This document shows positions 1 through 64,000 of a stretch of DNA of 64,000 nucleotides, in pieces; the first letter of the stretch is position 1; every line of letters starts with the position of its first letter. The notes below the pieces were generated by a model. That model did no database searches. It worked only from the letters and a program-made list of their open reading frames with translations, and was not told where the DNA came from. A program made the translations under genes and the position numbers. Origin of the DNA: Paenarthrobacter nitroguajacolicus. GTDB lineage: Bacteria; Actinomycetota; Actinomycetes; Actinomycetales; Micrococcaceae. The DNA is taken from NCBI RefSeq assembly GCF_029952445.1, contig NZ_JAQPPK010000022.1:1-64000 (forward strand). The letters run 5' to 3'.

Positions 1-2054
1 GCGCAGGCCGTCCGGGTGGCGGACCGGGTCGTCCCGGCGGCGCTCCCGGTTCAGGCACTGGTGGCGGAGCTCCCGCCGGCGGTGGCTTCGGCAAGGGTGG
101 TCGCGGTCGTGGCGGTACCCAGGGTGCCTTCGGCAAGGGCGGCGCCGGTCGTGGCAAGCAGCGCAAGTCGAAGCGTGCAAAGCGCCAGGAACTGGAGCAG
201 ATGAGTGCTCCGTCACTGGGCGGCGTATCAGTACCCCGCGGTGACGGCGAGACCATCATCCGCCTGCGTCGCGGCTCGTCCATCACGGACTTCGCCGAGA
301 AGATCGATGCAAACCCGGCCTCACTGGTGACCGTGCTGTTCCACCTTGGTGAAATGGCTACGGCTACGCAGTCCCTCGACGAGGACACCTTCGGCCTGCT
401 TGGCGCCGAACTTGGCTACAAGCTCCAGGTTGTTTCGCCCGAAGATGAAGAGCGCGAACTGCTCGACCAGTTCGACATCAACATCCAGGACGAACTCGAC
501 GCCGAAGGCGACGACGTCCTCGAGCCCCGCGCACCGGTTGTCACGGTCATGGGTCACGTTGACCACGGTAAGACCCGCCTGCTCGATGCCATCCGCAACT
601 CCAACGTTGTGGCCGGCGAGCACGGTGGCATCACCCAGCACATCGGTGCTTACCAGATCAGCCACGTCCACGAGGGCACGGCCCGCGACATCACCTTCAT
701 TGACACTCCCGGTCACGAGGCCTTCACGGCCATGCGTGCCCGTGGTGCCAAGGTCACCGATATCGCGATCCTGGTTGTCGCAGCCGACGACGGCGTTATG
801 CCCCAGACGGTGGAAGCACTCAACCACGCACAGGCAGCCAACGTGCCGATCGTTGTCGCAGTGAACAAGATCGACAAGGAAGGCGCCAACCCTGACAAGG
901 TCAAGGGCCAGCTGACCGAGTACGGCCTGGTTCCCGAGGAATACGGTGGCGACACCATGTTCGTAGAGGTTTCGGCACGCCAGAACCTCAACATCGACGA
1001 ACTGATCGACGCCGTCCTGCTGACGGCCGATGCCGCCTTGGACCTGCGCGCCAACCCGGACAAGGACGCTCGAGGCATTGCCATCGAAGCTAACCTCGAC
1101 AAGGGCCGCGGTGCTGTTGCTACCGTCCTGGTGCAGTCCGGTACTTTGGCAGTCGGCGACACGATCGTTGCCGGTACGGCACACGGCCGCGTCCGTGCCA
1201 TGTTCGACGAGAACGGTGAGGCACTCGATGTCGCGCTGCCGTCCCGCCCGGTGCAGGTCCTCGGCCTGTCCAACGTGCCGCGTGCAGGTGACACCTTCCT
1301 GGTGACCCCTGACGAGCGCACGGCCCGCCAGATCGCTGAAAAGCGTGAAGCTGCCGACCGCAACGCCGCACTGGCCAAGCGTCGCAAGCGCATCAGCCTG
1401 GAAGACTTCGACCAGGCCGTTGCAGAAGGCAAGATCGACACCCTCAACCTCATCCTCAAGGGTGACGTGTCCGGTGCCGTCGAAGCCCTCGAAGACGCCC
1501 TGCTCAAGATCGACGTCGGAGACGACGACGTTCAGCTCCGTGTCATCCACCGCGGTGTGGGTGCCATCACGCAGAACGACGTCAACCTCGCCACGGTGGA
1601 CAACGCCATCATCATCGGCTTCAACGTCAAGCCGGCCGAGCGTGTTGCAGAACTGGCTGACCGTGAAGGCGTGGACATGCGCTTCTACTCGGTCATCTAC
1701 GCAGCAATCGATGACATTGAGATGGCCCTCAAGGGCATGCTCAAGCCGGAGTACGAGGAAGTCCAGCTCGGTACCGCCGAGGTCCGCGAAGTCTTCCGTT
1801 CTTCCAAGTTCGGTAACATCGCCGGTTCGATCGTCCGCTCGGGCATCATCCGCCGTAACACCAAGGCACGTGTCAGCCGCGACGGCAAGGTCATCGGTGA
1901 CAACCTCACCGTTGAGACGCTCAAGCGCTTCAAGGATGACGCGACCGAAGTCCGGACCGACTTCGAGTGTGGTATCGGTCTTGGCTCCTTCAATGACATC
2001 ACTGAAGGCGACATCATCGAGACCTTCGAAATGCGCGAAAAGCCGCGCGTCTAG
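1..2054 (+). CDS. infB: Translation initiation factor IF-2 (5' end outside window)
   Basis: IF-2 is the GTPase that delivers initiator fMet-tRNA to the 30S subunit and promotes subunit joining. The reading frame is open from base 3 with no start codon, so the gene begins before the window. The first about 65 visible residues are a Gly/Arg/Pro-rich linker ending in a basic [10 protein letters not shown]-like stretch, typical of the long actinobacterial IF-2 N-terminus. Next comes the IF2_N domain, then the G domain with GHVDHGKT (G1, near base 550), [10 protein letters not shown] (G2), DTPGHEAF (G3) and NKID (G4), then the C-terminal initiator-tRNA-binding domains. It is followed 77 bases later by rbfA, the usual nusA-infB-rbfA arrangement. 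Identification is secure; the upstream part cannot be assessed. Confidence 0.98.
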
Positions 2055-2063
2055 GTTCCGCAT

Positions 2064-2101
2064 GGAACGGGTCCGTCGGGTAACCCCGGCGGACCCGTTC
2101 C
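2064..2101 (+). terminator. Strong stem-loop between infB and rbfA
   Basis: GGAACGGGTCCG (2064-2075) pairs perfectly with CGGACCCGTTCC (2090-2101). The intervening bases extend the helix through one G-U pair and four G-C pairs to a TAAC loop. Only scattered T follows, so this is either a weak or partial terminator or an mRNA processing/stabilising hairpin within the infB-rbfA transcript. Confidence 0.6.
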
Positions 2102-2131
2102 GTCCCCGTTTCTACTTTCCAGGAGGAAGAC

Positions 2132-2635
2132 ATGGCTGATCCCGCACGCGCTGCCAAGCTGGCACAGCGGATCAAGGTCGTCGTCGCCGAGGCCCTCGGG
2201 CGCCGGGTTAAGGATCCGCGCGTCGAGTCCATCACGGTCACCGACGCCCGCGTCACCAACGACCTTCAGCACGCCACCATCTACTACACGGTCTTCGGTG
2301 ACGACGTTGCGCACGCTGATGCCGCACGGGCCTTGGAGAAGGCAAAGGGTGTGCTGCGCCAGGAAGTTGGCCGCAACATCACGGTGCGCCTCACTCCAAC
2401 CCTCGAATTCGTGGCAGACCAGATTCCGGTCAATGCCTCGAACCTTGAGGAACTGTTGCGTGAAGCCAAGCGTCGCGACGCCGAGGTGGCCGCACTGGCT
2501 GCCGGCGCCAAGCCCGCAGGCGATGCTGATCCGTACAAGAGTGATTCCCCGGCCGACATCGACGAAGACGACTTCGACGAAGAGGACACCGACCTCTCCG
2601 GCGATAACGAACTCGACGAGGACGCCAACCGCTAG
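2132..2635 (+). CDS. rbfA: Ribosome-binding factor A
   Basis: RbfA binds the immature 30S subunit, assists maturation of the 5' end of 16S rRNA and is needed for cold adaptation. The 167-residue product begins MADPARAAKLAQRIKVVVAE and carries the RbfA KH-like fold with the family segments VKDPRVESITVTDARVT and LRQEVGRNITVRLTPTLEF. After about residue 125 the protein has an acidic Asp/Glu-rich tail common in actinobacterial homologues. An AGGAGG ribosome-binding site at about 2121 supports the ATG at 2132. It lies 77 bases behind infB and was probably part of the same transcription unit, although the intervening hairpin may reduce read-through. Confidence 0.97.
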   Translation: MADPARAAKLAQRIKVVVAEALGRRVKDPRVESITVTDARVTNDLQHATIYYTVFGDDVAHADAARALEKAKGVLRQEVGRNITVRLTPTLEFVADQIPVNASNLEELLREAKRRDAEVAALAAGAKPAGDADPYKSDSPADIDEDDFDEEDTDLSGDNELDEDANR

Positions 2636-2644
2636 CACCTCGGT

Positions 2645-2701
2645 TTTTTGTACAACTAATGCCCCTAAGACTCTGTTTTAGGGGCATTAGTTGTACAAAA
2701 A
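2645..2701. repeat. 57-bp near-perfect palindrome upstream of guaD
   Basis: Arms 2645-2670 and 2676-2701 pair over 26 bp with a single G-T mismatch and a 5-base loop. The sequence is far richer in A+T than its surroundings. T runs are at the 5' arm and A runs at the 3' arm, the reverse of an intrinsic terminator on either strand. Each arm contains the self-complementary TTGTACAA. It ends 5 bp before the guaD -10 hexamer, so an operator or a small mobile palindrome is plausible. Confidence 0.85.
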
Positions 2702-2706
2702 CTCGT

Positions 2707-2712
2707 TACGAT
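2707..2712 (+). promoter_or_regulatory. -10 hexamer of guaD (leaderless)
   Basis: TACGAT ends 6 bases before the ATG at 2719, the same spacing seen at other leaderless starts in this window. No properly spaced ribosome-binding site exists. The -35 region would fall inside the 2645-2701 palindrome. Confidence 0.5.
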
Positions 2713-2718
2713 CGGAGC

Positions 2719-3201
2719 ATGTCGGCGCACAGCACCCACGAGCGTGATGAATACCTGAACCGTGCCATACAGCTGGCCGTGCAGAACGTGGCCGACGGCG
2801 GCGGCCCTTTCGGCGCCGTCGTGGTCACCCCGGACGGAACAGCGCATGAGGGTGTGAACAGGGTGACACGGGACCACGATCCCACCGCCCATGCGGAAGT
2901 AGTCGCAATCCGACGGGCGGCAGCAGCAACCAGGAGATTCGATCTCTCGGGTTCCGTGCTCTACGCCAGTTGCGAGCCTTGCCCACTGTGCCTGTCGGCA
3001 ACGCTGTGGGCCAGGATCGGGCGGGTGTACTTCGCCGCTGACAGGCACGGAGCCGCACGGGCGGGCTTTGATGATGCACTGTTCTATGAATACTTCAGCG
3101 GTGCCAGGCCCGAGCTCCTCCCCGTGGAACACGCGGACCTGTCGGCGTCGGACCAGCCCTTCGACGCCTGGCGGAACCATGTCCGCCGCACCGCCTACTA
3201 G
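2719..3201 (+). CDS. guaD: Guanine deaminase (cytidine/deoxycytidylate deaminase fold)
   Basis: The 160-residue protein matches the small Bacillus GuaD type that hydrolyses guanine to xanthine and ammonia in purine salvage or catabolism. The zinc and catalytic motif is PTAHAEV (His ligand and proton-shuttling Glu), and the two cysteine ligands are in SCEPCPLC. The C-terminal segment PFDAWRNHVRRTAY closely resembles the C-terminal swapped segment of B. subtilis GuaD, which argues against tRNA adenosine deaminase TadA. The ATG at 2719 is preferred because a -10 hexamer precedes it by 6 bases; an upstream ATG at 2659 would lie inside the palindrome. It is a monocistronic unit between rbfA and a convergent aminotransferase. 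Confidence 0.88.
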   Translation: MSAHSTHERDEYLNRAIQLAVQNVADGGGPFGAVVVTPDGTAHEGVNRVTRDHDPTAHAEVVAIRRAAAATRRFDLSGSVLYASCEPCPLCLSATLWARIGRVYFAADRHGAARAGFDDALFYEYFSGARPELLPVEHADLSASDQPFDAWRNHVRRTAY

Positions 3202-3211
3202 TTCACGCCGC

Positions 3212-3259
3212 GACTGGCTCATGCTGGGACTGGCTCATGCTGGGACTGGCTCACCCTGG
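3212..3259. repeat. Three tandem 16-bp repeats between convergent genes
   Basis: GACTGGCTCATGCTGG occurs at 3212-3227 and 3228-3243, and a third copy with two changes is at 3244-3259. The array fills the gap between the guaD stop (3201) and the aminotransferase stop (3262), and no terminator hairpin is evident there. Confidence 0.9.
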
Positions 3260-3261
3260 GA

Positions 3262-4425
3262 CTAGGCCCTGGCTGGAAGGCGGCTGACGCCGTCGAGCAG
3301 GTCTTTCTGGTTGCCGCAGAGCGCAATCCGTATCCAGCCCTCGCCGATCGATCCAAACGCCGTTCCGGGCGCAAAGGACACGCCGGAGTCCGCAAGGAAT
3401 TTACGCACCCAGGTCCGGACGTCGCCGTCGCTGACGTGCGAAACGTCGGCCCACAAATAGAAGGCTCCCTGCGCGCCCAGGAACGGAATATTCCTGTCAG
3501 CAAGCACGGCCGAGGCCGCGTCACGGTTGCTCCGGTAATGTTCGCGGGCAGTGGAGACGTAGTCCTGCGGGCCCGTGAGGGCTGCCAGGGCCGCGTACTG
3601 CGACGGGGACGCAACGCACGAGACAATCGACTCCATGACGTTGTTCATTTTCTGCTCCAGCCCCGGCGGGCAGATCAGCGCGCCGATGCGGAGGCCGGTC
3701 AGCCCGTAGGTCTTGGAAAGCGTCAGGGAGGTAAAGACCCTTGCCTCGCCGGGAACGTCGCTGTCGAAGCGGGCCGGGCTGACATGCGGGACGTCGAAGG
3801 TGAAGGCCTCGTAGCATTCGTCGGAGATGATCCAGAGATCGTGCTTGACCGCCAAGTCGACGAGTTCCCGCACAGTGTCCTCACTAATGACGGCACCGAG
3901 CGGATTCGACGGCGAGTTCAGCATCAGCACCTTGGTCCGAGGCGTAATCAATGCCTCGATGTCCTCGATGTGCGGCTGGAAGTCATTGTGCGGGTACAGG
4001 GGATACTGCACCGGAACGGCGTGCAGCAAGCGGCTTGTCATGGCGAAAGTCGGGTACCCGGGGTTGGGAATGAGAATCCCGTCTCCGGGGGAGAGGAGCA
4101 GGCTCATGGCGAAATGCAGGCCCTGCTGGGCGCCGTCAACCACGTAAACCCGTTCCGGGCCGATGTCCGCGCCCTGCTGTTCCCGGAAGCGGGCGGCGAA
4201 AGCTTCACGGAGGGCCGGGATCCCGGCATTGGGTGTGTAGTTGGTCTCATCCCTGTCCAGGCAGGAAATGCCTGCGTCCAGGACGTGCCGGGGGAGCGCA
4301 AAGCCCGGTTCGCCGATGCTCAGGACGATCGCTCCGGGCGTGGCCCAAGCGGCTTCCGTAATTTCGCGGATCTGGTTCACGGGGACATTGCGTACGTGCG
4401 CGGCAAGCTCAGGCATGGGAGCCAT
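3262..4425 (-). CDS. Class I/II pyridoxal-phosphate aminotransferase
   Basis: A fold-type I aminotransferase of about 387 residues. Visible motifs are the substrate-binding SIGEPGF near the N-terminus, NPGYPTF, the cofactor-binding Asn in LNSPSNPLGAV, the Asp/Tyr of IISDECYEAF, and the Schiff-base lysine in SLTLSKTYGLTGLRIG. It resembles aspartate/alanine/aromatic aminotransferases (PatA type), but the amino-acid specificity cannot be read from sequence. Two starts are possible: MAPMPEL at 4425 or MPEL at 4416, the latter having a better spaced AGGATGG. The gene is divergent from truB with a 25-base gap in which the two promoters must overlap. Confidence 0.9.
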   Translation of the reverse strand: MAPMPELAAHVRNVPVNQIREITEAAWATPGAIVLSIGEPGFALPRHVLDAGISCLDRDETNYTPNAGIPALREAFAARFREQQGADIGPERVYVVDGAQQGLHFAMSLLLSPGDGILIPNPGYPTFAMTSRLLHAVPVQYPLYPHNDFQPHIEDIEALITPRTKVLMLNSPSNPLGAVISEDTVRELVDLAVKHDLWIISDECYEAFTFDVPHVSPARFDSDVPGEARVFTSLTLSKTYGLTGLRIGALICPPGLEQKMNNVMESIVSCVASPSQYAALAALTGPQDYVSTAREHYRSNRDAASAVLADRNIPFLGAQGAFYLWADVSHVSDGDVRTWVRKFLADSGVSFAPGTAFGSIGEGWIRIALCGNQKDLLDGVSRLPARA

Positions 4426-4437
4426 CCTAGCCACCCA

Positions 4438-4443
4438 TATACT
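4438..4443 (+). promoter_or_regulatory. -10 hexamer of truB (leaderless)
   Basis: TATACT is followed by 7 bases and then GTG at 4451, placing the expected transcription start at the first base of the start codon. There is no ribosome-binding site between them. The site overlaps the region needed by the divergent aminotransferase promoter. Confidence 0.65.
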
Positions 4444-4450
4444 GGTAAGC

Positions 4451-5368
4451 GTGCTTTCTGGACTGGTAATCGTTGACAAACCGCAGGGATGGACCAGCCA
4501 TGATGTGGTTGGCCGGATGCGGCGGCTGGCCGGCACCCGGAAAGTGGGGCATGCCGGGACCCTGGATCCCATGGCCACAGGGGTGTTGGTGCTGGGCATC
4601 AACAAGGCAACCCGCCTCCTGACGTACATCGTTGGTACGTCCAAGACCTACACCGCCACCATCAGGCTGGGCGAGACCACCATTACCGATGACGCCGAGG
4701 GCGAGGTCACTGAGGCGATCAGCGCCGCCGCCGTCACCGACGACGCCATCACAACCGGCGTCGCAGCTCTGACCGGTCCCATCCAGCAGGTGCCCAGCAG
4801 CGTCAGTGCCATCAAGGTCAACGGCGAACGTTCCTACGCGCGTGTCCGCTCGGGCGAAGAGGTCAAGCTCGCTGCCCGCCCGGTCACCATCCACCGCTTC
4901 GATATCCACGCGATTAAGAGGGTCGACGGCGGCAGGGTAGTCGACGTCGACGTCACCGTGGAATGCTCTTCCGGAACTTATATCCGTGCCTTGGCACGCG
5001 ACCTTGGTAATGCCTTGGGGGTGGGCGGGCACCTCACTGCCCTGCGCCGGACCCAGGTGGGACCCTATTCGATCGACCAGGCCCGGACGTTGGAGCAGCT
5101 GGCAGAGGAACTCGAGGTCCTTGAGATGTCCTTGGCCGCGCGTGCCCTCATGCCCAACCGGGAACTGAGCGAGGAAGAGACCACGGAGATTTCCTTCGGC
5201 CGCCGCATTGCCGCAGGCCCCGGGGCAGGTACCCCGGAAGCGGCCACCGCCGACAATCCTGCCGCAGCGTTCGCGCCGTCGGGCGAGCTGGTGGCGTTGT
5301 TGGCCGACTCCGGGACGTTCGCCAAGCCGGTGCTGGTCTTCGCGCCCGGAACAGGGCAGGCAAAGTAG
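4451..5368 (+). CDS. truB: tRNA pseudouridine-55 synthase
   Basis: TruB isomerises U55 in the T-loop of almost all elongator tRNAs to pseudouridine. The 305-residue product starts VLSGLVIVDKPQGWTSHDVV, the family's N-terminal signature, and has the catalytic aspartate at residue 39 in HAGTLDPMATGVL. Further conserved blocks are KTYTATIRLGETTITDDAEG, SAIKVNGERSYARVRSG and CSSGTYIRALARDLG, and a C-terminal PUA-like region follows. The GTG at 4451 is chosen because it aligns with the family start and with a leaderless promoter. Two small membrane-protein genes follow closely and are probably cotranscribed. Confidence 0.97.
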   Translation: MLSGLVIVDKPQGWTSHDVVGRMRRLAGTRKVGHAGTLDPMATGVLVLGINKATRLLTYIVGTSKTYTATIRLGETTITDDAEGEVTEAISAAAVTDDAITTGVAALTGPIQQVPSSVSAIKVNGERSYARVRSGEEVKLAARPVTIHRFDIHAIKRVDGGRVVDVDVTVECSSGTYIRALARDLGNALGVGGHLTALRRTQVGPYSIDQARTLEQLAEELEVLEMSLAARALMPNRELSEEETTEISFGRRIAAGPGAGTPEAATADNPAAAFAPSGELVALLADSGTFAKPVLVFAPGTGQAK

Positions 5369-5370
5369 GC

Positions 5371-5724
5371 ATGGACGGATATTTTTACGCACTCCTGATC
5401 GTCGGTTTGGTCTCCACCATCCTGTGCCTCGTGGCCGGGCTGATGAAGAAGGCCCCGAACGATCCCACGATCTACTCCGTGCTGGCCGTCGAGGTGGTGC
5501 TGCTGGTTTACCTGGTGGGATCGATCGTCCGCGTGGCCCTGGGTGAGCAGATTGCCGGCGAGCCATGGGAGTTCTGGGGCTACATGCTCACCGCCCTGAT
5601 CATTCCCCTGGGGGCCGTGTACTGGGCCATTCTTGAACGAACCCGCTGGAGCAATTTCGTCCTGGCCGCAGTGGGTGTGACGGTGCTTGTGATGGGTGCC
5701 CGCATGAACCAGATCTGGTACTGA
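5371..5724 (+). CDS. Small four-helix membrane protein, function unknown
   Basis: A 117-residue protein with four predicted transmembrane segments: about residues 5-25 (YALLIVGLVSTILCLVAG), 34-55, 69-87 and 93-110. Short charged loops contain Lys-Lys and Glu-Arg-Thr-Arg. I do not recognise a named family. The ATG lies two bases after the truB stop, so it is translationally close to and likely cotranscribed with truB and the next membrane protein. No catalytic motif is visible. Confidence 0.75.
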   Translation: MDGYFYALLIVGLVSTILCLVAGLMKKAPNDPTIYSVLAVEVVLLVYLVGSIVRVALGEQIAGEPWEFWGYMLTALIIPLGAVYWAILERTRWSNFVLAAVGVTVLVMGARMNQIWY

Positions 5725-5744
5725 CCTTGAAGGAAGAACACAAC

Positions 5745-6179
5745 GTGACTGGAACCGAGACCAACTCCGCCGGCCAACAGCCGAAGCAGAAGGACACCCG
5801 GAACACGGGCCCGGGACGCCTGCTGATTGCGGTGTACGCGGTGTTCGCCCTGTCGGCGACAGCGCGCGCCGGGTACCAGATTGCCACCAAGTTCGCCGAA
5901 GCTCCGCTGGCGCACATCCTTTCGGCGTTTGCCGCCGTCGTCTACATCATTGCCACTGTTTCGCTGGCAAAGCCGGGGCGGACCTGGTTCAAGGTGTCCC
6001 TGGCAGCGGTGCTCACGGAACTCGTCGGCGTGCTGGTGGTGGGTGCGATCAGCCTCTTTGATCCGGTTGCTTTCCCGCACGACACCGTGTGGTCCCTTTT
6101 TGGCCGCGGCTATGGCTTCGTACCTTTGCTGCTGCCGATCCTTGGGCTCCTGTGGCTCAACAAGCGCCGTCCGTCCTGA
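5745..6179 (+). CDS. Four-helix membrane protein, function unknown
   Basis: A protein of about 144 residues with a polar Gln/Lys-rich N-terminal tail of roughly 28 residues, followed by four hydrophobic segments (LLIAVYAVFALSA, LAHILSAFAAVVYIIATV, VSLAAVLTELVGVLVVGAI and FVPLLLPILGLLWL), ending in a basic KRRPS tail. GTG at 5745 is chosen because AAGGAAG lies 8 bases upstream; an in-frame TTG at 5727 would put that site inside the coding sequence. It is 20 bases downstream of the preceding membrane-protein gene in the truB unit. No family assigned. Confidence 0.7.
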   Translation: MTGTETNSAGQQPKQKDTRNTGPGRLLIAVYAVFALSATARAGYQIATKFAEAPLAHILSAFAAVVYIIATVSLAKPGRTWFKVSLAAVLTELVGVLVVGAISLFDPVAFPHDTVWSLFGRGYGFVPLLLPILGLLWLNKRRPS

Positions 6180-6203
6180 GCCCGGTGCCCTTCCGGGTAA
6201 CCT

Positions 6204-6209
6204 TAGAAT
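6204..6209 (+). promoter_or_regulatory. Probable -10 of ribF
   Basis: TAGAAT lies 58 bases before the ribF ATG. Downstream bases GTTCC...GGAAC (about 6211-6240) can form a hairpin in the 5' untranslated region. No FMN-riboswitch-like conserved core is visible. Confidence 0.4.
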
Positions 6210-6267
6210 GTTCCGGCGCCGGGAGGTTGCCGGACGGAACGAACATCTGCAGTAAAAGGCGAGGTTG

Positions 6268-7251
6268 ATGGTCCACATCTGGAACGATCCCACTGAAGTC
6301 CCCAAGGACTTCGGACCTACCGTTGTCACCATCGGAAATTTTGACGGGGTCCATCGGGGCCACCAGCATGTCCTCGCGCAGCTGACGGACACCGCCAAGC
6401 GCTACAACATTCCCTCGGTTGCCGTCACCTTCGATCCCCACCCGGCCCAGGTCCACCGCCCGGACGCCGCTCCGGAACTGATCATGGGCCTCCAGGACAA
6501 GCTGGACGCTCTTGGAGAAACCGGCGTTGACGCCGTTTTGGTCATGAAATACACGCTGGACCTCGCAGCGATGTCGCCCGTTGAATTCGTTCGCGACGTC
6601 CTGCTCGACGGACTCCACGCCGCTCACCTCGTGGTGGGCCACGATCTTCGCTTCGGCGCCGGAAACGTGGGCGACGTCGTTACCATGCAGGAGCTGGGCG
6701 AGCAGTTGGGCTTCGGCGTGCAGGTTGTCAATGAATACGGCGCCGGCGGCTTTCCGCTCCATCACGACGGCGACGCGGACCGCCGCTGTTCCTCCACCTG
6801 GGTGAGGGAGGCCTTGTCCGAAGGCGACGTGGTCACGGCCGCAGCCGTGCTGGGCAGGCCGCACCGGATGCGTGGGGAAGTTGTCCATGGCGCTGCCCGC
6901 GGCCGGGACCTCGGATTCCCCACAGCAAACCTTTCCCCCGATTCAACCGGCTACATCCCTGCCGATGGCATCTATGCAGGCTGGCTGATTGACCAGTCCG
7001 GGACGCGTTGGCCTGCAGCGATCTCCGTGGGTTCCAACCCCACCTTCGATGGCGTCAGCCGCCAGGTGGAAGCGCACGTGATCGACCGTCCGGAGGAAAA
7101 CGTGGAGGATTTCGACCTCTACGGCCAGAGTGTCGCGGTCGAATTCACCCGGCGCCTGCGCGGCATGGTTGCCTACCGTGGACCCGAAGCGCTGGTGGAA
7201 CAAATGTGCCTCGACGTGGCCCAGGCGCGTGACTTGCTGGCCCCACAATAG
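6268..7251 (+). CDS. ribF: Bifunctional riboflavin kinase / FMN adenylyltransferase
   Basis: This 327-residue enzyme phosphorylates riboflavin to FMN and adenylates FMN to FAD. The N-terminal nucleotidyltransferase domain has GNFDGVHRGHQ, TFDPHP and the later CSSTWVREAL segment. The C-terminal riboflavin-kinase domain (about residue 190 onward) has GEVVHGAARGRDLGFPTANL, the conserved PTAN Mg/ATP motif, and SVGSNPTF. The ATG at 6268 follows AAAGGCGAGG; an adjacent TTG at 6265 is the only competitor. It has its own promoter candidate and precedes rpsO, as in many actinobacteria. Confidence 0.97.
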   Translation: MVHIWNDPTEVPKDFGPTVVTIGNFDGVHRGHQHVLAQLTDTAKRYNIPSVAVTFDPHPAQVHRPDAAPELIMGLQDKLDALGETGVDAVLVMKYTLDLAAMSPVEFVRDVLLDGLHAAHLVVGHDLRFGAGNVGDVVTMQELGEQLGFGVQVVNEYGAGGFPLHHDGDADRRCSSTWVREALSEGDVVTAAAVLGRPHRMRGEVVHGAARGRDLGFPTANLSPDSTGYIPADGIYAGWLIDQSGTRWPAAISVGSNPTFDGVSRQVEAHVIDRPEENVEDFDLYGQSVAVEFTRRLRGMVAYRGPEALVEQMCLDVAQARDLLAPQ

Positions 7252-7257
7252 GGCATT

Positions 7258-7287
7258 TCGACAACACTGCAGACCTGCCGGTAAACT
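7258..7287 (+). promoter_or_regulatory. Promoter of rpsO
   Basis: TCGACA (7258-7263), an 18-base spacer and TAAACT (7282-7287) make a plausible promoter just after the ribF stop. The transcript would carry a leader of about 115 bases before rpsO. Confidence 0.5.
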
Positions 7288-7410
7288 GATGAGTGGATCC
7301 GGCCGCAGTCCGTGGCAGCTGGACCTGTTTTTGTGTGCGGCAACGCATCCAAGGGCAACCCGTCAGCGAGGCGCTGCATCGGGAAGCACGGCACAACTCT
7401 AGGAGTTCAC

Positions 7411-7680
7411 GTGGCACTTGACGCCGCTGTAAAGCAGTCCATCATCAAGGAATACGCAACCTCTGAAGGCGACACCGGTTCGCCCGAGGTCCAGGTTGCA
7501 GTCCTGACCCAGCGGATCAAGGATCTGACTGAGCACATGAAGGAGCACAAGCACGACTTCCACACCCAGCGCGGTCTGCTGGCCATGGTTGGTCGTCGTA
7601 AGCGCATGCTTTCCTACCTGAAGAACACTGACATCGCCCGCTACCGTTCGCTCATCGAGCGCCTCGGCCTGCGTCGCTAG
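7411..7680 (+). CDS. rpsO: 30S ribosomal protein S15
   Basis: S15 binds the central domain of 16S rRNA early in 30S assembly and takes part in intersubunit bridge B4. The 89-residue product has the full family pattern: [36 protein letters not shown] and [14 protein letters not shown], ending in [13 protein letters not shown]. Start is GTG at 7411, preceded by AGGAG at 7401-7405. It is followed by a terminator and then by pnp, the conserved rpsO-pnp order. Confidence 0.98.
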
Positions 7681-7692
7681 TCTGCCTTTAGG

Positions 7693-7728
7693 GGCGGCCC
7701 GCGCCCTTGGGGGACGGGCCGCCTTCTT
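7693..7728 (+). terminator. Terminator-like hairpin after rpsO
   Basis: GGCGGCCCG (7693-7701) pairs with CGGGCCGCC (7715-7723), followed by TTCTTC. Partial read-through into pnp is common for this gene pair. Confidence 0.75.
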
Positions 7729-7746
7729 CACCAACAACTAAAAACA

Positions 7747-7875
7747 GGAATCAACCGCATCGCGCATTCGCGGTCCTCGGTAGTGATTCCCGGGAGGTTC
7801 ATCGGTGACGATGAAGCCCGTGGATCTCGATCGATGACCGGGTGTAGTACAGGCCAGGAAAAAAGAAGAGGCCTG
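7747..7875 (+). promoter_or_regulatory. Structured 5' leader of pnp
   Basis: Two nested or adjacent helices can form: GGAATCA (7747-7753) with TGATTCC (7784-7790) enclosing ACCGC/GCGGT (7754-7758/7770-7774), and CAGGCC (7850-7855) with GGCCTG (7870-7875) around an A/G-rich loop. In E. coli the pnp leader hairpin is cut by RNase III and mediates PNPase autoregulation; a similar role here is inferred only from position and structure. Confidence 0.45.
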
Positions 7876-7921
7876 GGTTGATGCGGTGGACTTCCGCTAA
7901 CAGAAACGGAGGTGACTCTCC

Positions 7922-10174
7922 ATGGAGGGTCCCGAAATCCAGTTCTCCGAAGCCATCATCGACAACGGCCGGTTCGGCAAGCGCGTCATTCGCTTCGAAA
8001 CCGGTCGCCTTGCCAAGCAGGCAGCCGGCGCTTCGATGGTTTACATCGACGAAGACACCGCACTGCTCTCCGCAACCACCGCAGGCAAGCAGCCGCGCGA
8101 AGGTTTCGACTTCTTCCCGCTGACGGTCGACGTCGAAGAGCGCATGTACGCTGCCGGACGCATCCCGGGCTCGTTCTTCCGCCGCGAAGGCCGCCCGTCC
8201 ACGGAAGCCATCCTGGCTTGCCGCCTCATGGACCGTCCGCTGCGCCCCGCTTTCGTCAAGGGCCTGCGCAACGAAGTCCAGATCGTGGTTACCGTCCTCG
8301 CGATCAACCCCGATGAGCTCTACGACGTCGTCGCCATCAACGCGTCCTCGATGTCCACCCAGCTTTCCGGCCTCCCGTTCTCCGGCCCGATCGGCGGCGT
8401 CCGCGTTGCCCTCATCGCCGATGAGCAGGGTTCGCAGTGGGTTGCTTTCCCCAAGCACTCCCAGCTCGAAAACGCTGTCTTCAACATGGTTGTTGCCGGC
8501 CGGGTTGCCGGTGACGACGTTGCCATCATGATGGTCGAAGCCGAAGCCACGGACAACTCCTGGAACCTCATCAAGGAACAGGGCGCAACCGCTCCCACCG
8601 AAGAGGTTGTTTCCCAGGGCCTTGAGGCTGCCAAGCCGTTCATCAAGGCACTCTGCGACGCCCAGGCGGACCTCGCAGCCCGCGCCGCCAAGCCGACTGT
8701 CGAGTTCCCGGTCTTCCTTGACTACCAGGACGACGTGTACGCAGCTGTTGAAGCCGCTGCTGCCGACAAGCTTGCTGCTGTTTTCCAGATCGCCGACAAG
8801 CAGGAGCGCGACAACGCGTCGGACGCGCTCAAGGATGAAGTCCTTGGCTCGCTCGCAGGTGACTTCGAGGGCCGCGAGAAGGAACTGTCCGCAGCATTCC
8901 GCTCGGTCACCAAGCACGTTGTCCGCCAGCGCATCCTCAAGGACCAGGTCCGCATCGACGGCCGTGGCCTGACGGACATCCGCCAGCTGACCGCCGAGGT
9001 AGAGGTTCTGCCCCGCGTTCACGGTTCGGCCATCTTCGAGCGCGGCGAGACCCAGATCATGGGTGTCACCACGCTGAACATGCTCAAGATGGAACAGCAG
9101 ATCGACTCGTTGTCGCCGGTAACGCGCAAGCGCTACATGCACAACTACAACTTCCCGCCGTACTCCACCGGTGAGACCGGCCGCGTTGGTTCCCCCAAGC
9201 GCCGCGAAATCGGCCACGGTGCCCTCGCAGAGCGCGCCTTGGTTCCGGTTCTGCCGAGCCGCGAAGAGTTCCCGTACGCCATCCGCCAGGTATCCGAGGC
9301 ACTCGGTTCCAACGGTTCCACCTCCATGGGCTCGGTCTGTGCATCCACACTCTCCATGCTCAACGCCGGTGTGCCGCTGAAGGCAGCCGTTGCCGGTATC
9401 GCCATGGGCCTGGTTTCCGACCAGGTTGACGGCCAGACCCGTTACGCAGCGCTGACCGACATCCTCGGCGCCGAAGACGCTTTCGGCGACATGGACTTCA
9501 AGGTTGCCGGTACGTCCGAGTTCGTCACGGCCATCCAGCTGGACACCAAGCTCGACGGCATCCCCGCCTCCGTGCTCGCAGCAGCACTGAAGCAGGCCCG
9601 CGAAGCACGCCTCCACATCCTCGAGGTCATCAACGCAGCGATCGACACCCCGGATGAGCTCTCCGAGTTCGCACCGCGCGTCATCGCCGTCAAGATCCCC
9701 GTGGACAAGATCGGTGAGGTCATTGGCCCCAAGGGCAAGATGATCAACCAGATCCAGGAAGACACGGGCGCGGACATCTCCATCGAAGATGACGGCACGG
9801 TCTACATCGGCGCCACCAACGGTCCGTCTGCCGATGCAGCACGCTCCGCCATCAACGCCATCGCCAACCCGCAGGTGCCGGAGATCGGCGAGCGCTACCT
9901 GGGTACGGTCGTCAAGACCACCACCTTCGGTGCCTTCGTTTCCCTCACCCCGGGCAAGGACGGCCTGCTGCACATCTCCGAGCTCCGCAAGCTGGCCAAT
10001 GGCAAGCGCGTGGACAACGTCGAAGATGTCGTCTCCGTCGGCCAGAAGGTCCAGGTCGAGATCACCAAGATCGATGACCGCGGAAAGCTCTCCCTCTCCC
10101 CGGTTGTTGCCGAAGAAGAAGGCGCAGCCGCAGAGGATGCTCCGGCTGAAGCCGCAGAAGCTTCCGCAGAGTAG
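7922..10174 (+). CDS. pnp: Polyribonucleotide nucleotidyltransferase (PNPase)
   Basis: PNPase degrades RNA 3'-to-5' phosphorolytically and can add heteropolymeric tails. The 750-residue protein has two RNase PH-like domains (about residues 15-150 and 340-560) separated by an all-helical linker, then a KH domain with [20 protein letters not shown] (from about residue 600) and an S1 domain with [28 protein letters not shown]. The C-terminal tail is Ala/Glu-rich. GGAGGTGA lies about 8 bases before ATG 7922. Length is typical for actinobacterial PNPase (also called guanosine pentaphosphate synthetase). Confidence 0.98.
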
Positions 10175-10196
10175 TCTGTAAGCAGTACACCCGGCG

Positions 10197-10229
10197 GGGC
10201 CGGTGGGCTTGAAAAAGCTCCACCGGCCC
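10197..10229 (+). terminator. Hairpin between pnp and the M16 protease gene
   Basis: GGGCCGGTGG (10197-10206) pairs with CCACCGGCCC (10220-10229), and the inner GCTT/AAGC bases extend the helix. A weak T-containing tract follows. Confidence 0.65.
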
Positions 10230-10263
10230 TTCCGGCCTTAACTTGAAAACCCGAAAGGCCTTG

Positions 10264-11607
10264 ATGACTGTCGTACCCTTGCCGTTGGAGCAAACTCTTC
10301 CTGGCGGCGAATTGATCCATGGTGCCGAGGGCGGTTCGGTCGTCCGGCGTTCGGTCCTTCCCGGCGGCGTGCGTGTGCTGACCGAGGCGATGCCGGGTCA
10401 GCGTTCGGCCACCATTGGGTTCTGGGTGGCAGTGGGCTCCCGCGACGAAGCAGAAGGCCAGCACGGATCGACACACTTCCTTGAGCACCTGCTGTTCAAG
10501 GGCACCAAGCGCCGGACGGCCCTGGAAATCGCATCAGCCTTCGATGAAGTGGGCGGCGAGTCCAATGCGGCAACGGCAAAGGAAAGCACCTGCTACTTCG
10601 CCCGGGTACTGGACACCGATCTCCCCATGGCCATCGATGTCATCGCGGACATGATCACCGGGGCGGTCCTGGACCCCGCGGAACTTGAGCAGGAACGCGA
10701 CGTCATCCTTGAAGAGATCGCCATGGACAGCGATGACCCCACGGACGTTGCCCACGAGAAGTTCGTGGAAGCCGTGCTGGGCGAGCACCCTTTGGCCCGC
10801 CCCATCGGTGGAACGCCGGACGCCATCAAGGCAGTGGCCCGCGATTCCGTCTGGGCCCATTACCAGCGCTACTACCGTCCCGAAGAGCTGGTCATTACCG
10901 CTGCCGGCGGCCTGGACCACGACGTCGTCTGTGGGCTGGTCCTCGATGCCCTGACCGCTGCCGGCTGGGAGCTTGACCCGGACGCCGCTCCGGTGGACCG
11001 GCGAGGCACCGACAGGGCAGTCATCACAGGAACATCCGGTCTTCACGTGGTCAAGCGTCCCGTGGAGCAGGCGAACATCATCATGGGTTGCCCTACGATC
11101 GTGGCCACGGACGATCGCCGCTTTGTCATGAGCGTGCTCAACGCCGTCCTCGGTGGCGGCATGTCCTCCCGGCTGTTCCAGGAAATCCGCGAGAAGCGCG
11201 GCCTGGTCTACTCCACATACTCCTTCACGGCCGCTTACGCCGATGCCGGCTACTTCGGAATGTACGCCGGCTGCACGCCCTCCAAGGTCCGCCAGGTCCT
11301 GGAACTCCTTGGCGTGGAACTGGACAAGCTGGCCAAGGACGGCATCACGGAGGAGGAGCTCAGGAAGGCCGTGGGACAGCTCAGCGGCGGGATTGTGCTG
11401 GCCCTTGAGGACACTGGCTCACGGATGTCGCGGCTGGGCCGGGCGGAGCTGGTATCCGGAGAATTCCAGGACATTGACGAAACCCTTGCCCGCATTCAGG
11501 CCGTTACGGTGGAGGAAGTCCAGGAACTGGCCCGCGAACTCGCCGAGGCTCCCCGGACCATTACCGTCGTCGGACCGTTTGAGGAATCCGAGACGTTCGG
11601 CCTCTGA
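10264..11607 (+). CDS. M16 family zinc peptidase (processing-peptidase type)
   Basis: A 447-residue single-chain M16B peptidase. The inverted zinc motif HFLEH is at residues 71-75, with the downstream glutamate ligand in the expected region and the family's GGGMSSRLFQEIREKRGLVYS segment in the C-terminal half. Such proteins (mitochondrial processing peptidase-like, YmxG type) sit directly downstream of pnp in many Gram-positive bacteria; substrates are unknown. ATG at 10264 is chosen since GAAAGG lies just upstream; an in-frame TTG at 10243 is less likely. No signal peptide is visible, so it is probably cytoplasmic. Confidence 0.92.
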   Translation: MTVVPLPLEQTLPGGELIHGAEGGSVVRRSVLPGGVRVLTEAMPGQRSATIGFWVAVGSRDEAEGQHGSTHFLEHLLFKGTKRRTALEIASAFDEVGGESNAATAKESTCYFARVLDTDLPMAIDVIADMITGAVLDPAELEQERDVILEEIAMDSDDPTDVAHEKFVEAVLGEHPLARPIGGTPDAIKAVARDSVWAHYQRYYRPEELVITAAGGLDHDVVCGLVLDALTAAGWELDPDAAPVDRRGTDRAVITGTSGLHVVKRPVEQANIIMGCPTIVATDDRRFVMSVLNAVLGGGMSSRLFQEIREKRGLVYSTYSFTAAYADAGYFGMYAGCTPSKVRQVLELLGVELDKLAKDGITEEELRKAVGQLSGGIVLALEDTGSRMSRLGRAELVSGEFQDIDETLARIQAVTVEEVQELARELAEAPRTITVVGPFEESETFGL

Positions 11608-11705
11608 TCCACATCGGGTCCACGCCCGGTTTCTCTGGACGCATCCCCATCAACAGGGCAGCATGATCACATATGGTGACGCTGCCCGTTGACTTTGGAG
11701 ACGTG

Positions 11706-12167
11706 ATGGACCTGCCCGCAACCGGTCATGCCGCGGAAATCCTGCGGGATTTCATCGGGCATTGGAGGGGCATCACCGAAATTGCGTCTTCGCCGTGGGG
11801 TACTGCACGGACCGCCGATGCTGAAGTTGTATTTACCAAGACAGCCGGTGGCCATGCCGTGGTCCAGAGCTATCGGCACCGTGAGCCTGACGGCACGCAT
11901 TTCGAAGGCCACGGCATGTTCACGGTCGACCGTGACCACGGAGACACCCTCTGGTACTACGTGGACAGCATGGGCAAGCCGCCGGCCGCACCGGTCAGGG
12001 GAACCTGGAGTGCAGGCATCCTGACCTTGGACCGGCGCACGGCCGATGGCGTTGCCAGGCACACCTTCCGCGTTGAAGACGGCGTGCTGGTGCACACGGC
12101 CGACCTGCGGCTCGAAGGCCATGCAGGCTTCAGCCCACTGCTGAAGAGCGTCTTCAGGAAAGTTTGA
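11706..12167 (+). CDS. DUF1579-like conserved protein
   Basis: A protein of about 153 residues. It begins with a helical segment (AAEILRDFIGHWRGITEI) and continues as alternating strands with many aromatic, His and Trp residues (HAVVQSYRHREPDGTHFEGHGMF, TLWYYVDSMG). This looks like the lipocalin-like fold of DUF1579 proteins that measure how much of something stays in a sample-type barrel, but no ligand is known. The ATG at 11706 has GGAG five bases upstream; an earlier in-frame ATG at 11673 has none. It appears monocistronic and convergent with moaD. The family assignment is by eye. Confidence 0.6.
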   Translation: MDLPATGHAAEILRDFIGHWRGITEIASSPWGTARTADAEVVFTKTAGGHAVVQSYRHREPDGTHFEGHGMFTVDRDHGDTLWYYVDSMGKPPAAPVRGTWSAGILTLDRRTADGVARHTFRVEDGVLVHTADLRLEGHAGFSPLLKSVFRKV

Positions 12168-12209
12168 CGGCAGCGCCCCCAGTGCGGTTGGGCATCCTTG
12201 CTTCCTGCC

Positions 12210-12476
12210 CTAGCCTCCGGCGAAGGGCGGGAGGACGTCTATGACGTCTTCCGCTCCGAGCGGCGCGGCATGGTCCCGGACTGCCACTTCATTGCGGAGG
12301 AAACTGCTTCGCGCCACTATCCTCGCCAGCGTCGGCGTGCCTTCCGGAGGCACGGGACGCTCGACGGCGAGGGCGGCTTCCAGGAGCTCCTCCAGGCTGG
12401 TGCCTTCCGGGAGGGTGTGGAGTTCTTCTTCGACTCCCGCTGCAGCGCGCGCGGCAGCGAAGTAACGGACCAACAA
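12210..12476 (-). CDS. moaD: Molybdopterin synthase sulfur-carrier subunit
   Basis: An 88-residue ubiquitin-like protein ending in PPFAGG. The terminal Gly-Gly is thiocarboxylated and donates sulfur to the dithiolene of molybdopterin within the MoaD-MoaE synthase. The start is a TTG at 12476, with GGAGG (in the end of moaA) 8 bases upstream; the moaA stop is only 4 bases before it, so the two are translationally coupled. The partner MoaE is encoded at the far end of this island on the opposite strand. Confidence 0.88.
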   Translation of the reverse strand: MLVRYFAAARAAAGVEEELHTLPEGTSLEELLEAALAVERPVPPEGTPTLARIVARSSFLRNEVAVRDHAAPLGAEDVIDVLPPFAGG

Positions 12477-12480
12477 GTTT

Positions 12481-13620
12481 TCAGCCTCCGATTGCGCTCA
12501 TGCTGCGGTCCGGCTGGACGAAGTCCGCTGCGCCGAGACCGGTATGGTCCATGCCGTGGGCCTTGGGTTTGATCCACATGGCGTCCTGCCACCGTCCGGC
12601 GAGCTCGTCATCTGTGGCGCCGTTTCGAAGCAGCCCCAAAAGGTCGAACTCTTCACGGGAGAACAGGCAGCTCATGATCTTGCCTTCGGCGGTGATACGC
12701 GTGCGGCGGCAGTCAGAACAGAATGGCTCCGTGACGGAGGCGATGATGCCGACTGTTCCGAGGACCGGACCTGCCGCTTCACCGGAACCGGCGTCCCGGC
12801 GTCGTACTTCGAAGCGCTCGGCAGGGGCGCCGTCCCGTTCGCGGGGGTCGTGCGAGAGGACGAAGTCGCGGGACAGGAGCTCCCGGATCTCCGCGGCCGT
12901 GATCATGTTGCGGCGCGTCCAGCCGTGATCTGCGTCCAAGGGCATCTGTTCGATGAAGCGAAGTTCGTAGCCGCGGCCCAAAGCCCAAGCCAGAAGGTCG
13001 GGGGACTCGGCGTCGTTGATGCCGCGCATCAGTACGGCGTTGAGCTTGACCGGGCCCAGGCCGGCTGCCCATGCGGCGTCCACGCCGGCGAGGACCTTAT
13101 CAAGGAAGGGTCGGCGCGTGAGTTTGGTGAAGGTTTCCTCATGAAGGGAATCGAGGGAGACGTTGATGCGGGTAAGGCCGGCAGCTTTCAGTGCTGCGGC
13201 CTTCTTGTCCAGCCCCACACCGTTGGTGGTCATGGAGACGGGGAGGTCCGGATGTTCGCTGCGGATGTCGGAGATGATGCCTGTCAGGTCCGCCCGCACC
13301 AGCGGTTCGCCGCCCGTGAGGCGGAGTTCCCGTACACCCAGGGCGGTGACGCCAACACGGACGATCCGGACGATTTCTTCCCGGGTCATGACGGCCTGCT
13401 TGGAAAGCCATTCGAGGCCTTCGGCGGGCATGCAGTACGTACACCGCAGGTTGCATTTGTCGGTGAGGGAAAGCCTCATGTCAGTGGCGCGACGACCGTA
13501 CCGGTCCCACAGTCCGGCCGGCGTGCCGGCGGGACGGGGCGGCGGAGTTGCCGTGCCGCTTTCCGTGCTGCCTCCGGCGCTGCTGGGAGGGGGCACCGGC
13601 ATGCCCAACTGAACACTCAT
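12481..13620 (-). CDS. moaA: GTP 3',8-cyclase (radical SAM, molybdenum cofactor step 1)
   Basis: MoaA with MoaC converts GTP to cyclic pyranopterin monophosphate. The 379-residue protein has the radical SAM cluster motif in DKCNLRCTYCMPAEG, the LTGGEPLVRADL segment, a C-terminal second cluster motif around PFCSDCRRTRITAEGK, and the functionally required C-terminal Gly-Gly (SAIGG). A Pro/Ser/Gly-rich extension of about 33 residues precedes the conserved core. The gene heads the moaA-moaD unit and is divergent from the response-regulator operon. Confidence 0.96.
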   Translation of the reverse strand: MSVQLGMPVPPPSSAGGSTESGTATPPPRPAGTPAGLWDRYGRRATDMRLSLTDKCNLRCTYCMPAEGLEWLSKQAVMTREEIVRIVRVGVTALGVRELRLTGGEPLVRADLTGIISDIRSEHPDLPVSMTTNGVGLDKKAAALKAAGLTRINVSLDSLHEETFTKLTRRPFLDKVLAGVDAAWAAGLGPVKLNAVLMRGINDAESPDLLAWALGRGYELRFIEQMPLDADHGWTRRNMITAAEIRELLSRDFVLSHDPRERDGAPAERFEVRRRDAGSGEAAGPVLGTVGIIASVTEPFCSDCRRTRITAEGKIMSCLFSREEFDLLGLLRNGATDDELAGRWQDAMWIKPKAHGMDHTGLGAADFVQPDRSMSAIGG

Positions 13621-13742
13621 AAATTCAGGCTACGCCACCCGGGCACGATCAGTGATACCAGTTACAGTCACGGAGTTCTTACGGAATCCGTACAGTTCAC
13701 CGCGGGAGGGCCGAATCGCGTGCCGGGCACCGGCGCCAAACC

Positions 13743-13748
13743 TATGCT
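13743..13748 (+). promoter_or_regulatory. -10 hexamer of the two-component/molybdoenzyme operon
   Basis: TATGCT is followed by 6 bases and GTG at 13755, consistent with a leaderless transcript. GGGAG lies between them but is too close to the GTG to act as a ribosome-binding site. Confidence 0.6.
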
Positions 13749-13754
13749 GGGAGC

Positions 13755-14501
13755 GTGACCACAAATACGGCATCGTCAACGGAGCCCGGCAACCGCCGCA
13801 TCCTCCTGGTCGAGGACGAACAGACCATTGCCGATGTCGTCCGCGACTACCTCGTCATGGCAGGTTTCCAGGTGGACACGGCCGGGGACGGATTCACTGC
13901 CCTGACGCTCGCGGCCTCGCGTAAGCCGGACCTCGTGATCCTGGACCGCATGCTGCCGGGACTGGATGGGGTTGAAGTGTGCCGACGGCTCCGCCAATCG
14001 ATGACTGTTCCGGTCATCATGGTCACAGCCCTGGGAACGGAAGATGACCGGATCCTGGGGTTGGAGATGGGGGCCGATGATTACGTCACCAAACCGTTTT
14101 CGCCCCGGGAACTGGTTCTGCGCGTCAAGTCGGTGCTGCGTCGCAGTATCAAGGACTACACCCCGGAACCCCCGGTCCAGTCCGCCGGCCTGGAACTCGA
14201 TCCGGCTTCCAGGACCGTGTCACTGCTGGGGGCGCCGCTGGCATTGACTGCCCGTGAATTCGACCTTCTTGCTTTCCTGATGCGCAGGCCCAACCAAGTG
14301 TTCAGCCGCGAGGAACTGATCAAGGCTGTGTGGGGATGGGACTTCGGAGATCTCTCCACCGTCACTGTCCACGTCCGGCGGCTGCGCGAGAAGATCGAGG
14401 CCAACCCCACCAAGCCCGAACTCATCAAGACAGTGTGGGGTGTCGGCTACCGCTTTGATGTCTCCCAGGATGGCAGCCCGGGGGCCGGCCATGGAGGGTA
14501 G
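13755..14501 (+). CDS. OmpR/PhoB-family response regulator
   Basis: A 248-residue two-component transcription factor. The receiver domain has the acidic pocket LLVEDE, the phosphoacceptor Asp64 in ILDRMLPGLDG, and the Lys in YVTKPFSPREL. The C-terminal winged-helix domain has ALTAREFDLLAFLMRRPNQV and the recognition region STVTVHVRRLREKIE with the terminal hairpin VWGVGYRF. Its reading frame overlaps the sensor kinase gene by 11 bases. Being first in an operon with a molybdoenzyme and cofactor genes, it probably controls their expression; the signal is unknown. Confidence 0.93.
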   Translation: MTTNTASSTEPGNRRILLVEDEQTIADVVRDYLVMAGFQVDTAGDGFTALTLAASRKPDLVILDRMLPGLDGVEVCRRLRQSMTVPVIMVTALGTEDDRILGLEMGADDYVTKPFSPRELVLRVKSVLRRSIKDYTPEPPVQSAGLELDPASRTVSLLGAPLALTAREFDLLAFLMRRPNQVFSREELIKAVWGWDFGDLSTVTVHVRRLREKIEANPTKPELIKTVWGVGYRFDVSQDGSPGAGHGG

Positions 14502-15762
14502 CGAGCTCTGGACCATCCTTGCCTGGGTGCTTTCCTGGGCAGTGCTGATCGGTGCGGCCACCCTGGTGCTCCTGCGGCTGCTTCGCCGGGCCTCGGTACT
14601 GGCCCAGATCTGTTTAGTGGTAGTGGCCACCGTCGCTGTCCTGGTGGCGGGCATGGTCAGCGCCTTCAATGCGATGTTCATCTCCGCGAGGGACCTCGAA
14701 GTGATGTGGTACATCCTTGCGGTGGCTTCCGCCGTGGCCGTGGCGCTGGCCTTGGTGCTCGGCGCTGGAGTGTCCAGGAACGCAGGGCGGCTGGTGGACG
14801 CGGCCCGCAGGATTGGTCGTGGCGAAACGCTGGAGCACTCCGGGACTGAGGGCAAGAGGGCAGCTATTGCCATGACGTCGGAGCTCGCCGAACTGGCACA
14901 GGAACTCGAGGCCAGCAGCCGGAGCCTGGCCGAATCCCGGGACCGCGAGGCGGCCATTGAGACGGCGCGCCGGGAACTGGTGTCCTGGATTTCGCATGAC
15001 CTGCGCACGCCGCTTGCGAGCATGCGTGCCATGACTGAGGCCCTCGAGGACGGCATGGCCGCGGACGTGCAGGGCTACTACCGGAAAATTATCGGGCAGA
15101 CCGAGCAAATGACTGCCATGGTCAACGATCTCCTGGAGCTGTCCAAGATCCAGGCGGGGACGCTGCGCCTGCGCGCCGAAGCGCTGGATCTCTATGACCT
15201 TGTCAGCGACGCCCTTTCCGACCTTGCGCCGCTGGCTGCGAAGCGGGGCATCAGGCTCGACGGCGGCGGCGACCGTGAGTGCATGGCGGTGGCCGACGGA
15301 CCCAGCCTGGCCCGGGCGGTACGGAACATCCTTCTGAACGCCATCATCTACTCCGGACCGGAGACAGACGTCCATGTCAGTGTCGGGCGGGATGACGGAC
15401 ATGCCGTGATCGCTGTCCAGGACCAATGTGGAGGCATCCCGGACGAGGACTTGCCGCATCTCTTCGAAACAGGGTGGCAGAAGGACCCTTCCCGGGGCGC
15501 CCCGCAGGCCCTGCAGGGAACTTACAGCGGTGCCGGGATCGGACTCAGCATGGTGGCAGGCATCGTCAAGGCGCACGGGGGATCCGTGACGGTCAGCAAC
15601 GTCGACGGCGGCTGCCGTTTCGCCCTGAAACTACCGGCGGGACCACTTCCGCCGGCCGGTTCACTTCCGCCGGTTCGGCAGCCGGTTCCCCAGCCCGTCC
15701 TGGTGACGGAGGCAACCCCGGGAACGATTGAAACAGACAACGGCCCTGGAGGCACATCATGA
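14491..15762 (+). CDS. Membrane sensor histidine kinase
   Basis: A 423-residue kinase partner of the preceding regulator. Three hydrophobic segments lie in the first about 95 residues (WTILAWVLSWAVLIGAA, ICLVVVATVAVLVAGMV and WYILAVASAVAVALALVLG) with almost no extracytoplasmic loop, suggesting sensing in or near the membrane. A HAMP-like region follows, then the phosphoacceptor His169 in SWISHDLRTPL, the N box (RNILLNAIIYS), and the G boxes (DQCGGIPDEDL, GAGIGLSM). A Pro-rich tail ends the protein. The ATG at 14491 lies inside the end of the regulator gene; the stop overlaps the next start as ATGA. Confidence 0.92.
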   Translation: MEGSELWTILAWVLSWAVLIGAATLVLLRLLRRASVLAQICLVVVATVAVLVAGMVSAFNAMFISARDLEVMWYILAVASAVAVALALVLGAGVSRNAGRLVDAARRIGRGETLEHSGTEGKRAAIAMTSELAELAQELEASSRSLAESRDREAAIETARRELVSWISHDLRTPLASMRAMTEALEDGMAADVQGYYRKIIGQTEQMTAMVNDLLELSKIQAGTLRLRAEALDLYDLVSDALSDLAPLAAKRGIRLDGGGDRECMAVADGPSLARAVRNILLNAIIYSGPETDVHVSVGRDDGHAVIAVQDQCGGIPDEDLPHLFETGWQKDPSRGAPQALQGTYSGAGIGLSMVAGIVKAHGGSVTVSNVDGGCRFALKLPAGPLPPAGSLPPVRQPVPQPVLVTEATPGTIETDNGPGGTS

Positions 15763-17348
15763 GCACGCCCGTACGCAACCCGACAGAAACAGGGCGTCCT
15801 GCCGGTGGACCGCGATTGTGGGCACCGGCTGCGGGTCTCGCTGCCGGGGCGGCGGGAATCGCGGCGGGGGAGCTCACCGCAGGGTTCTTCAGCCCGCTGG
15901 TTTCGCCGGTGACTGCCCTCGGTGGCGCCGTGATCGATGCCGTACCGCCTGGAGTGAAGGACCTTGCCGTGCAACTCTTCGGCACGGCGGACAAAATCGT
16001 CCTGGTGGCATCCATCGTTGTGGTCGCCGGGTTCCTGGCCGCCCTCGCCGGCATCCTTGAACGCCGGCGGACCGGGTTTGGGCTGGCACTGGCTGGACTT
16101 GCGGGCGTGGCGGGACTGACCGCCGTCGTAACCCGCGCCCAAGCCAGTCCGCAGGCGGCCTTGGCGCCGATCGTCGCAGCCGTAGCCACCATGCTGCTCT
16201 TGAGGATGCTCATCCGGAGGCTCGATACCTGGGTTCCCCGCGGCAGCACAGTGCCAGTGGAGGGTGGAGAGCCTGCACCGCTGGCCCGACGGGGTTTCCT
16301 GAACGCCATGACCGGAACCGCCCTGGCCGCGGTGGTGGGAGGAGCCGTGACCACCATCCTCACCAGGGCTACCGCTGTGGCCAGCGGGTTCCGTAACTCG
16401 CTGACGCTTCCGGCGCCGGCAACGCCGGCGCAAACCGTTCCCGCCGGAGCATCCCTGTCCGTAGCGGGTATCAGTGCCTTGGTGACCCCGAACGCCGAGT
16501 TCTACAGGATCGACACCGCCCTGACGGTTCCGGCCATCGACCCACCGGCGTGGAAGCTGAAAGTCACCGGAATGGTCGAACACGAAATCGAACTGGACTT
16601 TGCCGAACTGCTGGCCAAGCCCATGACGGAACGTCATATCACCATCGCCTGCGTGTCCAACAACGTCGGTGGCGACCTCATCGGCAACGCCCTGTGGCTG
16701 GGATGGCCGGTGCGCGAACTTCTTGCGATGGCAGGCCCAAAGGCCGGTGCGGACATGGTGCTGTCCACCAGCAACGACGGCTGGACGGCGGGCACGCCCC
16801 TGGAAGCGCTCACGGACGACCGTGACGCGCTGCTGGTTGTCGGCATGAACGGAGAGCCGCTGCCTTTGGAGCATGGATTCCCCGTCCGGATGATAGTGCC
16901 AGGGCTCTACGGCTTCGTCTCTGCCACTAAATGGTTGACCGAGCTGAAGGTCACCCGCTTCGCGGATGACACCGGGTACTGGACGCCCCGGGGCTGGAGC
17001 GACCACGGCCCCATCAAGACGCAGTCCCGCATAGACGTGCCACGCAGTGGACGCAGTGTCCAAGCCGGAAAGGTCCAGTTCGGCGGGGTTGCCTGGGCGC
17101 AGCACCGGGGGATTGACCGCGTCGAGCTGCGGGTCAACCGCGGTGCGTGGCAGAGGGCCCAGCTTGCAAGCGCCATTTCCACCGACACGTGGTACCAGTG
17201 GCAGCTCGGCATCGACCTCACCCCTGGTGATTACGAAGTGCAGGTCCGGGCCACCGACGCAACCGGCCAGCCGCAAACCGAAGACAAAGCTCCGGTAGCT
17301 CCGGACGGCGCCACGGGCTATCACACCATCAACGTCAAAGTGCCTTGA
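15759..17348 (+). CDS. Membrane-anchored molybdopterin oxidoreductase, sulfite oxidase family
   Basis: A 529-residue protein with about four hydrophobic helices in its first 200 residues, a hydrophobic segment just after an ARRGFLNAMTG stretch, and then a soluble sulfite-oxidase-type domain. The molybdenum-binding cysteine is Cys298 in ITIACVSNNVGGDLIGN; a C-terminal Ig-like dimerisation domain follows from about residue 430 (HRGIDRVELRVNRGAW). Arg-Arg before the internal hydrophobic segment hints at Tat-like export of the catalytic part, which is an inference. The physiological substrate (sulfite, nitrate or oxidised methionine) cannot be deduced. It overlaps the kinase stop by four bases, so it is almost certainly cotranscribed. 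Confidence 0.9.
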   Translation: MSTPVRNPTETGRPAGGPRLWAPAAGLAAGAAGIAAGELTAGFFSPLVSPVTALGGAVIDAVPPGVKDLAVQLFGTADKIVLVASIVVVAGFLAALAGILERRRTGFGLALAGLAGVAGLTAVVTRAQASPQAALAPIVAAVATMLLLRMLIRRLDTWVPRGSTVPVEGGEPAPLARRGFLNAMTGTALAAVVGGAVTTILTRATAVASGFRNSLTLPAPATPAQTVPAGASLSVAGISALVTPNAEFYRIDTALTVPAIDPPAWKLKVTGMVEHEIELDFAELLAKPMTERHITIACVSNNVGGDLIGNALWLGWPVRELLAMAGPKAGADMVLSTSNDGWTAGTPLEALTDDRDALLVVGMNGEPLPLEHGFPVRMIVPGLYGFVSATKWLTELKVTRFADDTGYWTPRGWSDHGPIKTQSRIDVPRSGRSVQAGKVQFGGVAWAQHRGIDRVELRVNRGAWQRAQLASAISTDTWYQWQLGIDLTPGDYEVQVRATDATGQPQTEDKAPVAPDGATGYHTINVKVP

Positions 17349-17410
17349 GCATCTAGTCTGGGAACGTCCGGATGTTTGCCGGAAGCCAACGTGCCCCCAG
17401 GAGGATGTCC

Positions 17411-18646
17411 GTGCCCAGATCTGTTGCAGCCCATCGCCAGGCGGTGGCGGAGCTGCTGACAGCAGTAACCGCAAGGAAAGCCACGCTCCGGGTCCCGCTG
17501 ATGGACGCACTTGGAAAGGCGCTCGCCGTCGACCTCCACGCACCGCTGTCCCTGCCACCGTTCGCCAACTCCCAGATGGACGGCTTTGCCGTCCGTTCCG
17601 CAGACATTCCCGACGGCGGTGCGAAGCTCTGTGTGGCTGCGCCGGTTCCGGCAGGTGCCGCGCCGGCTGCGCTGGAGGCGGGCCATGCTGCCCCCATCAT
17701 GACCGGAGCCATGATGCCTGAGGGTGCCGACGCCGTCGTGCCGATTGAGAAGGCAACGCCCGGCACCTTTCCTGACCCCGGAGCGTTGGATGCCGAGGTG
17801 GAGCTGCCGGTGGTGGAGCCCGGGACGTACGTGCGGCATCCCGGCAGCGACATCGAAAAGGGCGCGTTGGCACTGGCCGCCGGTACAGTGCTGGGACCAA
17901 GCCAGCTGGGGCTGTTGGCAGCGCTGGGCCTTGGCGACGTGGAGATCCGCGAGCCACTGCGTGTCCTGCTGATCACTACCGGGGACGAGGTCCAGGAACC
18001 TGGCACGGAACTGGCGGCCGGCAAGATCTACGACTCCAATGGCACCCTCCTGGAAGCAGCCATGAGGCAAGCGGGCCTTGAGGTGGTCCGCACGGGCATC
18101 TCCGACGACCAGCCCGCGGCCCTGCTTGCGGTCCTGCAGCACCACGTTGGAGACAGCGACGGGAACGGCGGCGGGGACAACCCGGTGGACGTGATCGTCA
18201 CAACCGGGGGAGTAAGCAAAGGTGCCTACGAAGTCGTTCGCCTTGCCATGGCCGAACAACCGGTTGAATTCCTCCACGTCGCCATGCAACCCGGCGGCCC
18301 CCAAGGACTTGGTGCTTTCAACGGGATCCCCTTTATCGGCTTCCCCGGGAATCCTGTGAGCTGCCTGGTCTCCTTCGAGATGTTCCTTCGCCCTGCCCTT
18401 TCGCACGTCGCCGGGGCTCCCTCGCCACGGTCCGTGCTGCGGGCGCGCCTGGCTGCGCCGCTGACCTCGCCACAGGGCAAACACCAGGTCCGCCGCGGAA
18501 CCGTCGCCGATGGCGTGGTCCGCATGGAGGGTGGTGCCGGCTCCCATCTGGTCCATGCCCTTGCCCGCGCCAATGCCTTGGTGCAGATCCCCGCGGACGT
18601 CACGGAACTCGCCGAAGGAGACGAAGTGGAAGTATGGATGCTGTGA
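17411..18646 (+). CDS. moeA: Molybdopterin molybdenumtransferase
   Basis: MoeA inserts molybdate into adenylated molybdopterin to form Mo-molybdopterin. The 411-residue protein has the N-terminal [12 protein letters not shown] segment, the central MPT-binding motif [11 protein letters not shown], and [16 protein letters not shown], followed by the small C-terminal beta-barrel domain. AGGAGG six bases before GTG 17411 fixes the start; the ATG at 17405 directly abuts that site and is unlikely. It overlaps moaC by 13 bases. Confidence 0.95.
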
Positions 18647-19173
18647 ACCACACTTCCGAAAACCCGGCAGGTCCCGCAGGCCTGACCCACCTCAGGCAGG
18701 ACGGCACCGCCCAGATGGTGGATGTCTCCGAAAAAGCCGTCACCACCCGTGAAGCCACGGCCACCGCCACGGTCCGCTCCACAGCCGAAGTCCTTGCCCT
18801 CTTGGGCGCTGGCGAGCTTCCCAAGGGCGATGCGCTCGCCGTTGCGCGGGTGGCCGGCATCATGGCCGCCAAGAAGACTCCGGAGTTGATTCCGCTCTGC
18901 CATCCCTTGCCCATTTCCAAGGTCACCGTGGACTTTGAGCTGGGCACCGACTCGGTGGGCATCCTGGCAACTGTAAAGACCAAGGGCGTGACCGGCGTGG
19001 AAATGGAAGCACTGACGGCCGCCTCCGTCGCCGCGCTGAGTGTCTACGACATGATCAAGGCCGTGGACAAGCACGCCGTCCTCAGTGACATACGCGTTCT
19101 GTCCAAGAGCGGCGGCAAGAGCGGAAGCTGGGATGTTTCCGGACATGCGGGACGCGGGGAGGCCGGCGCATGA
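18634..19173 (+). CDS. moaC: Cyclic pyranopterin monophosphate synthase
   Basis: MoaC converts the MoaA product to cyclic pyranopterin monophosphate. The 179-residue protein has the family blocks [36 protein letters not shown] and [23 protein letters not shown], with the conserved lysine and histidine active-site region. It carries an N-terminal extension of about 20 residues compared with E. coli MoaC. It overlaps both neighbours (moeA by 13 bases, mog by 4). Confidence 0.97.
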
Positions 19174-19673
19174 GCGCGTGCGAGCCGAACGCGCACGGGC
19201 CCCGGAAGGCCGGCGTCGTGATTGCTTCCACCCGGGCGGCAGCTGGAATCTATACCGACGAGACAGGGCCGATCATTCTCGACTGGCTCAAGGAACACGG
19301 TTTTGACACCTTTCCCACCATGGTGGTTCCTGACGGGGAACCTGTGGGTGCCGCCCTCAGGGCCCTTCTCACCCAGGAACCTGCAGTCGTCATCACCAGC
19401 GGGGGAACGGGCCTGAGCCCCGACGACCACACACCGGAAATGACGCTCCCGCTGTTGGACAGGGAGATCCCGGGGATCATGGAGGGCATCAGGCGAGCAG
19501 GCGCGGCCAAGACTCCCATGGCGATGCTGAGCCGTGGCCACGCGGGCGCAGCCGGCAAGACATTCATCATCAACCTGCCGGGATCGCCCAAGGGAGTCAT
19601 GGACGGGCTGGCCGTCCTGGACCCCGTCATCGGGCATCTTTGCGATCAATTGGAAGGAAGCCATGGGCACTGA
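19170..19673 (+). CDS. mog: Molybdopterin adenylyltransferase (MogA/MoaB family)
   Basis: A 167-residue protein of the MoaB/Mog fold that activates molybdopterin by adenylation before MoeA inserts molybdenum. Family motifs are [18 protein letters not shown] and the [19 protein letters not shown] region near the C-terminus. In organisms with one such gene, either the name mogA or moaB is used; the local set of cofactor genes makes the adenylyltransferase role most likely. The start overlaps moaC by four bases and its end overlaps moaE by 11. Confidence 0.9.
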
Positions 19674-20118
19674 AACGGACTTCGAAGTGGTGAGCGCTGT
19701 CCTGAGCTCAGAACCGATCTCGGTGGACCAGGCCATCAGGGCAGTGGAATCGAATACTGCCGGCGCAGTGGTCAGCTTCAGCGGAGTGGTGCGGAACCAC
19801 GACGGCGGCAAGGCAGTGGACCGACTCAGTTACAGCGCCCATCCCACAGCGCATCAGGTGATGACCGACGTCGTAGCGCAACTCGTCGCCGAACATTCCG
19901 GTGAAGCCGACCAGCCTGTGCGCATCTGGGCTGCCCACAGGATCGGCCTTCTTGAGATCGGTGACCCAGCCCTGGTTTGCGCCGTAGCGGCCGCCCACCG
20001 CGGCCAGGCTTTTGCTGTCTGCTCTGAACTCGTTGACAGGGTCAAGGAGCAGGTGCCCATTTGGAAGGAACAGTTCTTCTCCGATGGCACCGTCGAATGG
20101 GTAGGTGCGGGGGAGTAG
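19663..20118 (+). CDS. moaE: Molybdopterin synthase catalytic subunit
   Basis: MoaE transfers sulfur from thiocarboxylated MoaD to precursor Z. The 151-residue product has AGAVVSFSGVVRNHDGG, an RIGLLEIGDPALVCAVAAAHR segment, and KEQVPIWKEQFFSDG containing the active-site lysines. GGAAGGA precedes ATG 19663. Its partner moaD is at the opposite end of the island on the other strand. This completes a set (A, C, D, E, mog, moeA) sufficient for Mo-molybdopterin, the cofactor form used by sulfite-oxidase-type enzymes. Confidence 0.96.
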   Translation: MGTETDFEVVSAVLSSEPISVDQAIRAVESNTAGAVVSFSGVVRNHDGGKAVDRLSYSAHPTAHQVMTDVVAQLVAEHSGEADQPVRIWAAHRIGLLEIGDPALVCAVAAAHRGQAFAVCSELVDRVKEQVPIWKEQFFSDGTVEWVGAGE

Positions 20119-20156
20119 GGCGGAGTCACGGTTCCTTCCCGGGTCCGGCCCGGCGG

Positions 20157-20162
20157 TAGGGT
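20157..20162 (+). promoter_or_regulatory. -10 hexamer of dapB (leaderless)
   Basis: TAGGGT is followed by 7 bases then ATG at 20170. AAAGG is present but only one base from the ATG, too close to act in translation initiation. Confidence 0.5.
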
Positions 20163-20169
20163 TAAAGGC

Positions 20170-20928
20170 ATGACCGAACAACTTGCTGTTGCAGTGCTGG
20201 GCGCCAACGGGCGCATGGGAATCGAAGCCGTTAAGGCCATTGAAGCAGCCGAAGACATGACGCTCGTAGCGGCTCTCGGTCGCGGTGATTCACTGCAGAA
20301 ACTGCTCGACGCCGGTGCACAGTACGTTGTTGACCTCACCGTTCCGGACATCACCGAAACCAACGTCCGTTTCGCCGTTGAGCACGGAATCCACGCCGTT
20401 GTGGGCACCACCGGCTGGGATGCCGGCAGGCTGGAATCCCTGCGTGCACTGTTGGAGCAGAAGCCGGACACCGGTGTCCTGATCGCCCCGAACTTTGCAC
20501 TTGGGTCCGTGCTGGCGTCCGCTTTCGCGGCCAAGGCATCGCAGTATTTCGAGTCGGTGGAAATCATCGAACTGCACCATCCGAACAAGGTGGATGCGCC
20601 TTCGGGTACCGCCGTGCGTACTGCGCAGCTCATCGCCGAAGCACGGCAGGAGGCCGGCGTCCCGGCCAGCCCTGACGCTACCGAAACAGCGCTGGACGGT
20701 GCCCGGGGCTGCGATGTGGATGGCGTGCGCGTGCACAGCGTCCGGCTGCGCGGGCTGGTGGCCCACCAGGAAGTGCTTTTCGGCGGTCCGGGCGAGCAGT
20801 TGACACTGCGCCACGACTCCTTTGACCGCGCGTCCTTCATGCCCGGCGTCCTTCTGGGTTTGCGGAAAGTGGCAGCAAACCCCGGCCTGACGGTCGGCCT
20901 GGACGGCTACTTGGACTTGGGGCTCTAG
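20170..20928 (+). CDS. dapB: 4-hydroxy-tetrahydrodipicolinate reductase
   Basis: DapB catalyses the NAD(P)H-dependent second dedicated step of lysine/diaminopimelate biosynthesis. The 252-residue protein has the dinucleotide-binding VLGANGRMGIEAVKAIE, GIHAVVGTTGWD, and the catalytic/substrate signature ELHHPNKVDAPSGTA. The end of the protein retains the family's GVLLGLRKVA and DGYLDLGL. It is transcribed from its own leaderless promoter after moaE and followed three bases later by a small TPR-like membrane protein. dapA and dapF are elsewhere in this window. Confidence 0.97.
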   Translation: MTEQLAVAVLGANGRMGIEAVKAIEAAEDMTLVAALGRGDSLQKLLDAGAQYVVDLTVPDITETNVRFAVEHGIHAVVGTTGWDAGRLESLRALLEQKPDTGVLIAPNFALGSVLASAFAAKASQYFESVEIIELHHPNKVDAPSGTAVRTAQLIAEARQEAGVPASPDATETALDGARGCDVDGVRVHSVRLRGLVAHQEVLFGGPGEQLTLRHDSFDRASFMPGVLLGLRKVAANPGLTVGLDGYLDLGL

Positions 20929-20931
20929 ATC

Positions 20932-21420
20932 GTGGGAAATTTCCTGACAACTTTGAAGAAGAACCGCACCAAGATTTGGGTGGGTGCCATCACCTTGCTC
21001 CTGGTGCTGTACCTCGTGGTTTCAGTGCAGCGCTCGTTCCTCCTCCTCGGTGACCCCAACCTCGTGGCAAAGGGGATCGGAGCGGCCTACCTGGTGCTTC
21101 CGGTCATTGGTGCGTGGGCCATGATCCGCGAGTTGCTCTTCGGCGCCCGTACCGAACAGATGGCCAAGGTCCTGGAAGCCGAAGGCGGACTGCCTGAAGA
21201 TACTCTGCCCCGGACCCCCGGCGGCCGGATTGTTCGCGCCGCTGCGGATGCCGAATTTGAGAAGTACCGCGCTGAAGCCGAGGCCGCTCCCGGGGACTGG
21301 CGGTCCTGGTTCAGGCTGAGCTGTGCATATGACGCCTCAGGCGACCGGAAGCGTGCGCGCGCGTCCATGCGCGACGCCGTGAAGCTCTTCCGCTCTCAGC
21401 CCACCGCGGCCGGACGGTAA
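20932..21420 (+). CDS. Membrane-anchored protein with TPR-like C-terminus, function unknown
   Basis: A 162-residue protein starting at GTG 20932. Two hydrophobic helices (IWVGAITLLLVLYLVVSV and IGAAYLVLPVIGAWAMI) are followed by a charged cytoplasmic helix-rich domain; WRSWFRLSCAYDASGDRKRARASMRDAVKLF resembles a single tetratricopeptide-like repeat. Related proteins occur next to dapB in other actinobacteria, but no function is known to me. Its last 25 bases overlap the 3' end of the convergent acyltransferase-like gene. Confidence 0.75.
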   Translation: MGNFLTTLKKNRTKIWVGAITLLLVLYLVVSVQRSFLLLGDPNLVAKGIGAAYLVLPVIGAWAMIRELLFGARTEQMAKVLEAEGGLPEDTLPRTPGGRIVRAAADAEFEKYRAEAEAAPGDWRSWFRLSCAYDASGDRKRARASMRDAVKLFRSQPTAAGR

Positions 21421-22631
21421 CTGCCCAGCCTCGACGCCAGGTGGGCCACCCATTCCAGTGGCCCCCGGCGCCGGAGCACGGCAAAACAAATGCCAATGCT
21501 GATGGCGCACAACGCCTGCGCCCAATACATGCCTTCAGCGGTCCACCCTGCGGGCAGCGGTTGGTTGGTAAAGCCCGAGACCACCCATACATGTGCCGAA
21601 TACAGGCTCAGGGTCATGGCGCCCGGCCCGCTGAGCACCACCAGGAAATTTACCCTGATGCGTTCGGCAAGCCTGCCAAGGACAAGGAAAAAACCAACGA
21701 CGGCGGCGGCAACGCCACTGGTGTGCAACAAATCCAGCGTGGTCCCCGCATGGGGCGACGCCGTGGCCAACCACCACCACGAATCCACCTGCTGGAGCCC
21801 CGTGAGGTTGACCTGGAGCATGCTCTCAAGGGGGTAGCCCCTGGTGCCGGGCAACACCGACAGGGCAGCCCGTCCGCCCCACACTTCCATGGCCACCGTT
21901 CCAACGATTTTCGCGATGCTTGCCACGACGATTCCGAAAGTCAGCAGCATGAGCTGCACCTTCGCCGTCGTCAGCGCCAGCCTTCCGATGACCAGGCCCA
22001 CCAGGAGGTAGGAGATCCACTGGAACGCTGGGTAGTAGCCGGTGAAGAAGAGATCGGCGAGCAGCCGTGCCGGGGTTCCCAGGTCCTCCCAGCCGGGGTT
22101 GTGTCCCAACTGCAGTGGCGGGTTCGCATCCAGCAGCTCAGGACGGACCAAGTACGCGAGGACCGGCGAGAGCACGATCCATCCTCCAGCCCAGAAGCAG
22201 AGTGCTTTCAGCCGTAAACCGAGGAACGGCAGGATGCACAGGAACAGCACTGCGTAATGCACCAGGATCACCGCGACGTTGACTTCCAGGCCTCCCAGCG
22301 CCAGTCCGACGGCGGCAATCACCAGGGCGCGCATGGCAACCCCGCCCCTGGCGGACCAAAGCTCCGCCCCGCTGCGTGGCTGCTGCTTGCCGGTTGAGAG
22401 TGCCAGGCCGATCCCGGCCAGCACAGCGAACAATGCTGCGGACCTCCCTGAGAACACCAGGCCCACCATGGTTGGGTCCCACTGCGGAGCCGGGCCGAAC
22501 GTCGGAAGCAGATGTGTGGCCATCATGCCAAGAAGGGCCGCGCCCCGGGCTGCGTCGACACCCGTCAGCCGGGCAGGGGCCGTGCGTTGACCTGGTGCCT
22601 TTCGCGGAGGCGCCGTCTCTTGCGAAGTCAT
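21396..22631 (-). CDS. Multi-pass membrane acyltransferase-like protein (DUF1624/DUF418 type)
   Basis: A 411-residue protein with about ten hydrophobic segments. The N-terminal GVDAARGAALLGMMATHLLP has the D-x-x-RG pattern of heparan-alpha-glucosaminide N-acetyltransferase-like and DUF418 families, and the C-terminal half (LVVLSGPGAMTLSLYSAHVW ... FAVLRRRGPLEWVAHL) matches the DUF418-type end. These are presumed integral membrane acyl-transfer or transport proteins; the substrate is unknown. ATG 22631 is used. The gene is divergent from the SOS-controlled small gene and overlaps its convergent neighbour by 25 bases. Confidence 0.8.
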   Translation of the reverse strand: MTSQETAPPRKAPGQRTAPARLTGVDAARGAALLGMMATHLLPTFGPAPQWDPTMVGLVFSGRSAALFAVLAGIGLALSTGKQQPRSGAELWSARGGVAMRALVIAAVGLALGGLEVNVAVILVHYAVLFLCILPFLGLRLKALCFWAGGWIVLSPVLAYLVRPELLDANPPLQLGHNPGWEDLGTPARLLADLFFTGYYPAFQWISYLLVGLVIGRLALTTAKVQLMLLTFGIVVASIAKIVGTVAMEVWGGRAALSVLPGTRGYPLESMLQVNLTGLQQVDSWWWLATASPHAGTTLDLLHTSGVAAAVVGFFLVLGRLAERIRVNFLVVLSGPGAMTLSLYSAHVWVVSGFTNQPLPAGWTAEGMYWAQALCAISIGICFAVLRRRGPLEWVAHLASRLGSYRPAAVG

Positions 22632-22704
22632 GCTGCGATCGTCTCATGGCCGGGTCGCGTGTCCCACAAAACGTCGGCTGCCGGAACGTGGGCGGCGCAC
22701 GGTC

Positions 22705-22733
22705 TTGTGTTCGAATATATGTTCGAATAGCAT
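22705..22733 (+). promoter_or_regulatory. SOS-type promoter with LexA box in the spacer
   Basis: TTGTGT (22705-22710), a 17-base spacer and TAGCAT (22728-22733) form a promoter ending 6 bases before ATG 22740. The LexA-type box TCGAATATATGTTCGA (22711-22726) fills the spacer almost exactly. Confidence 0.8.
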
Positions 22734-22739
22734 TGCGGC

Positions 22740-23087
22740 ATGAACGATCTTCCCCAGCAGCCGGACGGTCTGGCCGGCCCCATGAAAGCCATGAGTCCCG
22801 GGGTGGTCGAGTTCCTCTTCAGGCAACTCGTGGCCGGAGAGCCTCCCGAAGACACGCAGTGGCGCAGCGAGGGCACGGTCCTCGCGGAGCAGGCTCCCGG
22901 CGCTGAATTGGCCCGGAGGTTGTCCGAAACCGATGTGGAATCGCTGACGCCACTGGAACTGTTCGAATACGTTCGGGCTTCCCAGCGGTTGGTTTCCTGG
23001 GCGGAGCAGCTCAAAGAACGCGCGGTGGGCCAGTACTGTTCAGGTCAGCGGGAGGGTTCTGACCAGCGCACTGGTTCGGCTAAATGA
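22740..23087 (+). CDS. Short SOS-controlled protein resembling the N-terminus of DUF222/HNH proteins
   Basis: A 115-residue predicted soluble protein. The region VESLTPLELFEYVRASQRLVSWAEQLKERA resembles the helical DUF222 domain that precedes an HNH nuclease domain in actinobacterial 13E12-type proteins, but the protein stops about 20 residues later with no HNH motif. Either it is a truncated remnant or a stand-alone short form. The promoter has a LexA box between -35 and -10, and the mRNA is probably leaderless. Several mycobacterial 13E12-family genes are LexA-regulated, which fits. Assignment to DUF222 is by eye and uncertain. Confidence 0.55.
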   Translation: MNDLPQQPDGLAGPMKAMSPGVVEFLFRQLVAGEPPEDTQWRSEGTVLAEQAPGAELARRLSETDVESLTPLELFEYVRASQRLVSWAEQLKERAVGQYCSGQREGSDQRTGSAK

Positions 23088-23110
23088 GGACCATCACGCG
23101 GTACCCATTC

Positions 23111-23138
23111 TTGTAACGAGGCCGTGACAGGGTAACGT
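23111..23138 (+). promoter_or_regulatory. Promoter of dapA (leaderless)
   Basis: TTGTAA (23111-23116), a 16-base spacer and TAACGT (23133-23138) followed by 7 bases and ATG 23146. No ribosome-binding site is visible. Confidence 0.6.
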
Positions 23139-23145
23139 TTTTCCT

Positions 23146-24078
23146 ATGTCTGACGTTCGCGCGCCCATTCCCGCCCTTGGTACCCTGCTGACCGCCATGG
23201 TCACCCCGTTCACCGAGGACGGCAAGGTGGACTACGACCAAGCCGCAGCACTGGCAGAAAAGCTTGTCCAGGATGGCTGCGACGGCCTTGTGGTTACCGG
23301 TACCACCGGTGAGACGTCCACCCTGACCGATGACGAAAACCTAGGCATGTTCCGTGCGGTAAAAGAAGCCGTGGGTGGCAAGGCCGCCATTATTGCCGGC
23401 ACCGGCACCAACGACACCGCCCACTCGGTCCACCTTTCCCAGCGGGCTGCCGAGCTGGGCGTCGATGGCCTCCTCATCGTCACCCCGTACTACAACAAGC
23501 CAAGCCAGGCCGGCGTTCGTGCGCACTTCGAAACCATTGCCTCCTCCACCGACCTGCCTGTGATGCTCTACGACATTCCGGGCCGTTCCTCCATCGCCAT
23601 CGCGCCGGAAACCATGATCGAACTGGCCAAGCACCGGAACATCGTGGCCGTCAAGGACGCGAAGGCTGACTTCGCCGCCGCCACGCGCGTCATGGCTGAA
23701 ACCGACCTCGTTTTCTACTCAGGCGATGATGGCCTGACCCTGCAGTGGATGGCACTCGGCGCCGTAGGCCTGGTGGGTGTCACCACCCATGTGGCCACGC
23801 GCCGGTTCCGCGAACTGATCGACGCCGTCAACAACAACGACCTCGCCACGGCGCGGTCCATCAACTTTGAATTGGAACCCGTGGTTCGTGGAACCATGAC
23901 CCGGGTCCAGGGCGCAGTAGCCGCCAAGCAGATTCTCAAGTGGCAGGGAGTCCTGCCCAACTCGGTTGTCCGTTTGCCCCTCGTGGAGCCGGACGCGGCC
24001 GAGATCGAAATCATCCGCGGGGATTTGGCGGAAGCCGGAATGGACTTCAACGTCCAGGATGGTTCCGCCGGAAAGTAG
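23146..24078 (+). CDS. dapA: 4-hydroxy-tetrahydrodipicolinate synthase
   Basis: DapA condenses pyruvate with aspartate semialdehyde, the first dedicated step to diaminopimelate and lysine. The 310-residue TIM-barrel protein has GTTGETSTL, the catalytic Tyr142 in MLYDIPGRSS and the Schiff-base Lys170 in NIVAVKDAKAD, plus the FYSGDDGLTLQWMALG segment. It is transcribed from a leaderless promoter and followed 6 bases later by rnj, the dapA-rnj pairing conserved across actinobacteria. Confidence 0.98.
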   Translation: MSDVRAPIPALGTLLTAMVTPFTEDGKVDYDQAAALAEKLVQDGCDGLVVTGTTGETSTLTDDENLGMFRAVKEAVGGKAAIIAGTGTNDTAHSVHLSQRAAELGVDGLLIVTPYYNKPSQAGVRAHFETIASSTDLPVMLYDIPGRSSIAIAPETMIELAKHRNIVAVKDAKADFAAATRVMAETDLVFYSGDDGLTLQWMALGAVGLVGVTTHVATRRFRELIDAVNNNDLATARSINFELEPVVRGTMTRVQGAVAAKQILKWQGVLPNSVVRLPLVEPDAAEIEIIRGDLAEAGMDFNVQDGSAGK

Positions 24079-24084
24079 CACAAT

Positions 24085-25776
24085 ATGACCCAAACCGCCC
24101 TTCCCGGACTGGTTACGCCGCCGAAACTGCCCAAAGGCACGCTGCGGATCGTTCCGCTTGGTGGACTGGGAGAGATCGGCCGTAACATGGCGGTCTTCGA
24201 AATCGACGGCAAGTTGCTCATTGTTGACTGCGGGGTGCTTTTTCCCGAGGAAACGCAACCCGGCGTGGACTTGATCCTGCCCGATTTCTCCTACATCGAG
24301 AACCGGCTCGATGACGTCGTCGGAGTGGTCCTCACCCACGGCCACGAGGACCACATTGGTGCGGTTCCGTACCTGCTGCGCCTCAAGGCCGACATTCCGC
24401 TGATCGGTTCGCAGCTGACGCTCGCGCTGGTGGAAGCGAAGCTGCAGGAACACCGGATCAAGCCGTACACGCTCACCGTCACCGAGGGCCAGGTGGAGCA
24501 GTTCGGTCCCTTCGAGTGCGAGTTCGTTGCGGTCAACCACTCCATCCCGGATGCCTTGGCCGTCTTTATCCGCACTGCGGGAGGCAACGTCCTGCACACC
24601 GGCGACTTCAAGATGGACCAGTTGCCCCTGGATGGCCGCATCACGGACCTCCGGCACTTCGCCCGCCTGGGCGAAGAAGGCGTGGACCTGTTCATGGCGG
24701 ACTCCACCAACGCCGATGTCCCCGGGTTCACCACGGCCGAGAAGGAGATTGGTCCTACACTGGACCGGTTGTTCGGACAGGCAAAGAAGCGCATCATTGT
24801 GGCTTCCTTCTCCTCCCACGTGCACCGCGTCCAGCAGGTCCTCGACGCCGCCGCGAAGCATAACCGCAAGGTGGCCTTCGTAGGCCGCTCCATGGTCCGC
24901 AACATGGCCATTGCCGCCAAGCTGGGCTACCTGGACGTGCCCGAAGGCATCCTGGTGGACATCAAGAACATCGACAACATGCCAGATGACCGCGTGGTCC
25001 TCATGTCCACCGGGTCCCAAGGAGAGCCGATGGCGGCGCTGTCGCGCATGGCCAACGGCGACCACCGCGTCATTGTTGGCAAGGGTGACACCGTCATCCT
25101 GGCGTCCAGCCTTATCCCGGGCAACGAGAATGCCGTGTTCCGCATCATCAACGGACTCCTTAAGCTTGGCGCCTATGTCATCCACAAGGGCACCGCAAAG
25201 GTCCACGTTTCCGGCCACGCCGCAGCCGGGGAATTGCTGTACTGCTACAACATCCTCGAGCCGCTCAATGCCATGCCGGTCCACGGTGAAACGCGGCACC
25301 TGATCGCCAACGGCAACATTGCCCTTGAGTCAGGCGTGCCATCGGAAGGCATCATCCTCAGCGACAACGGTACGGTGATCGACCTCAAGGACCACGTGGC
25401 GAACATCGTGGGGCAAGTTGAGGTCGGCTTCGTCTACGTCGATGGCTCCAGCGTTGGCGAAATCACCGACGCCGACCTGAAGGACCGCCGCGTCCTGGGG
25501 GATGAAGGGTTCATTTCCGTCATCACGGTCATTAGCCGTGCCACCGGCAAGATCGTGTCCGGCCCGGAGATCCATGCCCGTGGCGTGGCCGAGGACGACT
25601 CAGTGTTCGACGAGATCATTCCCAAGATCAACGCGGCGCTCGAAGAGGCTGTGATGAATCACACAGACCACACCAACCACCAGTTGCAGCAAGTGGTGCG
25701 CCGGATTATCGGCACGTGGGTCAACCGCAAGCTCCGCCGCCGTCCCATGATCATTCCCGTGGTCCTGGAGGCGTAG
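24085..25776 (+). CDS. rnj: Ribonuclease J
   Basis: RNase J has endonuclease and 5'-to-3' exonuclease activities in rRNA maturation and mRNA decay. The 563-residue protein is a metallo-beta-lactamase/beta-CASP enzyme. The zinc motif HGHEDH is at residues 85-90, with further metal ligands in VNHSIPDALAV, HTGDFKMD and the beta-CASP GHAAAGEL and PVHGETRHL segments; a C-terminal dimerisation domain follows. It is cotranscribed with dapA (gap 6 bases) and ends just before a perfect palindrome. Confidence 0.97.
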   Translation: MTQTALPGLVTPPKLPKGTLRIVPLGGLGEIGRNMAVFEIDGKLLIVDCGVLFPEETQPGVDLILPDFSYIENRLDDVVGVVLTHGHEDHIGAVPYLLRLKADIPLIGSQLTLALVEAKLQEHRIKPYTLTVTEGQVEQFGPFECEFVAVNHSIPDALAVFIRTAGGNVLHTGDFKMDQLPLDGRITDLRHFARLGEEGVDLFMADSTNADVPGFTTAEKEIGPTLDRLFGQAKKRIIVASFSSHVHRVQQVLDAAAKHNRKVAFVGRSMVRNMAIAAKLGYLDVPEGILVDIKNIDNMPDDRVVLMSTGSQGEPMAALSRMANGDHRVIVGKGDTVILASSLIPGNENAVFRIINGLLKLGAYVIHKGTAKVHVSGHAAAGELLYCYNILEPLNAMPVHGETRHLIANGNIALESGVPSEGIILSDNGTVIDLKDHVANIVGQVEVGFVYVDGSSVGEITDADLKDRRVLGDEGFISVITVISRATGKIVSGPEIHARGVAEDDSVFDEIIPKINAALEEAVMNHTDHTNHQLQQVVRRIIGTWVNRKLRRRPMIIPVVLEA

Positions 25777-25795
25777 CCTGGCAGCAACATGAATA

Positions 25796-25837
25796 CCCAA
25801 GGGGGTCTGAAATCCGCGGATTTCAGACCCCCTTGGG
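25796..25837. repeat. 42-bp perfect palindrome between rnj and ftsK
   Basis: Both 21-base arms match without a mismatch and without a spacer; the centre is CCGCGG. It starts 20 bases after the rnj stop and ends one base before the ftsK -10 hexamer, so it covers the -35 position. No T-tract follows on either strand. It could terminate rnj transcription as a hairpin, or be a duplex operator. Confidence 0.95.
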
Positions 25838-25838
25838 G

Positions 25839-25844
25839 TACCGT
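25839..25844 (+). promoter_or_regulatory. -10 hexamer of ftsK (leaderless)
   Basis: TACCGT is followed by 7 bases and ATG 25852. It directly abuts the palindrome at 25796-25837. Confidence 0.5.
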
Positions 25845-25851
25845 GGCACGT

Positions 25852-28713
25852 ATGGCGACCCGTACTACCTCCACGCCACGAGGCAGCTCCAGCAATAAAT
25901 CCGGCGGCACAGGCCGGAGCGGAGCCGCATCCAAAACCAGCGCTGCAAGCAAAGCAAGCGCGGCAAGTAAAAGCGGACGGTCCAGCACTGCCCGCACCAG
26001 GCAAGCGGCCGCCGTTGAGCCCCAGGCTCCGTTACCGCTTCGCATGCTGTCCGGTGCCTGGCAGGGGATTGGGCACGTCGTTGGTGCCGGCGTCCGGCGC
26101 ATCGGCCACGACGTCAGTGACCTGGACCCCGCAGACCGCCGTGACGGTGCAGCACTGTTCAACCTGGTGCTCGGCATCGCGATAGCTACCTTCGCCTGGT
26201 GGGGTCTCACAGGTTGGCTTCCGGACATCGTCTACAGCGTGGTCAACGGGACCTTCGGGTGGATGTCCCTGATCCTGCCCTTCATGCTTTTTGTCTGCGC
26301 GTTCCGCTTGTTCCGGAAGCCCCAGGACGGCCGTGGCAACAACCGCGTGGGCATCGGCTTCATGATCATGACCCTGGCCGGTTCCGGCCTGGCCCAGGTG
26401 ATCGGCGGTATGCCCACGGTCGCAGATGGTTTCGACGGGCTGCGCCGGGCCGGCGGAATGCTGGGCTTCCTCGCCGCTGCACCGCTTGCCGCCATCCATG
26501 TGGCTGTTCCGGTCATCGTTTACAGCCTGTTGGCTTTCGTATCATTCCTGATCGTCACCGCCACTCCGTTCGGTGCGATTCCCGCCAGGATCCGGGGTGC
26601 CTACGAGCACCTCATGGGCGTGGACCTTATGGACGAAGCCGGCAAGGACGAACACGACCGCAGCTATCTGTATGGCGACGCCTCCGCGTCCGCGCCGAAA
26701 AAGAAGAAGCGCATGCGCCTCTTCGGCAAGGACGAAGAACCTGAAGCCGGCCTGGAGGGTTACGTCGGTGACGAGGCCTTTGAGCACGCAATTGTCGACG
26801 ACGACGAAACTCCCGCTGCGTCCGCACCCCGCGTTCCGCCGGGCGTCCGGCGCCCCACTCAGGCCGAAATAGCGGTGGAGAAGATCAAGGCAGCCCAAGG
26901 GCTGGCGGGAGCAAACCCCGGCATAGAGAACCCCACCGAAGCCATTCCCGTGCTGACCCCGGAGATGACCGCCCCTGTGGCGGCCCAGGTGCCGGCGCGG
27001 CCTGCGACGCCCCCGCCGCCACCCACGCCGATTCCGCAGCGCACCGAACAGTTGTCACTGGCCGGCGACGTTACCTACACCCTGCCTGCCTCCGACTACC
27101 TGACGCCGGGTTCCATCCCGAAGGAGCGCACGGAAGCCAATGACGCCGTCGTCGCCGCCTTGACGGACACTCTGACACAGTTCAACGTCGACGCGGCTGT
27201 CACCGGTTTCAGCCGTGGTCCGACGGTGACCCGCTACGAAATCGAGTTGTCTCCCGGCACCAAGGTGGAGCGCGTCACGGCCCTTTCCAAGAACATTTCC
27301 TACGCCGTGGCTTCAAGCGACGTCCGTATCCTGAGCCCCATCCCGGGCAAGTCGGCCATCGGCATCGAGATCCCGAACACCGACCGCGAGACGGTCTCAC
27401 TCGGCGATGTCCTCCGGAGCCAGAACGCCCGCCGGACGGACCACCCCATGGTCATGGGCGTTGGCAAGGATGTGGAGGGCGGCTACGTGGTGGCCAACCT
27501 CGCCAAGATGCCCCACCTTCTGGTTGCCGGTGCTACCGGTGCCGGTAAGTCGAGCTTCGTGAACTCCATGATCACCTCCATCCTCATGCGTGCCACGCCT
27601 GACGAGGTCCGCATGGTCATGGTGGACCCCAAACGCGTGGAACTGACGGCCTATGAGGGTGTCCCGCACCTCATCACACCCATCATCACCAACCCCAAGA
27701 AGGCAGCAGAGGCCCTCCAATGGGTGGTCCGGGAAATGGATGCCCGCTACGACGACCTCGCCAACTACGGCTACAAGCACATCGATGACTTCAACAAGGC
27801 GGTCCGGGCAGGAAAGGTAACTCCTCCCGTCGATTCCAAGCGGATCATCAAGGCCTACCCGTACCTGTTGGTGATCGTGGACGAACTCGCGGACCTCATG
27901 ATGGTGGCCCCGCGTGACGTCGAAGACTCGATTGTCCGCATCACGCAGCTCGCGCGTGCCGCCGGTATCCACCTGGTGCTCGCCACGCAGCGCCCGTCCG
28001 TGGACGTCGTCACTGGCCTCATTAAGGCCAACGTGCCCTCCCGCATGGCGTTCGCTACGTCATCGGTGACCGACTCCCGCGTTGTCCTTGACCAGCCCGG
28101 CGCTGAGAAGCTCATTGGCCAAGGTGACGCGCTGTTCCTGCCCATGGGTGCCTCCAAAGCGATGCGCGTCCAGGGCGCCTGGGTTACAGAGTCAGAGATC
28201 CACAAGGTGGTGGAACACGTCAAGGGACAGCTGCAGGCCGTCTACCGCGACGACGTCGCCGCCGAGGCTCCCAAGAAGCAGATCGACGACGACATCGGAG
28301 ACGACCTCGAGGTCCTGCTCCAGGCGACGGAACTGGTGGTCACCACGCAGTTCGGTTCGACGTCCATGCTCCAGCGCAAGCTCCGTGTTGGTTTTGCCAA
28401 GGCCGGGCGCCTCATGGACCTCTTGGAATCCCGCGGTGTGGTTGGTCCATCGGAAGGTTCCAAAGCCCGTGACGTCCTGGTGAAGCCGGATGACCTTGCT
28501 GCCGTTTTGGCTGCGATGAAGGGCCAGGAGTCGCCTGCGACCCCGGATGCCCACACGGCTGCCTTGAGCGAGAACGCAAACTCCAACATCGCCGTCGGCG
28601 GCTATGCGGAAGACCTGGTGCAGGCAGACCTGGACAACCGGACGCAGGCCATTGAGTACTTCGACGGCGCCGATGGTACCGATGGCGACGACGAGGGCGG
28701 CGAGGACGCCTGA
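25852..28713 (+). CDS. ftsK: DNA translocase FtsK/SpoIIIE
   Basis: FtsK pumps chromosomal DNA through the division septum. The 953-residue protein has a Ser/Lys-rich N-terminal tail, four transmembrane helices between about residues 100 and 240, a Pro/Ala/Glu linker, and the RecA-like motor with Walker A GATGAGKS at residues 560-567 and Walker B LLVIVDELADLMM. A C-terminal gamma (KOPS-recognition) winged helix (QFGSTSMLQRKLRVGFAKAGRLMD) ends the conserved part. The ATG at 25852 is favoured by the leaderless promoter; an in-frame ATG at 25789 would translate the palindrome. Confidence 0.96.
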   Translation: MATRTTSTPRGSSSNKSGGTGRSGAASKTSAASKASAASKSGRSSTARTRQAAAVEPQAPLPLRMLSGAWQGIGHVVGAGVRRIGHDVSDLDPADRRDGAALFNLVLGIAIATFAWWGLTGWLPDIVYSVVNGTFGWMSLILPFMLFVCAFRLFRKPQDGRGNNRVGIGFMIMTLAGSGLAQVIGGMPTVADGFDGLRRAGGMLGFLAAAPLAAIHVAVPVIVYSLLAFVSFLIVTATPFGAIPARIRGAYEHLMGVDLMDEAGKDEHDRSYLYGDASASAPKKKKRMRLFGKDEEPEAGLEGYVGDEAFEHAIVDDDETPAASAPRVPPGVRRPTQAEIAVEKIKAAQGLAGANPGIENPTEAIPVLTPEMTAPVAAQVPARPATPPPPPTPIPQRTEQLSLAGDVTYTLPASDYLTPGSIPKERTEANDAVVAALTDTLTQFNVDAAVTGFSRGPTVTRYEIELSPGTKVERVTALSKNISYAVASSDVRILSPIPGKSAIGIEIPNTDRETVSLGDVLRSQNARRTDHPMVMGVGKDVEGGYVVANLAKMPHLLVAGATGAGKSSFVNSMITSILMRATPDEVRMVMVDPKRVELTAYEGVPHLITPIITNPKKAAEALQWVVREMDARYDDLANYGYKHIDDFNKAVRAGKVTPPVDSKRIIKAYPYLLVIVDELADLMMVAPRDVEDSIVRITQLARAAGIHLVLATQRPSVDVVTGLIKANVPSRMAFATSSVTDSRVVLDQPGAEKLIGQGDALFLPMGASKAMRVQGAWVTESEIHKVVEHVKGQLQAVYRDDVAAEAPKKQIDDDIGDDLEVLLQATELVVTTQFGSTSMLQRKLRVGFAKAGRLMDLLESRGVVGPSEGSKARDVLVKPDDLAAVLAAMKGQESPATPDAHTAALSENANSNIAVGGYAEDLVQADLDNRTQAIEYFDGADGTDGDDEGGEDA

Positions 28714-28733
28714 TCACTCACCGGGCGCTGACC

Positions 28734-28792
28734 CCCGAAGACGGTGGCCCCAAGACGGCGGCTCCAAAGACGGTAGCCCCAAAGACGGTAGC
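28734..28792. repeat. Four tandem 14-15 bp repeats upstream of pgsA
   Basis: Units related to CCCAAAGACGGTAGC lie at 28734-28748, 28749-28762, 28763-28777 and 28778-28792. The last two are identical except for their first base. The final GTAGC of the last unit contributes the start of the pgsA -10 hexamer. Confidence 0.9.
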
Positions 28793-28794
28793 CT
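28789..28794 (+). promoter_or_regulatory. -10 hexamer of pgsA (leaderless)
   Basis: TAGCCT ends 6 bases before GTG 28801. The same hexamer occurs at the dapF promoter. The upstream promoter region is made of the 15-bp tandem repeats. Confidence 0.6.
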
Positions 28795-28800
28795 AGAGGG

Positions 28801-29403
28801 GTGACTACAGCCGAGGGTGATAACGCGACTTCCAGCAGTTCCGATGTCTGGAACCTGCCCAACATCCTCACGATGCTCCGCATCGTCCTGGTGCCCTTCT
28901 TCGTCTGGTTCTTAGTAGCGGATAACGGCGAGTTCGGGATCTGGCGGTGGGCTGCAGTAGTTGCCTTCGCTGTGGCCATCTATACGGACAAGCTCGACGG
29001 CGACATTGCCCGGGCGCGTGGCCTCATCACCAACTTCGGCAAGATTGCCGATCCCATCGCCGACAAGCTGCTCATCGGCTCAGCGCTGGTTCTGCTGTCC
29101 ATTCTGGGGGAGCTGCCGTGGTGGGTCACCATCCTCATCCTTGTCCGTGAGTGGGGCATCACCGCGCTGCGCTTCGTCGTAATCCGTTACGGCGTCATGC
29201 CTGCCTCGCGTGGCGGCAAACTCAAGACCGTGGTTCAAACCGTGGCAATTTTCCTTTACATCCTGCCTTTGAAAGCGATCGCCCCGTGGCTGGGCGATGT
29301 CGCGTTCTGGGTGATGATGGTTGCCCTTGCCATCACCTTGTGGACCGGCGTCGAATATGTCATCCAGGCCATGCGGCTGCGCGCTGCGGGACGTCGCGCG
29401 TGA
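28801..29403 (+). CDS. pgsA: CDP-diacylglycerol--glycerol-3-phosphate 3-phosphatidyltransferase
   Basis: PgsA makes phosphatidylglycerol phosphate at the cytoplasmic membrane. The 200-residue protein has the complete CDP-alcohol phosphotransferase motif (D-x2-D-G-x2-A-R-x8-G-x3-D-x3-D) in TDKLDGDIARARG...GKIADPIAD, and about six membrane helices. The protein starts at GTG 28801. Its stop codon TGA shares a base with the ATG of cinA. The order ftsK-pgsA-cinA-clgR is conserved in actinobacteria. Confidence 0.96.
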   Translation: MTTAEGDNATSSSSDVWNLPNILTMLRIVLVPFFVWFLVADNGEFGIWRWAAVVAFAVAIYTDKLDGDIARARGLITNFGKIADPIADKLLIGSALVLLSILGELPWWVTILILVREWGITALRFVVIRYGVMPASRGGKLKTVVQTVAIFLYILPLKAIAPWLGDVAFWVMMVALAITLWTGVEYVIQAMRLRAAGRRA

Positions 29404-29897
29404 TGGCCGGCGCTGCCGAAACAGCGACGACGGCGGTGGGAACCGCCGTCGGCAAGAACCTCACGGTGGCCACAGCCGAGTCCTTGACCGCAGGGCTGGT
29501 GGCGGCAACACTTGCCAACACTCCTGGCGCGTCCGCCATGCTGCAAGGCGGCGTCATTGCCTACCAGAACACGGTCAAGGTTGGCGTGCTGGGCGTCCCG
29601 GAAGAGCTCCTTGAGTCTGTGGGCTCGGTTGATGGAGGGGTCGCCGAGGCAATGGCCGACGGCGCGCGCCGGGCTTGTGCCGCCGACATCGGAATATCGA
29701 CAACGGGCGTCGCCGGACCTGATCCGCATGACGGCAAGGACGTAGGCACCGTGTTCGTTGGGGTGGCATCCGGGCAGGGTGTTGCCTCGTTCCAGTACAG
29801 CTTTTCCGGCGACCGGCAGTCCATCCGGGAACAGGCCTGCGAAGCGGCTTTGGCGCGTCTGCTTGCCGCGTTGGACGAGGTTGGTTACCGTTCGTAA
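29403..29897 (+). CDS. cinA: CinA-family nicotinamide-nucleotide amidohydrolase
   Basis: A 164-residue stand-alone CinA C-terminal domain (PncC type), which deamidates NMN to nicotinic acid mononucleotide. The signature TVATAESLTAGLVAATL and the later ISTTGVAGPDPHDGKDVGTVF are intact. It lacks the N-terminal COG1058 domain found in full-length CinA. The ATG overlaps the pgsA stop, so translation is coupled. Confidence 0.93.
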   Translation: MAGAAETATTAVGTAVGKNLTVATAESLTAGLVAATLANTPGASAMLQGGVIAYQNTVKVGVLGVPEELLESVGSVDGGVAEAMADGARRACAADIGISTTGVAGPDPHDGKDVGTVFVGVASGQGVASFQYSFSGDRQSIREQACEAALARLLAALDEVGYRS

Positions 29898-29966
29898 AGT
29901 AGTCGGGAACAAAAACTCATTGCCAATAGTTGTGTCATTGTGTCGCTTCGGAAGAGCCGGGGCGCC

Positions 29967-29972
29967 TAGGAT
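29967..29972 (+). promoter_or_regulatory. Tentative -10 of clgR
   Basis: TAGGAT lies about 155 bases upstream of the chosen clgR start. The stretch 29898-30127 also holds a short ATGT-A5-ACAT inverted repeat. No clear ClgR operator could be identified by eye. Confidence 0.3.
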
Positions 29973-30127
29973 GTAAAAACATACCCGGTCCGCCACCCAG
30001 CGAACCGGATCAACGAGGGAGCATGGCGATACAGATGGTAAAGCAGCCCGTATCCGTAAACGGCGTTGTCCGCTGGAAGGATGTGGGCTTGGCTAATCAG
30101 GCACAGAGCGAACAGAAGGAGCGCAAA

Positions 30128-30469
30128 ATGGTTGTACTACGCCACGAGATCGGTGATGTACTGCGCGATGTCCGCCAGCGTCAGGGCCGTACCCTCCGCG
30201 AGGTTTCGCACAGCGCCCGCGTCTCACTTGGCTACTTGAGCGAAGTGGAACGTGGCCAGAAGGAGGCTTCTTCCGAGCTCCTGTCTTCTATCTGCACAGC
30301 CCTGGATGTTCCGTTGTCCCACATGCTTCGCGAAGTCAGCGACCGCGTGGCCGTCGCAGAAGGTGTTGCTGTCCCGGACACCGTTCCGCAGGAATTTTCA
30401 CAGCGTTATGGCCGCGATCTGGACCTCACGGACGACTTCCCCCAGGGAATGCTCTCCGGAGCCCGGTAA
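30128..30469 (+). CDS. clgR: ClgR-type XRE-family transcriptional regulator
   Basis: A 113-residue protein with an N-terminal helix-turn-helix: [48 protein letters not shown], strongly similar to actinobacterial ClgR, the activator of clpP/clpC and other proteolysis genes. Start ATG 30128 has AAGGAG six bases upstream and gives the usual family N-terminus; an in-frame ATG at 30023 would add 35 residues. ClgR is itself a substrate of Clp proteolysis in relatives; the C-terminus here ends SGAR. A canonical terminator follows. Confidence 0.9.
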
Positions 30470-30490
30470 ACGGCCTCCAAGTGCCATTAG

Positions 30491-30523
30491 AAAGGTCCCC
30501 AGCCTCAGGCTGGGGACCTTTTT
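30491..30523 (+). terminator. Intrinsic terminator after clgR
   Basis: AAAGGTCCCCAGCC (30491-30504), a short TCA loop and GGCTGGGGACCTTT followed by T residues. The A/T flanks suit bidirectional use; on the other strand it would lie just past the end of marR. Confidence 0.95.
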
Positions 30524-30559
30524 GCTTCCGGTGATCGTCCAGGTGTCCCGGGCGCCCGG

Positions 30560-31108
30560 TCACGTGCCCGTCGGGGTATCCGCTGCCTCGATTCCTGCTT
30601 CCTTGGGGCCGAGGTCTTTGAGCACGCCGTCACCGTAGATGGCATTCAGGCGTCCCATGTAGTCAGCCAACGTCTGGACATCCTCGAGGGGCCACTCGCC
30701 GAGCCGCTCGCGAAAAACCTGGCGCCGGGCATCCTGGACCAGATGCATCTTTTCCTCGCCCTTTTCCGTCAGGCGGATGGACTGGGCGCGGCCGTCCTGC
30801 GGATCAGCCTCCTTGTAGACCAGGCCGATGCTTTCCAGGAACGCGATCTGGCGGCTTACGGAAGGCTTGCCCACGCCAATGCAGGTGGCCAGGTCCGTCA
30901 GCCGGATGGGGCCTTCCCGGCGGATGACCGTGAGAAGGCCATAGGCTGCCGGTTCCATGTCCGGGTGGACCTGGCGGGATAACTGGTGGGAGATCGAACG
31001 GGCGCGGCGCCAGAGCAGGCTCAGCTGGTGTTCCACCTGCTGGAGGGCGTCGTCGACGTCGTCGCCCGGAACGGCCGCACCTGGCGCGCTCTGGAGAGGA
31101 TTGCTCAT
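30560..31108 (-). CDS. MarR-family transcriptional regulator
   Basis: A 182-residue winged-helix protein. Core motifs are SISHQLSRQVHPDMEPAAYGLL, the recognition helix GVGKPSVSRQIAFLESIGLV and the wing KEADPQDGRAQSIRLTEKG. MSNPLQS at 31108 is taken as the start because TAGAAT ends 7 bases before it; upstream in-frame ATGs have no support. The gene is divergent from the DUF3046 gene; its ligand and targets are unknown. The C-terminus is Ala/Glu/Thr-rich. Confidence 0.88.
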   Translation of the reverse strand: MSNPLQSAPGAAVPGDDVDDALQQVEHQLSLLWRRARSISHQLSRQVHPDMEPAAYGLLTVIRREGPIRLTDLATCIGVGKPSVSRQIAFLESIGLVYKEADPQDGRAQSIRLTEKGEEKMHLVQDARRQVFRERLGEWPLEDVQTLADYMGRLNAIYGDGVLKDLGPKEAGIEAADTPTGT

Positions 31109-31115
31109 GGCAACC

Positions 31116-31121
31116 ATTCTA
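31116..31121 (-). promoter_or_regulatory. -10 hexamer of the marR gene (leaderless)
   Basis: Read on the minus strand, TAGAAT is followed by 7 bases and ATG at 31108. The adjacent CATGGCCATG palindrome (31127-31136) could be an autoregulatory operator, which is speculative. Confidence 0.55.
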
Positions 31122-31149
31122 GAGTCCATGGCCATGAGAGACTCTATCC

Positions 31150-31374
31150 GTGAGGGCAAGTGACTTTTGGCGATTGATGGACGACGAATTCGGGGCAGGC
31201 TACTCCCGAGTCCTGGCCAACTCGCTGGTACTCGCCGGCGTGGGTGGCCGGACGGCCGTGGAAGCCCTGGCCGCTGGATACCATCCCCGCGAGGTATGGT
31301 TGGCCGTCTGCGAAGTCCAGGACGTTCCTCCCGAGCGAAGGCTGGGACGGGACATCAAGCCCGCCGCGAACTGA
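31150..31374 (+). CDS. DUF3046 family protein
   Basis: A 74-residue protein matching the actinobacterial DUF3046 family, which is regularly found just upstream of recA. The N-terminus RASDFWRLMDDEFGAGYSRV and the VWLAVCEVQDVPPERRLGRD end are characteristic. GTG 31150 gives the family N-terminus. No function is known. It is divergent from marR and separated from recA by about 300 bases containing the recA promoter. Confidence 0.88.
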   Translation: MRASDFWRLMDDEFGAGYSRVLANSLVLAGVGGRTAVEALAAGYHPREVWLAVCEVQDVPPERRLGRDIKPAAN

Positions 31375-31381
31375 GCGGGCC

Positions 31382-31411
31382 TCCAGCTGGGATGGATCCA
31401 GCTGGGATGGA
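31382..31411. repeat. Tandem 15-bp duplication upstream of recA
   Basis: TCCAGCTGGGATGGA occurs twice in direct succession (31382-31396 and 31397-31411), just after the DUF3046 stop. The rest of the 31375-31678 gap contains the recA SOS promoter. Confidence 0.9.
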
Positions 31412-31472
31412 CCGGGCGGGAGTGCGTCCGGCAGGAATGTGTCCTGCGGCGGGGACACGCCGCACCGTTTGT

Positions 31473-31488
31473 TCGAATATCTGTTCGG
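31473..31488 (+). promoter_or_regulatory. LexA box of recA
   Basis: TCGAATATCTGTTCGG matches the actinobacterial SOS box TCGAAC-N4-GTTCGA at 10 of 12 conserved positions. It overlaps the expected -35 region of the recA promoter. Confidence 0.9.
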
Positions 31489-31495
31489 ATGGGGA

Positions 31496-31501
31496 TATGC
31501 T
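31496..31501 (+). promoter_or_regulatory. -10 hexamer of recA
   Basis: TATGCT lies 7 bases after the LexA box. The resulting leader of about 170 bases ends in an AGAGGTG ribosome-binding site before ATG 31679. Confidence 0.6.
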
Positions 31502-31678
31502 CCTTTGAGAGGAAAATTGATCCCGTAGGACGCATTCCAACAGCTTCCGGCAGCCAGGTTATCCACATAGCCGAAAGTCGGCATCTAAAAATGTCAGGCC
31601 GCCGTAATAGCGTCTGAGGTGACAGGAAAGCGGCCTATCGGGCCACTCCACAGCGAGAAAGCATCAGAGGTGTGAACC

Positions 31679-32719
31679 ATGGCGGCAACCCCGGATCGTG
31701 AGAAGGCGCTCGAAGCAGCGCTTGCCCAGATCGACAAGCAGTTCGGCAAAGGCTCCATCATGCGCCTGGGTGATGACACCCGCGCACCCATCGAAGTCAT
31801 TCCCACCGGTTCCATTGCGTTGGACGTGGCCCTTGGCATTGGCGGCCTGCCCCGCGGCCGCGTCGTGGAAATCTACGGTCCGGAGTCGTCGGGTAAGACC
31901 ACCGTTGCGCTGCACGCCGTAGCCAACGCACAGCGGGCCGGCGGCATCGCTGCATTCATTGACGCCGAGCACGCGCTCGACCCCGACTACGCAGCCAAGC
32001 TGGGCGTGGACACCGATGCCCTCCTCGTTTCCCAGCCGGACACGGGCGAGCAAGCCTTGGAAATCATGGACATGCTGGTGGGCTCCGGCTCCCTGGACAT
32101 CATCGTCATCGACTCCGTGGCCGCTTTGGTTCCCCGTGCGGAAATTGAAGGCGAGATGGGCGACTCCCACGTTGGCCTCCAGGCCCGTCTCATGAGCCAG
32201 GCGCTGCGTAAGATCACCGGTCGATTGAGCCAGACCAAGACCACCGCGATCTTCATCAACCAGTTGCGTGAGAAGATCGGCGTTTTCTTCGGATCGCCGG
32301 AAACCACCACCGGTGGTAAGGCGCTGAAGTTCTACGCTTCAGTCCGCATCGACGTTCGCCGTATCCAGACCCTGAAAGAGGGCGCGGACTCCGTTGGTAA
32401 CCGCACCAAGGCCAAGATCGTCAAGAACAAGATGGCTCCGCCGTTCAAGATCGCTGAGTTCGACATCATCTATGGCCAGGGCATCTCCCGTGAGGGCGGC
32501 ATCATCGACATGGGCGTTGAGCACGGCATCATCAAGAAGTCGGGTTCATGGTTCACGTACGACGGCGACCAGCTTGGCCAAGGTATGGAAAACTCCAGGC
32601 GATTCCTGCGGGACAACCCTGAGCTGGCCCAGGAACTGGAGCGCCTGATCAAGGAGAAGCTTGGCGTGGGCGTCAAGCCGGAGGAAGACTCCCCGAAGCT
32701 GAAGGCCGTTGACGGCTAG
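31679..32719 (+). CDS. recA: Recombinase A
   Basis: RecA forms the strand-exchange filament on single-stranded DNA and activates LexA self-cleavage. The 346-residue product has Walker A GPESSGKT at residues 67-74, Walker [12 protein letters not shown], the L2 region around [22 protein letters not shown], and the polymerisation N-terminus. The C-terminus ends in an acidic tail. Transcription is SOS-controlled (box at 31473). The recX start overlaps its stop codon by 11 bases. Confidence 0.99.
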
Positions 32720-33251
32720 TACAGGGCCGGACCCGGAATCTGCCGTAGCTGCAGATTCCGAGCCCGACCCCGAATCCGTGGCGCGTGCCATCGTCCTTCG
32801 CCAGTTGACGATGGCGCCACGGAGCCGGCTGCAGCTGTCCCGCAAACTGGCGGAGCGGAACGTTCCCGAGGACGTCGCGGAAGCTGTACTGGACCGCTTC
32901 GAGGAAGTTCAGCTGATTGATGACGCTGAATTCGCCAGGATGTGGGTTCGCAGCCGTTCCCAGAGCAAGAAGCTGGCCAAAGGTGCACTGCGTCGCGAAC
33001 TGGCGGACAAGGGCATTGTTCTTGAGACGGCCGAGGATGCACTGTCGCAGCTTAGTGATCAGGATGAAGAGTCAGCCGCGCGGGACCTTGTGCAGCGTAA
33101 GCTTCGTCCGGGCATGAACCTCTCGGATCGTTCTGAGCGTGAGAAGTACACGCGCAGGTTCGCGTCCATGTTGGCGCGGAAGGGCTACGCGCCCTCCGTG
33201 GCCTTCAGGATCGTCGGTGAGGTGTTGGCAGAAGCCGGTACCCTTGAGTAG
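32709..33251 (+). CDS. recX: Regulatory protein RecX
   Basis: RecX caps RecA filaments and inhibits RecA activity. The 180-residue protein has three helical repeat units: [44 protein letters not shown] with the conserved DDAxFA, and [19 protein letters not shown]. The start is a TTG at 32709 within the end of recA, so translation is coupled and the product is probably made at a low level. The stop shares one base with the miaB start. Confidence 0.93.
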
Positions 33252-34780
33252 TGAGTTTGACCATTCCTTCCCCCACAGCCGCCACCAGCCCTTCGGCTCA
33301 GCCCCGCACCTACCAGGTCCGGACTTTCGGCTGCCAGATGAACGTCCATGATTCAGAGCGCATGGCGGGCCTCCTGGAGGACGCCGGCTATGTGCCCGCC
33401 GAAGGCGACGTCGCCGACGTCGTCGTCTTCAACACGTGCGCCGTGCGGGAGAATGCGGACAACAAGCTTTACGGAAACCTTGGCCAACTGCGCCAGGTGA
33501 AAGAGGCCAACCCCGGCATGCAGATTGCCGTTGGCGGATGCCTGGCTCAAAAGGACCGCGAAACCATTGTCCGCAAGGCGCCGTGGGTAGACGCTGTCTT
33601 TGGCACGCACAACGTCGGAGCCCTGCCGGCACTCCTCAAACGCGCCCGGCACAACAATGAGGCCCAACTCGAGATTCTGGAGTCCCTGGACGTCTTCCCA
33701 TCCACCCTCCCGACCAAGCGCGATTCCGTGTACTCGGGATGGGTCTCCATCTCAGTGGGATGCAACAACACCTGCACGTTCTGCATTGTTCCCTCGCTGC
33801 GCGGCAAGGAGAAGGACCGGCGCCCCGGTGAGATCCTGGCCGAAATCCAAGCGCTGGTTGATGACGGCGTAGTGGAAGTCACCTTGCTCGGGCAAAATGT
33901 GAACTCGTACGGGGTGGAATTTGGAGATCGCCAGGCCTTCTCCAAGCTGCTGCGTGCCTGCGGTGACATTGAGGGACTCGAACGCGTACGTTTTACCAGC
34001 CCCCATCCTGCCGCGTTCACCGATGACGTCATCGACGCCATGGCTGAAACCCATAACGTAATGCCTCAGCTCCACATGCCGTTGCAATCGGGATCCGACA
34101 AAGTCCTTAAGGATATGCGTCGCTCGTACCGTTCCAACCGCTTCCTGGGCATCCTCGACAAGGTGCGGGAGAGCATTCCGCACGCTGCCATCACCACGGA
34201 CATCATCGTGGGCTTCCCGGGTGAGACCGAGGAGGATTTCCAGGCGACGTTGGACGTCGTGGAGAAGTCGCGGTTTTCCTCGGCCTTCACGTTCCAGTAC
34301 TCCAAGCGTCCGGGAACCCCAGCCGCCGACTTGCCGGAGCAGCTGCCGAAAGCTGTGGTCCAGGAGCGCTTTGAGCGGCTCACGGCCCTGCAGGATCGCA
34401 TCGCGGCAGAGGAAAATGCCGCGCAGCTTGGCCGCAAGGTCGAGGTCCTCGTGACTGCCCAGGCAGGGAGGAAGGCCGATGAAACCCACCGGCTTTCGGG
34501 GCGCTCAAAGGACCAGAGGCTTGTGCATTTCTCCGTTCCTGCCGGGGCTGAAACTCCGCGCCCCGGCGATTTCGTCACGGTGACCATCACTGAGGCTGCG
34601 GCTTTCCACTTGGTGGCTGACCCCGGCACAACCAGTGATTATGTGGTTCGCCGTTCGCGGGCGGGTGATGCGTGGGACCGCTCGCAGGCAGATTCCTGCG
34701 GAGTCCCAGGACCCGGCCCGGCGAACAGCAAGACTGGCGTTTCGTTGGGCATGCCGGCATTGCCGGTCCGCCGCGCGTAG
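33251..34780 (+). CDS. miaB: tRNA-2-methylthio-N6-dimethylallyladenosine synthase
   Basis: MiaB adds the methylthio group at position 37 of tRNAs that have i6A37, the product of MiaA encoded next. The 509-residue protein has the N-terminal UPF0004 cluster-binding domain ([27 protein letters not shown]), the radical SAM motif C171-x3-C175-x2-C178 ([11 protein letters not shown]), and a C-terminal TRAM domain (about residues 385-455). A Gly/Pro-rich tail of about 45 residues follows TRAM. GTG 33251 overlaps the recX stop by one base. Confidence 0.97.
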
Positions 34781-34796
34781 CCCCGTCATCGCACAC

Positions 34797-35714
34797 ATGT
34801 CGAATTCCCATCCGGCACCGCCAGTCATTGCGGTGGTTGGGCCCACTGGTTCCGGCAAGTCGGATCTGGGCGTCAACCTTGCCTTGGCTCTTGGCGGGGA
34901 AGTCATCAATGCCGATGCGCTGCAGTTCTACCGCGGCATGGACATTGGGACTGCCAAGATCAGCTTGGAGGAGCGCAAAGGCGTTCCCCATCACCTCCTG
35001 GACACCCTGGACGTCACGCAGGAAGCAAGCGTGGCCGACTTCCAGGCCGAATGCCGTGCGGCCATCGAGGACGTCCACTCGCGGGGCAAGCGTGCCATCG
35101 TGGTAGGTGGATCCGGCTTGTATGTGCGCGCAGCCCTTGATGTCCTGGAGTTTCCGGGCACAGACCCCGGTTTGCGCCAGGAGCTCGAGGACGAATACGA
35201 GGCCAAGGGGCTGGCTCCGCTCCGGGCCCGCCTGGAACTGGTGGATCCAGTGTCGGCAGCCCGTCTCGGCGATGCCCGGCGGGTGATCAGGGCACTGGAG
35301 GTTCACGGACTGACAAGTCGCCCTTTCAGCTCCTTCATGCCCCAACGTGAGTACCACCAACCCGCAGTTCAGATCGGCTTGTCCGTGGATCGTGAAGAAC
35401 TCAGGGAACGCCTCGGGCAACGGGTGCACCGCATGGTCGAGGCCGGGCTGGCCGAAGAGGTCCAGCGGCTCGACGCCCAGGGGCTGCGACACGGGAAAAC
35501 GGCGTCGCGGGCTTTGGGATACGCCCAGTTCCTCAGGGTCCTGGATGGTGACATGGAGGTGTCCGCGGCCGCTGAGGAAACCATCGTGGCCACAAGGCAG
35601 TTCGCCCGCCGCCAGCTCACCTGGTTCCGCGCTGATCCCCGGATTTCCTGGCTGGACTGGAAGGACCCGGACTTGGTGTCCAAGGCTGTCGCAGTAGTCG
35701 GCGCGCAGGAGTAG
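34797..35714 (+). CDS. miaA: tRNA dimethylallyltransferase
   Basis: MiaA transfers the isopentenyl group to A37 of tRNAs reading UNN codons, providing the substrate for MiaB. The 305-residue protein has the P-loop [35 protein letters not shown] and the RRVIRALEV segment. ATG 34797 gives the family N-terminus but lacks a clear ribosome-binding site. It follows miaB by 16 bases and is probably cotranscribed with it. Confidence 0.96.
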
Positions 35715-35748
35715 CTCGGGCAATTTCGGGCCGAACACACGTGGAAGG

Positions 35749-35754
35749 TAGCCT
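35749..35754 (+). promoter_or_regulatory. -10 hexamer of dapF (leaderless)
   Basis: TAGCCT is followed by 7 bases and ATG 35762; it is identical to the pgsA -10 hexamer. A GTG at 35741 upstream of it is therefore an unlikely start. Confidence 0.6.
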
Positions 35755-35761
35755 AGGTTCC

Positions 35762-36730
35762 ATGGATGAAACCGCCTCAGTCCCCACCCGCCAGCCCTCG
35801 GCTGCCGGCGCCGCCGAACCCACCTCGAGCCTTGCCGGATTGGCGTTCTCCAAAGGGCACGGGACCGGCAATGACTTCGTCCTGATCGCGGATCCCGGCG
35901 ACGCCCACGAGATCACCGCCGAACAGGTAGCGCAATTGTGCGATCGCCACACGGGCATCGGCGGCGACGGCCTCATCCGTGCCGTTCCCTCACGCTTCCT
36001 CCCCGAAGGCCGGGCCCTGCTTGAACAGGATCCTGCTGCCGAATGGTTCATGGACTACCGCAACGGGGACGGCTCGTTGTCGGAGATGTGTGGCAATGGT
36101 GTCCGCGTCTTCGTCCACTTCCTCAACGAACAAGGGCTGGTGGACCTTGGACCTGGCCAGACCCTCACCATTGGTACACGCGGTGGCATCAAGAAGGTAG
36201 TCCGCACACTCAACGGTTATGCCGTGGACATGGGCCCGTGGGAGTTCATCTTCCCCGGGGAAGCCACCAGCAAAGCCATGGATGCCCTGGTCAGCGCCGA
36301 CGGCCTGGAAGTGGCCCGGCCGGGCCTCTCGGTCAGTATGGGCAACCCACACACCGTGGTCGCCCTGGCCGAACTCAGCGAGCTTTCAGCCACCCAGCTG
36401 TTCAAGGCCCCGGTAGTTGATCCCAAACCAGCCAACGGCACCAACGTTGAATTCGTCGTTCCCGCCGAACCCTTGGTGGAAGACGGCGTGGGCACCATCA
36501 CCATGCGCGTGCACGAACGGGGGGTAGGGGAGACCCAGTCCTGTGGTACAGGGGCCTGCGCAGCTGCCGTGGCAATCCGTCACTGGGCAGGCAGTACGGC
36601 CCCCAACGATTGGCACGTCAAGGTGCCGGGCGGCGTCGTCGGCGTGAAATTCTTCCCCGGTGCGGGCGGCCGCGAACACGTTGAGCTGAGCGGCCCGGCA
36701 GTCATCGTCGCTAACGGGACGCTTTCCTGA
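35762..36730 (+). CDS. dapF: Diaminopimelate epimerase
   Basis: DapF interconverts LL- and meso-diaminopimelate for lysine and peptidoglycan synthesis. The 322-residue protein has both catalytic cysteines: Cys110 in MCGNGVRVF and Cys261 in [13 protein letters not shown] non-conserved Ala/Ser/Thr-rich stretch of about 25 residues precedes [14 protein letters not shown]. Its 3' end overlaps the convergent methyltransferase gene by 20 bases. Confidence 0.97.
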
Positions 36731-37325
36731 CACGGATGATCCTGAAGGACTTCGAGGTGCTTTCGCGGGAGACGCTGAAGGAGTCGTCCAGCTCCGCGGC
36801 CAGCCACCGCTGCAGGGAATCCGAACCCAGGTTCTTCTGAACCACCAGCCAAGCGTTGCCACCTGGAGCCAATCGGGGCAGCCATGTCAGCAGCAGCGAG
36901 TGGAGTTCGTCCTTGCCGATCCGGATTGGCGGATTGGACCAGATGGTGTCGAACTCGACGGCGGGGTCCACCTCATCAGGGAGGCTGGCGGTCACGTTGT
37001 CCAAGCCAACGGCGGCCGCGTTCTCGTTGGTCAGGGTCACACAGCGTTCGTTGACATCGACGGCGTACACGCGGGCATGCGGGGCCATCAGGCCAAGGGT
37101 GAGCGCTATCGGACCCCAGCCGCAGCCGATGTCCAGCAGGTTCCCCCGGGGAGAGGGCGGCGGAACGTCCGAGAGCAGGATCGCGGTGCCCTTGTCCACG
37201 CCGTCGGGGCTGAAGATTCCTGAGGACGTCTGCAAGTGGCGTGTGGCCCCGGCAAGCTCCACCGTAAGTGGCTTGCGGGTGAACGGTCCGGCCGGCTGGG
37301 CGGTGAAATAGTGTGCAGACTCCAT
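36711..37325 (-). CDS. Class I SAM methyltransferase, RsmC-like
   Basis: A 204-residue protein with the SAM-binding [14 protein letters not shown] and the amino-methylating SNPPIR motif (N-P-P-x type), as in the catalytic half of RsmC/RlmG 2-methylguanosine methyltransferases. It lacks their N-terminal pseudo-domain. The substrate is probably rRNA but cannot be stated. On the minus strand TAATCT (37334-37339) ends 8 bases before the ATG at 37325, suggesting a leaderless or near-leaderless transcript. It overlaps dapF by 20 bases at the 3' ends. Confidence 0.85.
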
Positions 37326-37398
37326 AATTTGCCAGATTAGTTGGCTATCGTCGCCTTGGGAAACCGTCGAGGCCCAGAGCCTGGTTTGACACGGCTGG

Positions 37399-37404
37399 TA
37401 TCGT
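37399..37404 (+). promoter_or_regulatory. -10 hexamer of a possible leader-peptide transcript
   Basis: TATCGT is followed by 7 bases and ATG 37412, the same geometry as the other leaderless genes here. A TTGACA lies at 37386-37391 but is too close to serve as its -35. Confidence 0.4.
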
Positions 37405-37411
37405 TGAGGTC

Positions 37412-37432
37412 ATGTTCTTGATCTTTGAGTAA
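37412..37432 (+). CDS. Possible six-codon leader peptide (MFLIFE) upstream of hflX
   Basis: ATG TTC TTG ATC TTT GAG TAA begins 7 bases after a TATCGT hexamer. A hairpin with a perfect 8-bp stem, ACGCCTGG (37445-37452) and CCAGGCGT (37456-37463), starts 12 bases after the stop. A translated short ORF followed by a hairpin in front of a ribosome-rescue GTPase resembles known attenuation leaders, but no U-tract follows the stem. It may be chance. Confidence 0.3.
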   Translation: MFLIFE

Positions 37433-37800
37433 TCGGCCGAACCTACGCCTGGACCCCAGGCGTTCCACGGCACCGCCCGCGATGCAGGCCCGGCTTGGCA
37501 CACCCGCCCAGCACGAGGCCTTTCCGCCCGGCAGGTCCCACCGGCACATGTCAGCGCCGCCCGTGGCGATTGACGCTCAGAAGATCAAGCCCCAGCCATG
37601 AATCCAGGATCGTGTCATCATGCGAATCCTGATGGGGCGTCGCCATGACTTCCGACAGGCCAGGACCTCCCCGCGGATCCACCCGCCAGAGCACAGACGC
37701 CACAGCCAGCAGGCCAACGTCGTCCAGTACACAGGAGGCCACATTGGCCCAAGCCCGTCAGCCCAGCGCGAAGAGCGCCCCATCGAGCAACAAACAGCAC

Positions 37801-37806
37801 TATTCT
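37801..37806 (+). promoter_or_regulatory. -10 hexamer proximal to hflX
   Basis: TATTCT would start transcription about 21 bases before the hflX ATG. No good -35 is visible. Confidence 0.5.
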
Positions 37807-37833
37807 GGAATTGCCGAACAGTCTAAGGAGACC

Positions 37834-39396
37834 ATGACCACCCAGAAGCACTCCGGATCCGATTCCGACGCCCAGGACATGAGTCCTGAACAAATCCAGG
37901 CCGTCATCGACCGGATACTTTCCAAGGATGTCCCTGCGCAGGCATCCGATGACAATGACGCCAACGGCGTGTTCGGCAAGGCACAGGCTATTTCAACCCT
38001 GGACCAAGAGCACAGCATCTACGACGGCGACCAGGAAGACCTGGCCGAGCGTCGCGCCCTGCGCCGGACCGCGGGATTGTCCACCGAACTTGAAGACGTC
38101 ACAGAGGTTGAATACCGCCAGCTGCGCCTGGAACGGGTCGTCCTGGCCGGCCTCTGGACAGAAGGTACCCTCGCCGACGCCGAGAACTCCCTGCGGGAAT
38201 TGGCCGCGCTTGCCGAGACCGCGGGTTCGGAAGTTCTGGACGGCCTGGTCCAGCGTCGCACGAAGCCGGACCCGGGAACGTTCCTCGGATCAGGCAAGGC
38301 CCAGGAGCTCAAGGACATCGTGGCCGCCACAGGTGCGGATACCGTCGTGGTGGACACAGAACTGGCTCCATCGCAGCGACGCGGCCTTGAAGACATTGTG
38401 AAGGTCAAGGTCGTTGACCGGACCACGCTCATCCTGGACATCTTCGCCCAGCATGCCAAGAGCCGTGAGGGCAAGGCCCAGGTCGAACTCGCCCAGTTGG
38501 AGTACCTGCTTCCGCGTCTGCGTGGTTGGGGTGACTCCATGTCACGCCAGGCCGGTGGCCAGGTGGGTGGGGCCGGCGCAGGCATGGGCTCGCGAGGTCC
38601 CGGTGAAACCAAGATCGAACTGGACCGCCGCCGGATCCGCACGCGCATGGCCAAACTGCGCCGTGAGATCGCCGCGATGAAGCCGGCCCGCGAGACCAAG
38701 CGGGCCAACCGCCGTCGTAATGCTGTTCCGTCTGTGGCGATTGCCGGGTACACCAACGCCGGAAAGTCGTCGCTCCTGAACCGCCTCACCGATGCTGGAG
38801 TCCTGGTGGAGAACGCACTGTTCGCCACGTTGGACCCCACTGTCCGCAAGGCGCAAACCCCCGACGGTATTGGCTACACGTTGGCCGACACCGTGGGATT
38901 TGTGCGCTCCCTGCCTACACAGTTGGTAGAGGCTTTCCGGTCGACGCTGGAAGAAGTGGCCGACGCCGACCTTATCCTGCACGTCGTTGACGCTTCGCAC
39001 CCTGACCCCGAAGGCCAGATCGCCGCAGTCCGTGCTGTCTTTACGGAGGTGGATGCCCGCAAGGTTCCCGAGATCATTGTCCTGAACAAGGTTGATGTAG
39101 CGGATCCCTTCGTGGTGGAGCGCCTCAAGCAGAAGGAACCGCGGCACGCAGTGGTTTCCACCCGAACGGGCCAGGGAATTGCCGAGCTGCTCGAGGACAT
39201 CAGCCGGTCCATCCCGCGCCCCGGCGTGCGGCTTGAGCTGCTGATTCCTTATGAACGCGGCGAATTGATCAGCAAACTGCACAGCTCCGATTCTGAGATC
39301 CTCAGCATCGATCACGAGGAAAACGGCACACGCGTAGTGGTCATGGTCCGTGAAGGACTGGCAGCCGAACTGGAGTCATTCGTCAGCAATGGTTGA
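37834..39396 (+). CDS. hflX: Ribosome-associated GTPase HflX
   Basis: HflX splits stalled or hibernating 70S ribosomes and in some bacteria contributes to macrolide/lincosamide tolerance. The 520-residue protein has an acidic N-terminal extension of about 110 residues, the HflX domain (ending QAGGQVGGAGAGMGSRGPGETK, the glycine-rich loop), and a G domain with GYTNAGKSSLLN, the DTVGFV switch II motif, and NKVD. AAGGAG lies 5 bases before ATG 37834. The 8-base overlap with the dinG-like gene implies cotranscription. Confidence 0.96.
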   Translation: MTTQKHSGSDSDAQDMSPEQIQAVIDRILSKDVPAQASDDNDANGVFGKAQAISTLDQEHSIYDGDQEDLAERRALRRTAGLSTELEDVTEVEYRQLRLERVVLAGLWTEGTLADAENSLRELAALAETAGSEVLDGLVQRRTKPDPGTFLGSGKAQELKDIVAATGADTVVVDTELAPSQRRGLEDIVKVKVVDRTTLILDIFAQHAKSREGKAQVELAQLEYLLPRLRGWGDSMSRQAGGQVGGAGAGMGSRGPGETKIELDRRRIRTRMAKLRREIAAMKPARETKRANRRRNAVPSVAIAGYTNAGKSSLLNRLTDAGVLVENALFATLDPTVRKAQTPDGIGYTLADTVGFVRSLPTQLVEAFRSTLEEVADADLILHVVDASHPDPEGQIAAVRAVFTEVDARKVPEIIVLNKVDVADPFVVERLKQKEPRHAVVSTRTGQGIAELLEDISRSIPRPGVRLELLIPYERGELISKLHSSDSEILSIDHEENGTRVVVMVREGLAAELESFVSNG

Positions 39397-41449
39397 GAAG
39401 GTGGCGGCGGACGCCGTAGGGTCGGTGGGGGAAAAGGCCACCCTCGAGTTGCTGGACCGGGCTGTGGCAGGCATGGGCGGCCAAAGCCGTGCCGGCCAGC
39501 ATGAAATGGCCAAGCAGGTTACCCGGGCCATTGAGACCGGAGAACACCTGCTGGTCCAGGCGGGGACGGGAACAGGTAAGTCGCTGGCTTACCTAATTCC
39601 GTTGATCGCGCATTCCATGGACAGCAACAAGCCAACGCTCGTGTCCACCGCCACCTTGGCTCTCCAAACCCAGATTGTTGGCAGGGATCTTCCCCGGTTG
39701 CTGGAGACCATCAACCCGGCTCTTGAGCGACCGGTCAACGTGGCGCTCGTGAAGGGGCGGGCCAATTACGTCTGCCTGCAGAAACTTGAAGGCGGTTTTC
39801 CCAGCGAGGAGCCCTCCGAGGGGCAGCTGTTCTCCTTGGGTGAGGACACCAGCGTTCCCCACCTTGCGGCGTCCATGGGCGGACCACAATCGCAGCTCGG
39901 CAAGGAGGTTGTCCGCCTGCGTGAATGGGCTGAAAAGACGGCCACGGGAGACCGCGACGAACTAATGCCTGGCGTCACCGACCGTGCCTGGCGGCAGGTG
40001 TCAGTCACGTCCATGGAGTGCCTGGGGGCGCAGAAGTGTCCTGTAGCTGAGGAATGCTTCAGCGAATTGGCCCGTTCCCGCGCCGCCGAGGCCGACGTCG
40101 TGGTCACCAACCATGCAATGCTTGCTGTCAGTGCCTTTGAGGGACTGGCTGTCCTGCCCGAATACGACGTCGTGGTGGTGGACGAAGCCCACGAACTGCA
40201 GGATCGGGTGACAGGTGCGGTGTCGGGGCAGTTGTCAGTGGCCATGGTCCACGCGGCTGCATCAAGTGCACGGAAACATACGGCCATCACTGTCGATGCC
40301 CTCAACGCTGCCGCGGACCGCCTCGATATGGCCATCGCGGGTGTCCCGAACGGGCTGTTGCCCAACGGGCTCAACGACGAACAGCTCGACTGCCTGGACC
40401 AGCTGCGCGATGCTACCCGTGCTGCCCTCTCGGACTCGAAGACTGATTCCTCCAACGCCGCAGACGGCGGCAGGCAGCTGGCGCGCTCACGACTCATGCT
40501 CATCCTCGAGCTCTGCGAGCGGATGCTCGCTGCCAAGGAGAACCGGGAAGTAGTTTGGTTCTCACGAAACAGCACCTTTGATCCGCAACAGGGATATTCC
40601 CAACCCGACGAAACAGCGCCGGCGCTCATTAACATCGCGCCGCTGAGCGTAGCCGGCAGGTTGCGCGAGGGGTTGTTCGCCGGACACACCGTCGTACTGA
40701 CCTCGGCTACGCTGGCCATCGGCTCTGCTTTTGAACCTGCCGCGGGAGGGCTTGGCCTGATTGGCGACGGCGCCCCCAGCTGGACAGGCATTGATGTCGG
40801 TTCACCTTTTGACTACCCCAAGCAGGGCGTGCTGTACGTAGCGAAGCACCTTCCCAAACCCGGCCGCGGCACGTCGCCGGAGGCCCTGGATGAGCTGGAG
40901 GACCTGATCAGGGCGTCGGGTGGGGGAGCGCTGTGCCTCTTCTCCTCACGGCGGGCTGCCGAAGAAGCAGCCGACGCCATGCGGCTCCGCCTGGATGTGG
41001 ACATCCTGTGCCAAGGAGAATCCACCATGGCAGCCCTGGTCAAGCAGTTCGCGGATGAACCGGACACATGCCTCTTCGGGACCATGTCGCTGTGGCAGGG
41101 TGTGGATGTCCCGGGTGGCTCATGCCGATTGGTGGTTATTGACCGGATTCCCTTCCCGCGTCCCGATGATCCGCTGATGACAGCACGCTCCCGTGCCGTG
41201 GCGCAATCAGGCGGGAACGGCTTCATGGCTGTCTCCGCCACCCACGCGGCCATCAGGCTCGCTCAGGGTGCGGGACGCCTCATCCGTTCCACCGGGGACA
41301 AAGGCGTGGTGGCAGTTCTCGATTCACGCCTGTCGACGGAACGGTACGGCGGATTCCTGCGGGCCGCCCTGCCTCCCTTCTGGGCGACGACGGACCGTTC
41401 GGTGGTACGTGGGGTCCTGGAGCGCCTGGGGTCGGCCAGGAAGGCGTAA
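39389..41449 (+). CDS. dinG: ATP-dependent DNA helicase, DinG/XPD type
   Basis: A 686-residue superfamily 2 helicase. Motifs: Walker A QAGTGTGKSLAYL, four cysteines expected for the iron-sulfur cluster (one in RANYVC, three in ECLGAQKCPVAEEC), the DEAH box VVDEAHEL, and C-terminal motifs around GTMSLWQGVDVPG and QGAGRLIRS. Such helicases unwind forks, R-loops and D-loops during repair. The gene overlaps hflX by 8 bases. No LexA box is visible directly upstream, and it is convergent with lexA. Confidence 0.92.
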   Translation: MVEKVAADAVGSVGEKATLELLDRAVAGMGGQSRAGQHEMAKQVTRAIETGEHLLVQAGTGTGKSLAYLIPLIAHSMDSNKPTLVSTATLALQTQIVGRDLPRLLETINPALERPVNVALVKGRANYVCLQKLEGGFPSEEPSEGQLFSLGEDTSVPHLAASMGGPQSQLGKEVVRLREWAEKTATGDRDELMPGVTDRAWRQVSVTSMECLGAQKCPVAEECFSELARSRAAEADVVVTNHAMLAVSAFEGLAVLPEYDVVVVDEAHELQDRVTGAVSGQLSVAMVHAAASSARKHTAITVDALNAAADRLDMAIAGVPNGLLPNGLNDEQLDCLDQLRDATRAALSDSKTDSSNAADGGRQLARSRLMLILELCERMLAAKENREVVWFSRNSTFDPQQGYSQPDETAPALINIAPLSVAGRLREGLFAGHTVVLTSATLAIGSAFEPAAGGLGLIGDGAPSWTGIDVGSPFDYPKQGVLYVAKHLPKPGRGTSPEALDELEDLIRASGGGALCLFSSRRAAEEAADAMRLRLDVDILCQGESTMAALVKQFADEPDTCLFGTMSLWQGVDVPGGSCRLVVIDRIPFPRPDDPLMTARSRAVAQSGGNGFMAVSATHAAIRLAQGAGRLIRSTGDKGVVAVLDSRLSTERYGGFLRAALPPFWATTDRSVVRGVLERLGSARKA

Positions 41450-41464
41450 CAGCGCTCGGGGAGG

Positions 41465-42208
41465 CTAGAGGGACCGGAGTACGGAAACAACCTTGCCCAT
41501 GATGGTTGCCTGATCACCCAGGATGGGTTCGTACTGGGTGTTCTGGGGCAGCAGCCAGGTGTGGCCATCCCGTTGGCGGAAGGTTTTCACCGTGGCTTCG
41601 TCGTCCAGGAGAGCTGCGACGATGTCGCCGTTGATGGCATCGTTCTGGCGGCGGACAACCACCCAGTCGCCATCGCAAATGGCGGCATCAATCATGGAGT
41701 CGCCCGCGACCTTCAGCATGAAGAGCTCACCGTGCCCTACAAGCTGCCGGGGCAGGGGGAGTACATCCTCCACGGTCTGGTCGGCCAGGATGGGGCCACC
41801 TGCGGCGATGCGGCCGACCAGCGGGACCATGGCGGTATCGCTTGCGCTGGCCAGTTCAGTCACGGCCAGGCCTCCGGCGCTCCGCAGCGTCGCGGGGGCT
41901 TCGACGCCCGGGATGGGGCCACCATCAAGGGTCAACGGCATCAGTACTTCCATGGCACGGGGCCGCTTGGGGTCCCTGCGGAGGTAGCCGAGTTTTTCAA
42001 GCTGTGACAACTGGTGCGTAACGCTGGACAAGCTGGCCAGCCCCACGGTGTCGCCGATCTCGCGCATGCTGGGCGGGTAGCCGTTGTCATTGACGGACCT
42101 CTGGATGGTCTCCAGGATCTTTTTCTGACGCACGGTCAGGCTCTTGGGAGTCTTTTGAGGCTGTTGGCTCCGCAGGGGTGCCCCGCCGCCTGTGGCTTTC
42201 GCTGCCAT
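41465..42208 (-). CDS. lexA: SOS repressor LexA
   Basis: LexA represses SOS genes until RecA-stimulated self-cleavage. The 247-residue protein has the N-terminal winged helix ([43 protein letters not shown]), the Ala-Gly cleavage site in [10 protein letters not shown], the catalytic Ser in VAGDSMID and the catalytic Lys in ATVKTF. ATG 42208 is listed; a TTG at 42217 with GAAGG seven bases upstream would add MAN and is a real alternative. LexA boxes lie in the divergent region shared with the LysM gene. Confidence 0.97.
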
Positions 42209-42340
42209 GTTCGCCAATGCCTTTCCTTCCGCCCCGAAAAAGAGCCGGGGATGCAGGGTCCGCCTAAAATGTCAGACCCTCCTGTTCCACTGAAACAGTG
42301 CTGTTTCTTCACTCAAACGTAGGGCAGCCACAGGCGTTTA

Positions 42341-42356
42341 TCAAACATTTGTTCTA
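42341..42356 (-). promoter_or_regulatory. LexA box proximal to lexA
   Basis: TCAAACATTTGTTCTA matches TCGAAC-N4-GTTCGA with two changes. On the minus strand the promoter TTTGAT, 18 bases, TACGTT lies next to it, so LexA bound here would block lexA transcription. Confidence 0.75.
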
Positions 42357-42407
42357 GCGAGTCTCGACACCGTTCGTTGATAAGTGCTAAAAATGTCATA
42401 GCAAGGT

Positions 42408-42423
42408 TCGAATATGTGTTCTA
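42408..42423 (+). promoter_or_regulatory. LexA box of the LysM gene
   Basis: TCGAATATGTGTTCTA matches the SOS box with two changes and lies in the spacer between a weak -35 (TAGCAA, 42399-42404) and a TATAAA -10 (42422-42427). Confidence 0.8.
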
Positions 42424-42439
42424 TAAACCTCGCGTTGAC

Positions 42440-42474
42440 GCTGGATGTTCGAACAGGTTGTTCGAACATCCAGC
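42440..42474. repeat. Perfect 15-bp inverted repeat containing SOS half-sites
   Basis: GCTGGATGTTCGAAC (42440-42454), 5 bases, GTTCGAACATCCAGC (42460-42474). It holds TCGAAC and GTTCGA with a 5-base instead of the normal 4-base spacer. It would lie at the very start of the LysM-gene mRNA and could act as DNA operator or as an RNA hairpin. Confidence 0.9.
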
Positions 42475-42557
42475 GGATCCGGGAGAGGAACACAAAGAAT
42501 TGGCAGCCCTGCTCCGGAACCTCCGGTGCAGGGCAATAGCTCAGAAGGGCTCAGCTC

Positions 42558-42917
42558 ATGTCCGCAATCACTTCGTTCGCTGATTTCCGCACCACGCAAG
42601 CACCCGCCCGCTTGCGTCTCACCCGTCGGGGCCGGATGGTCTTTTTCGGTGTTCCGGCGATGCTCTTGGTGGCAGCCCTCCTCAGCCTGGCCGGGTTCAT
42701 CACGTCCCCGGCAAAGGCCTCGGACTCCCAGGCGCAGTTGCAGCCGCCGGTTGCAGTGTCAGTGACCGTCCAGCCGGGCCAGTCCCTGTGGGGGATTGCC
42801 GGCGCGGCTGCTCCGGAACGGGACCCGCGGGACGTCATCGCCGAAATCATCCAGCTCAATGACCTCCGTGGAGGCCGCATTCTTCCGGGGCAGCAGCTGT
42901 TCGTTCCGGCCGACTAA
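42558..42917 (+). CDS. SOS-associated LysM-domain membrane protein (DivS/YneA/ChiZ-like)
   Basis: A 119-residue protein with a basic N-terminus, one transmembrane segment (MVFFGVPAMLLVAALLSLAGFI), and an extracytoplasmic LysM domain (VSVTVQPGQSLWGIAGAAAP ... LPGQQLFVPAD) that binds peptidoglycan. Its place, divergent from lexA and behind an SOS box, matches the DNA-damage-induced cell-division inhibitors YneA (Bacillus), DivS (Corynebacterium) and Rv2719c (Mycobacterium). A role in delaying division during SOS is inferred from this. Confidence 0.85.
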   Translation: MSAITSFADFRTTQAPARLRLTRRGRMVFFGVPAMLLVAALLSLAGFITSPAKASDSQAQLQPPVAVSVTVQPGQSLWGIAGAAAPERDPRDVIAEIIQLNDLRGGRILPGQQLFVPAD

Positions 42918-42995
42918 GGCGACCGCCCATGACGGGAAGCCGCGCCCGGACGGCCGCGCGGACGTCACAGTTACTCCGCAGTCCCAGTGGCCCCT

Positions 42996-43001
42996 TAAAC
43001 T
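42996..43001 (+). promoter_or_regulatory. -10 hexamer of the hisC operon (leaderless)
   Basis: TAAACT is followed by 6 bases and GTG 43008. This spacing supports the second of two consecutive GTG codons as the start. Confidence 0.55.
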
Positions 43002-43007
43002 GTTGTG

Positions 43008-44126
43008 GTGAGTGAGCAGCTTGAGCGACTTGACCGACTTCCCCTCCGGACCAACCTGCGTGGACTGAGCCCTTATGGCGCACCGCAGCTTGATGTCCCT
43101 GTTCTACTCAACGTCAACGAGAACACCCATGGCGTCCCTGCCGATGTCCAGGCGGCCATCACTGAGGCCGTGGCGGCTGCTGCCACAGGACTGAACCGCT
43201 ACCCCGACCGCGAGTTCACCGATCTCCGTGAGGCCCTTGCGCAGTACCTTGGCCACGGTCTCTCCGCCGAGAACATCTGGGCTGCCAACGGATCCAACGA
43301 GGTCCTCCAGCAAATCCTCCAGGCGTTTGGCGGTCCGGGACGCAAGGCCCTTGGTTTCCCTCCCACATACTCGATGTACCCGTTGTTGGCCAGCGGAACC
43401 GATACCGAATACCTTCGCGGCGTCCGAGCCGATGACTACGGTCTGGATGCAGAGTCGGCCGCAGCGCAGGTTCGGGAAACCGGAGCCAACATCGTCTTCC
43501 TCTGCTCACCGAACAACCCCACAGGCACCGGCCTGGGCCTGGATGTGGTCGAGGCTGTGTATGAAGCCGGCGAAGCAAGCCAGGCAATCGTGATCGTGGA
43601 CGAGGCCTACCACGAGTTCGCGCACGACAACACTCCGAGCGCTTTGACCCTCCTGCCCGGGCGCGAACGGTTGATCGTCTCGCGCACCATGAGCAAGGCA
43701 TTCGCCCTGGCCGGTGCCCGGATCGGCTACATGGCTGCCGCCCCCGAGGTTACCGATGCCATCCGCCTGGTCCGCCTGCCGTACCACCTGTCCGCTGTCA
43801 CCCAGGCGACCGCCCTGGCTGCGTTGACGCACCGTGAAGCCCTCATGGCCGACGTCGAAGACATCAAGGTCCAGCGCGACCGGATCGTCACCGAACTTCT
43901 CCGCATGGGGCTTAAGCCTGCAGCATCGGACTCCAACTATGTCTTCTTCGGTGGGCTCGAAAACCCGCACGTGATCTGGCAGGGCTTGCTCGATGCCGGT
44001 GTGCTGATCCGGGATGTCGGCATCCCTGGACACTTGCGGGTCACCGCCGGTACCGAGCCGGAAACCACTGCCTTCCTTGAGGCCTTGGAAGCACTCCTGG
44101 ACGGTTCTGCTTCACAGCGCGCCTAA
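43008..44126 (+). CDS. hisC: Histidinol-phosphate aminotransferase
   Basis: HisC is the PLP enzyme that aminates imidazole acetol phosphate. The 372-residue protein has [44 protein letters not shown] and the Schiff-base lysine in [21 protein letters not shown] 43008 is chosen for its spacing from the -10 hexamer. It starts the hisC-hisB-hisH-orf-hisA run. Confidence 0.96.
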
Positions 44127-44172
44127 ACTTGTCAATAGACCCAATCCATCCTCCCTGCATAAGGACGTCCCA

Positions 44173-44799
44173 ATGAGCGAAACCGGCGCTACGCCGTCCG
44201 CTGCCCGCACTGCGCGCATGGAGCGCACCACCAGCGAATCCTCCGTGTTGGTGGAGATCAACCTGGACGGCTCCGGCGTTTCGGACATCAGCACCTCAGT
44301 GCCCTTCTACGACCACATGCTTACGGCGCTGTGCAAGCACTCGCTGATCGACATGACGGTCAAGGCAACCGGGGACACCCACATCGATGCGCACCACACG
44401 GTGGAAGATGTTGCCATCACCTTCGGGGAGGTCTTGCGGACAGCCTTGGGCGACAAGGCAGGCATCCGACGCTTCGGTGAAGCCACTGTCCCGCTGGACG
44501 AGGCCTTGGCGCATGCTGTGGTGGATGTTTCGGGCCGGCCTTACTTGGTCCACGGCGGTGAACCCGCCGGCCAGGAGTACCACCTGATTGGTGGGCACTT
44601 CACTGGCTCGCTGACCCGCCACGTTTTCGAGGCGATCACGTTGCACGCCGGAATCTGCCTGCACATGAACGTTCTCGCCGGCCGGGACCCGCACCACATC
44701 GTCGAGGCCCAGTTCAAGGCTTTCGCGCGCGCACTCCGTGCCGCCGTCGAGTCCGACCCGCGCGTTGAGGGAATTCCCTCCACCAAGGGGGCACTGTGA
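44173..44799 (+). CDS. hisB: Imidazoleglycerol-phosphate dehydratase
   Basis: A monofunctional HisB of 208 residues; the phosphatase domain of enterobacterial HisB is absent, as usual in actinobacteria. The two manganese-binding His-His motifs are in [11 protein letters not shown] and [23 protein letters not shown] precedes ATG 44173. The stop overlaps the hisH start by four bases. Confidence 0.97.
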
Positions 44800-45539
44800 G
44801 CGGCCAGGTCCTGAAGAACGGGGCGGTCGTCGATGCTACGGCTTCAGTGAAGCCGGAGTCGCCCGAGGGCAAGCCCACCGTGACGGTGCTGGACTACGGA
44901 TCCGGCAACGTCCGGTCCGCGGTCCGCGCGCTGGAGAGGGCAGGCGCCCACGTAGTGCTCAGCTCCAAGCCGGAGGACGTACTGAACGCCGACGGCCTGG
45001 TTGTTCCCGGCGTCGGCGCTTTCGAGACGGTGATGAAGGAACTCAAAGCTGTTGACGCCATCCGGATGATTGGACGCCGGGTTGCCGGTGGCCGCCCGGT
45101 GCTGGCCATCTGCGTCGGCCTCCAGGTGCTCTTCGAAGCTGGTGTCGAGCACGGTACCGAATCCGAGGGCATGGCCGAATGGCCCGGCAAAGTGGAACTC
45201 CTTCCTGCTCCCGTGGTGCCTCACATGGGATGGAACACAGTGGACGTACCTGAGGGTTCCAAACTCTTCGAGGGCGTCGAGCAGGAACGCTTCTATTTCG
45301 TGCACTCGTACGGTGTGCAGGAATGGAACTTCGACGTCGTGCAGCCCCGCATGGCACCCCCTATGGTCACGTGGTCCGAACATGGCGCACGCTTCATTGC
45401 CGCCGTGGAAAACGGACCCCTGTGCGCAACCCAGTTCCACCCGGAGAAATCCGGCGACGCCGGAGCCCGGCTCCTGCGCAACTGGGTGGACGGACTGCGG
45501 AAGCCTTCGACGGAAGCCTCCGGAAGCGGTGCGGCCTAG
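44796..45539 (+). CDS. hisH: Imidazole glycerol phosphate synthase, glutaminase subunit
   Basis: HisH supplies ammonia from glutamine to HisF. The 247-residue protein has a class I amidotransferase fold with the catalytic cysteine in [11 protein letters not shown] and the His-Glu pair in TQFHPEKSG. An N-terminal extension of about 25 residues precedes [10 protein letters not shown]. hisF is not in this window. The stop is immediately followed by the ATG of a 52-residue membrane protein. Confidence 0.96.
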
Positions 45540-45698
45540 ATGTGGTCGGTAGTCCTCATGGGCTTGGCCGGCGTCTTGGTTGGTGGGGGAATTTCCTTCC
45601 ATCAGCAAAAGAAGCCGCGTTGGGTCTCCATTTCCTTTTATGTGCTGGCCGGGATGTCCCTGCTGGCTGCCTATCTCCTGACACTTCCCGGTAACTGA
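45540..45698 (+). CDS. Small two-helix membrane protein inside the his cluster
   Basis: A 52-codon ORF whose ATG begins on the base after the hisH stop codon. The product has two hydrophobic segments ([17 protein letters not shown] and [17 protein letters not shown]) joined by a basic HQQKKPRW turn. Its tight fit between hisH and hisA and its membrane pattern suggest a genuine gene. No family is recognised and no link to histidine synthesis is evident. Confidence 0.6.
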
Positions 45699-45742
45699 AC
45701 CGCCGGTCCACAAGCCGGCGACCCCCAACACCAAGGACACTC

Positions 45743-46486
45743 ATGACCACCTCCTCCCAGTCCGTTTTGGAACTCCTGCCTGCCGTCGACATCGTTGACG
45801 GCCAGGCAGTGCGCCTCCTGCAAGGAGAGGCGGGCTCGGAAACCAGCTACGGAACGCCCCTCGAGGCAGCCTTGAACTGGCAGAACGACGGGGCTGAATG
45901 GGTTCATATGGTTGACCTGGACGCTGCCTTCGGCCGTGGCAACAACGCAGCCCTCATCAGCGAGGTCGTGTCGCAGCTCAAGGTCAAGGTAGAGCTGTCC
46001 GGCGGCCTGCGGGACGACGAATCCCTGGAGCGGGCCCTCGAGTTGGGTGTTGCCCGGGTGAACCTTGGTACTGCGGCGTTGGAAAACCCCGAGTGGACCA
46101 AGCGTGCAATCGAACGTTTTGGTGACAAGATCGCCGTCGGCCTTGATGTTCGAGGCACCACCCTTGCCGGCCGTGGCTGGACCAAGGAGGGCGGCGACCT
46201 TTGGGAGGTTTTGGCCCGGCTTGAGGACGCAGGATGCGCCCGCTATGTGGTGACGGACGTGACCAAGGACGGCACGCTGCAGGGTCCCAACGTGGAACTG
46301 CTGCGCAGCATGGTTGAGAAGACCGGCAAGCCCGTGGTGGCTTCCGGTGGCATCTCCAGCCTGGAGGACCTCAAAGTCCTGCGCGAGCTCGTGCCGCTGG
46401 GTGTTGAGGGTGCGATTGTTGGCAAGGCCTTGTACGCCGGAGCCTTCACCTTGCCTGAAGCCCTGGACGTGGCCGGCCGCCGCTGA
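45743..46486 (+). CDS. hisA: ProFAR isomerase HisA/PriA
   Basis: A 247-residue TIM-barrel isomerase with the catalytic aspartates in [10 protein letters not shown] and [11 protein letters not shown], plus [13 protein letters not shown] and [12 protein letters not shown] phosphate-binding loops. In actinobacteria lacking trpF this protein (PriA) also isomerises phosphoribosylanthranilate; whether that holds here depends on a trpF search. AAGGACACTC precedes ATG 45743. The stop overlaps the sseB start by one base. Confidence 0.96.
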
Positions 46487-47406
46487 TGGGCCGCCACTCA
46501 GCCCACCAGCCCGAAGAGGCGGGGATGCACCATGCGGAGAAGCGTGAACTGCCTGGCCATATCGCCGCAGCATTGGCAGGTGCCGGGGGAGCAGCGGATT
46601 CCGCGGGCCAGCCCTGGGCCGGCAGAAGCCTCGCCGGTGACGACGCCAGGATCCATAATTTCGAGGATGACGACGGAACTGCCGACGCCGGGTATCTCGC
46701 CGCCGTGGCGGCGCTGGTCGACGGAAGCGGTAGTGAGGCCGACGTTGTGGCTTCGCTGGCGACGGCACGGGTCTTTGTTCCTGTAGTTGCCCAGCTTGCC
46801 GAGGAAGCCGAGGGCGTCGACGGCCTGCACGCCGACAAGCAGGCCGATATGGCATTGGTCACACTCAAGGCTCCCGATGGCCGTACGGCGATGCCGGTGT
46901 TCACCTCCTCGGCGGCCTTGGAGGCATGGCACCCCCAAGCCCGCCCTGTGGCTGTCTACGCCGCGCGGGCGGCACTTTCGGCGGTGTCCGAAGGCGCCCA
47001 GCTACTGGTGTTGGACCCAGGCTCAGACTTTGCCTTCGTCGTGCGGCGTCCCGCCCTCTGGGCCCTTGCGCAGCAGAAGGACTGGACGCCGTCATACCTT
47101 GATGATCAACTGGAGACTGCTCTCGTTTCGACGGTTTCAGCCTTCACCGCAGTCCGACGCCTTGAGACACAGGCCGGCGGCGGCGTTGCCTCGCTCACCG
47201 CTGGTGGACAGCAGGTGGCCGGAGGCGGCCCAGGTCCGGAACTGCGCGTGGTGCTCTTCCTTGAGGACGGACTCGACGCCGAAGCGGTGCAGACGCTTGT
47301 CGCCCAACTGAACGACACGTGGGCACGCATGGATTCCTTTGCCGAAGGCGTCGATTCCATGGAAGTAAAACTGCAGCGCGCAGCACAGGAGCCAGCGCCG
47401 CACTAA
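46486..47406 (+). CDS. SseB family protein
   Basis: A 306-residue protein. The first half contains the SseB-like fold (ATARVFVPVVAQLAE..., MALVTLKAPDGRTAMPVFTSSAALEAWHP), named after the E. coli enhancer of serine sensitivity, and the last third resembles the SseB C-terminal domain (ELRVVLFLEDGLDAEAVQTL). Molecular function is not established. A Gly/Ala/Pro-rich segment separates the two. It is translationally coupled to hisA. Confidence 0.85.
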   Translation: MGRHSAHQPEEAGMHHAEKRELPGHIAAALAGAGGAADSAGQPWAGRSLAGDDARIHNFEDDDGTADAGYLAAVAALVDGSGSEADVVASLATARVFVPVVAQLAEEAEGVDGLHADKQADMALVTLKAPDGRTAMPVFTSSAALEAWHPQARPVAVYAARAALSAVSEGAQLLVLDPGSDFAFVVRRPALWALAQQKDWTPSYLDDQLETALVSTVSAFTAVRRLETQAGGGVASLTAGGQQVAGGGPGPELRVVLFLEDGLDAEAVQTLVAQLNDTWARMDSFAEGVDSMEVKLQRAAQEPAPH

Positions 47407-47455
47407 TGGCAGGTCCGTTTCCCCGGGGCTGCCCGGGGAAATGAGGATTGAGCCA

Positions 47456-48760
47456 GTGAACTTCGCTCTCTACAAAGAGATGCTGTCAATACGCCCTGTC
47501 CGGCGGTTGCTGGTTGTTGGGATGATTGCCCGAATCCCGCATTCGGCCGCGGGGGTGCTCCTTACCCTTCATATTGTCCTGACGCTTGGCCAAGGCTACG
47601 CCGCTGCCGGCGCGGCAGCCGCAGTGATGACCATCGGCATCGCCCTGGGCGCTCCGTGGCGCGGCCGCCGGGTGGACATGGTGGGACTGCGCAAGGCCCT
47701 GATCCCGTCGGTTGTCTCCGAAACCGTCATATGGTCGATCGTGCCGCACGTTTCCTATCAATGGCTGCTGCCGCTGGTCTTTATCGGCGGACTCTTCACG
47801 CTGCCGATCTTCAGTGTTGTCCGCCAGTCGTTGGGCGTCATGGTGGACGGGGAGCAGCGCCGTTCGGCGTTTGCCTTGGACTCCATTGCCACTGAGCTTG
47901 TGTTCATGATTGGCCCGGCGGTCGGCGCCGTGGTCGCGACAAGCGGCTACTCGGCTTTAGGCCTCACCGCCGTGGGGATCTCCGTGTCCGTGGCCGGACT
48001 TTTCCTCATGTGGTTCAACCCGCCTACCCGCTCCGAAGTGGCCTGCACGCCCGAGGAATCGGCTGACAGGGAGTCGGACGAGATTGCCGCTGCCGAGGCG
48101 GCGATGGTGGCGTCCGCTCCTGCGCACGTCCAGGAAGCTGCCTCCGAGATGGGATCGGCGAACTCGCGCACCGCAGCCCTCAGGAACCGGGTGGCCAGGA
48201 ACTTCACCTGGTTCACTGTTTCCGTGGCCGCACTCTTCGTAGTAGCCGCGGGCTCCGGCATGGTGCTCAGCGGCTCCGACGTCAGCATAGTTGGGCTGCT
48301 GGAACGCGGCGGGCACCAGAATCAGATCGGAATTGTGTTCTTTTTCTGGTGTGCCGCGTCTGTTGTCGGTGGCCTCATTTACGGTTCAATGAAGCGGTCT
48401 ATCTCACCGATGCTTCTTTTGCTGGGCATGGCTGCCCTGACCATTCCGATGGGCTTTGCCCAGGACACCTGGACCTTGGCGTTCCTCTCGCTCCTGCCGG
48501 GCCTGTTGTGCGCGCCGGTCCTATCGGCGTCCTCCGAGAAGGTGGCGGACCTGGTGGAAGAGGAGCGCCGCGGGGAGGCCATGGGCTGGTACGGATCCGC
48601 CCTGACGGCCGGCGTAGCTTTGGGCGCGCCCCTTGCCGGGGTCTTCATCGACACCGTTGGTCCGTCGGGCGGCTTTGCGGCGGTCGGCATCGCCGGCGTG
48701 GCGCTGTGCGCCACCGGCTTGGTCCTCATGTCCATCCGCCGCAGGGCAGCCAGGATCTGA
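47456..48760 (+). CDS. Major facilitator superfamily transporter
   Basis: A protein of about 434 residues with twelve predicted membrane helices and a hydrophilic central loop (about residues 190-245, rich in Ala/Glu/Ser). The first loop has the MFS-like GRRVDMVGLRK. Sequence resembles uncharacterised actinobacterial efflux-type MFS proteins. GTG 47456 is preferred, with TGAGGA 8 bases upstream; an in-frame ATG at 47441 is possible. It ends at a long bidirectional terminator. Confidence 0.85.
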   Translation: MNFALYKEMLSIRPVRRLLVVGMIARIPHSAAGVLLTLHIVLTLGQGYAAAGAAAAVMTIGIALGAPWRGRRVDMVGLRKALIPSVVSETVIWSIVPHVSYQWLLPLVFIGGLFTLPIFSVVRQSLGVMVDGEQRRSAFALDSIATELVFMIGPAVGAVVATSGYSALGLTAVGISVSVAGLFLMWFNPPTRSEVACTPEESADRESDEIAAAEAAMVASAPAHVQEAASEMGSANSRTAALRNRVARNFTWFTVSVAALFVVAAGSGMVLSGSDVSIVGLLERGGHQNQIGIVFFFWCAASVVGGLIYGSMKRSISPMLLLLGMAALTIPMGFAQDTWTLAFLSLLPGLLCAPVLSASSEKVADLVEEERRGEAMGWYGSALTAGVALGAPLAGVFIDTVGPSGGFAAVGIAGVALCATGLVLMSIRRRAARI

Positions 48761-48774
48761 GCGGGCGGAAAGCC

Positions 48775-48830
48775 AACAGACGACGACGGCGGGCCGACCA
48801 CTGAAGGTCGGTCCGCCGTCGTCGTCTGTT
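48775..48830. terminator. 25-bp bidirectional terminator hairpin
   Basis: Arms 48775-48799 and 48806-48830 pair over 25 bp with one G-U and a 6-base loop. It lies between the convergent MFS and DUF1844 genes. The outer pairs are A-T (AACAG/CTGTT), as expected for use on both strands. Confidence 0.85.
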
Positions 48831-48859
48831 GAGGCAGTTTGGGGCTAGTTAATTTGGGG

Positions 48860-49255
48860 CTAGTTAACCGGTCCCGTGAACTTTTCGCCGGGTCCCTTGC
48901 CGGGGGCGTCCGGAATGATGGATGCCTCGCGGAAGGCCAACTGCAGGGAGCGCAGGCCGTCGCGCAACGGTCCGGCGTGCTGCGAACCGATTTCGGGGGC
49001 GGCAGCGGAAACCAGTCCGGCGAGGGCGGTGATCAACTTGCGGGCTTCGTCGAGGTCCTTGAGGTCCTCGGCGTTGGGGTCGTCGGCAAGCCCCACCTTG
49101 ACGGCTGCGGCACTCATGAGGTGCACGGCGCCGGTAGTGATGACTTCCACGGCCGGAACTTCGGCGATGTCGCGGATCTGCTGGGAGACCCCGGCGTCAC
49201 CGGCGGGGGCGTCTCCGCCGAAGGAGTTGCGGGAATTGCTGTCTTCAGTGCTCAT
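48860..49255 (-). CDS. DUF1844 domain protein
   Basis: A protein of about 131 residues with the DUF1844 pattern: VITTGAVHLMSAAAVKVGLADD, DLDEARKLITALAGLVSAA, and a C-terminal LRDGLRSLQLAFREAS helix. Homologues are located next to infC in many actinobacteria; function unknown. MSTEDSN at 49255 is preferred over an in-frame ATG at 49297. It is divergent from infC. Confidence 0.85.
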   Translation of the reverse strand: MSTEDSNSRNSFGGDAPAGDAGVSQQIRDIAEVPAVEVITTGAVHLMSAAAVKVGLADDPNAEDLKDLDEARKLITALAGLVSAAAPEIGSQHAGPLRDGLRSLQLAFREASIIPDAPGKGPGEKFTGPVN

Positions 49256-49358
49256 ACTGGTAAGCTTGTCACAGACCGACTGGAAGTCGTTATTCACGGA
49301 TCGTATCCACAGTCAACAGTCCCGCCGCCCGCAATGTGCGCTTGGCGGGTTGTTTCTG

Positions 49359-49519
49359 TAGAATTGACTTTCAGTTTGCAAGCGGAGTTCTCTCCCACCC
49401 GCGTCAGCCGTTTCCCTCCGGGGACAGGATCCCCTTTGAGGGACAAGAGGTTGCCGGGTACCTGGTCGGGCACTGCGGGGTTGATCCCCGGAAGTGCGTA
49501 CTTCCCGTTGAGGAAGTAC
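49359..49519 (+). promoter_or_regulatory. Promoter and structured leader of the infC operon
   Basis: TAGAAT (49359-49364) would begin a leader of about 235 bases. It can fold into GCACT..GGGG-TTGAT-CCCC..AGTGC (49470-49497) and GTACTTCC/GGAAGTAC (49498-49505/49512-49519). In other bacteria this operon is autoregulated by L20 or IF3 at such leaders; that role here is inferred. Confidence 0.5.
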
Positions 49520-49607
49520 AGCCGATCTTCGAGGCCTTCGATTGCGCCAGCAATTGGGGGCCTTCTCTATTTGCTGGTGACACCACCACAACCACAGGAG
49601 CTTTAAC

Positions 49608-50666
49608 ATTAGCGAGCCAAGAATCAATGAGCGTATCCGCGTCCCCGAGGTGCGGCTGGTCGGTCCTGCCGGCGAACAGGTAGGAATTGTCCGCATCGAG
49701 GACGCACTGCGTCTGGCTGCCGAATCCGATCTCGATCTCGTTGAAGTTGCGCCGCAGGCTAAGCCTCCTGTTTGCAAGTTGATGGACTTCGGCAAGTACA
49801 AGTACGAAGCCGCCGTCAAGGCACGCGAAGCCCGCAAGAACCAAACCAACACGGTTCTGAAGGAAATTCGCTTCCGCCTCAAGATCGACAAGCACGACTA
49901 CGAAACCAAGCGTGGGCACGCCCTTCGCTTCCTCGGAGCCGGTGACAAGGTCAAGGCCATGATCCAGTTCCGCGGCCGCGAGCAGCAGCGTCCTGAAATG
50001 GGCATCCGCTTGCTTCAGCGTTTCGCTGAAGACGTGGCTGAGGTTGGCGTCATCGAGTCCAGCCCGCGCATCGATGGCCGCAACATGGTCATGGTGATCG
50101 GACCGCTGAAGAACAAGGCAGAAGCCAAGGCTGAAGCCCGCCGCGCCACCCAGCGTGCAGAAGCCAAGGCCCAGAACGAAGCCAAGGCCGCTGGCCGCGT
50201 GGACACCACGGGAGAGCAGGCACCGCTGACGCAGAGCCTGGCTGACCTTCTGCCCGAAGGCTTCAAGGTCTCCGAAGAGGAAGCAACGCAGGAAGCTCCG
50301 GCGACTGCCGAGGCTCCCGCCGTTGAAGAAGCACCGGTTGCCGAAGAGGCTGCAGTTGAAGCTCCGGTTGCAGAAGAGGCACCCGCCCCGGTGGTAGAGG
50401 AAGCACCCGCTGCTGAGGAAGCTCCGGCTCCCAAGGCGGCTCCGGAAGCTCCGGCTGCCAAGGTCGCTCCGGCTCCCAAGGCAGCTCCAGCTCCAAAGGC
50501 GGCTCCGGCGGAGGCGGCTCCCAAGCCTGTCGTTCCGGCTGCGGCTCCGAAGCCGGCTGTTCCTTCGGCTCCCAAGCCTGTCGCCAAGCCGGCTGCACCC
50601 AAGCCGGCAGCTCGGCCCGCAGCCCCCAAGGCCGCGCCGAAGCCTGCATCACGCAAGACCAATTAG
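49608..50666 (+). CDS. infC: Translation initiation factor IF-3 with ATT start codon and long tail
   Basis: IF3 keeps subunits apart and checks the start codon and initiator tRNA. The gene starts at ATT 49608 with AGGAG seven bases upstream; the resulting N-terminus [19 protein letters not shown] matches IF3, whereas the first ATG (49626) and GTG (49644) would remove conserved residues. The core has [29 protein letters not shown] and the C-terminal RHDYxTK-type [17 protein letters not shown] normal IF3 is about 170-200 residues; here about 150 extra residues form an Ala/Pro/Glu then Ala/Pro/Lys-rich tail (to residue 352). Confidence 0.95.
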
Positions 50667-50739
50667 TTCAACGCCGCGGAGGCTTTGGCCTCCACCGGCA
50701 AGCAACCAGCACGTCGGCCCCCGTTGGCCGGCTGCGCGA

Positions 50740-50745
50740 TAGAAT
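50740..50745 (+). promoter_or_regulatory. Possible internal promoter of rpmI
   Basis: TAGAAT sits inside the small palindrome GCGAT-AGA-ATCGC (50736-50748), about 40 bases before rpmI. Confidence 0.35.
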
Positions 50746-50784
50746 CGCGGACTTGTCCGTGGATACGTAAGGAGATCGGTTCCC

Positions 50785-50979
50785 ATGCCGAAGATGAAGA
50801 CCCACAGCGGTGCTAAGAAGCGCTTCAAGCTGACCGGTACCGGCAAGCTGAAGCGTCAGCAGGCCAACCGCCGTCACTACCTGGAGCACAAGTCCTCCAG
50901 GCTGACCCGTCGCCTCGCCGGCGACAAGCTCGTCTTCAAGGGCGATGCCAAGGTCATCAAGAAGATGCTCGGCGTCTAA
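50785..50979 (+). CDS. rpmI: 50S ribosomal protein L35
   Basis: The 64-residue basic protein has the L35 pattern [42 protein letters not shown] lies upstream of ATG 50785. It is the middle gene of the conserved infC-rpmI-rplT operon, 118 bases after infC. Confidence 0.98.
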
Positions 50980-50993
50980 GTTCCAAGTTCTTT

Positions 50994-51017
50994 GGTTACT
51001 GCCATCCGGCAGTAACC
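50994..51017 (+). terminator. Hairpin between rpmI and rplT
   Basis: GGTTACTGCC (50994-51003), ATCC loop, GGCAGTAACC (51008-51017): a perfect 10-bp stem in a 119-base intercistronic gap. It may be a processing or L20-binding element rather than a true terminator. Confidence 0.6.
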
Positions 51018-51098
51018 GACTACACCAAAAGCCTTCTCAGGCCGGCCGGGTTTCCGGCAGTAGCAGCTTGGGATAAAGATTTCTGAAGGAGTACGCAC

Positions 51099-51764
51099 GT
51101 GGCACGTGTGAAGCGGGCGGTAAACGCCCACAAGAAGCGCCGGGTTGTCCTCGAACGCGCCAAGGGTTACCGCGGTCAGCGTTCGCGCTTGTACCGCAAG
51201 GCCAAAGAGCAGCTGCTGCACTCGTTTGTGTACAGCTACGGCGACCGCCGCAAGAAGAAGGGCGACTTCCGTCGCCTCTGGATCCAGCGCATCAACGCTG
51301 CATCCCGCGCCAACGGCCTCACCTACAACCGTCTTATCCAGGGCCTCAAGGCCGCTGAGGTTGAGGTTGACCGCCGTATGCTGGCCGAACTGGCTGTTTC
51401 CGATGCCAACGCTTTCGCCGCTCTGGTGAACGTTGCCAAGGCTGCACTCCCGGCTGACACGTCCGCTCCGGCTGCCAAGGCTGCTCCCAAGGCCAAGGTT
51501 GCCACGGCTGTTGCCACGGCTCCGGCTGTCAAGGCTGTTGTCTCCGAGAAGCCGGCCATCGACGGCGCAGTTGCCGCTGATGGTGACGAGGCTCCGGAAG
51601 GCTACGCCATCAAGGGCAACGCCGAGTCCAAGAAGTACCACGTTCCGGGTTCCACCTGGTACAACACCACCGCTGCTGAGTACTGGTTCTCCACGGTTGA
51701 AGCTGCAAAGGCTGCCGGTTTCGAGCCGGCCGGCGGCGAAGCCCGCCAGCAGATCAAGAACTAG
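51099..51764 (+). CDS. rplT: 50S ribosomal protein L20 with C-terminal sunset-like domain
   Basis: Residues 1-117 are a complete L20 ([57 protein letters not shown]), which nucleates 50S assembly. L20 normally ends there. This 221-residue protein continues with an Ala/Lys/Val-rich linker (about 118-165) and a domain with [40 protein letters not shown], matching the pattern of the sunset domain seen at the C-termini of various actinobacterial proteins. GTG 51099 has GAAGGAG upstream. The extension probably projects from the ribosome; its role is unknown. Confidence 0.95.
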
Positions 51765-51777
51765 TCGCAACTGCCAC

Positions 51778-51783
51778 TAAAGT
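51778..51783 (+). promoter_or_regulatory. -10 hexamer of the TrmH-family methylase gene (leaderless)
   Basis: TAAAGT is followed by 7 bases and ATG 51791. Confidence 0.6.
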
Positions 51784-51790
51784 TCTTTAT

Positions 51791-52702
51791 ATGAACGAAA
51801 CCGGGCGCCCGCAAGACTTTCCGATGACCAACCCCCGAGCAGATCGGGTGAGGGACGTCGCCAAGCTTGCCGGGCGCCCGGCGCGTTTAAAGCGCGGCCG
51901 GTTCCTCGCTGAGGGACCGCAGGCGGTGCGCGAGGCTTTGACCCTGCACCGTAGCCGTACAGCGTCCGGCGGTTCCGCCGTCGTACATGAAGTTTTTGCC
52001 AGTGAGGCGTGCCTTGACCGCCTCCCGGAACTCGCCGACCTGGCGCAGGGAACGCTGCTCCGGCTGGCGAGCGATGAAGTGTTGTCCGCCATGGCGGACA
52101 CCGTCAACCCGCAGGGGATCGTCGCGGTCTGCAGTTTCGTCGACGTCAGCCTGGATTCAGTGCTCGACGCCGGTCCGCGGCTTCTGGCGGTCATGTGCCA
52201 GGTGCGTGACCCCGGCAACGCGGGGACCGTGCTCCGGGCCGCCGATGCCGCGGGGGCAGATGCCGTGGTCCTGACAGGTTCCAGCGTGGACATCTACAAC
52301 CCGAAGGCTGTCCGCTCCACAGCGGGTTCACTGTTCCACCTGCCGGTGGTCCTGGGGGCGGACGTCGAGGAACTGGTGGCGCAGTGCCGGGAGCGCGGAA
52401 TCGGCATCCTGGCCGCCGACGGTTATGGAACCCTCAACCTGGACAAACTCCAGGACGAGAACGCCGCACGCAGGCTCGGCAACAGTTCCGTGACGTCGGA
52501 CTACGCCCTTGAGGAGCCGACGGCGTGGCTTTTCGGCAATGAGGCTCAGGGTTTGTCTGACGGTGAACTCGCGCTTGCCGACCACCGTGTCGCGGTACCC
52601 GTGTACGGGGCGGCCGAGAGCCTGAACCTTGGCACCGCCGCCACCGTATGCCTTTACGCCAGTGCACGTTCGCAGCAGGGCGCCCGAGTGGGGAATGCGT
52701 AA
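51791..52702 (+). CDS. TrmH/SpoU-family RNA 2'-O-methyltransferase
   Basis: A 303-residue knotted SPOUT methyltransferase. The N-terminal substrate-binding region (VAKLAGRPARLKRGRFLAEG) is followed by the three SpoU motifs: VRDPGNAGTVLRAADAAGAD, WLFGNEAQGL and VYGAAESLNLGTAA. It resembles 23S rRNA methylases of the RlmB/TsnR type, and genes downstream of rplT are commonly of this kind. The exact nucleotide target is uncertain. Confidence 0.92.
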   Translation: MNETGRPQDFPMTNPRADRVRDVAKLAGRPARLKRGRFLAEGPQAVREALTLHRSRTASGGSAVVHEVFASEACLDRLPELADLAQGTLLRLASDEVLSAMADTVNPQGIVAVCSFVDVSLDSVLDAGPRLLAVMCQVRDPGNAGTVLRAADAAGADAVVLTGSSVDIYNPKAVRSTAGSLFHLPVVLGADVEELVAQCRERGIGILAADGYGTLNLDKLQDENAARRLGNSSVTSDYALEEPTAWLFGNEAQGLSDGELALADHRVAVPVYGAAESLNLGTAATVCLYASARSQQGARVGNA

Positions 52703-52803
52703 ATCGCGCGCCAGCCGGGTACGGTATTGCTTGCAAGATCAGACGATGACGACTCTTCTTGGCCATTTCCATTCTTTCCCAAACCCGAAGAGGTGAAGCT
52801 TTC

Positions 52804-53727
52804 GTGGCTGCAGGTGGCGGTACCAAAGCGATTGTGGCGGCTCTCGCCGCGAACTTAACCATCGCTGTTCTGAAGTTCATTGCATTCTTCCTGACGGCGT
52901 CATCGTCCATGCTCGCCGAGGCAATCCACTCGGTGGCCGATTCCGGTAACCAGGTCCTGCTGCTGGTGGGCGGGAAGCGTTCCAAGAAGGCGGCCAGCCC
53001 GGAGCACCCGTTCGGTTATGGCCGCGAACGCTACATCTATGCTTTCATCGTCTCGATTGTGCTGTTCAGCGTCGGTGGCCTGTTCGCCCTTTACGAGGCC
53101 TGGGAGAAGTTCCAGCACCCGCATGGCATCGAGGGCGGCTTCTGGTGGGTGCCCTTGGCCGTTCTGGTCGGGGCGATCATTGCAGAAGGTTTCTCCTTCC
53201 GGACGGCGATCATCGAATCGAACCATATCCGCGGCAAGCAAAGCTGGGCGAAATTCATCCGCAATGCCAAGCAACCGGAACTCCCGGTCATTCTCCTGGA
53301 AGATTTCGGGGCCCTGCTTGGCCTGGTCTTTGCACTGTTCGGCGTCAGCATGACCCTGGTCACCGGCGACGGTGTGTGGGACGCGTTCGGAACCGCCATG
53401 ATCGGCCTGCTGTTGGTGGCCATCGCTGTGGTCCTGGCGATGGAAACCAAGTCCCTGCTGCTGGGGGAGTCCGCCACCAAGGAAGACGTCCAGCGTATCT
53501 CCGACGCCCTCCAGGCGGACGGAACCCGGATCATCCACCTCAAGACCATGCACCTCGGACCCGAGGAACTGCTGGTGGCGGCGAAGATCTCCATGGAAGC
53601 TTCTGAAACGGGCGAGGAAATCGCCAAGGGAATTGACGACGCCGAGCGGCGGATCCGCGCGGCCGTTCCCATTGCCCGGGTCATTTACCTCGAGCCGGAC
53701 ATCGAGCGCGTACAGGCTCAGGCCTAG
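52804..53727 (+). CDS. Cation diffusion facilitator family transporter (SLC30A9-like)
   Basis: A 307-residue protein with six membrane helices. The first metal site is in AEAIHSVADSGNQ (HxxxD); the second site, usually HxxxD, appears as LLEDFGALLG, as in the SLC30A9/ZnT9-like branch. HPFGYGRERYIYAF is also typical of this branch. The C-terminal cytoplasmic domain ends in VIYLEPDIERVQ. The metal (zinc, manganese or other) is not predictable. GTG 52804 is chosen because AGAGGTGA lies upstream; a possible -10 TACGGT is at 52720-52725. Confidence 0.88.
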   Translation: MAAGGGTKAIVAALAANLTIAVLKFIAFFLTASSSMLAEAIHSVADSGNQVLLLVGGKRSKKAASPEHPFGYGRERYIYAFIVSIVLFSVGGLFALYEAWEKFQHPHGIEGGFWWVPLAVLVGAIIAEGFSFRTAIIESNHIRGKQSWAKFIRNAKQPELPVILLEDFGALLGLVFALFGVSMTLVTGDGVWDAFGTAMIGLLLVAIAVVLAMETKSLLLGESATKEDVQRISDALQADGTRIIHLKTMHLGPEELLVAAKISMEASETGEEIAKGIDDAERRIRAAVPIARVIYLEPDIERVQAQA

Positions 53728-53734
53728 AAAACCA

Positions 53735-53785
53735 GCCTTAACAAAGAATGGCTCCGCACAATGCGGAGCCATTCTTTGTTAAGGC
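53735..53785. terminator. Perfect 24-bp bidirectional terminator hairpin
   Basis: GCCTTAACAAAGAATGGCTCCGCA (arm 53735-53758) pairs fully with 53762-53785 around a 3-base loop. It separates the convergent CDF and MFS genes. A-rich 5' arm and T-rich 3' arm on both strands fit bidirectional termination. Confidence 0.9.
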
Positions 53786-53791
53786 GGGAAA

Positions 53792-55000
53792 TCAGGTAGC
53801 CAGCGCTTTTTTGCGTTCAAGCACACCACTGATAACTGCCACCAGAAGGCCGAGTAGCGCAAGAACCGCTCCCACCAGTGCGGGGGCGACGTAACCCCAA
53901 CCCCATGCGATGACCGTGCCGCCGAGGAAGGCGCCCAGTGCATTGGCAATGTTGAGGGCCGAGTGATTCAGCGAGGAGGCCAGGGAGGCAGCCCCGGGTG
54001 CTGCGTCCAGGAGCCTGGTCTGCAAGGCAGGTGTCAGCATGGAACCGATGCCGCCGACGACGAAAGCCATGAGGAAGGCCGACCATGCCCAATGGGCTGC
54101 GACGGCGTAGACCACCAAGGCTGCGGCAATACCGGGCATGACCCAGTAAATGGTGCCCATGACGGATTTGTCCGCCAGGCGGCCTCCGATGATGTTGCCA
54201 ACCACCATGCCGAGCCCGTAGAGGGCCACGACGGCGGGAATGAGGTTCTCCGGAATGCCGGCCACGGATGTCATGGTGTGGGCGATGTAGGTGTAGACGG
54301 CGAAAAAGCCGCCGAAGCCGATGATGCCGATCAGGAGGGCCAGCCATACCTGGAGCCGCTTGAGCGCTCCAAGTTCGCGGCGGATGCTGGCATCCGGATG
54401 CGCTGCTTCGAACGGGACGAACCTCCACACCATGGCAACAGTGAGCAGGCCGATGGCGCCGACTATGACGAAGAGAAGCCGCCAGCCGAAGGTTTGTCCC
54501 ACCCATGTAGCCAAGGGGACTCCAATGACGTTGGAGACGGTTAGGCCGGCCATCACCATGGAGATGGCCCAACCACGTTTCGTTGGGGCTACGAGGCCAG
54601 CGGCGATGACTGCTGCCACCCCGAAGAAGGCTCCGTGGGGAAGGCCCGAGGCAAACCGCGACAGCAGCATCAGGCCGTAGTCGGGGGCAATGAAGGATGT
54701 CAGGTTCGCCAGAGCCAGGAACAGCATGAGACCCAAAGCCAGGTTCTTCCTCGGCAACTTTGCTCCCAAAGCGGCAAAGACAGGGGCGCCGATCACCACC
54801 CCCAGGGCATAAGCCGAGATGAGGTTTCCTGCTTCGGGCGTGCTGATGCCCAGACCCTCTTCGATTTCCTTCAGCAGGCCCATCATGGCGAACTCGGTTG
54901 TTCCGATGGCAAATCCGCCCATGGCCAGGGCCAGGATGGCAAGGCCAAGGTGGCGCCGGGACTTTTGGGCGGCGACGGGCGGGGACACGGTGATAGACAT
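53792..55000 (-). CDS. MFS drug/metabolite efflux transporter (DHA1 type)
   Basis: A 402-residue protein with twelve membrane helices. GGFAIGTTEFAMMGLL in helix 1 and GLPHGAFFGVAAVIAAG in helix 4 to 5 are characteristic of the AraJ/NepI/chloramphenicol-efflux branch of MFS exporters. RBS-like GAAGCAGG precedes ATG 55000. The substrate cannot be stated; no regulator gene is adjacent. Confidence 0.9.
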   Translation of the reverse strand: MSITVSPPVAAQKSRRHLGLAILALAMGGFAIGTTEFAMMGLLKEIEEGLGISTPEAGNLISAYALGVVIGAPVFAALGAKLPRKNLALGLMLFLALANLTSFIAPDYGLMLLSRFASGLPHGAFFGVAAVIAAGLVAPTKRGWAISMVMAGLTVSNVIGVPLATWVGQTFGWRLLFVIVGAIGLLTVAMVWRFVPFEAAHPDASIRRELGALKRLQVWLALLIGIIGFGGFFAVYTYIAHTMTSVAGIPENLIPAVVALYGLGMVVGNIIGGRLADKSVMGTIYWVMPGIAAALVVYAVAAHWAWSAFLMAFVVGGIGSMLTPALQTRLLDAAPGAASLASSLNHSALNIANALGAFLGGTVIAWGWGYVAPALVGAVLALLGLLVAVISGVLERKKALAT

Positions 55001-55118
55001 AGACCTGCTTCTGGGCGCAATTTTGGGCTGTAAAGAATGGGAGAAAATCCGATAACAATTCTAGTTTGCCGCTGCGCCAGGGGCTCACTAATGTGACCAC
55101 TCCCATGGTCCGGCCCCC

Positions 55119-55124
55119 TAGACT
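55119..55124 (+). promoter_or_regulatory. -10 hexamer of mutT (leaderless)
   Basis: TAGACT is followed by 6 bases and GTG 55131. Confidence 0.6.
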
Positions 55125-55130
55125 GTTGCG

Positions 55131-55565
55131 GTGACTGCATTGATAAACGTCGTGGGTGCCGCCGTCGTCGACTCTTTGGAAGCCCCCGGCCGTTTGCTGG
55201 TTGCCCGCCGCACCGCTCCGCCCCGGTTCGCAGGGATGTGGGAATTTCCGGGCGGCAAGGTCGAACGCGGCGAAGCCCCGGAGGCCGCCCTGCATCGTGA
55301 GCTCGCTGAAGAGCTGGGCATCGAGGTAAAGCTTGGCCGGGAGCTGGAATCCGGGGATACGGACGGCTGGACCCTCAACGAGCAGGCCTCCATGCGCGTG
55401 TGGTTTGCTGAAGTGACAGCGGGGAAGCCCGCCCCGCTTGAAGACCACGACGAACTACGGTGGGTTTCCCTGGCTGACCATGAGGAGGCCTTGGCTCTTC
55501 CGTGGATACCTGCGGACCTTCCGATTGTCCGCGCACTTCTGCAACGGGTATCCACGCCCGCCTGA
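55131..55565 (+). CDS. mutT: MutT/Nudix hydrolase (probable 8-oxo-dGTP diphosphatase)
   Basis: A 144-residue Nudix enzyme with an intact Nudix box GGKVERGEAPEAALHRELAE followed by ELGI, and MWEFPGG just before it as in MutT proteins that sanitise 8-oxo-dGTP. The C-terminal LRWVSLADHEEALALPWIPADLPIV also fits MutT. GTG 55131 is supported by the leaderless promoter. It is convergent with an SOS-regulated radical SAM gene. Confidence 0.9.
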   Translation: MTALINVVGAAVVDSLEAPGRLLVARRTAPPRFAGMWEFPGGKVERGEAPEAALHRELAEELGIEVKLGRELESGDTDGWTLNEQASMRVWFAEVTAGKPAPLEDHDELRWVSLADHEEALALPWIPADLPIVRALLQRVSTPA

Positions 55566-55583
55566 GAATCAGGCTGCCTGGAC

Positions 55584-56678
55584 TTAGAAGAGGGACTGTT
55601 GGCCCGGCAGGGGAGTCGTGGCGTCCGCGATCTGTCCGGCGGCCTGTGCGGCTGAATGGCGGGCATTGCGATGGCTGAATCCTGAGCTTCCGGTGAAGCC
55701 ATACTTCGCCTTGAAGTGCGTAATCCTGCCAGTCAACCAGGTGCGGTACTCCTTGGAGGCGTACCAGCCATTGCCGTACAGGCGCCTGTACTTGCCCACC
55801 AAATCGGGGTGCTGGGCGGCGAGCCACTTCATGTACCACTCGCGGGTGCCGGGTTTGAGATAGAGGGCTCCGGCGGAGACCCCCGTAGCGCCGGCCTGTG
55901 CCAGACCGGCGAACAAGGAGTCCAGGGCTTCGTCGGAATCAGTGAGCCACGGCAGGATGGGCATCGCCATGACGCCGCAGCCCAAGCCGGCGTCCCGGAG
56001 CCGCGCGATGAGTTTCAAGCGGGCCCTGGGTGAGGGTGTTCCAGGCTCGATGAGTGCCGCAAGGTCCTCGTTGGTCATCGCCAGCGAAATGCCGAGATCC
56101 ACCGGAACCTGGGTAGCGGCATGCTTCAGCAGCGGAATGTCCCGCGCCAATAGTGTGCCTTTGGTCAAGATGGAGAACGGCGTGCCGGAATCCGCAAGGG
56201 CGCGGATGATTCCCGGCATCAGGGCGTATCGGCCTTCGGCGCGCTGGTACGGGTCCGTGTTGGTGCCGAGGGCAACCTGGTGATGTCCCCAGGAAGGCTT
56301 GGCCAGTTCCTTGCGGAGTACTTCGGCTGCATTGATCTTGACTACTACCTGGGAGTCGAAGTCCCGGCCAGCATCGAATTCAAGATAGGTGTGGCTTTTG
56401 CGGGCAAAGCAGTAGACGCAGGCATGGCTGCACCCGCGGTAGGGATTGACCGTCCATTCGAAAGGCATGTTCGAACCGGTTGGCACCTTGTTGAGCACTG
56501 ACTTTGCGGTGACCTCGTGGAAGGTGACTCCGGAGAACTCGGGTGTAGAGACGGAACGCACAAGCCCGGCCAGCGGCAGCAGGGCATCCAACGCCGGGGC
56601 AGGGCCTGGAGCCGCGCTTCCGTCCGTTACCGGAGCCGGTTCACGCATCGGTGAAAGTGCTTGTGCGTCCCATCTCAT
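55584..56678 (-). CDS. Rv2578c-type radical SAM protein
   Basis: A 364-residue radical SAM protein of the spore photoproduct lyase-related family named after M. tuberculosis Rv2578c. The cluster motif C-x3-C-x2-C is in RGCSHACVYCFARKSH, followed by ALGTNTDPYQRAE and ILTKGTLLARDIPLL. The conserved C-terminus is TGRITHFKAKYGFTG. ATG 56678 is preferred over upstream starts because an SOS promoter ends 7 bases before it. Rv2578c is LexA-controlled in M. tuberculosis, so this gene probably acts in the DNA-damage response; the lesion or substrate is unknown. Confidence 0.88.
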   Translation of the reverse strand: MRWDAQALSPMREPAPVTDGSAAPGPAPALDALLPLAGLVRSVSTPEFSGVTFHEVTAKSVLNKVPTGSNMPFEWTVNPYRGCSHACVYCFARKSHTYLEFDAGRDFDSQVVVKINAAEVLRKELAKPSWGHHQVALGTNTDPYQRAEGRYALMPGIIRALADSGTPFSILTKGTLLARDIPLLKHAATQVPVDLGISLAMTNEDLAALIEPGTPSPRARLKLIARLRDAGLGCGVMAMPILPWLTDSDEALDSLFAGLAQAGATGVSAGALYLKPGTREWYMKWLAAQHPDLVGKYRRLYGNGWYASKEYRTWLTGRITHFKAKYGFTGSSGFSHRNARHSAAQAAGQIADATTPLPGQQSLF

Positions 56679-56685
56679 GAACTCT

Positions 56686-56714
56686 ATTCGAATGTATGTT
56701 CGAACCAATGTCAA
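56686..56714 (-). promoter_or_regulatory. SOS promoter of the radical SAM gene
   Basis: On the minus strand: consensus TTGACA (56709-56714), a 17-base spacer, TCGAAT (56686-56691), then 7 bases to ATG 56678. The LexA box TCGAATGTATGTTCGA (plus-strand reading, 56688-56703) covers the spacer and the -10. Confidence 0.85.
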
Positions 56715-56756
56715 GGTCCTCGAATTCCGTGCCGCGCGGCCGGAGTCCCGCGTTGC

Positions 56757-56762
56757 TATGGT
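56757..56762 (+). promoter_or_regulatory. -10 hexamer of pcp (leaderless)
   Basis: TATGGT ends 6 bases before ATG 56769. The upstream LexA box at 56688 is more than 50 bases away, so pcp itself need not be SOS-controlled. Confidence 0.5.
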
Positions 56763-56768
56763 TGGCCC

Positions 56769-57410
56769 ATGATTCTGCTTACCGGCTTCGAACCGTTCGG
56801 CCAGGAAACGGTCAATCCCTCGTGGCGTGCCGTTCAGCTCGCCGCGGAGACGCTTCGGGCCGAGGGGCTCCTGGTGGAAGCCCTTGAACTGCCGTGTGTT
56901 TTTGGTCAATCATTGGCAGTGCTCAGCGAAGCCGTTTCACGCCTCAGCCCGGACATCGTAATCTGCGTCGGCTTGGCGGGTGGCCGGGGCCGCTTATCGC
57001 TGGAACGCGTAGCCATCAACTGCGATGATGCCAGGATTCCCGACAACAAGGGCCAGCGGCCCATCGACGAGGAGGTCGTTCCCGGGGCGCCTGCGGCCTA
57101 CTTCTCCAGCCTCCCCATCAAGGCCGCGCTCAGAAATCTCCAGATCGCGGGGATCAAGGGTGAAATCTCCCAGTCGGCCGGTACCTACGTGTGCAACCAC
57201 GTTTTCTTCGGATTAATGCATTCACTGGCCTCACTGCCCGGCGTCCGGGGCGGCTTCGTACACGTCCCCTACCTTCCGGAGCAGGTGCCCGCAACAGGGG
57301 CGGTCCCGTCAATGCCGCTGGAAGTGACCGCGCAAGGAATCGCCGTGATAGCCCGCACTGCCCGTCACACCTTGGAGGATGCCAAAATGCCTGCAGGTGC
57401 CATCCACTAG
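56769..57410 (+). CDS. pcp: Pyroglutamyl-peptidase I
   Basis: A C15 cysteine peptidase that removes N-terminal pyroglutamate. The 213-residue protein has LLTGFEPFGQETVNPSW, a Glu in LERVAINCDDARIPDN, the catalytic Cys142 in GTYVCNHVFFG and the histidine in GGFVHVPYLPEQ, giving the full Glu-Cys-His set. The last four bases overlap the convergent SIMPL gene. Confidence 0.95.
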   Translation: MILLTGFEPFGQETVNPSWRAVQLAAETLRAEGLLVEALELPCVFGQSLAVLSEAVSRLSPDIVICVGLAGGRGRLSLERVAINCDDARIPDNKGQRPIDEEVVPGAPAAYFSSLPIKAALRNLQIAGIKGEISQSAGTYVCNHVFFGLMHSLASLPGVRGGFVHVPYLPEQVPATGAVPSMPLEVTAQGIAVIARTARHTLEDAKMPAGAIH

Positions 57411-58036
57411 ATAAGCTCCCATTCCACCGTGACGCTGGCCGACACTACTGATTCGCCGGCCTCCACCGGCAGCGCCTCCGCAGCGTAGGATGCCCGGACC
57501 ATTCCGGCCAAGGGAATGGGGCCACTCTGCGCCGGTTGCTGGGAGATTGACACCACGGATCCCAAGTGGGCCGAGGCCAGTGTGGCGTACTGCTCAGCGC
57601 GGGTCACAGCGTCTTGCCACGCGGCCTCCTGAGCCTGACCCGTTACCCGTGACGGGTCGGCGTGGCCCTGCTCCAGGCCATTGATCCGGATGTCGTCACC
57701 GCCGGCCGCAACGGCTGCAGCGATGGCCGCGGGTGCGTCGGCGTGGGAGCGAATACCAACGTGCAGGGTGGTGGACGCAACGTAGGCCGTCACCTTCTGT
57801 CCCTGCCCCTCGACCCACACAAGGTCAGCCCGCAGATTCAGGCCGCTCGTCCGAAGGTCCGCGTCGGCGACGCCGGCAGCCCGTAAACCGGCGGCGACGG
57901 CGGCCGCCGACTTCCCGGCGTCGTCATATGCTTTCGCCGCTGTCTCGCGTCGAGTCTCTACTCCGAGGGTCAGTGTCACCAGGTCCGGAACAGCCGCTGC
58001 GCTGCCGGAACCGGTCACTGTGATGGTTCGCTTCAT
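57407..58036 (-). CDS. SIMPL (DUF541) domain protein
   Basis: A 209-residue protein with the SIMPL/DUF541 pattern: ITVTGSGSAAAVPDLVTLTLGVE at the N-terminus, LRTSGLNLRADL, a central VASTTLHVGIR strand and the C-terminal SASVTVEWEL. No signal peptide is visible, so it may be cytoplasmic. The family is widespread and functionally undefined. It is 2 bases downstream of the HEERH protein gene, implying an operon. Confidence 0.85.
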   Translation of the reverse strand: MKRTITVTGSGSAAAVPDLVTLTLGVETRRETAAKAYDDAGKSAAAVAAGLRAAGVADADLRTSGLNLRADLVWVEGQGQKVTAYVASTTLHVGIRSHADAPAAIAAAVAAGGDDIRINGLEQGHADPSRVTGQAQEAAWQDAVTRAEQYATLASAHLGSVVSISQQPAQSGPIPLAGMVRASYAAEALPVEAGESVVSASVTVEWELI

Positions 58037-58038
58037 GC

Positions 58039-58482
58039 CTAAGCCTCGATTCGTTGGTCGGGGTGGTGCTGCTGATGCTTGCCGGGTTCGATGTAGCCGC
58101 CCGCCTCCAGGCCCGCCTGCCGCTCGAAGAAGTTTCCCGATCCCGGGTTTCCGGTCCGGACCATTGACCAGCAGGCAGCTGCCCCGTAGAGGACAAAGAA
58201 GGGAAGTCCCAGGCAGTACGCATACTGCGTGCTGTGCCGCTCCTCATGGCCCAGGAGGACTGCATTGCTTCCCGCCACTGGGTGTGGTGCCCGGTACAGG
58301 ATCACGTTGCCCACGGTGAATGCGCCTGCGAAGGGGAACTTCCAGTGGTAACCGGCCGCTATGATGAGGCCGCGTGGCCCACGCGAGAGAGCGCACCGCG
58401 ACGCAACGGCCACGGCGAGTCCCAGTGGCGTGGACAGATTCAGGACATTTGCCACCTGCCGGAGTCGCTGCGCGGGAGTCAT
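58039..58482 (-). CDS. Conserved protein with HEERH motif and hydrophobic segments
   Basis: A 147-residue protein. Features are a hydrophobic helix (FPFAGAFTVGNVILY), then LLGHEERHSTQYAYCLGLPFFVLYGAAACW, where HEERH with the following hydrophobic helix resembles the HExxH helix of zinc metallopeptidases, and NFFERQAGLEAGGY, where a Glu could be a third ligand. Catalytic activity is a guess. On the minus strand TAGCAT (58489-58494) ends 6 bases before ATG 58482, so the mRNA is probably leaderless. Confidence 0.65.
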   Translation of the reverse strand: MTPAQRLRQVANVLNLSTPLGLAVAVASRCALSRGPRGLIIAAGYHWKFPFAGAFTVGNVILYRAPHPVAGSNAVLLGHEERHSTQYAYCLGLPFFVLYGAAACWSMVRTGNPGSGNFFERQAGLEAGGYIEPGKHQQHHPDQRIEA

Positions 58483-58488
58483 GAAGCC

Positions 58489-58494
58489 ATGCTA
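58489..58494 (-). promoter_or_regulatory. -10 hexamer of the HEERH-protein operon (leaderless)
   Basis: TAGCAT on the minus strand, 6 bases before ATG 58482; the same hexamer precedes the SOS gene at 22740. Confidence 0.55.
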
Positions 58495-58577
58495 GCCCGT
58501 GGCGGATGGCACGGCACGGGCAGCGGGGATACGCTGTTCCAGCACTCACTCGTGCAGGGGATGAAGGGGGAAAAGAT

Positions 58578-59555
58578 ATGAAGATCAAACGCGCCATGGG
58601 CGTAGTCGGCGTACTAATAGCCGTGATGGTGGCATTGACCGGATGCGTCAAGCTCAACATGTCAGTCAAGGTCAACAACGAAAAAAGCGTCGACTACGAG
58701 GTCGTGTACGCGATCCAAAAATCGGTCCTGGGCGATAAGTCCTTCGACGACTTCATGAAGTCCAACGGTGGTGGCAGCCAGGAGATGGACATTCCTGAAG
58801 GTGCCACGGTTGTGGACTACGAGGACGACAAGTACAAGGGCAAACGGATCACTGCGGTGAACCTCGACCCGGCCAAGCTGGCCGAGTCATCCAGCTCGGA
58901 GAATCCCTTCGATCTGAAGAAGGAGGGAGACTTCTACGTCATGTCCATGGGAAGTGTCACGGGAGCTGACGGCAGCGATCCCGAGGCTTCCAGCATGGCA
59001 AAGTCGATGTTTGACGAAGCGTCCGTCAAGTTCACCTTCCCTGGGAAGGTGGTCGAAGCCAAGGGCGCAACCGTCGAAGGCAACACGGCAACCTTCGACA
59101 TGCTCTCCATCAATGAGAGCGCCGTCCAGGTAAAGGCAGAGGCCAACCCCGGTATCCCGATGTGGATCATCTGGACTCTGGTGTCCGTGCTGGTGGTCGC
59201 CGCGGCGCTGGTATTGCTGTTCGTCCTGCTGCGGCGGAAGTCAGCCCGGCAGTCGCCGGCGCTCGCAGGTGCCGCACCGTATGGACAGCCCTTGAACGGA
59301 CAGGGCCCGGCCGGTTACGCCGCACCGCAGACGGGTTACGCAGCGCCTCAGCCGGGCTACGCAACACCGCAGCCCGGTTACCCCGCGCCTCAGCCGGGCC
59401 AGCCAACCCGGCCGCCCCAGCAGGACTGGGTCGGGCAGGGCTACACGCCCGGAGCGCAGCCGGCGCCCCACCCGGGAGAAACGCACGACGACGGCCAGGT
59501 ACCGCCGCCGCCAACCGCACCACCGGCTTCGGAGCCCAAGAACCCGGGCGCCTGA
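58578..59555 (+). CDS. LppM-like lipoprotein with C-terminal membrane helix and Pro-rich tail
   Basis: A 325-residue protein with a lipoprotein signal peptide: basic KIKR start, hydrophobic core and lipobox L-T-G-C with Cys23. The following CVKLNMSVKVNNEKSVDYEVVYA matches the LppM domain of actinobacterial lipoproteins. A transmembrane helix (WIIWTLVSVLVVAAALVLLFVLL, about residues 197-219) is followed by a cytoplasmic Gly/Pro/Gln-rich tail with four 7-residue repeats. AAGGGGG precedes ATG 58578; an earlier in-frame start has no signal peptide. Mycobacterial LppM is linked to envelope lipid or immune phenotypes; the role here is unknown. Confidence 0.85.
   Translation: MKIKRAMGVVGVLIAVMVALTGCVKLNMSVKVNNEKSVDYEVVYAIQKSVLGDKSFDDFMKSNGGGSQEMDIPEGATVVDYEDDKYKGKRITAVNLDPAKLAESSSSENPFDLKKEGDFYVMSMGSVTGADGSDPEASSMAKSMFDEASVKFTFPGKVVEAKGATVEGNTATFDMLSINESAVQVKAEANPGIPMWIIWTLVSVLVVAAALVLLFVLLRRKSARQSPALAGAAPYGQPLNGQGPAGYAAPQTGYAAPQPGYATPQPGYPAPQPGQPTRPPQQDWVGQGYTPGAQPAPHPGETHDDGQVPPPPTAPPASEPKNPGA
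59313..59396 (+). repeat. Four 21-bp in-frame repeats (GY-x-x-PQ-x)
   Basis: Encodes GYAAPQT, GYAAPQP, GYATPQP and GYPAPQP in the tail of the LppM-like protein. Confidence 0.9.
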
Positions 59556-59608
59556 TAACCGACGCGTGTAAGAACCCAGCCGCGCTCCGCCGTCGTTATG
59601 ACGCGCGG

Positions 59609-59614
59609 TAGCCT
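59609..59614 (+). promoter_or_regulatory. Probable -10 of pheS-pheT
   Basis: TAGCCT, identical to the pgsA and dapF hexamers. The transcript would begin near 59621, giving a leader of about 150 bases. A second candidate, TAGACT, is at 59670-59675. Confidence 0.45.
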
Positions 59615-59633
59615 CGTTCACATAGCGGGACCT

Positions 59634-59721
59634 GCCCAAGCGGGTTCAATCCCGCAAGTGGGCTTCAACTAGACTGAAGGGTAGTGCCCGCCGTCCGCGG
59701 TGAGCGCTACCCTTTCGTTTT
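59634..59721 (+). terminator. Leader hairpins and terminator-like element before pheS
   Basis: The first hairpin pairs GCCCA (59634-59638) with TGGGC (59659-59663) outside GCGGG-TTCAAT-CCCGC (59640-59655). The second pairs GGGTAGTGC (59679-59687) with GCGCTACCC (59704-59712) and is followed by TTTCGTTTT, an intrinsic-terminator pattern in front of pheS. Attenuation control is plausible, but no Phe-rich leader peptide or T-box core is evident. Confidence 0.6.
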
Positions 59722-59769
59722 GCAGGCCTGCAATGCCGGCCGCTCCCAACTCGTAGCTAAGAACAGTAG

Positions 59770-60831
59770 ATGACTGACACTTTGCCAGGCGCCGCCATCC
59801 CGAATCCGCTGGATGAAGCCGCCATCAACGCCGCCGTCGAGGACGCCGTCGCCGCTATTGCGGCCGCTTCCTCCCTTGATGAACTCAAGGCCGTCCGCCT
59901 CGCCCACACGGGCGAGAAGTCGCCCCTGAGCCTGGCCAACCGTGAGATCGGTGGCTTGGCCAAGGAGCACAAGGCAGCTGCCGGCAAGCTCATGGGTTCC
60001 TCGCGCGGCCGGGTCAACCAGGCGCTCGCGGCGAGGACCCAGGTGCTTGAAGCCGAGAATGACGCCCGCATCCTGATCGAGGAAACGGTTGATGTCACTG
60101 CAGCCCCGCGTCGTCGCCGTGCCGGTGCCCGCCACCCCCTGTCCACCTTGCAGGACAGGGTGTCGGACATCTTTGTGGGCATGGGCTGGGAAATCGCCGA
60201 AGGCCCCGAGGTGGAGTCGGAGTGGTTCAACTTCGATGCCCTCAACTTCAAGCCGGACCACCCGGCCCGCGAAATGCAGGACACGTTCTTCGTGGAGCCG
60301 CCCGAAGCCCACCTGCTCATGCGCACGCACACCTCGCCTGTCCAGGTGCGTTCCATGCTGGAACGCGAAGTGCCCATTTATGTGCTGTGTCCGGGCAAGG
60401 TGTTCCGCACGGATGAACTCGACGCGACGCACACCCCTGTCTTCCACCAGTTCGAGGGCCTGGCCATCGACAAGGACCTCAGCATGGCAGACCTCCGCGG
60501 CACGCTGGAGCACTTCGCCCGCCAGATGTTCGGTGACGAAGCGTCCATCCGGCTGCGCCCGAACTACTTCCCGTTCACGGAACCGTCCGCGGAACTGGAC
60601 ATCTGGCACCCCGGTGCCAAGGGCGGTCCGCGCTGGATCGAGTGGGGTGGCTGCGGCATGGTCAATCCCAACGTCCTCCGGGCAGCCGGCATCGACCCGG
60701 ACGTCTATTCAGGTTTCGCTTTCGGTATGGGCATCGAGCGCACGCTTATGTTCCGCAACGAGGTCGGCGACATGCGCGACATGATCGAAGGCGATGTACG
60801 TTTCAGCGAGCACTTCGGGATGGAGATCTAA
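59770..60831 (+). CDS. pheS: Phenylalanine--tRNA ligase alpha subunit
   Basis: The catalytic subunit of the (alpha-beta)2 class II synthetase charging tRNA-Phe. The 353-residue protein has an N-terminal coiled-coil region, motif 2 around GKVFRTDELDATHTPVFHQFEGLAID, and motif 3 in FAFGMGIERTLMFR. The ATG at 59770 gives the usual N-terminus. It is followed two bases later by pheT, with a likely attenuation element upstream. Confidence 0.98.
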   Translation: MTDTLPGAAIPNPLDEAAINAAVEDAVAAIAAASSLDELKAVRLAHTGEKSPLSLANREIGGLAKEHKAAAGKLMGSSRGRVNQALAARTQVLEAENDARILIEETVDVTAAPRRRRAGARHPLSTLQDRVSDIFVGMGWEIAEGPEVESEWFNFDALNFKPDHPAREMQDTFFVEPPEAHLLMRTHTSPVQVRSMLEREVPIYVLCPGKVFRTDELDATHTPVFHQFEGLAIDKDLSMADLRGTLEHFARQMFGDEASIRLRPNYFPFTEPSAELDIWHPGAKGGPRWIEWGGCGMVNPNVLRAAGIDPDVYSGFAFGMGIERTLMFRNEVGDMRDMIEGDVRFSEHFGMEI

Positions 60832-60833
60832 CA

Positions 60834-63377
60834 GTGCGTATCCCACTTTCCTGGCTGCGTGAATTCGCGCAGGTACCGGCCGAAGCTACGGCCGAAGATG
60901 TCATGGCGGACCTGGTCAAGGTCGGCTTTGAAGAAGAAGACGTGCACCGTCCCACGGATGAGCTCAAGGGGCCGATCGTTGTTGGCCAGGTCCTAAGCCT
61001 GGTCAAGGAACCGCAGACCAACGGCAAGACCATCAACTGGTGCCAGGTCCGCGTGGTTCCGGAAGGTCAGGAGCAGACGCTCACCGGCAAGGGCATTGAT
61101 CCTTCCGGCGTGCAGGGCATCATCTGCGGTGCCCACAACTTCGTGGAGGGCGACAAAGTTGTTGTCACCCTCCCTGGTGCTGTGCTGCCCGGAAACTTCC
61201 AGATCTCCGCGCGCAAGACCTATGGTCACCTCTCTGCCGGCATGATCGCTTCCGTCCGCGAGCTTGGCATCGGCGATGACCACGACGGAATCCTGGTCCT
61301 CTCCCGGATAGGCCTGGATCCCGAAATCGGCACTGACGCGATGGAATTGCTCGGTCTGTATGACCAGGCAGCTGAAATCAACGTCACGCCGGACCGTGGT
61401 TACGCGTTCTCCATCCGTGGTGTTGCCCGGGAGTACGCCCATGCCACTGGAACGTCCTTCGTAGACCCCGCGTCCAAGGTCAACGCGCCTGCCTCCCTGC
61501 AGGGTGGCTACGGCGTGAAGCTCAATGATGACGCGCCCATTTACGGCAAGCCTGGCTGCGACCGCTTCGTCGCCCGCACCGTCCGGGGCGTGGACGCGAC
61601 ACGTCCAACCCCGCCGTGGATGTCTTCCCGCCTGCGCCTTGCCGGCATCCGGAGCATCTCGCTGCCGGTGGATATTTCCAACTACGTCATGTTGGAACTC
61701 GGCCAGCCGAACCACTGCTATGACCTTGACAAGCTCTCGGGCGACATCGTTGTCCGCCGTGCCGTCGCGGGGGAGAAGATCACCACTCTCGACGACAAGG
61801 AACGCACCCTCGACGTCGAGGACCTCCTGATCACGGACGACTCCGGAGCCATTGGCATCGCGGGCGTCATGGGCGGTGCCCACACCGAGGTTTCCGATTC
61901 CACCACGAACATCCTGGTCGAAGCCGCGCACTTCGATGAGGTGTCCATTGCCCGCTCGCGCCGCCGTCACAAGCTGCCGTCCGAGGCGTCCAAGCGTTTC
62001 GAACGTGGCGTTGACTGGCACGTCGCCAACATTGCGGCCCAGCGTGTCGTGGACCTGCTGGTGGAACTTGCCGGCGGCACGGCGGACCAGACCGGTACCG
62101 ACGTTGGAACCGCGCCTGACGCCGTCGTCATTGAACTGCCTGAAGGTTTTGCTTCGGCCCGGATCGGCATCGACTTCACTGAGGAGCAGATCACCACTTC
62201 CCTGGAGGACCTGGGAGCCGTGGTGGAGAAGACCTCTTCCGGCTACCGCGTGACGGCACCAAGCTGGCGCAACGACCTTGAAACCAAGGAAGACCTCTCA
62301 GAGGAAATCGCCCGTCTTGTGGGCTACGACAACATTCCGGCGACTTTGCCCGTGGCTCCTCCGGGCCGTGGCCTGAGCCGCACGCAGCAGCAGAAGCGCC
62401 GCGTGGTGCAGGCGCTGGCTGATGCCGGGCTGACTGACGTGCTGTCCTACCCGTTCGTCACGAAAGCTGCCAACGACACCTTCGGAATTGCGGAGGAAGG
62501 CGCTGCGCGTCCGGCGTTGAAGCTGGCCAACCCGATCAGCGAGGAACATGGCTTCCTCCGTACGTCCATCCTGCCCGGACTCATTGAGGTAGCCCGCCGC
62601 AACCACTCGCGTGGCTTCCGCGATCTTGCTCTCTACGAGGCCGGCTCGGTCTTCCTGCCGGGGGAGAAGCTCGGAACGGAATCCATCCCGCCGCTGGGCG
62701 TCAAGCCCAGCGATGAGGTACTTGATGCACTGTACGACGGCGTTCCGCACCAGCCGCTGCACATCGCCGCTGTCCTGACCGGCCATGATTCTCCGGCCGC
62801 GGCCACGCACAAACCGCGGGCCTGGGACTGGGCGGACGCAGTGGATGTGGCGCGCCTGATTGCAGACGTGCTGGGCGTTGAACTGGTTGTCAGCCAAGGC
62901 AGCCACCAGGCGTTCCACCCTGGACGTGCGGCGCAGCTCGCGCTTCGCAATGGCGACGTCGTTGGTTACGCGGGGGAGCTCCACCCGAAGCTCCTGGCGG
63001 CGCACGACATGCCTGCCCGATCTGTAGCTGTTGAGGTGGACGTTGAAGCACTCTTCGACGCTGCCGCTGATGTGATTGTTGCCAAGCACATCTCCGGATT
63101 CCCGGTTGCGACACAGGACGTTGCCTTGGTGGTCCCTCAGGACGTACCGGCCGACCAGGTTCTTTCCGCACTTCGCGAGGGTGCCGGTGAGCTTCTGGAA
63201 GACGTCGCTTTGTTCGACGTGTACGTGGGCCCCGGCATTGACGACGGGAAGAAGTCGCTCGCCTTCGGCCTGCGGTTCCGCGCGGATGACCGCACGCTGA
63301 CGGCAGACGAGGCCTCCGAAGCCCGGGCGGCAGCCGTGGCTGTTGCCGCCGAGCGCTTTGGAGCTGTGCAGCGCTAG
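60834..63377 (+). CDS. pheT: Phenylalanine--tRNA ligase beta subunit
   Basis: The 847-residue beta subunit carries, in order, an EMAP-like tRNA-binding domain (about residues 45-160), the B3/B4 editing region (GCDRFVARTVRGVD, VDISNYVMLELGQPNHCYDLDKL), B5, a catalytic-like core and the C-terminal anticodon-binding FDX-ACB domain (SGFPVATQDVALVV, ALREGAGELLEDVALFDVYVG). GTG 60834 gives the standard MRIPLSWLREF start. It ends before a canonical terminator. Confidence 0.98.
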   Translation: MRIPLSWLREFAQVPAEATAEDVMADLVKVGFEEEDVHRPTDELKGPIVVGQVLSLVKEPQTNGKTINWCQVRVVPEGQEQTLTGKGIDPSGVQGIICGAHNFVEGDKVVVTLPGAVLPGNFQISARKTYGHLSAGMIASVRELGIGDDHDGILVLSRIGLDPEIGTDAMELLGLYDQAAEINVTPDRGYAFSIRGVAREYAHATGTSFVDPASKVNAPASLQGGYGVKLNDDAPIYGKPGCDRFVARTVRGVDATRPTPPWMSSRLRLAGIRSISLPVDISNYVMLELGQPNHCYDLDKLSGDIVVRRAVAGEKITTLDDKERTLDVEDLLITDDSGAIGIAGVMGGAHTEVSDSTTNILVEAAHFDEVSIARSRRRHKLPSEASKRFERGVDWHVANIAAQRVVDLLVELAGGTADQTGTDVGTAPDAVVIELPEGFASARIGIDFTEEQITTSLEDLGAVVEKTSSGYRVTAPSWRNDLETKEDLSEEIARLVGYDNIPATLPVAPPGRGLSRTQQQKRRVVQALADAGLTDVLSYPFVTKAANDTFGIAEEGAARPALKLANPISEEHGFLRTSILPGLIEVARRNHSRGFRDLALYEAGSVFLPGEKLGTESIPPLGVKPSDEVLDALYDGVPHQPLHIAAVLTGHDSPAAATHKPRAWDWADAVDVARLIADVLGVELVVSQGSHQAFHPGRAAQLALRNGDVVGYAGELHPKLLAAHDMPARSVAVEVDVEALFDAAADVIVAKHISGFPVATQDVALVVPQDVPADQVLSALREGAGELLEDVALFDVYVGPGIDDGKKSLAFGLRFRADDRTLTADEASEARAAAVAVAAERFGAVQR

Positions 63378-63392
63378 TTTCACTCAGGAAGG

Positions 63393-63426
63393 CCCCGGGA
63401 CTGCCGTCCCGGGGTTTTCTTTTTTA
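63393..63426 (+). terminator. Intrinsic terminator after pheT
   Basis: CCCCGGGAC (63393-63401), TGCC loop, GTCCCGGGG (63406-63414), then a T-rich tract TTTTCTTTTTTT. Confidence 0.97.
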
Positions 63427-63448
63427 ATGAGATCCAACTCCCAGCATC

Positions 63449-63504
63449 TTGACAGATTATTCATATATGTATGACAGTTTTGTCATGCACATGTGAAACA
63501 TGTG
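63449..63504 (+). promoter_or_regulatory. A/T-rich promoter with two palindromic operator candidates
   Basis: TTGACA (63449-63454) is a consensus -35, with TATGAC (63470-63475) as a short-spaced -10 candidate. Two perfect inverted repeats follow: ATGACA-GTTT-TGTCAT (63471-63486) and CACATGT-GAA-ACATGTG (63488-63504). They overlap or follow the transcription start and could bind regulators of the protease gene. Confidence 0.6.
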
Positions 63505-63554
63505 TATCACATCCCTCAAGCGGTTCCACGAGAACCGTCCTTTGAAAGGTACCC

Positions 63555-64000
63555 ATGAAGAAGCAGAACTTTGCTGTGCTTGTCGGGGCTGCAGTCGTGG
63601 CTTTGACGTCCTCGCTGGGTGGAGCCGCCTTGGCGTCAGAGCCGACGCCGCAGTCCTCCGTCTCCGGGTTGCAGCCTGTCTCGCACACGGTGGACAAGAC
63701 GCAGACGTCCGGCTCGGCGGCCTCACCGCTGGCCGACAAGTACACCCTTGCAATGCCGGGCAAGAACGGCACAGCTTCCACGGACTCTGTCATCGGCGCT
63801 GATGGCAGGGTCAGGATCACAAACACCACTACCGCGCCCAACCGCTCGATTGTCCAGATTGAATTCAACGGCGGCTACATTTGCTCCGGTGCGCTCATTT
63901 CGGATGACACCGTGCTGACTGCCGGTCACTGCGTGCATGAGGGTGGCACGGGTTCAACTGCGGATTACTCGTGGGGTGTGAAGGTGGCTCCCGGCCGCAA
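63555..64000 (+). CDS. Secreted trypsin-like serine protease (3' end outside window)
   Basis: The visible 148 residues begin with a Sec signal peptide (MKKQNF..., hydrophobic core, cleavage expected after AALA at residue 27). A Ser/Thr/Gly-rich propeptide of about 65 residues follows. The protease domain starts around SIVQIEFNGGYICSGALI and has the catalytic histidine His125 in LTAGHCVHEG. The pattern resembles trypsin/V8-type S1 proteases; the catalytic Asp and Ser lie beyond the window. ATG 63555 has GAAAGG upstream. Confidence 0.88.
   Translation, partial: MKKQNFAVLVGAAVVALTSSLGGAALASEPTPQSSVSGLQPVSHTVDKTQTSGSAASPLADKYTLAMPGKNGTASTDSVIGADGRVRITNTTTAPNRSIVQIEFNGGYICSGALISDDTVLTAGHCVHEGGTGSTADYSWGVKVAPGR

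Follow-up and report, generated by a model that had tools for sequence, protein, structure and literature searches.

MsrDL (MYLIFM) is the leader peptide of streptococcal msrD. In the published account, ribosomes translating it under erythromycin or azithromycin stall at termination, and codon 6 then occupies the P site. Induction is lost when L3 or I4 is changed to alanine, there is a clash between F5 and release factors, and Y2 is the sole residue described as tolerating replacement. The M6A substitution strongly lowers induction, and a UAG stop codon weakened MsrDL (all PMC10314930). The erythromycin-resistance peptides, as described, have four to six residues, with leucine common among them (PMC2928234). 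In Listeria, the hflXr leader rli80 is reported to combine a 14-codon uORF that encodes an RLR motif with an intrinsic terminator, and hflXr responds to lincomycin (PMC6310831). In Mycobacterium abscessus and Streptomyces coelicolor, hflX is reported to be under the control of WhiB7/WblC (PMC10727445, PMC7157823), and its loss makes S. coelicolor fourfold more sensitive to erythromycin (PMC7157823).

The DNA considered here, referred to as the window, is a stretch of 64,000 nucleotides from Paenarthrobacter nitroguajacolicus. It contains hflX and, upstream of it, a mini-ORF (uORF) of six codons with its promoter element:

37396..37404, forward strand: extended -10 element TGGTATCGT (TGnTANNNT); TGn-TANNNT lies 5' of the uORF in 88/88 parsed same-genus loci
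37412..37432, forward strand: leaderless uORF ATGTTCTTGATCTTTGAGTAA, peptide MFLIFE, defined by the sequence and by same-genus conservation

The TATCGT hexamer at 37399-37404 is followed by 7 nt and by ATG TTC TTG ATC TTT GAG TAA at 37412-37432, exactly as the sequence-only reading of this DNA had described. The general pattern TANNNT-N7-ATG-(3 to 6 codons)-stop has a single match in the 64 kb when both strands are scanned. A scan gave no sigma-70 promoter match. TTGAC occurs 6-10 nt upstream of the -10 element in 29/88 genus loci; it was considered as a -35 element and rejected, the spacing being wrong for one.

The mini-ORF is real and strongly conserved. HflX was detected in all 121 same-genus genomes searched; the hflX leaders of 90 were fetched (31 were not), and each of these 90 has a mini-ORF at the equivalent place. 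Eighty-eight loci were parsed by script, and the remaining two, L033 (MFLIFE) and L081 (MILIFQ), were checked separately. In 87/88 parsed loci, exactly 7 nt separate TANNNT and ATG. The peptide is exactly MFLIFE in 68/88, with 21 nucleotide variants and 11 peptide variants overall; L3 is present in 87/88 and I4 in 71/88, the 17 peptides lacking I4 including 14 with Asn instead. The stop codon is UAG in 65 loci, UAA in 22 and UGA in one, the window having UAA. A near-exact form of the mini-ORF pattern was found once each in 17 of 24 same-genus genomes and in none of 271 genomes of other family genera, and the reversed pattern had 0 matches. Among the 80 named loci compared, the nearest relative by HflX is Paenarthrobacter nicotinovorans (98% identity). 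Thus, the ORF and hexamer, proposed from one sequence, are strongly present in close relatives (mini-ORF in 90/90, extended -10 element in 88/88), and promoter, spacing and peptide are all conserved at the level of the compared sequences.

The hflX gene itself appears to have two starts. The relevant features are as follows:

37744..39396, forward strand: hflX, ribosome-associated GTPase (TIGR03156, 435.9 bits, cut-off 216.75)
37733..37746, forward strand: AGGAGG (37733-37738) and TTG start (37744) of the long hflX form, in frame with 37834
37801..37806, forward strand: TATTCT, probable internal -10 element for the short hflX form, suggested by conservation and rare codons
37825..37836, forward strand: ribosome site AAGGAG with the ATG at 37834 that starts the short hflX form; AAGGAG..ATGAC is found in 88/90 fetched loci
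36711..37325, reverse strand: divergent gene for a small-domain methyltransferase (PF05175, 99.6 bits)

The gene-free stretch before hflX had been put at 400 bases; it is shorter, as hflX probably starts at TTG 37744, 311 nt past the mini-ORF. A long start placed four codons upstream of the conserved stretch RQPSA is found in 66/88 loci (ATG in 41, TTG in 24, GTG in one), and an SD-like sequence accompanies it in all 66 loci with that start context. By a looser test, an in-frame start with an SD exists in 77/88 loci, and the long frame is broken in 11. Paired SD-starts 87-108 nt apart also occur in 20/43 loci of other genera.

The second -10 sequence noted earlier, TATTCT at 37801, does behave like a promoter, but it sits inside the longer hflX ORF. 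It is kept in 87/88 genus loci (TATCCT in one), including all 11 with a broken long frame. Tyr-Ser is encoded at this position in 81 loci, and all 81 use TAT TCT, although both codons are rare in hflX (in 30 ORFs, 10 of the 178 Tyr codons are TAT and 22 of the 929 Ser codons are TCT). Because it is retained with rare codons and in broken-frame loci, TATTCT is probably an internal promoter for a short HflX, and its reading as mere codons was rejected on the same grounds. The element is not family-wide. Among the 100 other-genus loci, 62 had a short SD-ATG start and could be used for this check; TATTCT is present in nine, all from genera g2, g7 and g23.

The region between the uORF and hflX contains several predicted RNA elements:

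37417..37435, forward strand: 5' strand of helix P1, within and just past the uORF, from the minimum-energy fold and complementarity
37567..37589, forward strand: 3' strand of helix P1, including CTCAGAAGATCAAG, from the fold, complementarity and compensatory changes in relatives
37445..37463, forward strand: 8-bp hairpin ACGCCTGG-ACC-CCAGGCGT without a U-tract, from the window sequence and 12/15 nearest loci
37479..37527, forward strand: core element GCGATGCAGG ... CCTTTCCGC inside the region closed by P1, from the positions of GCGAYGCAG and CCTTnCCGC
37433..37732, forward strand: C-rich, G-poor leader without a U-tract terminator (C 0.40, G 0.27)

In the predicted folds, the key RNA element is the longer-range helix P1 between the uORF and a downstream strand, and not the 8-bp hairpin on which the earlier proposal had relied. 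The hairpin is there as described, a perfect 8-bp stem that begins 12 nt past the uORF stop and lacks a U-tract; but by eye three of the 15 nearest loci (L001-L015) lack it, namely L002, L010 and L014, while the other 12 have it. A role as a terminator was rejected on these two grounds, the lack of a U-tract and the absence from some near relatives.

The leader of the window folds well (z = -4.0), and its minimum-energy structure joins the uORF to CTCAGAAGATCAAG near 37576-37589; the partner strand of the uORF lies about 110-185 nt downstream. In the 88 genus loci, the predicted pairing of uORF bases 7-21 with positions beyond +90 involves on average 8.8 of 15 nt, vs 3.0 in shuffled sequences, and exceeds all 12 shuffles in 51/88. 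Compensatory changes are observed at the first base of codon 6. In the 47/88 loci with a recognisable consensus partner site, this base and its partner form G-C in 27 cases, G-U in eight and A-U in 12, with no A-C (Fisher 2.4e-6, not corrected for kinship). The uORF and its partner also co-vary in other genera, as in CTGTTCGC/GCGAACAG and TGTTCGTC/GACGAACA; there, the pairing is above all eight shuffles in 16/43 loci and not in the other 27. A generic complementarity score gives a weak signal, with 19/88 genus loci above all 40 shuffles, and by this score a locus's own uORF is better than that of the other class in 9/16 and 45/71 loci. RNAalifold did not recover P1 on alignment A1 and returned two other hairpins. 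This alignment contains 54 of 60 sequences, with L039, L041, L043, L044, L047 and L070 excluded by hand for unusual spacing, and the P1 partner strands are offset between its two sequence classes. The uORF overlaps one strand of the predicted helix, which a ribosome on the uORF would disrupt. In one sequence class, a possible second mini-ORF (MLII, MLIV, MLI) was spotted by eye behind TTGGAG, past the P1 partner (L032, L034 and similar loci).

How the leader would act on hflX is less visible. The excess of C over G in 37433-37732 is matched by only 0.08% of 2548 segments of 300 nt on both strands. Sites resembling a stem with a U-tract were found in 0/88 genus leaders, vs 4/88 in one shuffle of each, and a scan found no terminator-like site on the forward strand. 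The C-rich leader would suit Rho. Pairing that occludes the SD of the long hflX start is predicted, with partners that vary between clades. In genus g10, no more than 115-119 nt separate the uORF from the hflX start. The predicted partner of the uORF in L130 is the hflX SD and start themselves, at a distance of 115 nt, an arrangement like that of translation attenuation; the prediction is less clear in L267, and L263 is not above shuffles.

A regulator acting in trans was considered as well. WhiB7 was not recognised among the 27 WhiB proteins of 13 family genomes (the genome of the window and 12 from 11 genera), none of which has a C-terminal AT-hook, which we take to be the signature of WhiB7. 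One genome (G142) has a third, divergent WhiB-like protein with a basic tail, L334.

The best-supported interpretation of the locus, and the one already proposed from the single sequence, is a leader peptide with a cis-acting attenuator of hflX that senses the ribosome, with macrolide-type drugs as probable inducers. We give this reading a probability of roughly 0.62. It is favored because it accounts together for the strongly conserved mini-ORF, its pairing partner with compensatory changes, the MsrDL-like peptide, the ribosome-rescue function of the target, and the absence of a recognised WhiB7. Weighing against it are E6 in place of M6, the predominance of UAG stops, the 17 peptides lacking I4, the lack of a U-tract terminator, the weak generic pairing score, the failure of RNAalifold to recover P1, the 27 of 43 other-genus loci whose pairing does not exceed shuffles, the 57 other-genus loci without the strict mini-ORF, and the lack of one before the ABC-F-like genes of this genome.

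The mechanism that we infer would be the following. Transcription would begin with the A of the uORF start codon or with a base adjacent to it, and the leaderless AUG would take up a ribosome. Without the drug, the ribosome would complete the six codons and be gone by the time the distant partner strand emerges; pairing of the uORF with that strand would then form P1 and favor a weakly expressed long hflX message. With a macrolide, or another drug bound where the exit tunnel begins, the nascent MFLIF would stall the ribosome within the uORF, probably on its final codon or its stop, as in MsrDL. P1 could not form, and expression through the leader would rise, either at the level of transcription (e.g., via Rho on the C-rich leader) or at that of translation of the long form. 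The second promoter, TATTCT at 37801, together with the SD and ATG that follow it, would provide basal short HflX.

The range of the mini-ORF and the nature of its peptides can be assessed in other genera of the family. The hflX loci of 100 genomes from 30 other genera were scanned up to 1200 nt upstream. The pattern TANNNT-N(6-8)-ATG followed by a short ORF of 3-7 residues was found in 43/100 loci from 12/30 genera, vs 0/100 in a reverse-strand control; the strict mini-ORF is missing from the other 57, as it is from several of the named loci of Arthrobacter, Rothia and Kocuria. In a strict scan of 80 named loci, 19 of the 36 in L138-L173 matched, the positives including Pseudarthrobacter, Glutamicibacter, Nesterenkonia, Sinomonas, Micrococcus lylae and a Galactobacter MAG. 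None of the 44 in L174-L217 matched; by their titles, these belong to other groups save L178 (Arthrobacter) and L194 (Yaniella). One locus (L152) comes from a contig titled Vibrio cholerae that is probably mislabelled or contaminated, its hflX being 79% identical to that of the window. In genera without strict matches, longer uORFs or those with GTG or TTG starts yielded few candidates, in g12, g26, g27 and g28 only. In genus g14, an ORF of 200-208 codons lies between the uORF and hflX in 3/5 loci (L133, L266, L280), the protein from L280 matching models of GNAT acetyltransferases; of the other two, L271 carries a shortened version and one locus has none.

The peptides of other genera are alike inside each genus and vary between genera, examples being MTLFFV/MTLIFV, MFLLFV/MFLLFA, MWIFLR/MWIYLR, MLSFL/MLIFL, MLLFI, MRLFK and MTYLFFV. 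Among the 31 distinct ones, 28 have 4-6 residues. Polar mini-ORFs (MKNK, MKK, MANK, MWNK, MTNK) occupy the same place in genera g8 and g28 (L110, L111, L223, L228, L229), and a further peptide, MTYPYL, is counted among the polar ones.

This diversity is relevant to the most serious alternative, in which the attenuator senses general stress in early elongation, such as inhibitors of the peptidyl transferase center (e.g., lincosamides) or low levels of charged tRNA, and not macrolides via the peptide. The differences between genera and the polar examples MANK, MWNK, MKNK and MTYPYL are what it would predict, an ORF of six codons fits drugs that block the first bonds, and Listeria hflXr is reported to respond to lincomycin (PMC6310831). 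However, Leu or Ile occupies residue 3 in 19/31 distinct peptides, vs 9% expected from base composition, and 97 of the 133 positions after Met are hydrophobic; nor do the peptides contain a run of identical residues, the expected sign of tRNA sensing. We thus consider general-stress sensing unlikely, while still taking it seriously.

Another candidate is a structured RNA, either a riboswitch or a protein site, which would be built on GCGAYGCAGG...CCTTCCGC and control hflX, with the mini-ORF secondary. The core does rank with the best-conserved parts of alignment A1, and its pattern, under exact spacing rules, was found in 45/61 genus genomes; most of the places listed are hflX leaders, and at least five lie elsewhere. 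The window itself is missed by the pattern because of one extra T. What makes this explanation improbable is the distribution of the two elements: conservation of the uORF reaches further than that of the core, which was not seen in the other-genus leaders inspected, including those that carry mini-ORFs. A known RNA family at 37300-37900 was rejected as well, since Rfam gave no match there with E up to 5. The sole Rfam match above the gathering score in the window is an Actino-pnp RNA at 7769-7842 (57.6 bits).

The mini-ORF could also be a leaderless by-product of an alternative promoter, or mark a small RNA, with no translational regulation. The conservation of the promoter equals that of the ORF, as expected in such a case. 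The peptide, however, is kept in 68/88 loci through several synonymous variants, changes in codon 6 are compensated downstream, and similar short peptides of unrelated sequence occur in other genera, which leaves this explanation very little credence. Chance has a practically negligible probability: six-codon ORFs are common by themselves, but the conservation (90/90 same-genus loci; 43/100 other-genus loci vs 0/100 on the reverse strand) and the single match in the window refute it.

If the attenuator reading is correct, it explains the control of hflX in a large group of soil actinobacteria in which WhiB7 was not recognised. HflX rescues ribosomes and is linked to tolerance of macrolides and lincosamides; the mini-ORF may therefore switch on antibiotic tolerance where no WhiB7, the usual switch, was recognised. 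The family would also supply dozens of natural candidates for short arrest peptides in one gene context, suitable for testing sequence rules of stalling at termination, as well as a case of hflX in two forms, one of them from an internal promoter. Searches of the open PMC literature turned up no description of this leader.

A wider hypothesis, which we offer tentatively as possible rather than probable, is that these loci form a family-wide class of leaderless drug-sensing mini-genes of 3-7 codons. The Micrococcaceae, apparently without WhiB7, would have a switch built into hflX itself (in some g14 genomes also with an inserted ORF, one of them GNAT-matched). The peptides would have reached the MsrDL solution, stalling at termination, by descent or by convergence. 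A very short ORF with a partner at least 100 nt downstream would then work as a timer, only a stalled ribosome still being there when the partner appears.

Comparison with described systems places the locus closest to MsrDL. The Listeria and whiB7 leaders had been suggested as models for it, and neither is as close; a Listeria-type RLR motif and an intrinsic terminator are missing here. With Listeria hflXr/rli80 the locus shares a short uORF and, by prediction, an alternative RNA structure 5' of hflX; it differs in having six codons and no U-tract terminator (PMC6310831), and RLR is found neither in MFLIFE nor in any of the 11 genus peptide variants. Similarly, uORFC-6-1 is a structured uORF leader 5' of hflX, but it is described from Bacillales with an Arg-Leu-Arg peptide, whereas RLR is lacking here and Rfam gave no match at 37300-37900 (PMC8632094). 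The WhiB7/WblC systems would resemble the locus in that an actinobacterial hflX is induced by ribosome-targeting drugs and uORF attenuation is involved (PMC10727445, PMC7157823). In those systems, as reported, the attenuator is on whiB7, which acts on hflX in trans, whereas here it would be on hflX itself. MFLIFE, with six residues and L3, falls within the pattern of four to six residues with L or I at position 3 of the erythromycin-resistance peptides, whose drug acts at termination; they were selected for resistance in E. coli, whereas MFLIFE belongs to a conserved leader (PMC2928234).

Judged by sequence, the closest known peptide is MsrDL. The differences from the published system are E6 instead of M6, the prevalence of UAG in relatives, the leaderless and not SD-led uORF, hflX downstream instead of an ABC-F gene, and the lack of an intrinsic terminator (PMC10314930). 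Upstream of the three ABC-F-like genes of this genome, no similar mini-ORF was found. The window peptide has the L3 and I4 that are essential in MsrDL, as well as F5, and lacks the combination of M6 with UAA, residue 6 being E. At the same time, both leaders encode hexapeptides of the form M-aromatic-L-I-F, with L3, I4 and F5 identical, the stop codon in the window is UAA, and both precede a gene for a resistance factor that acts on the ribosome (PMC10314930).
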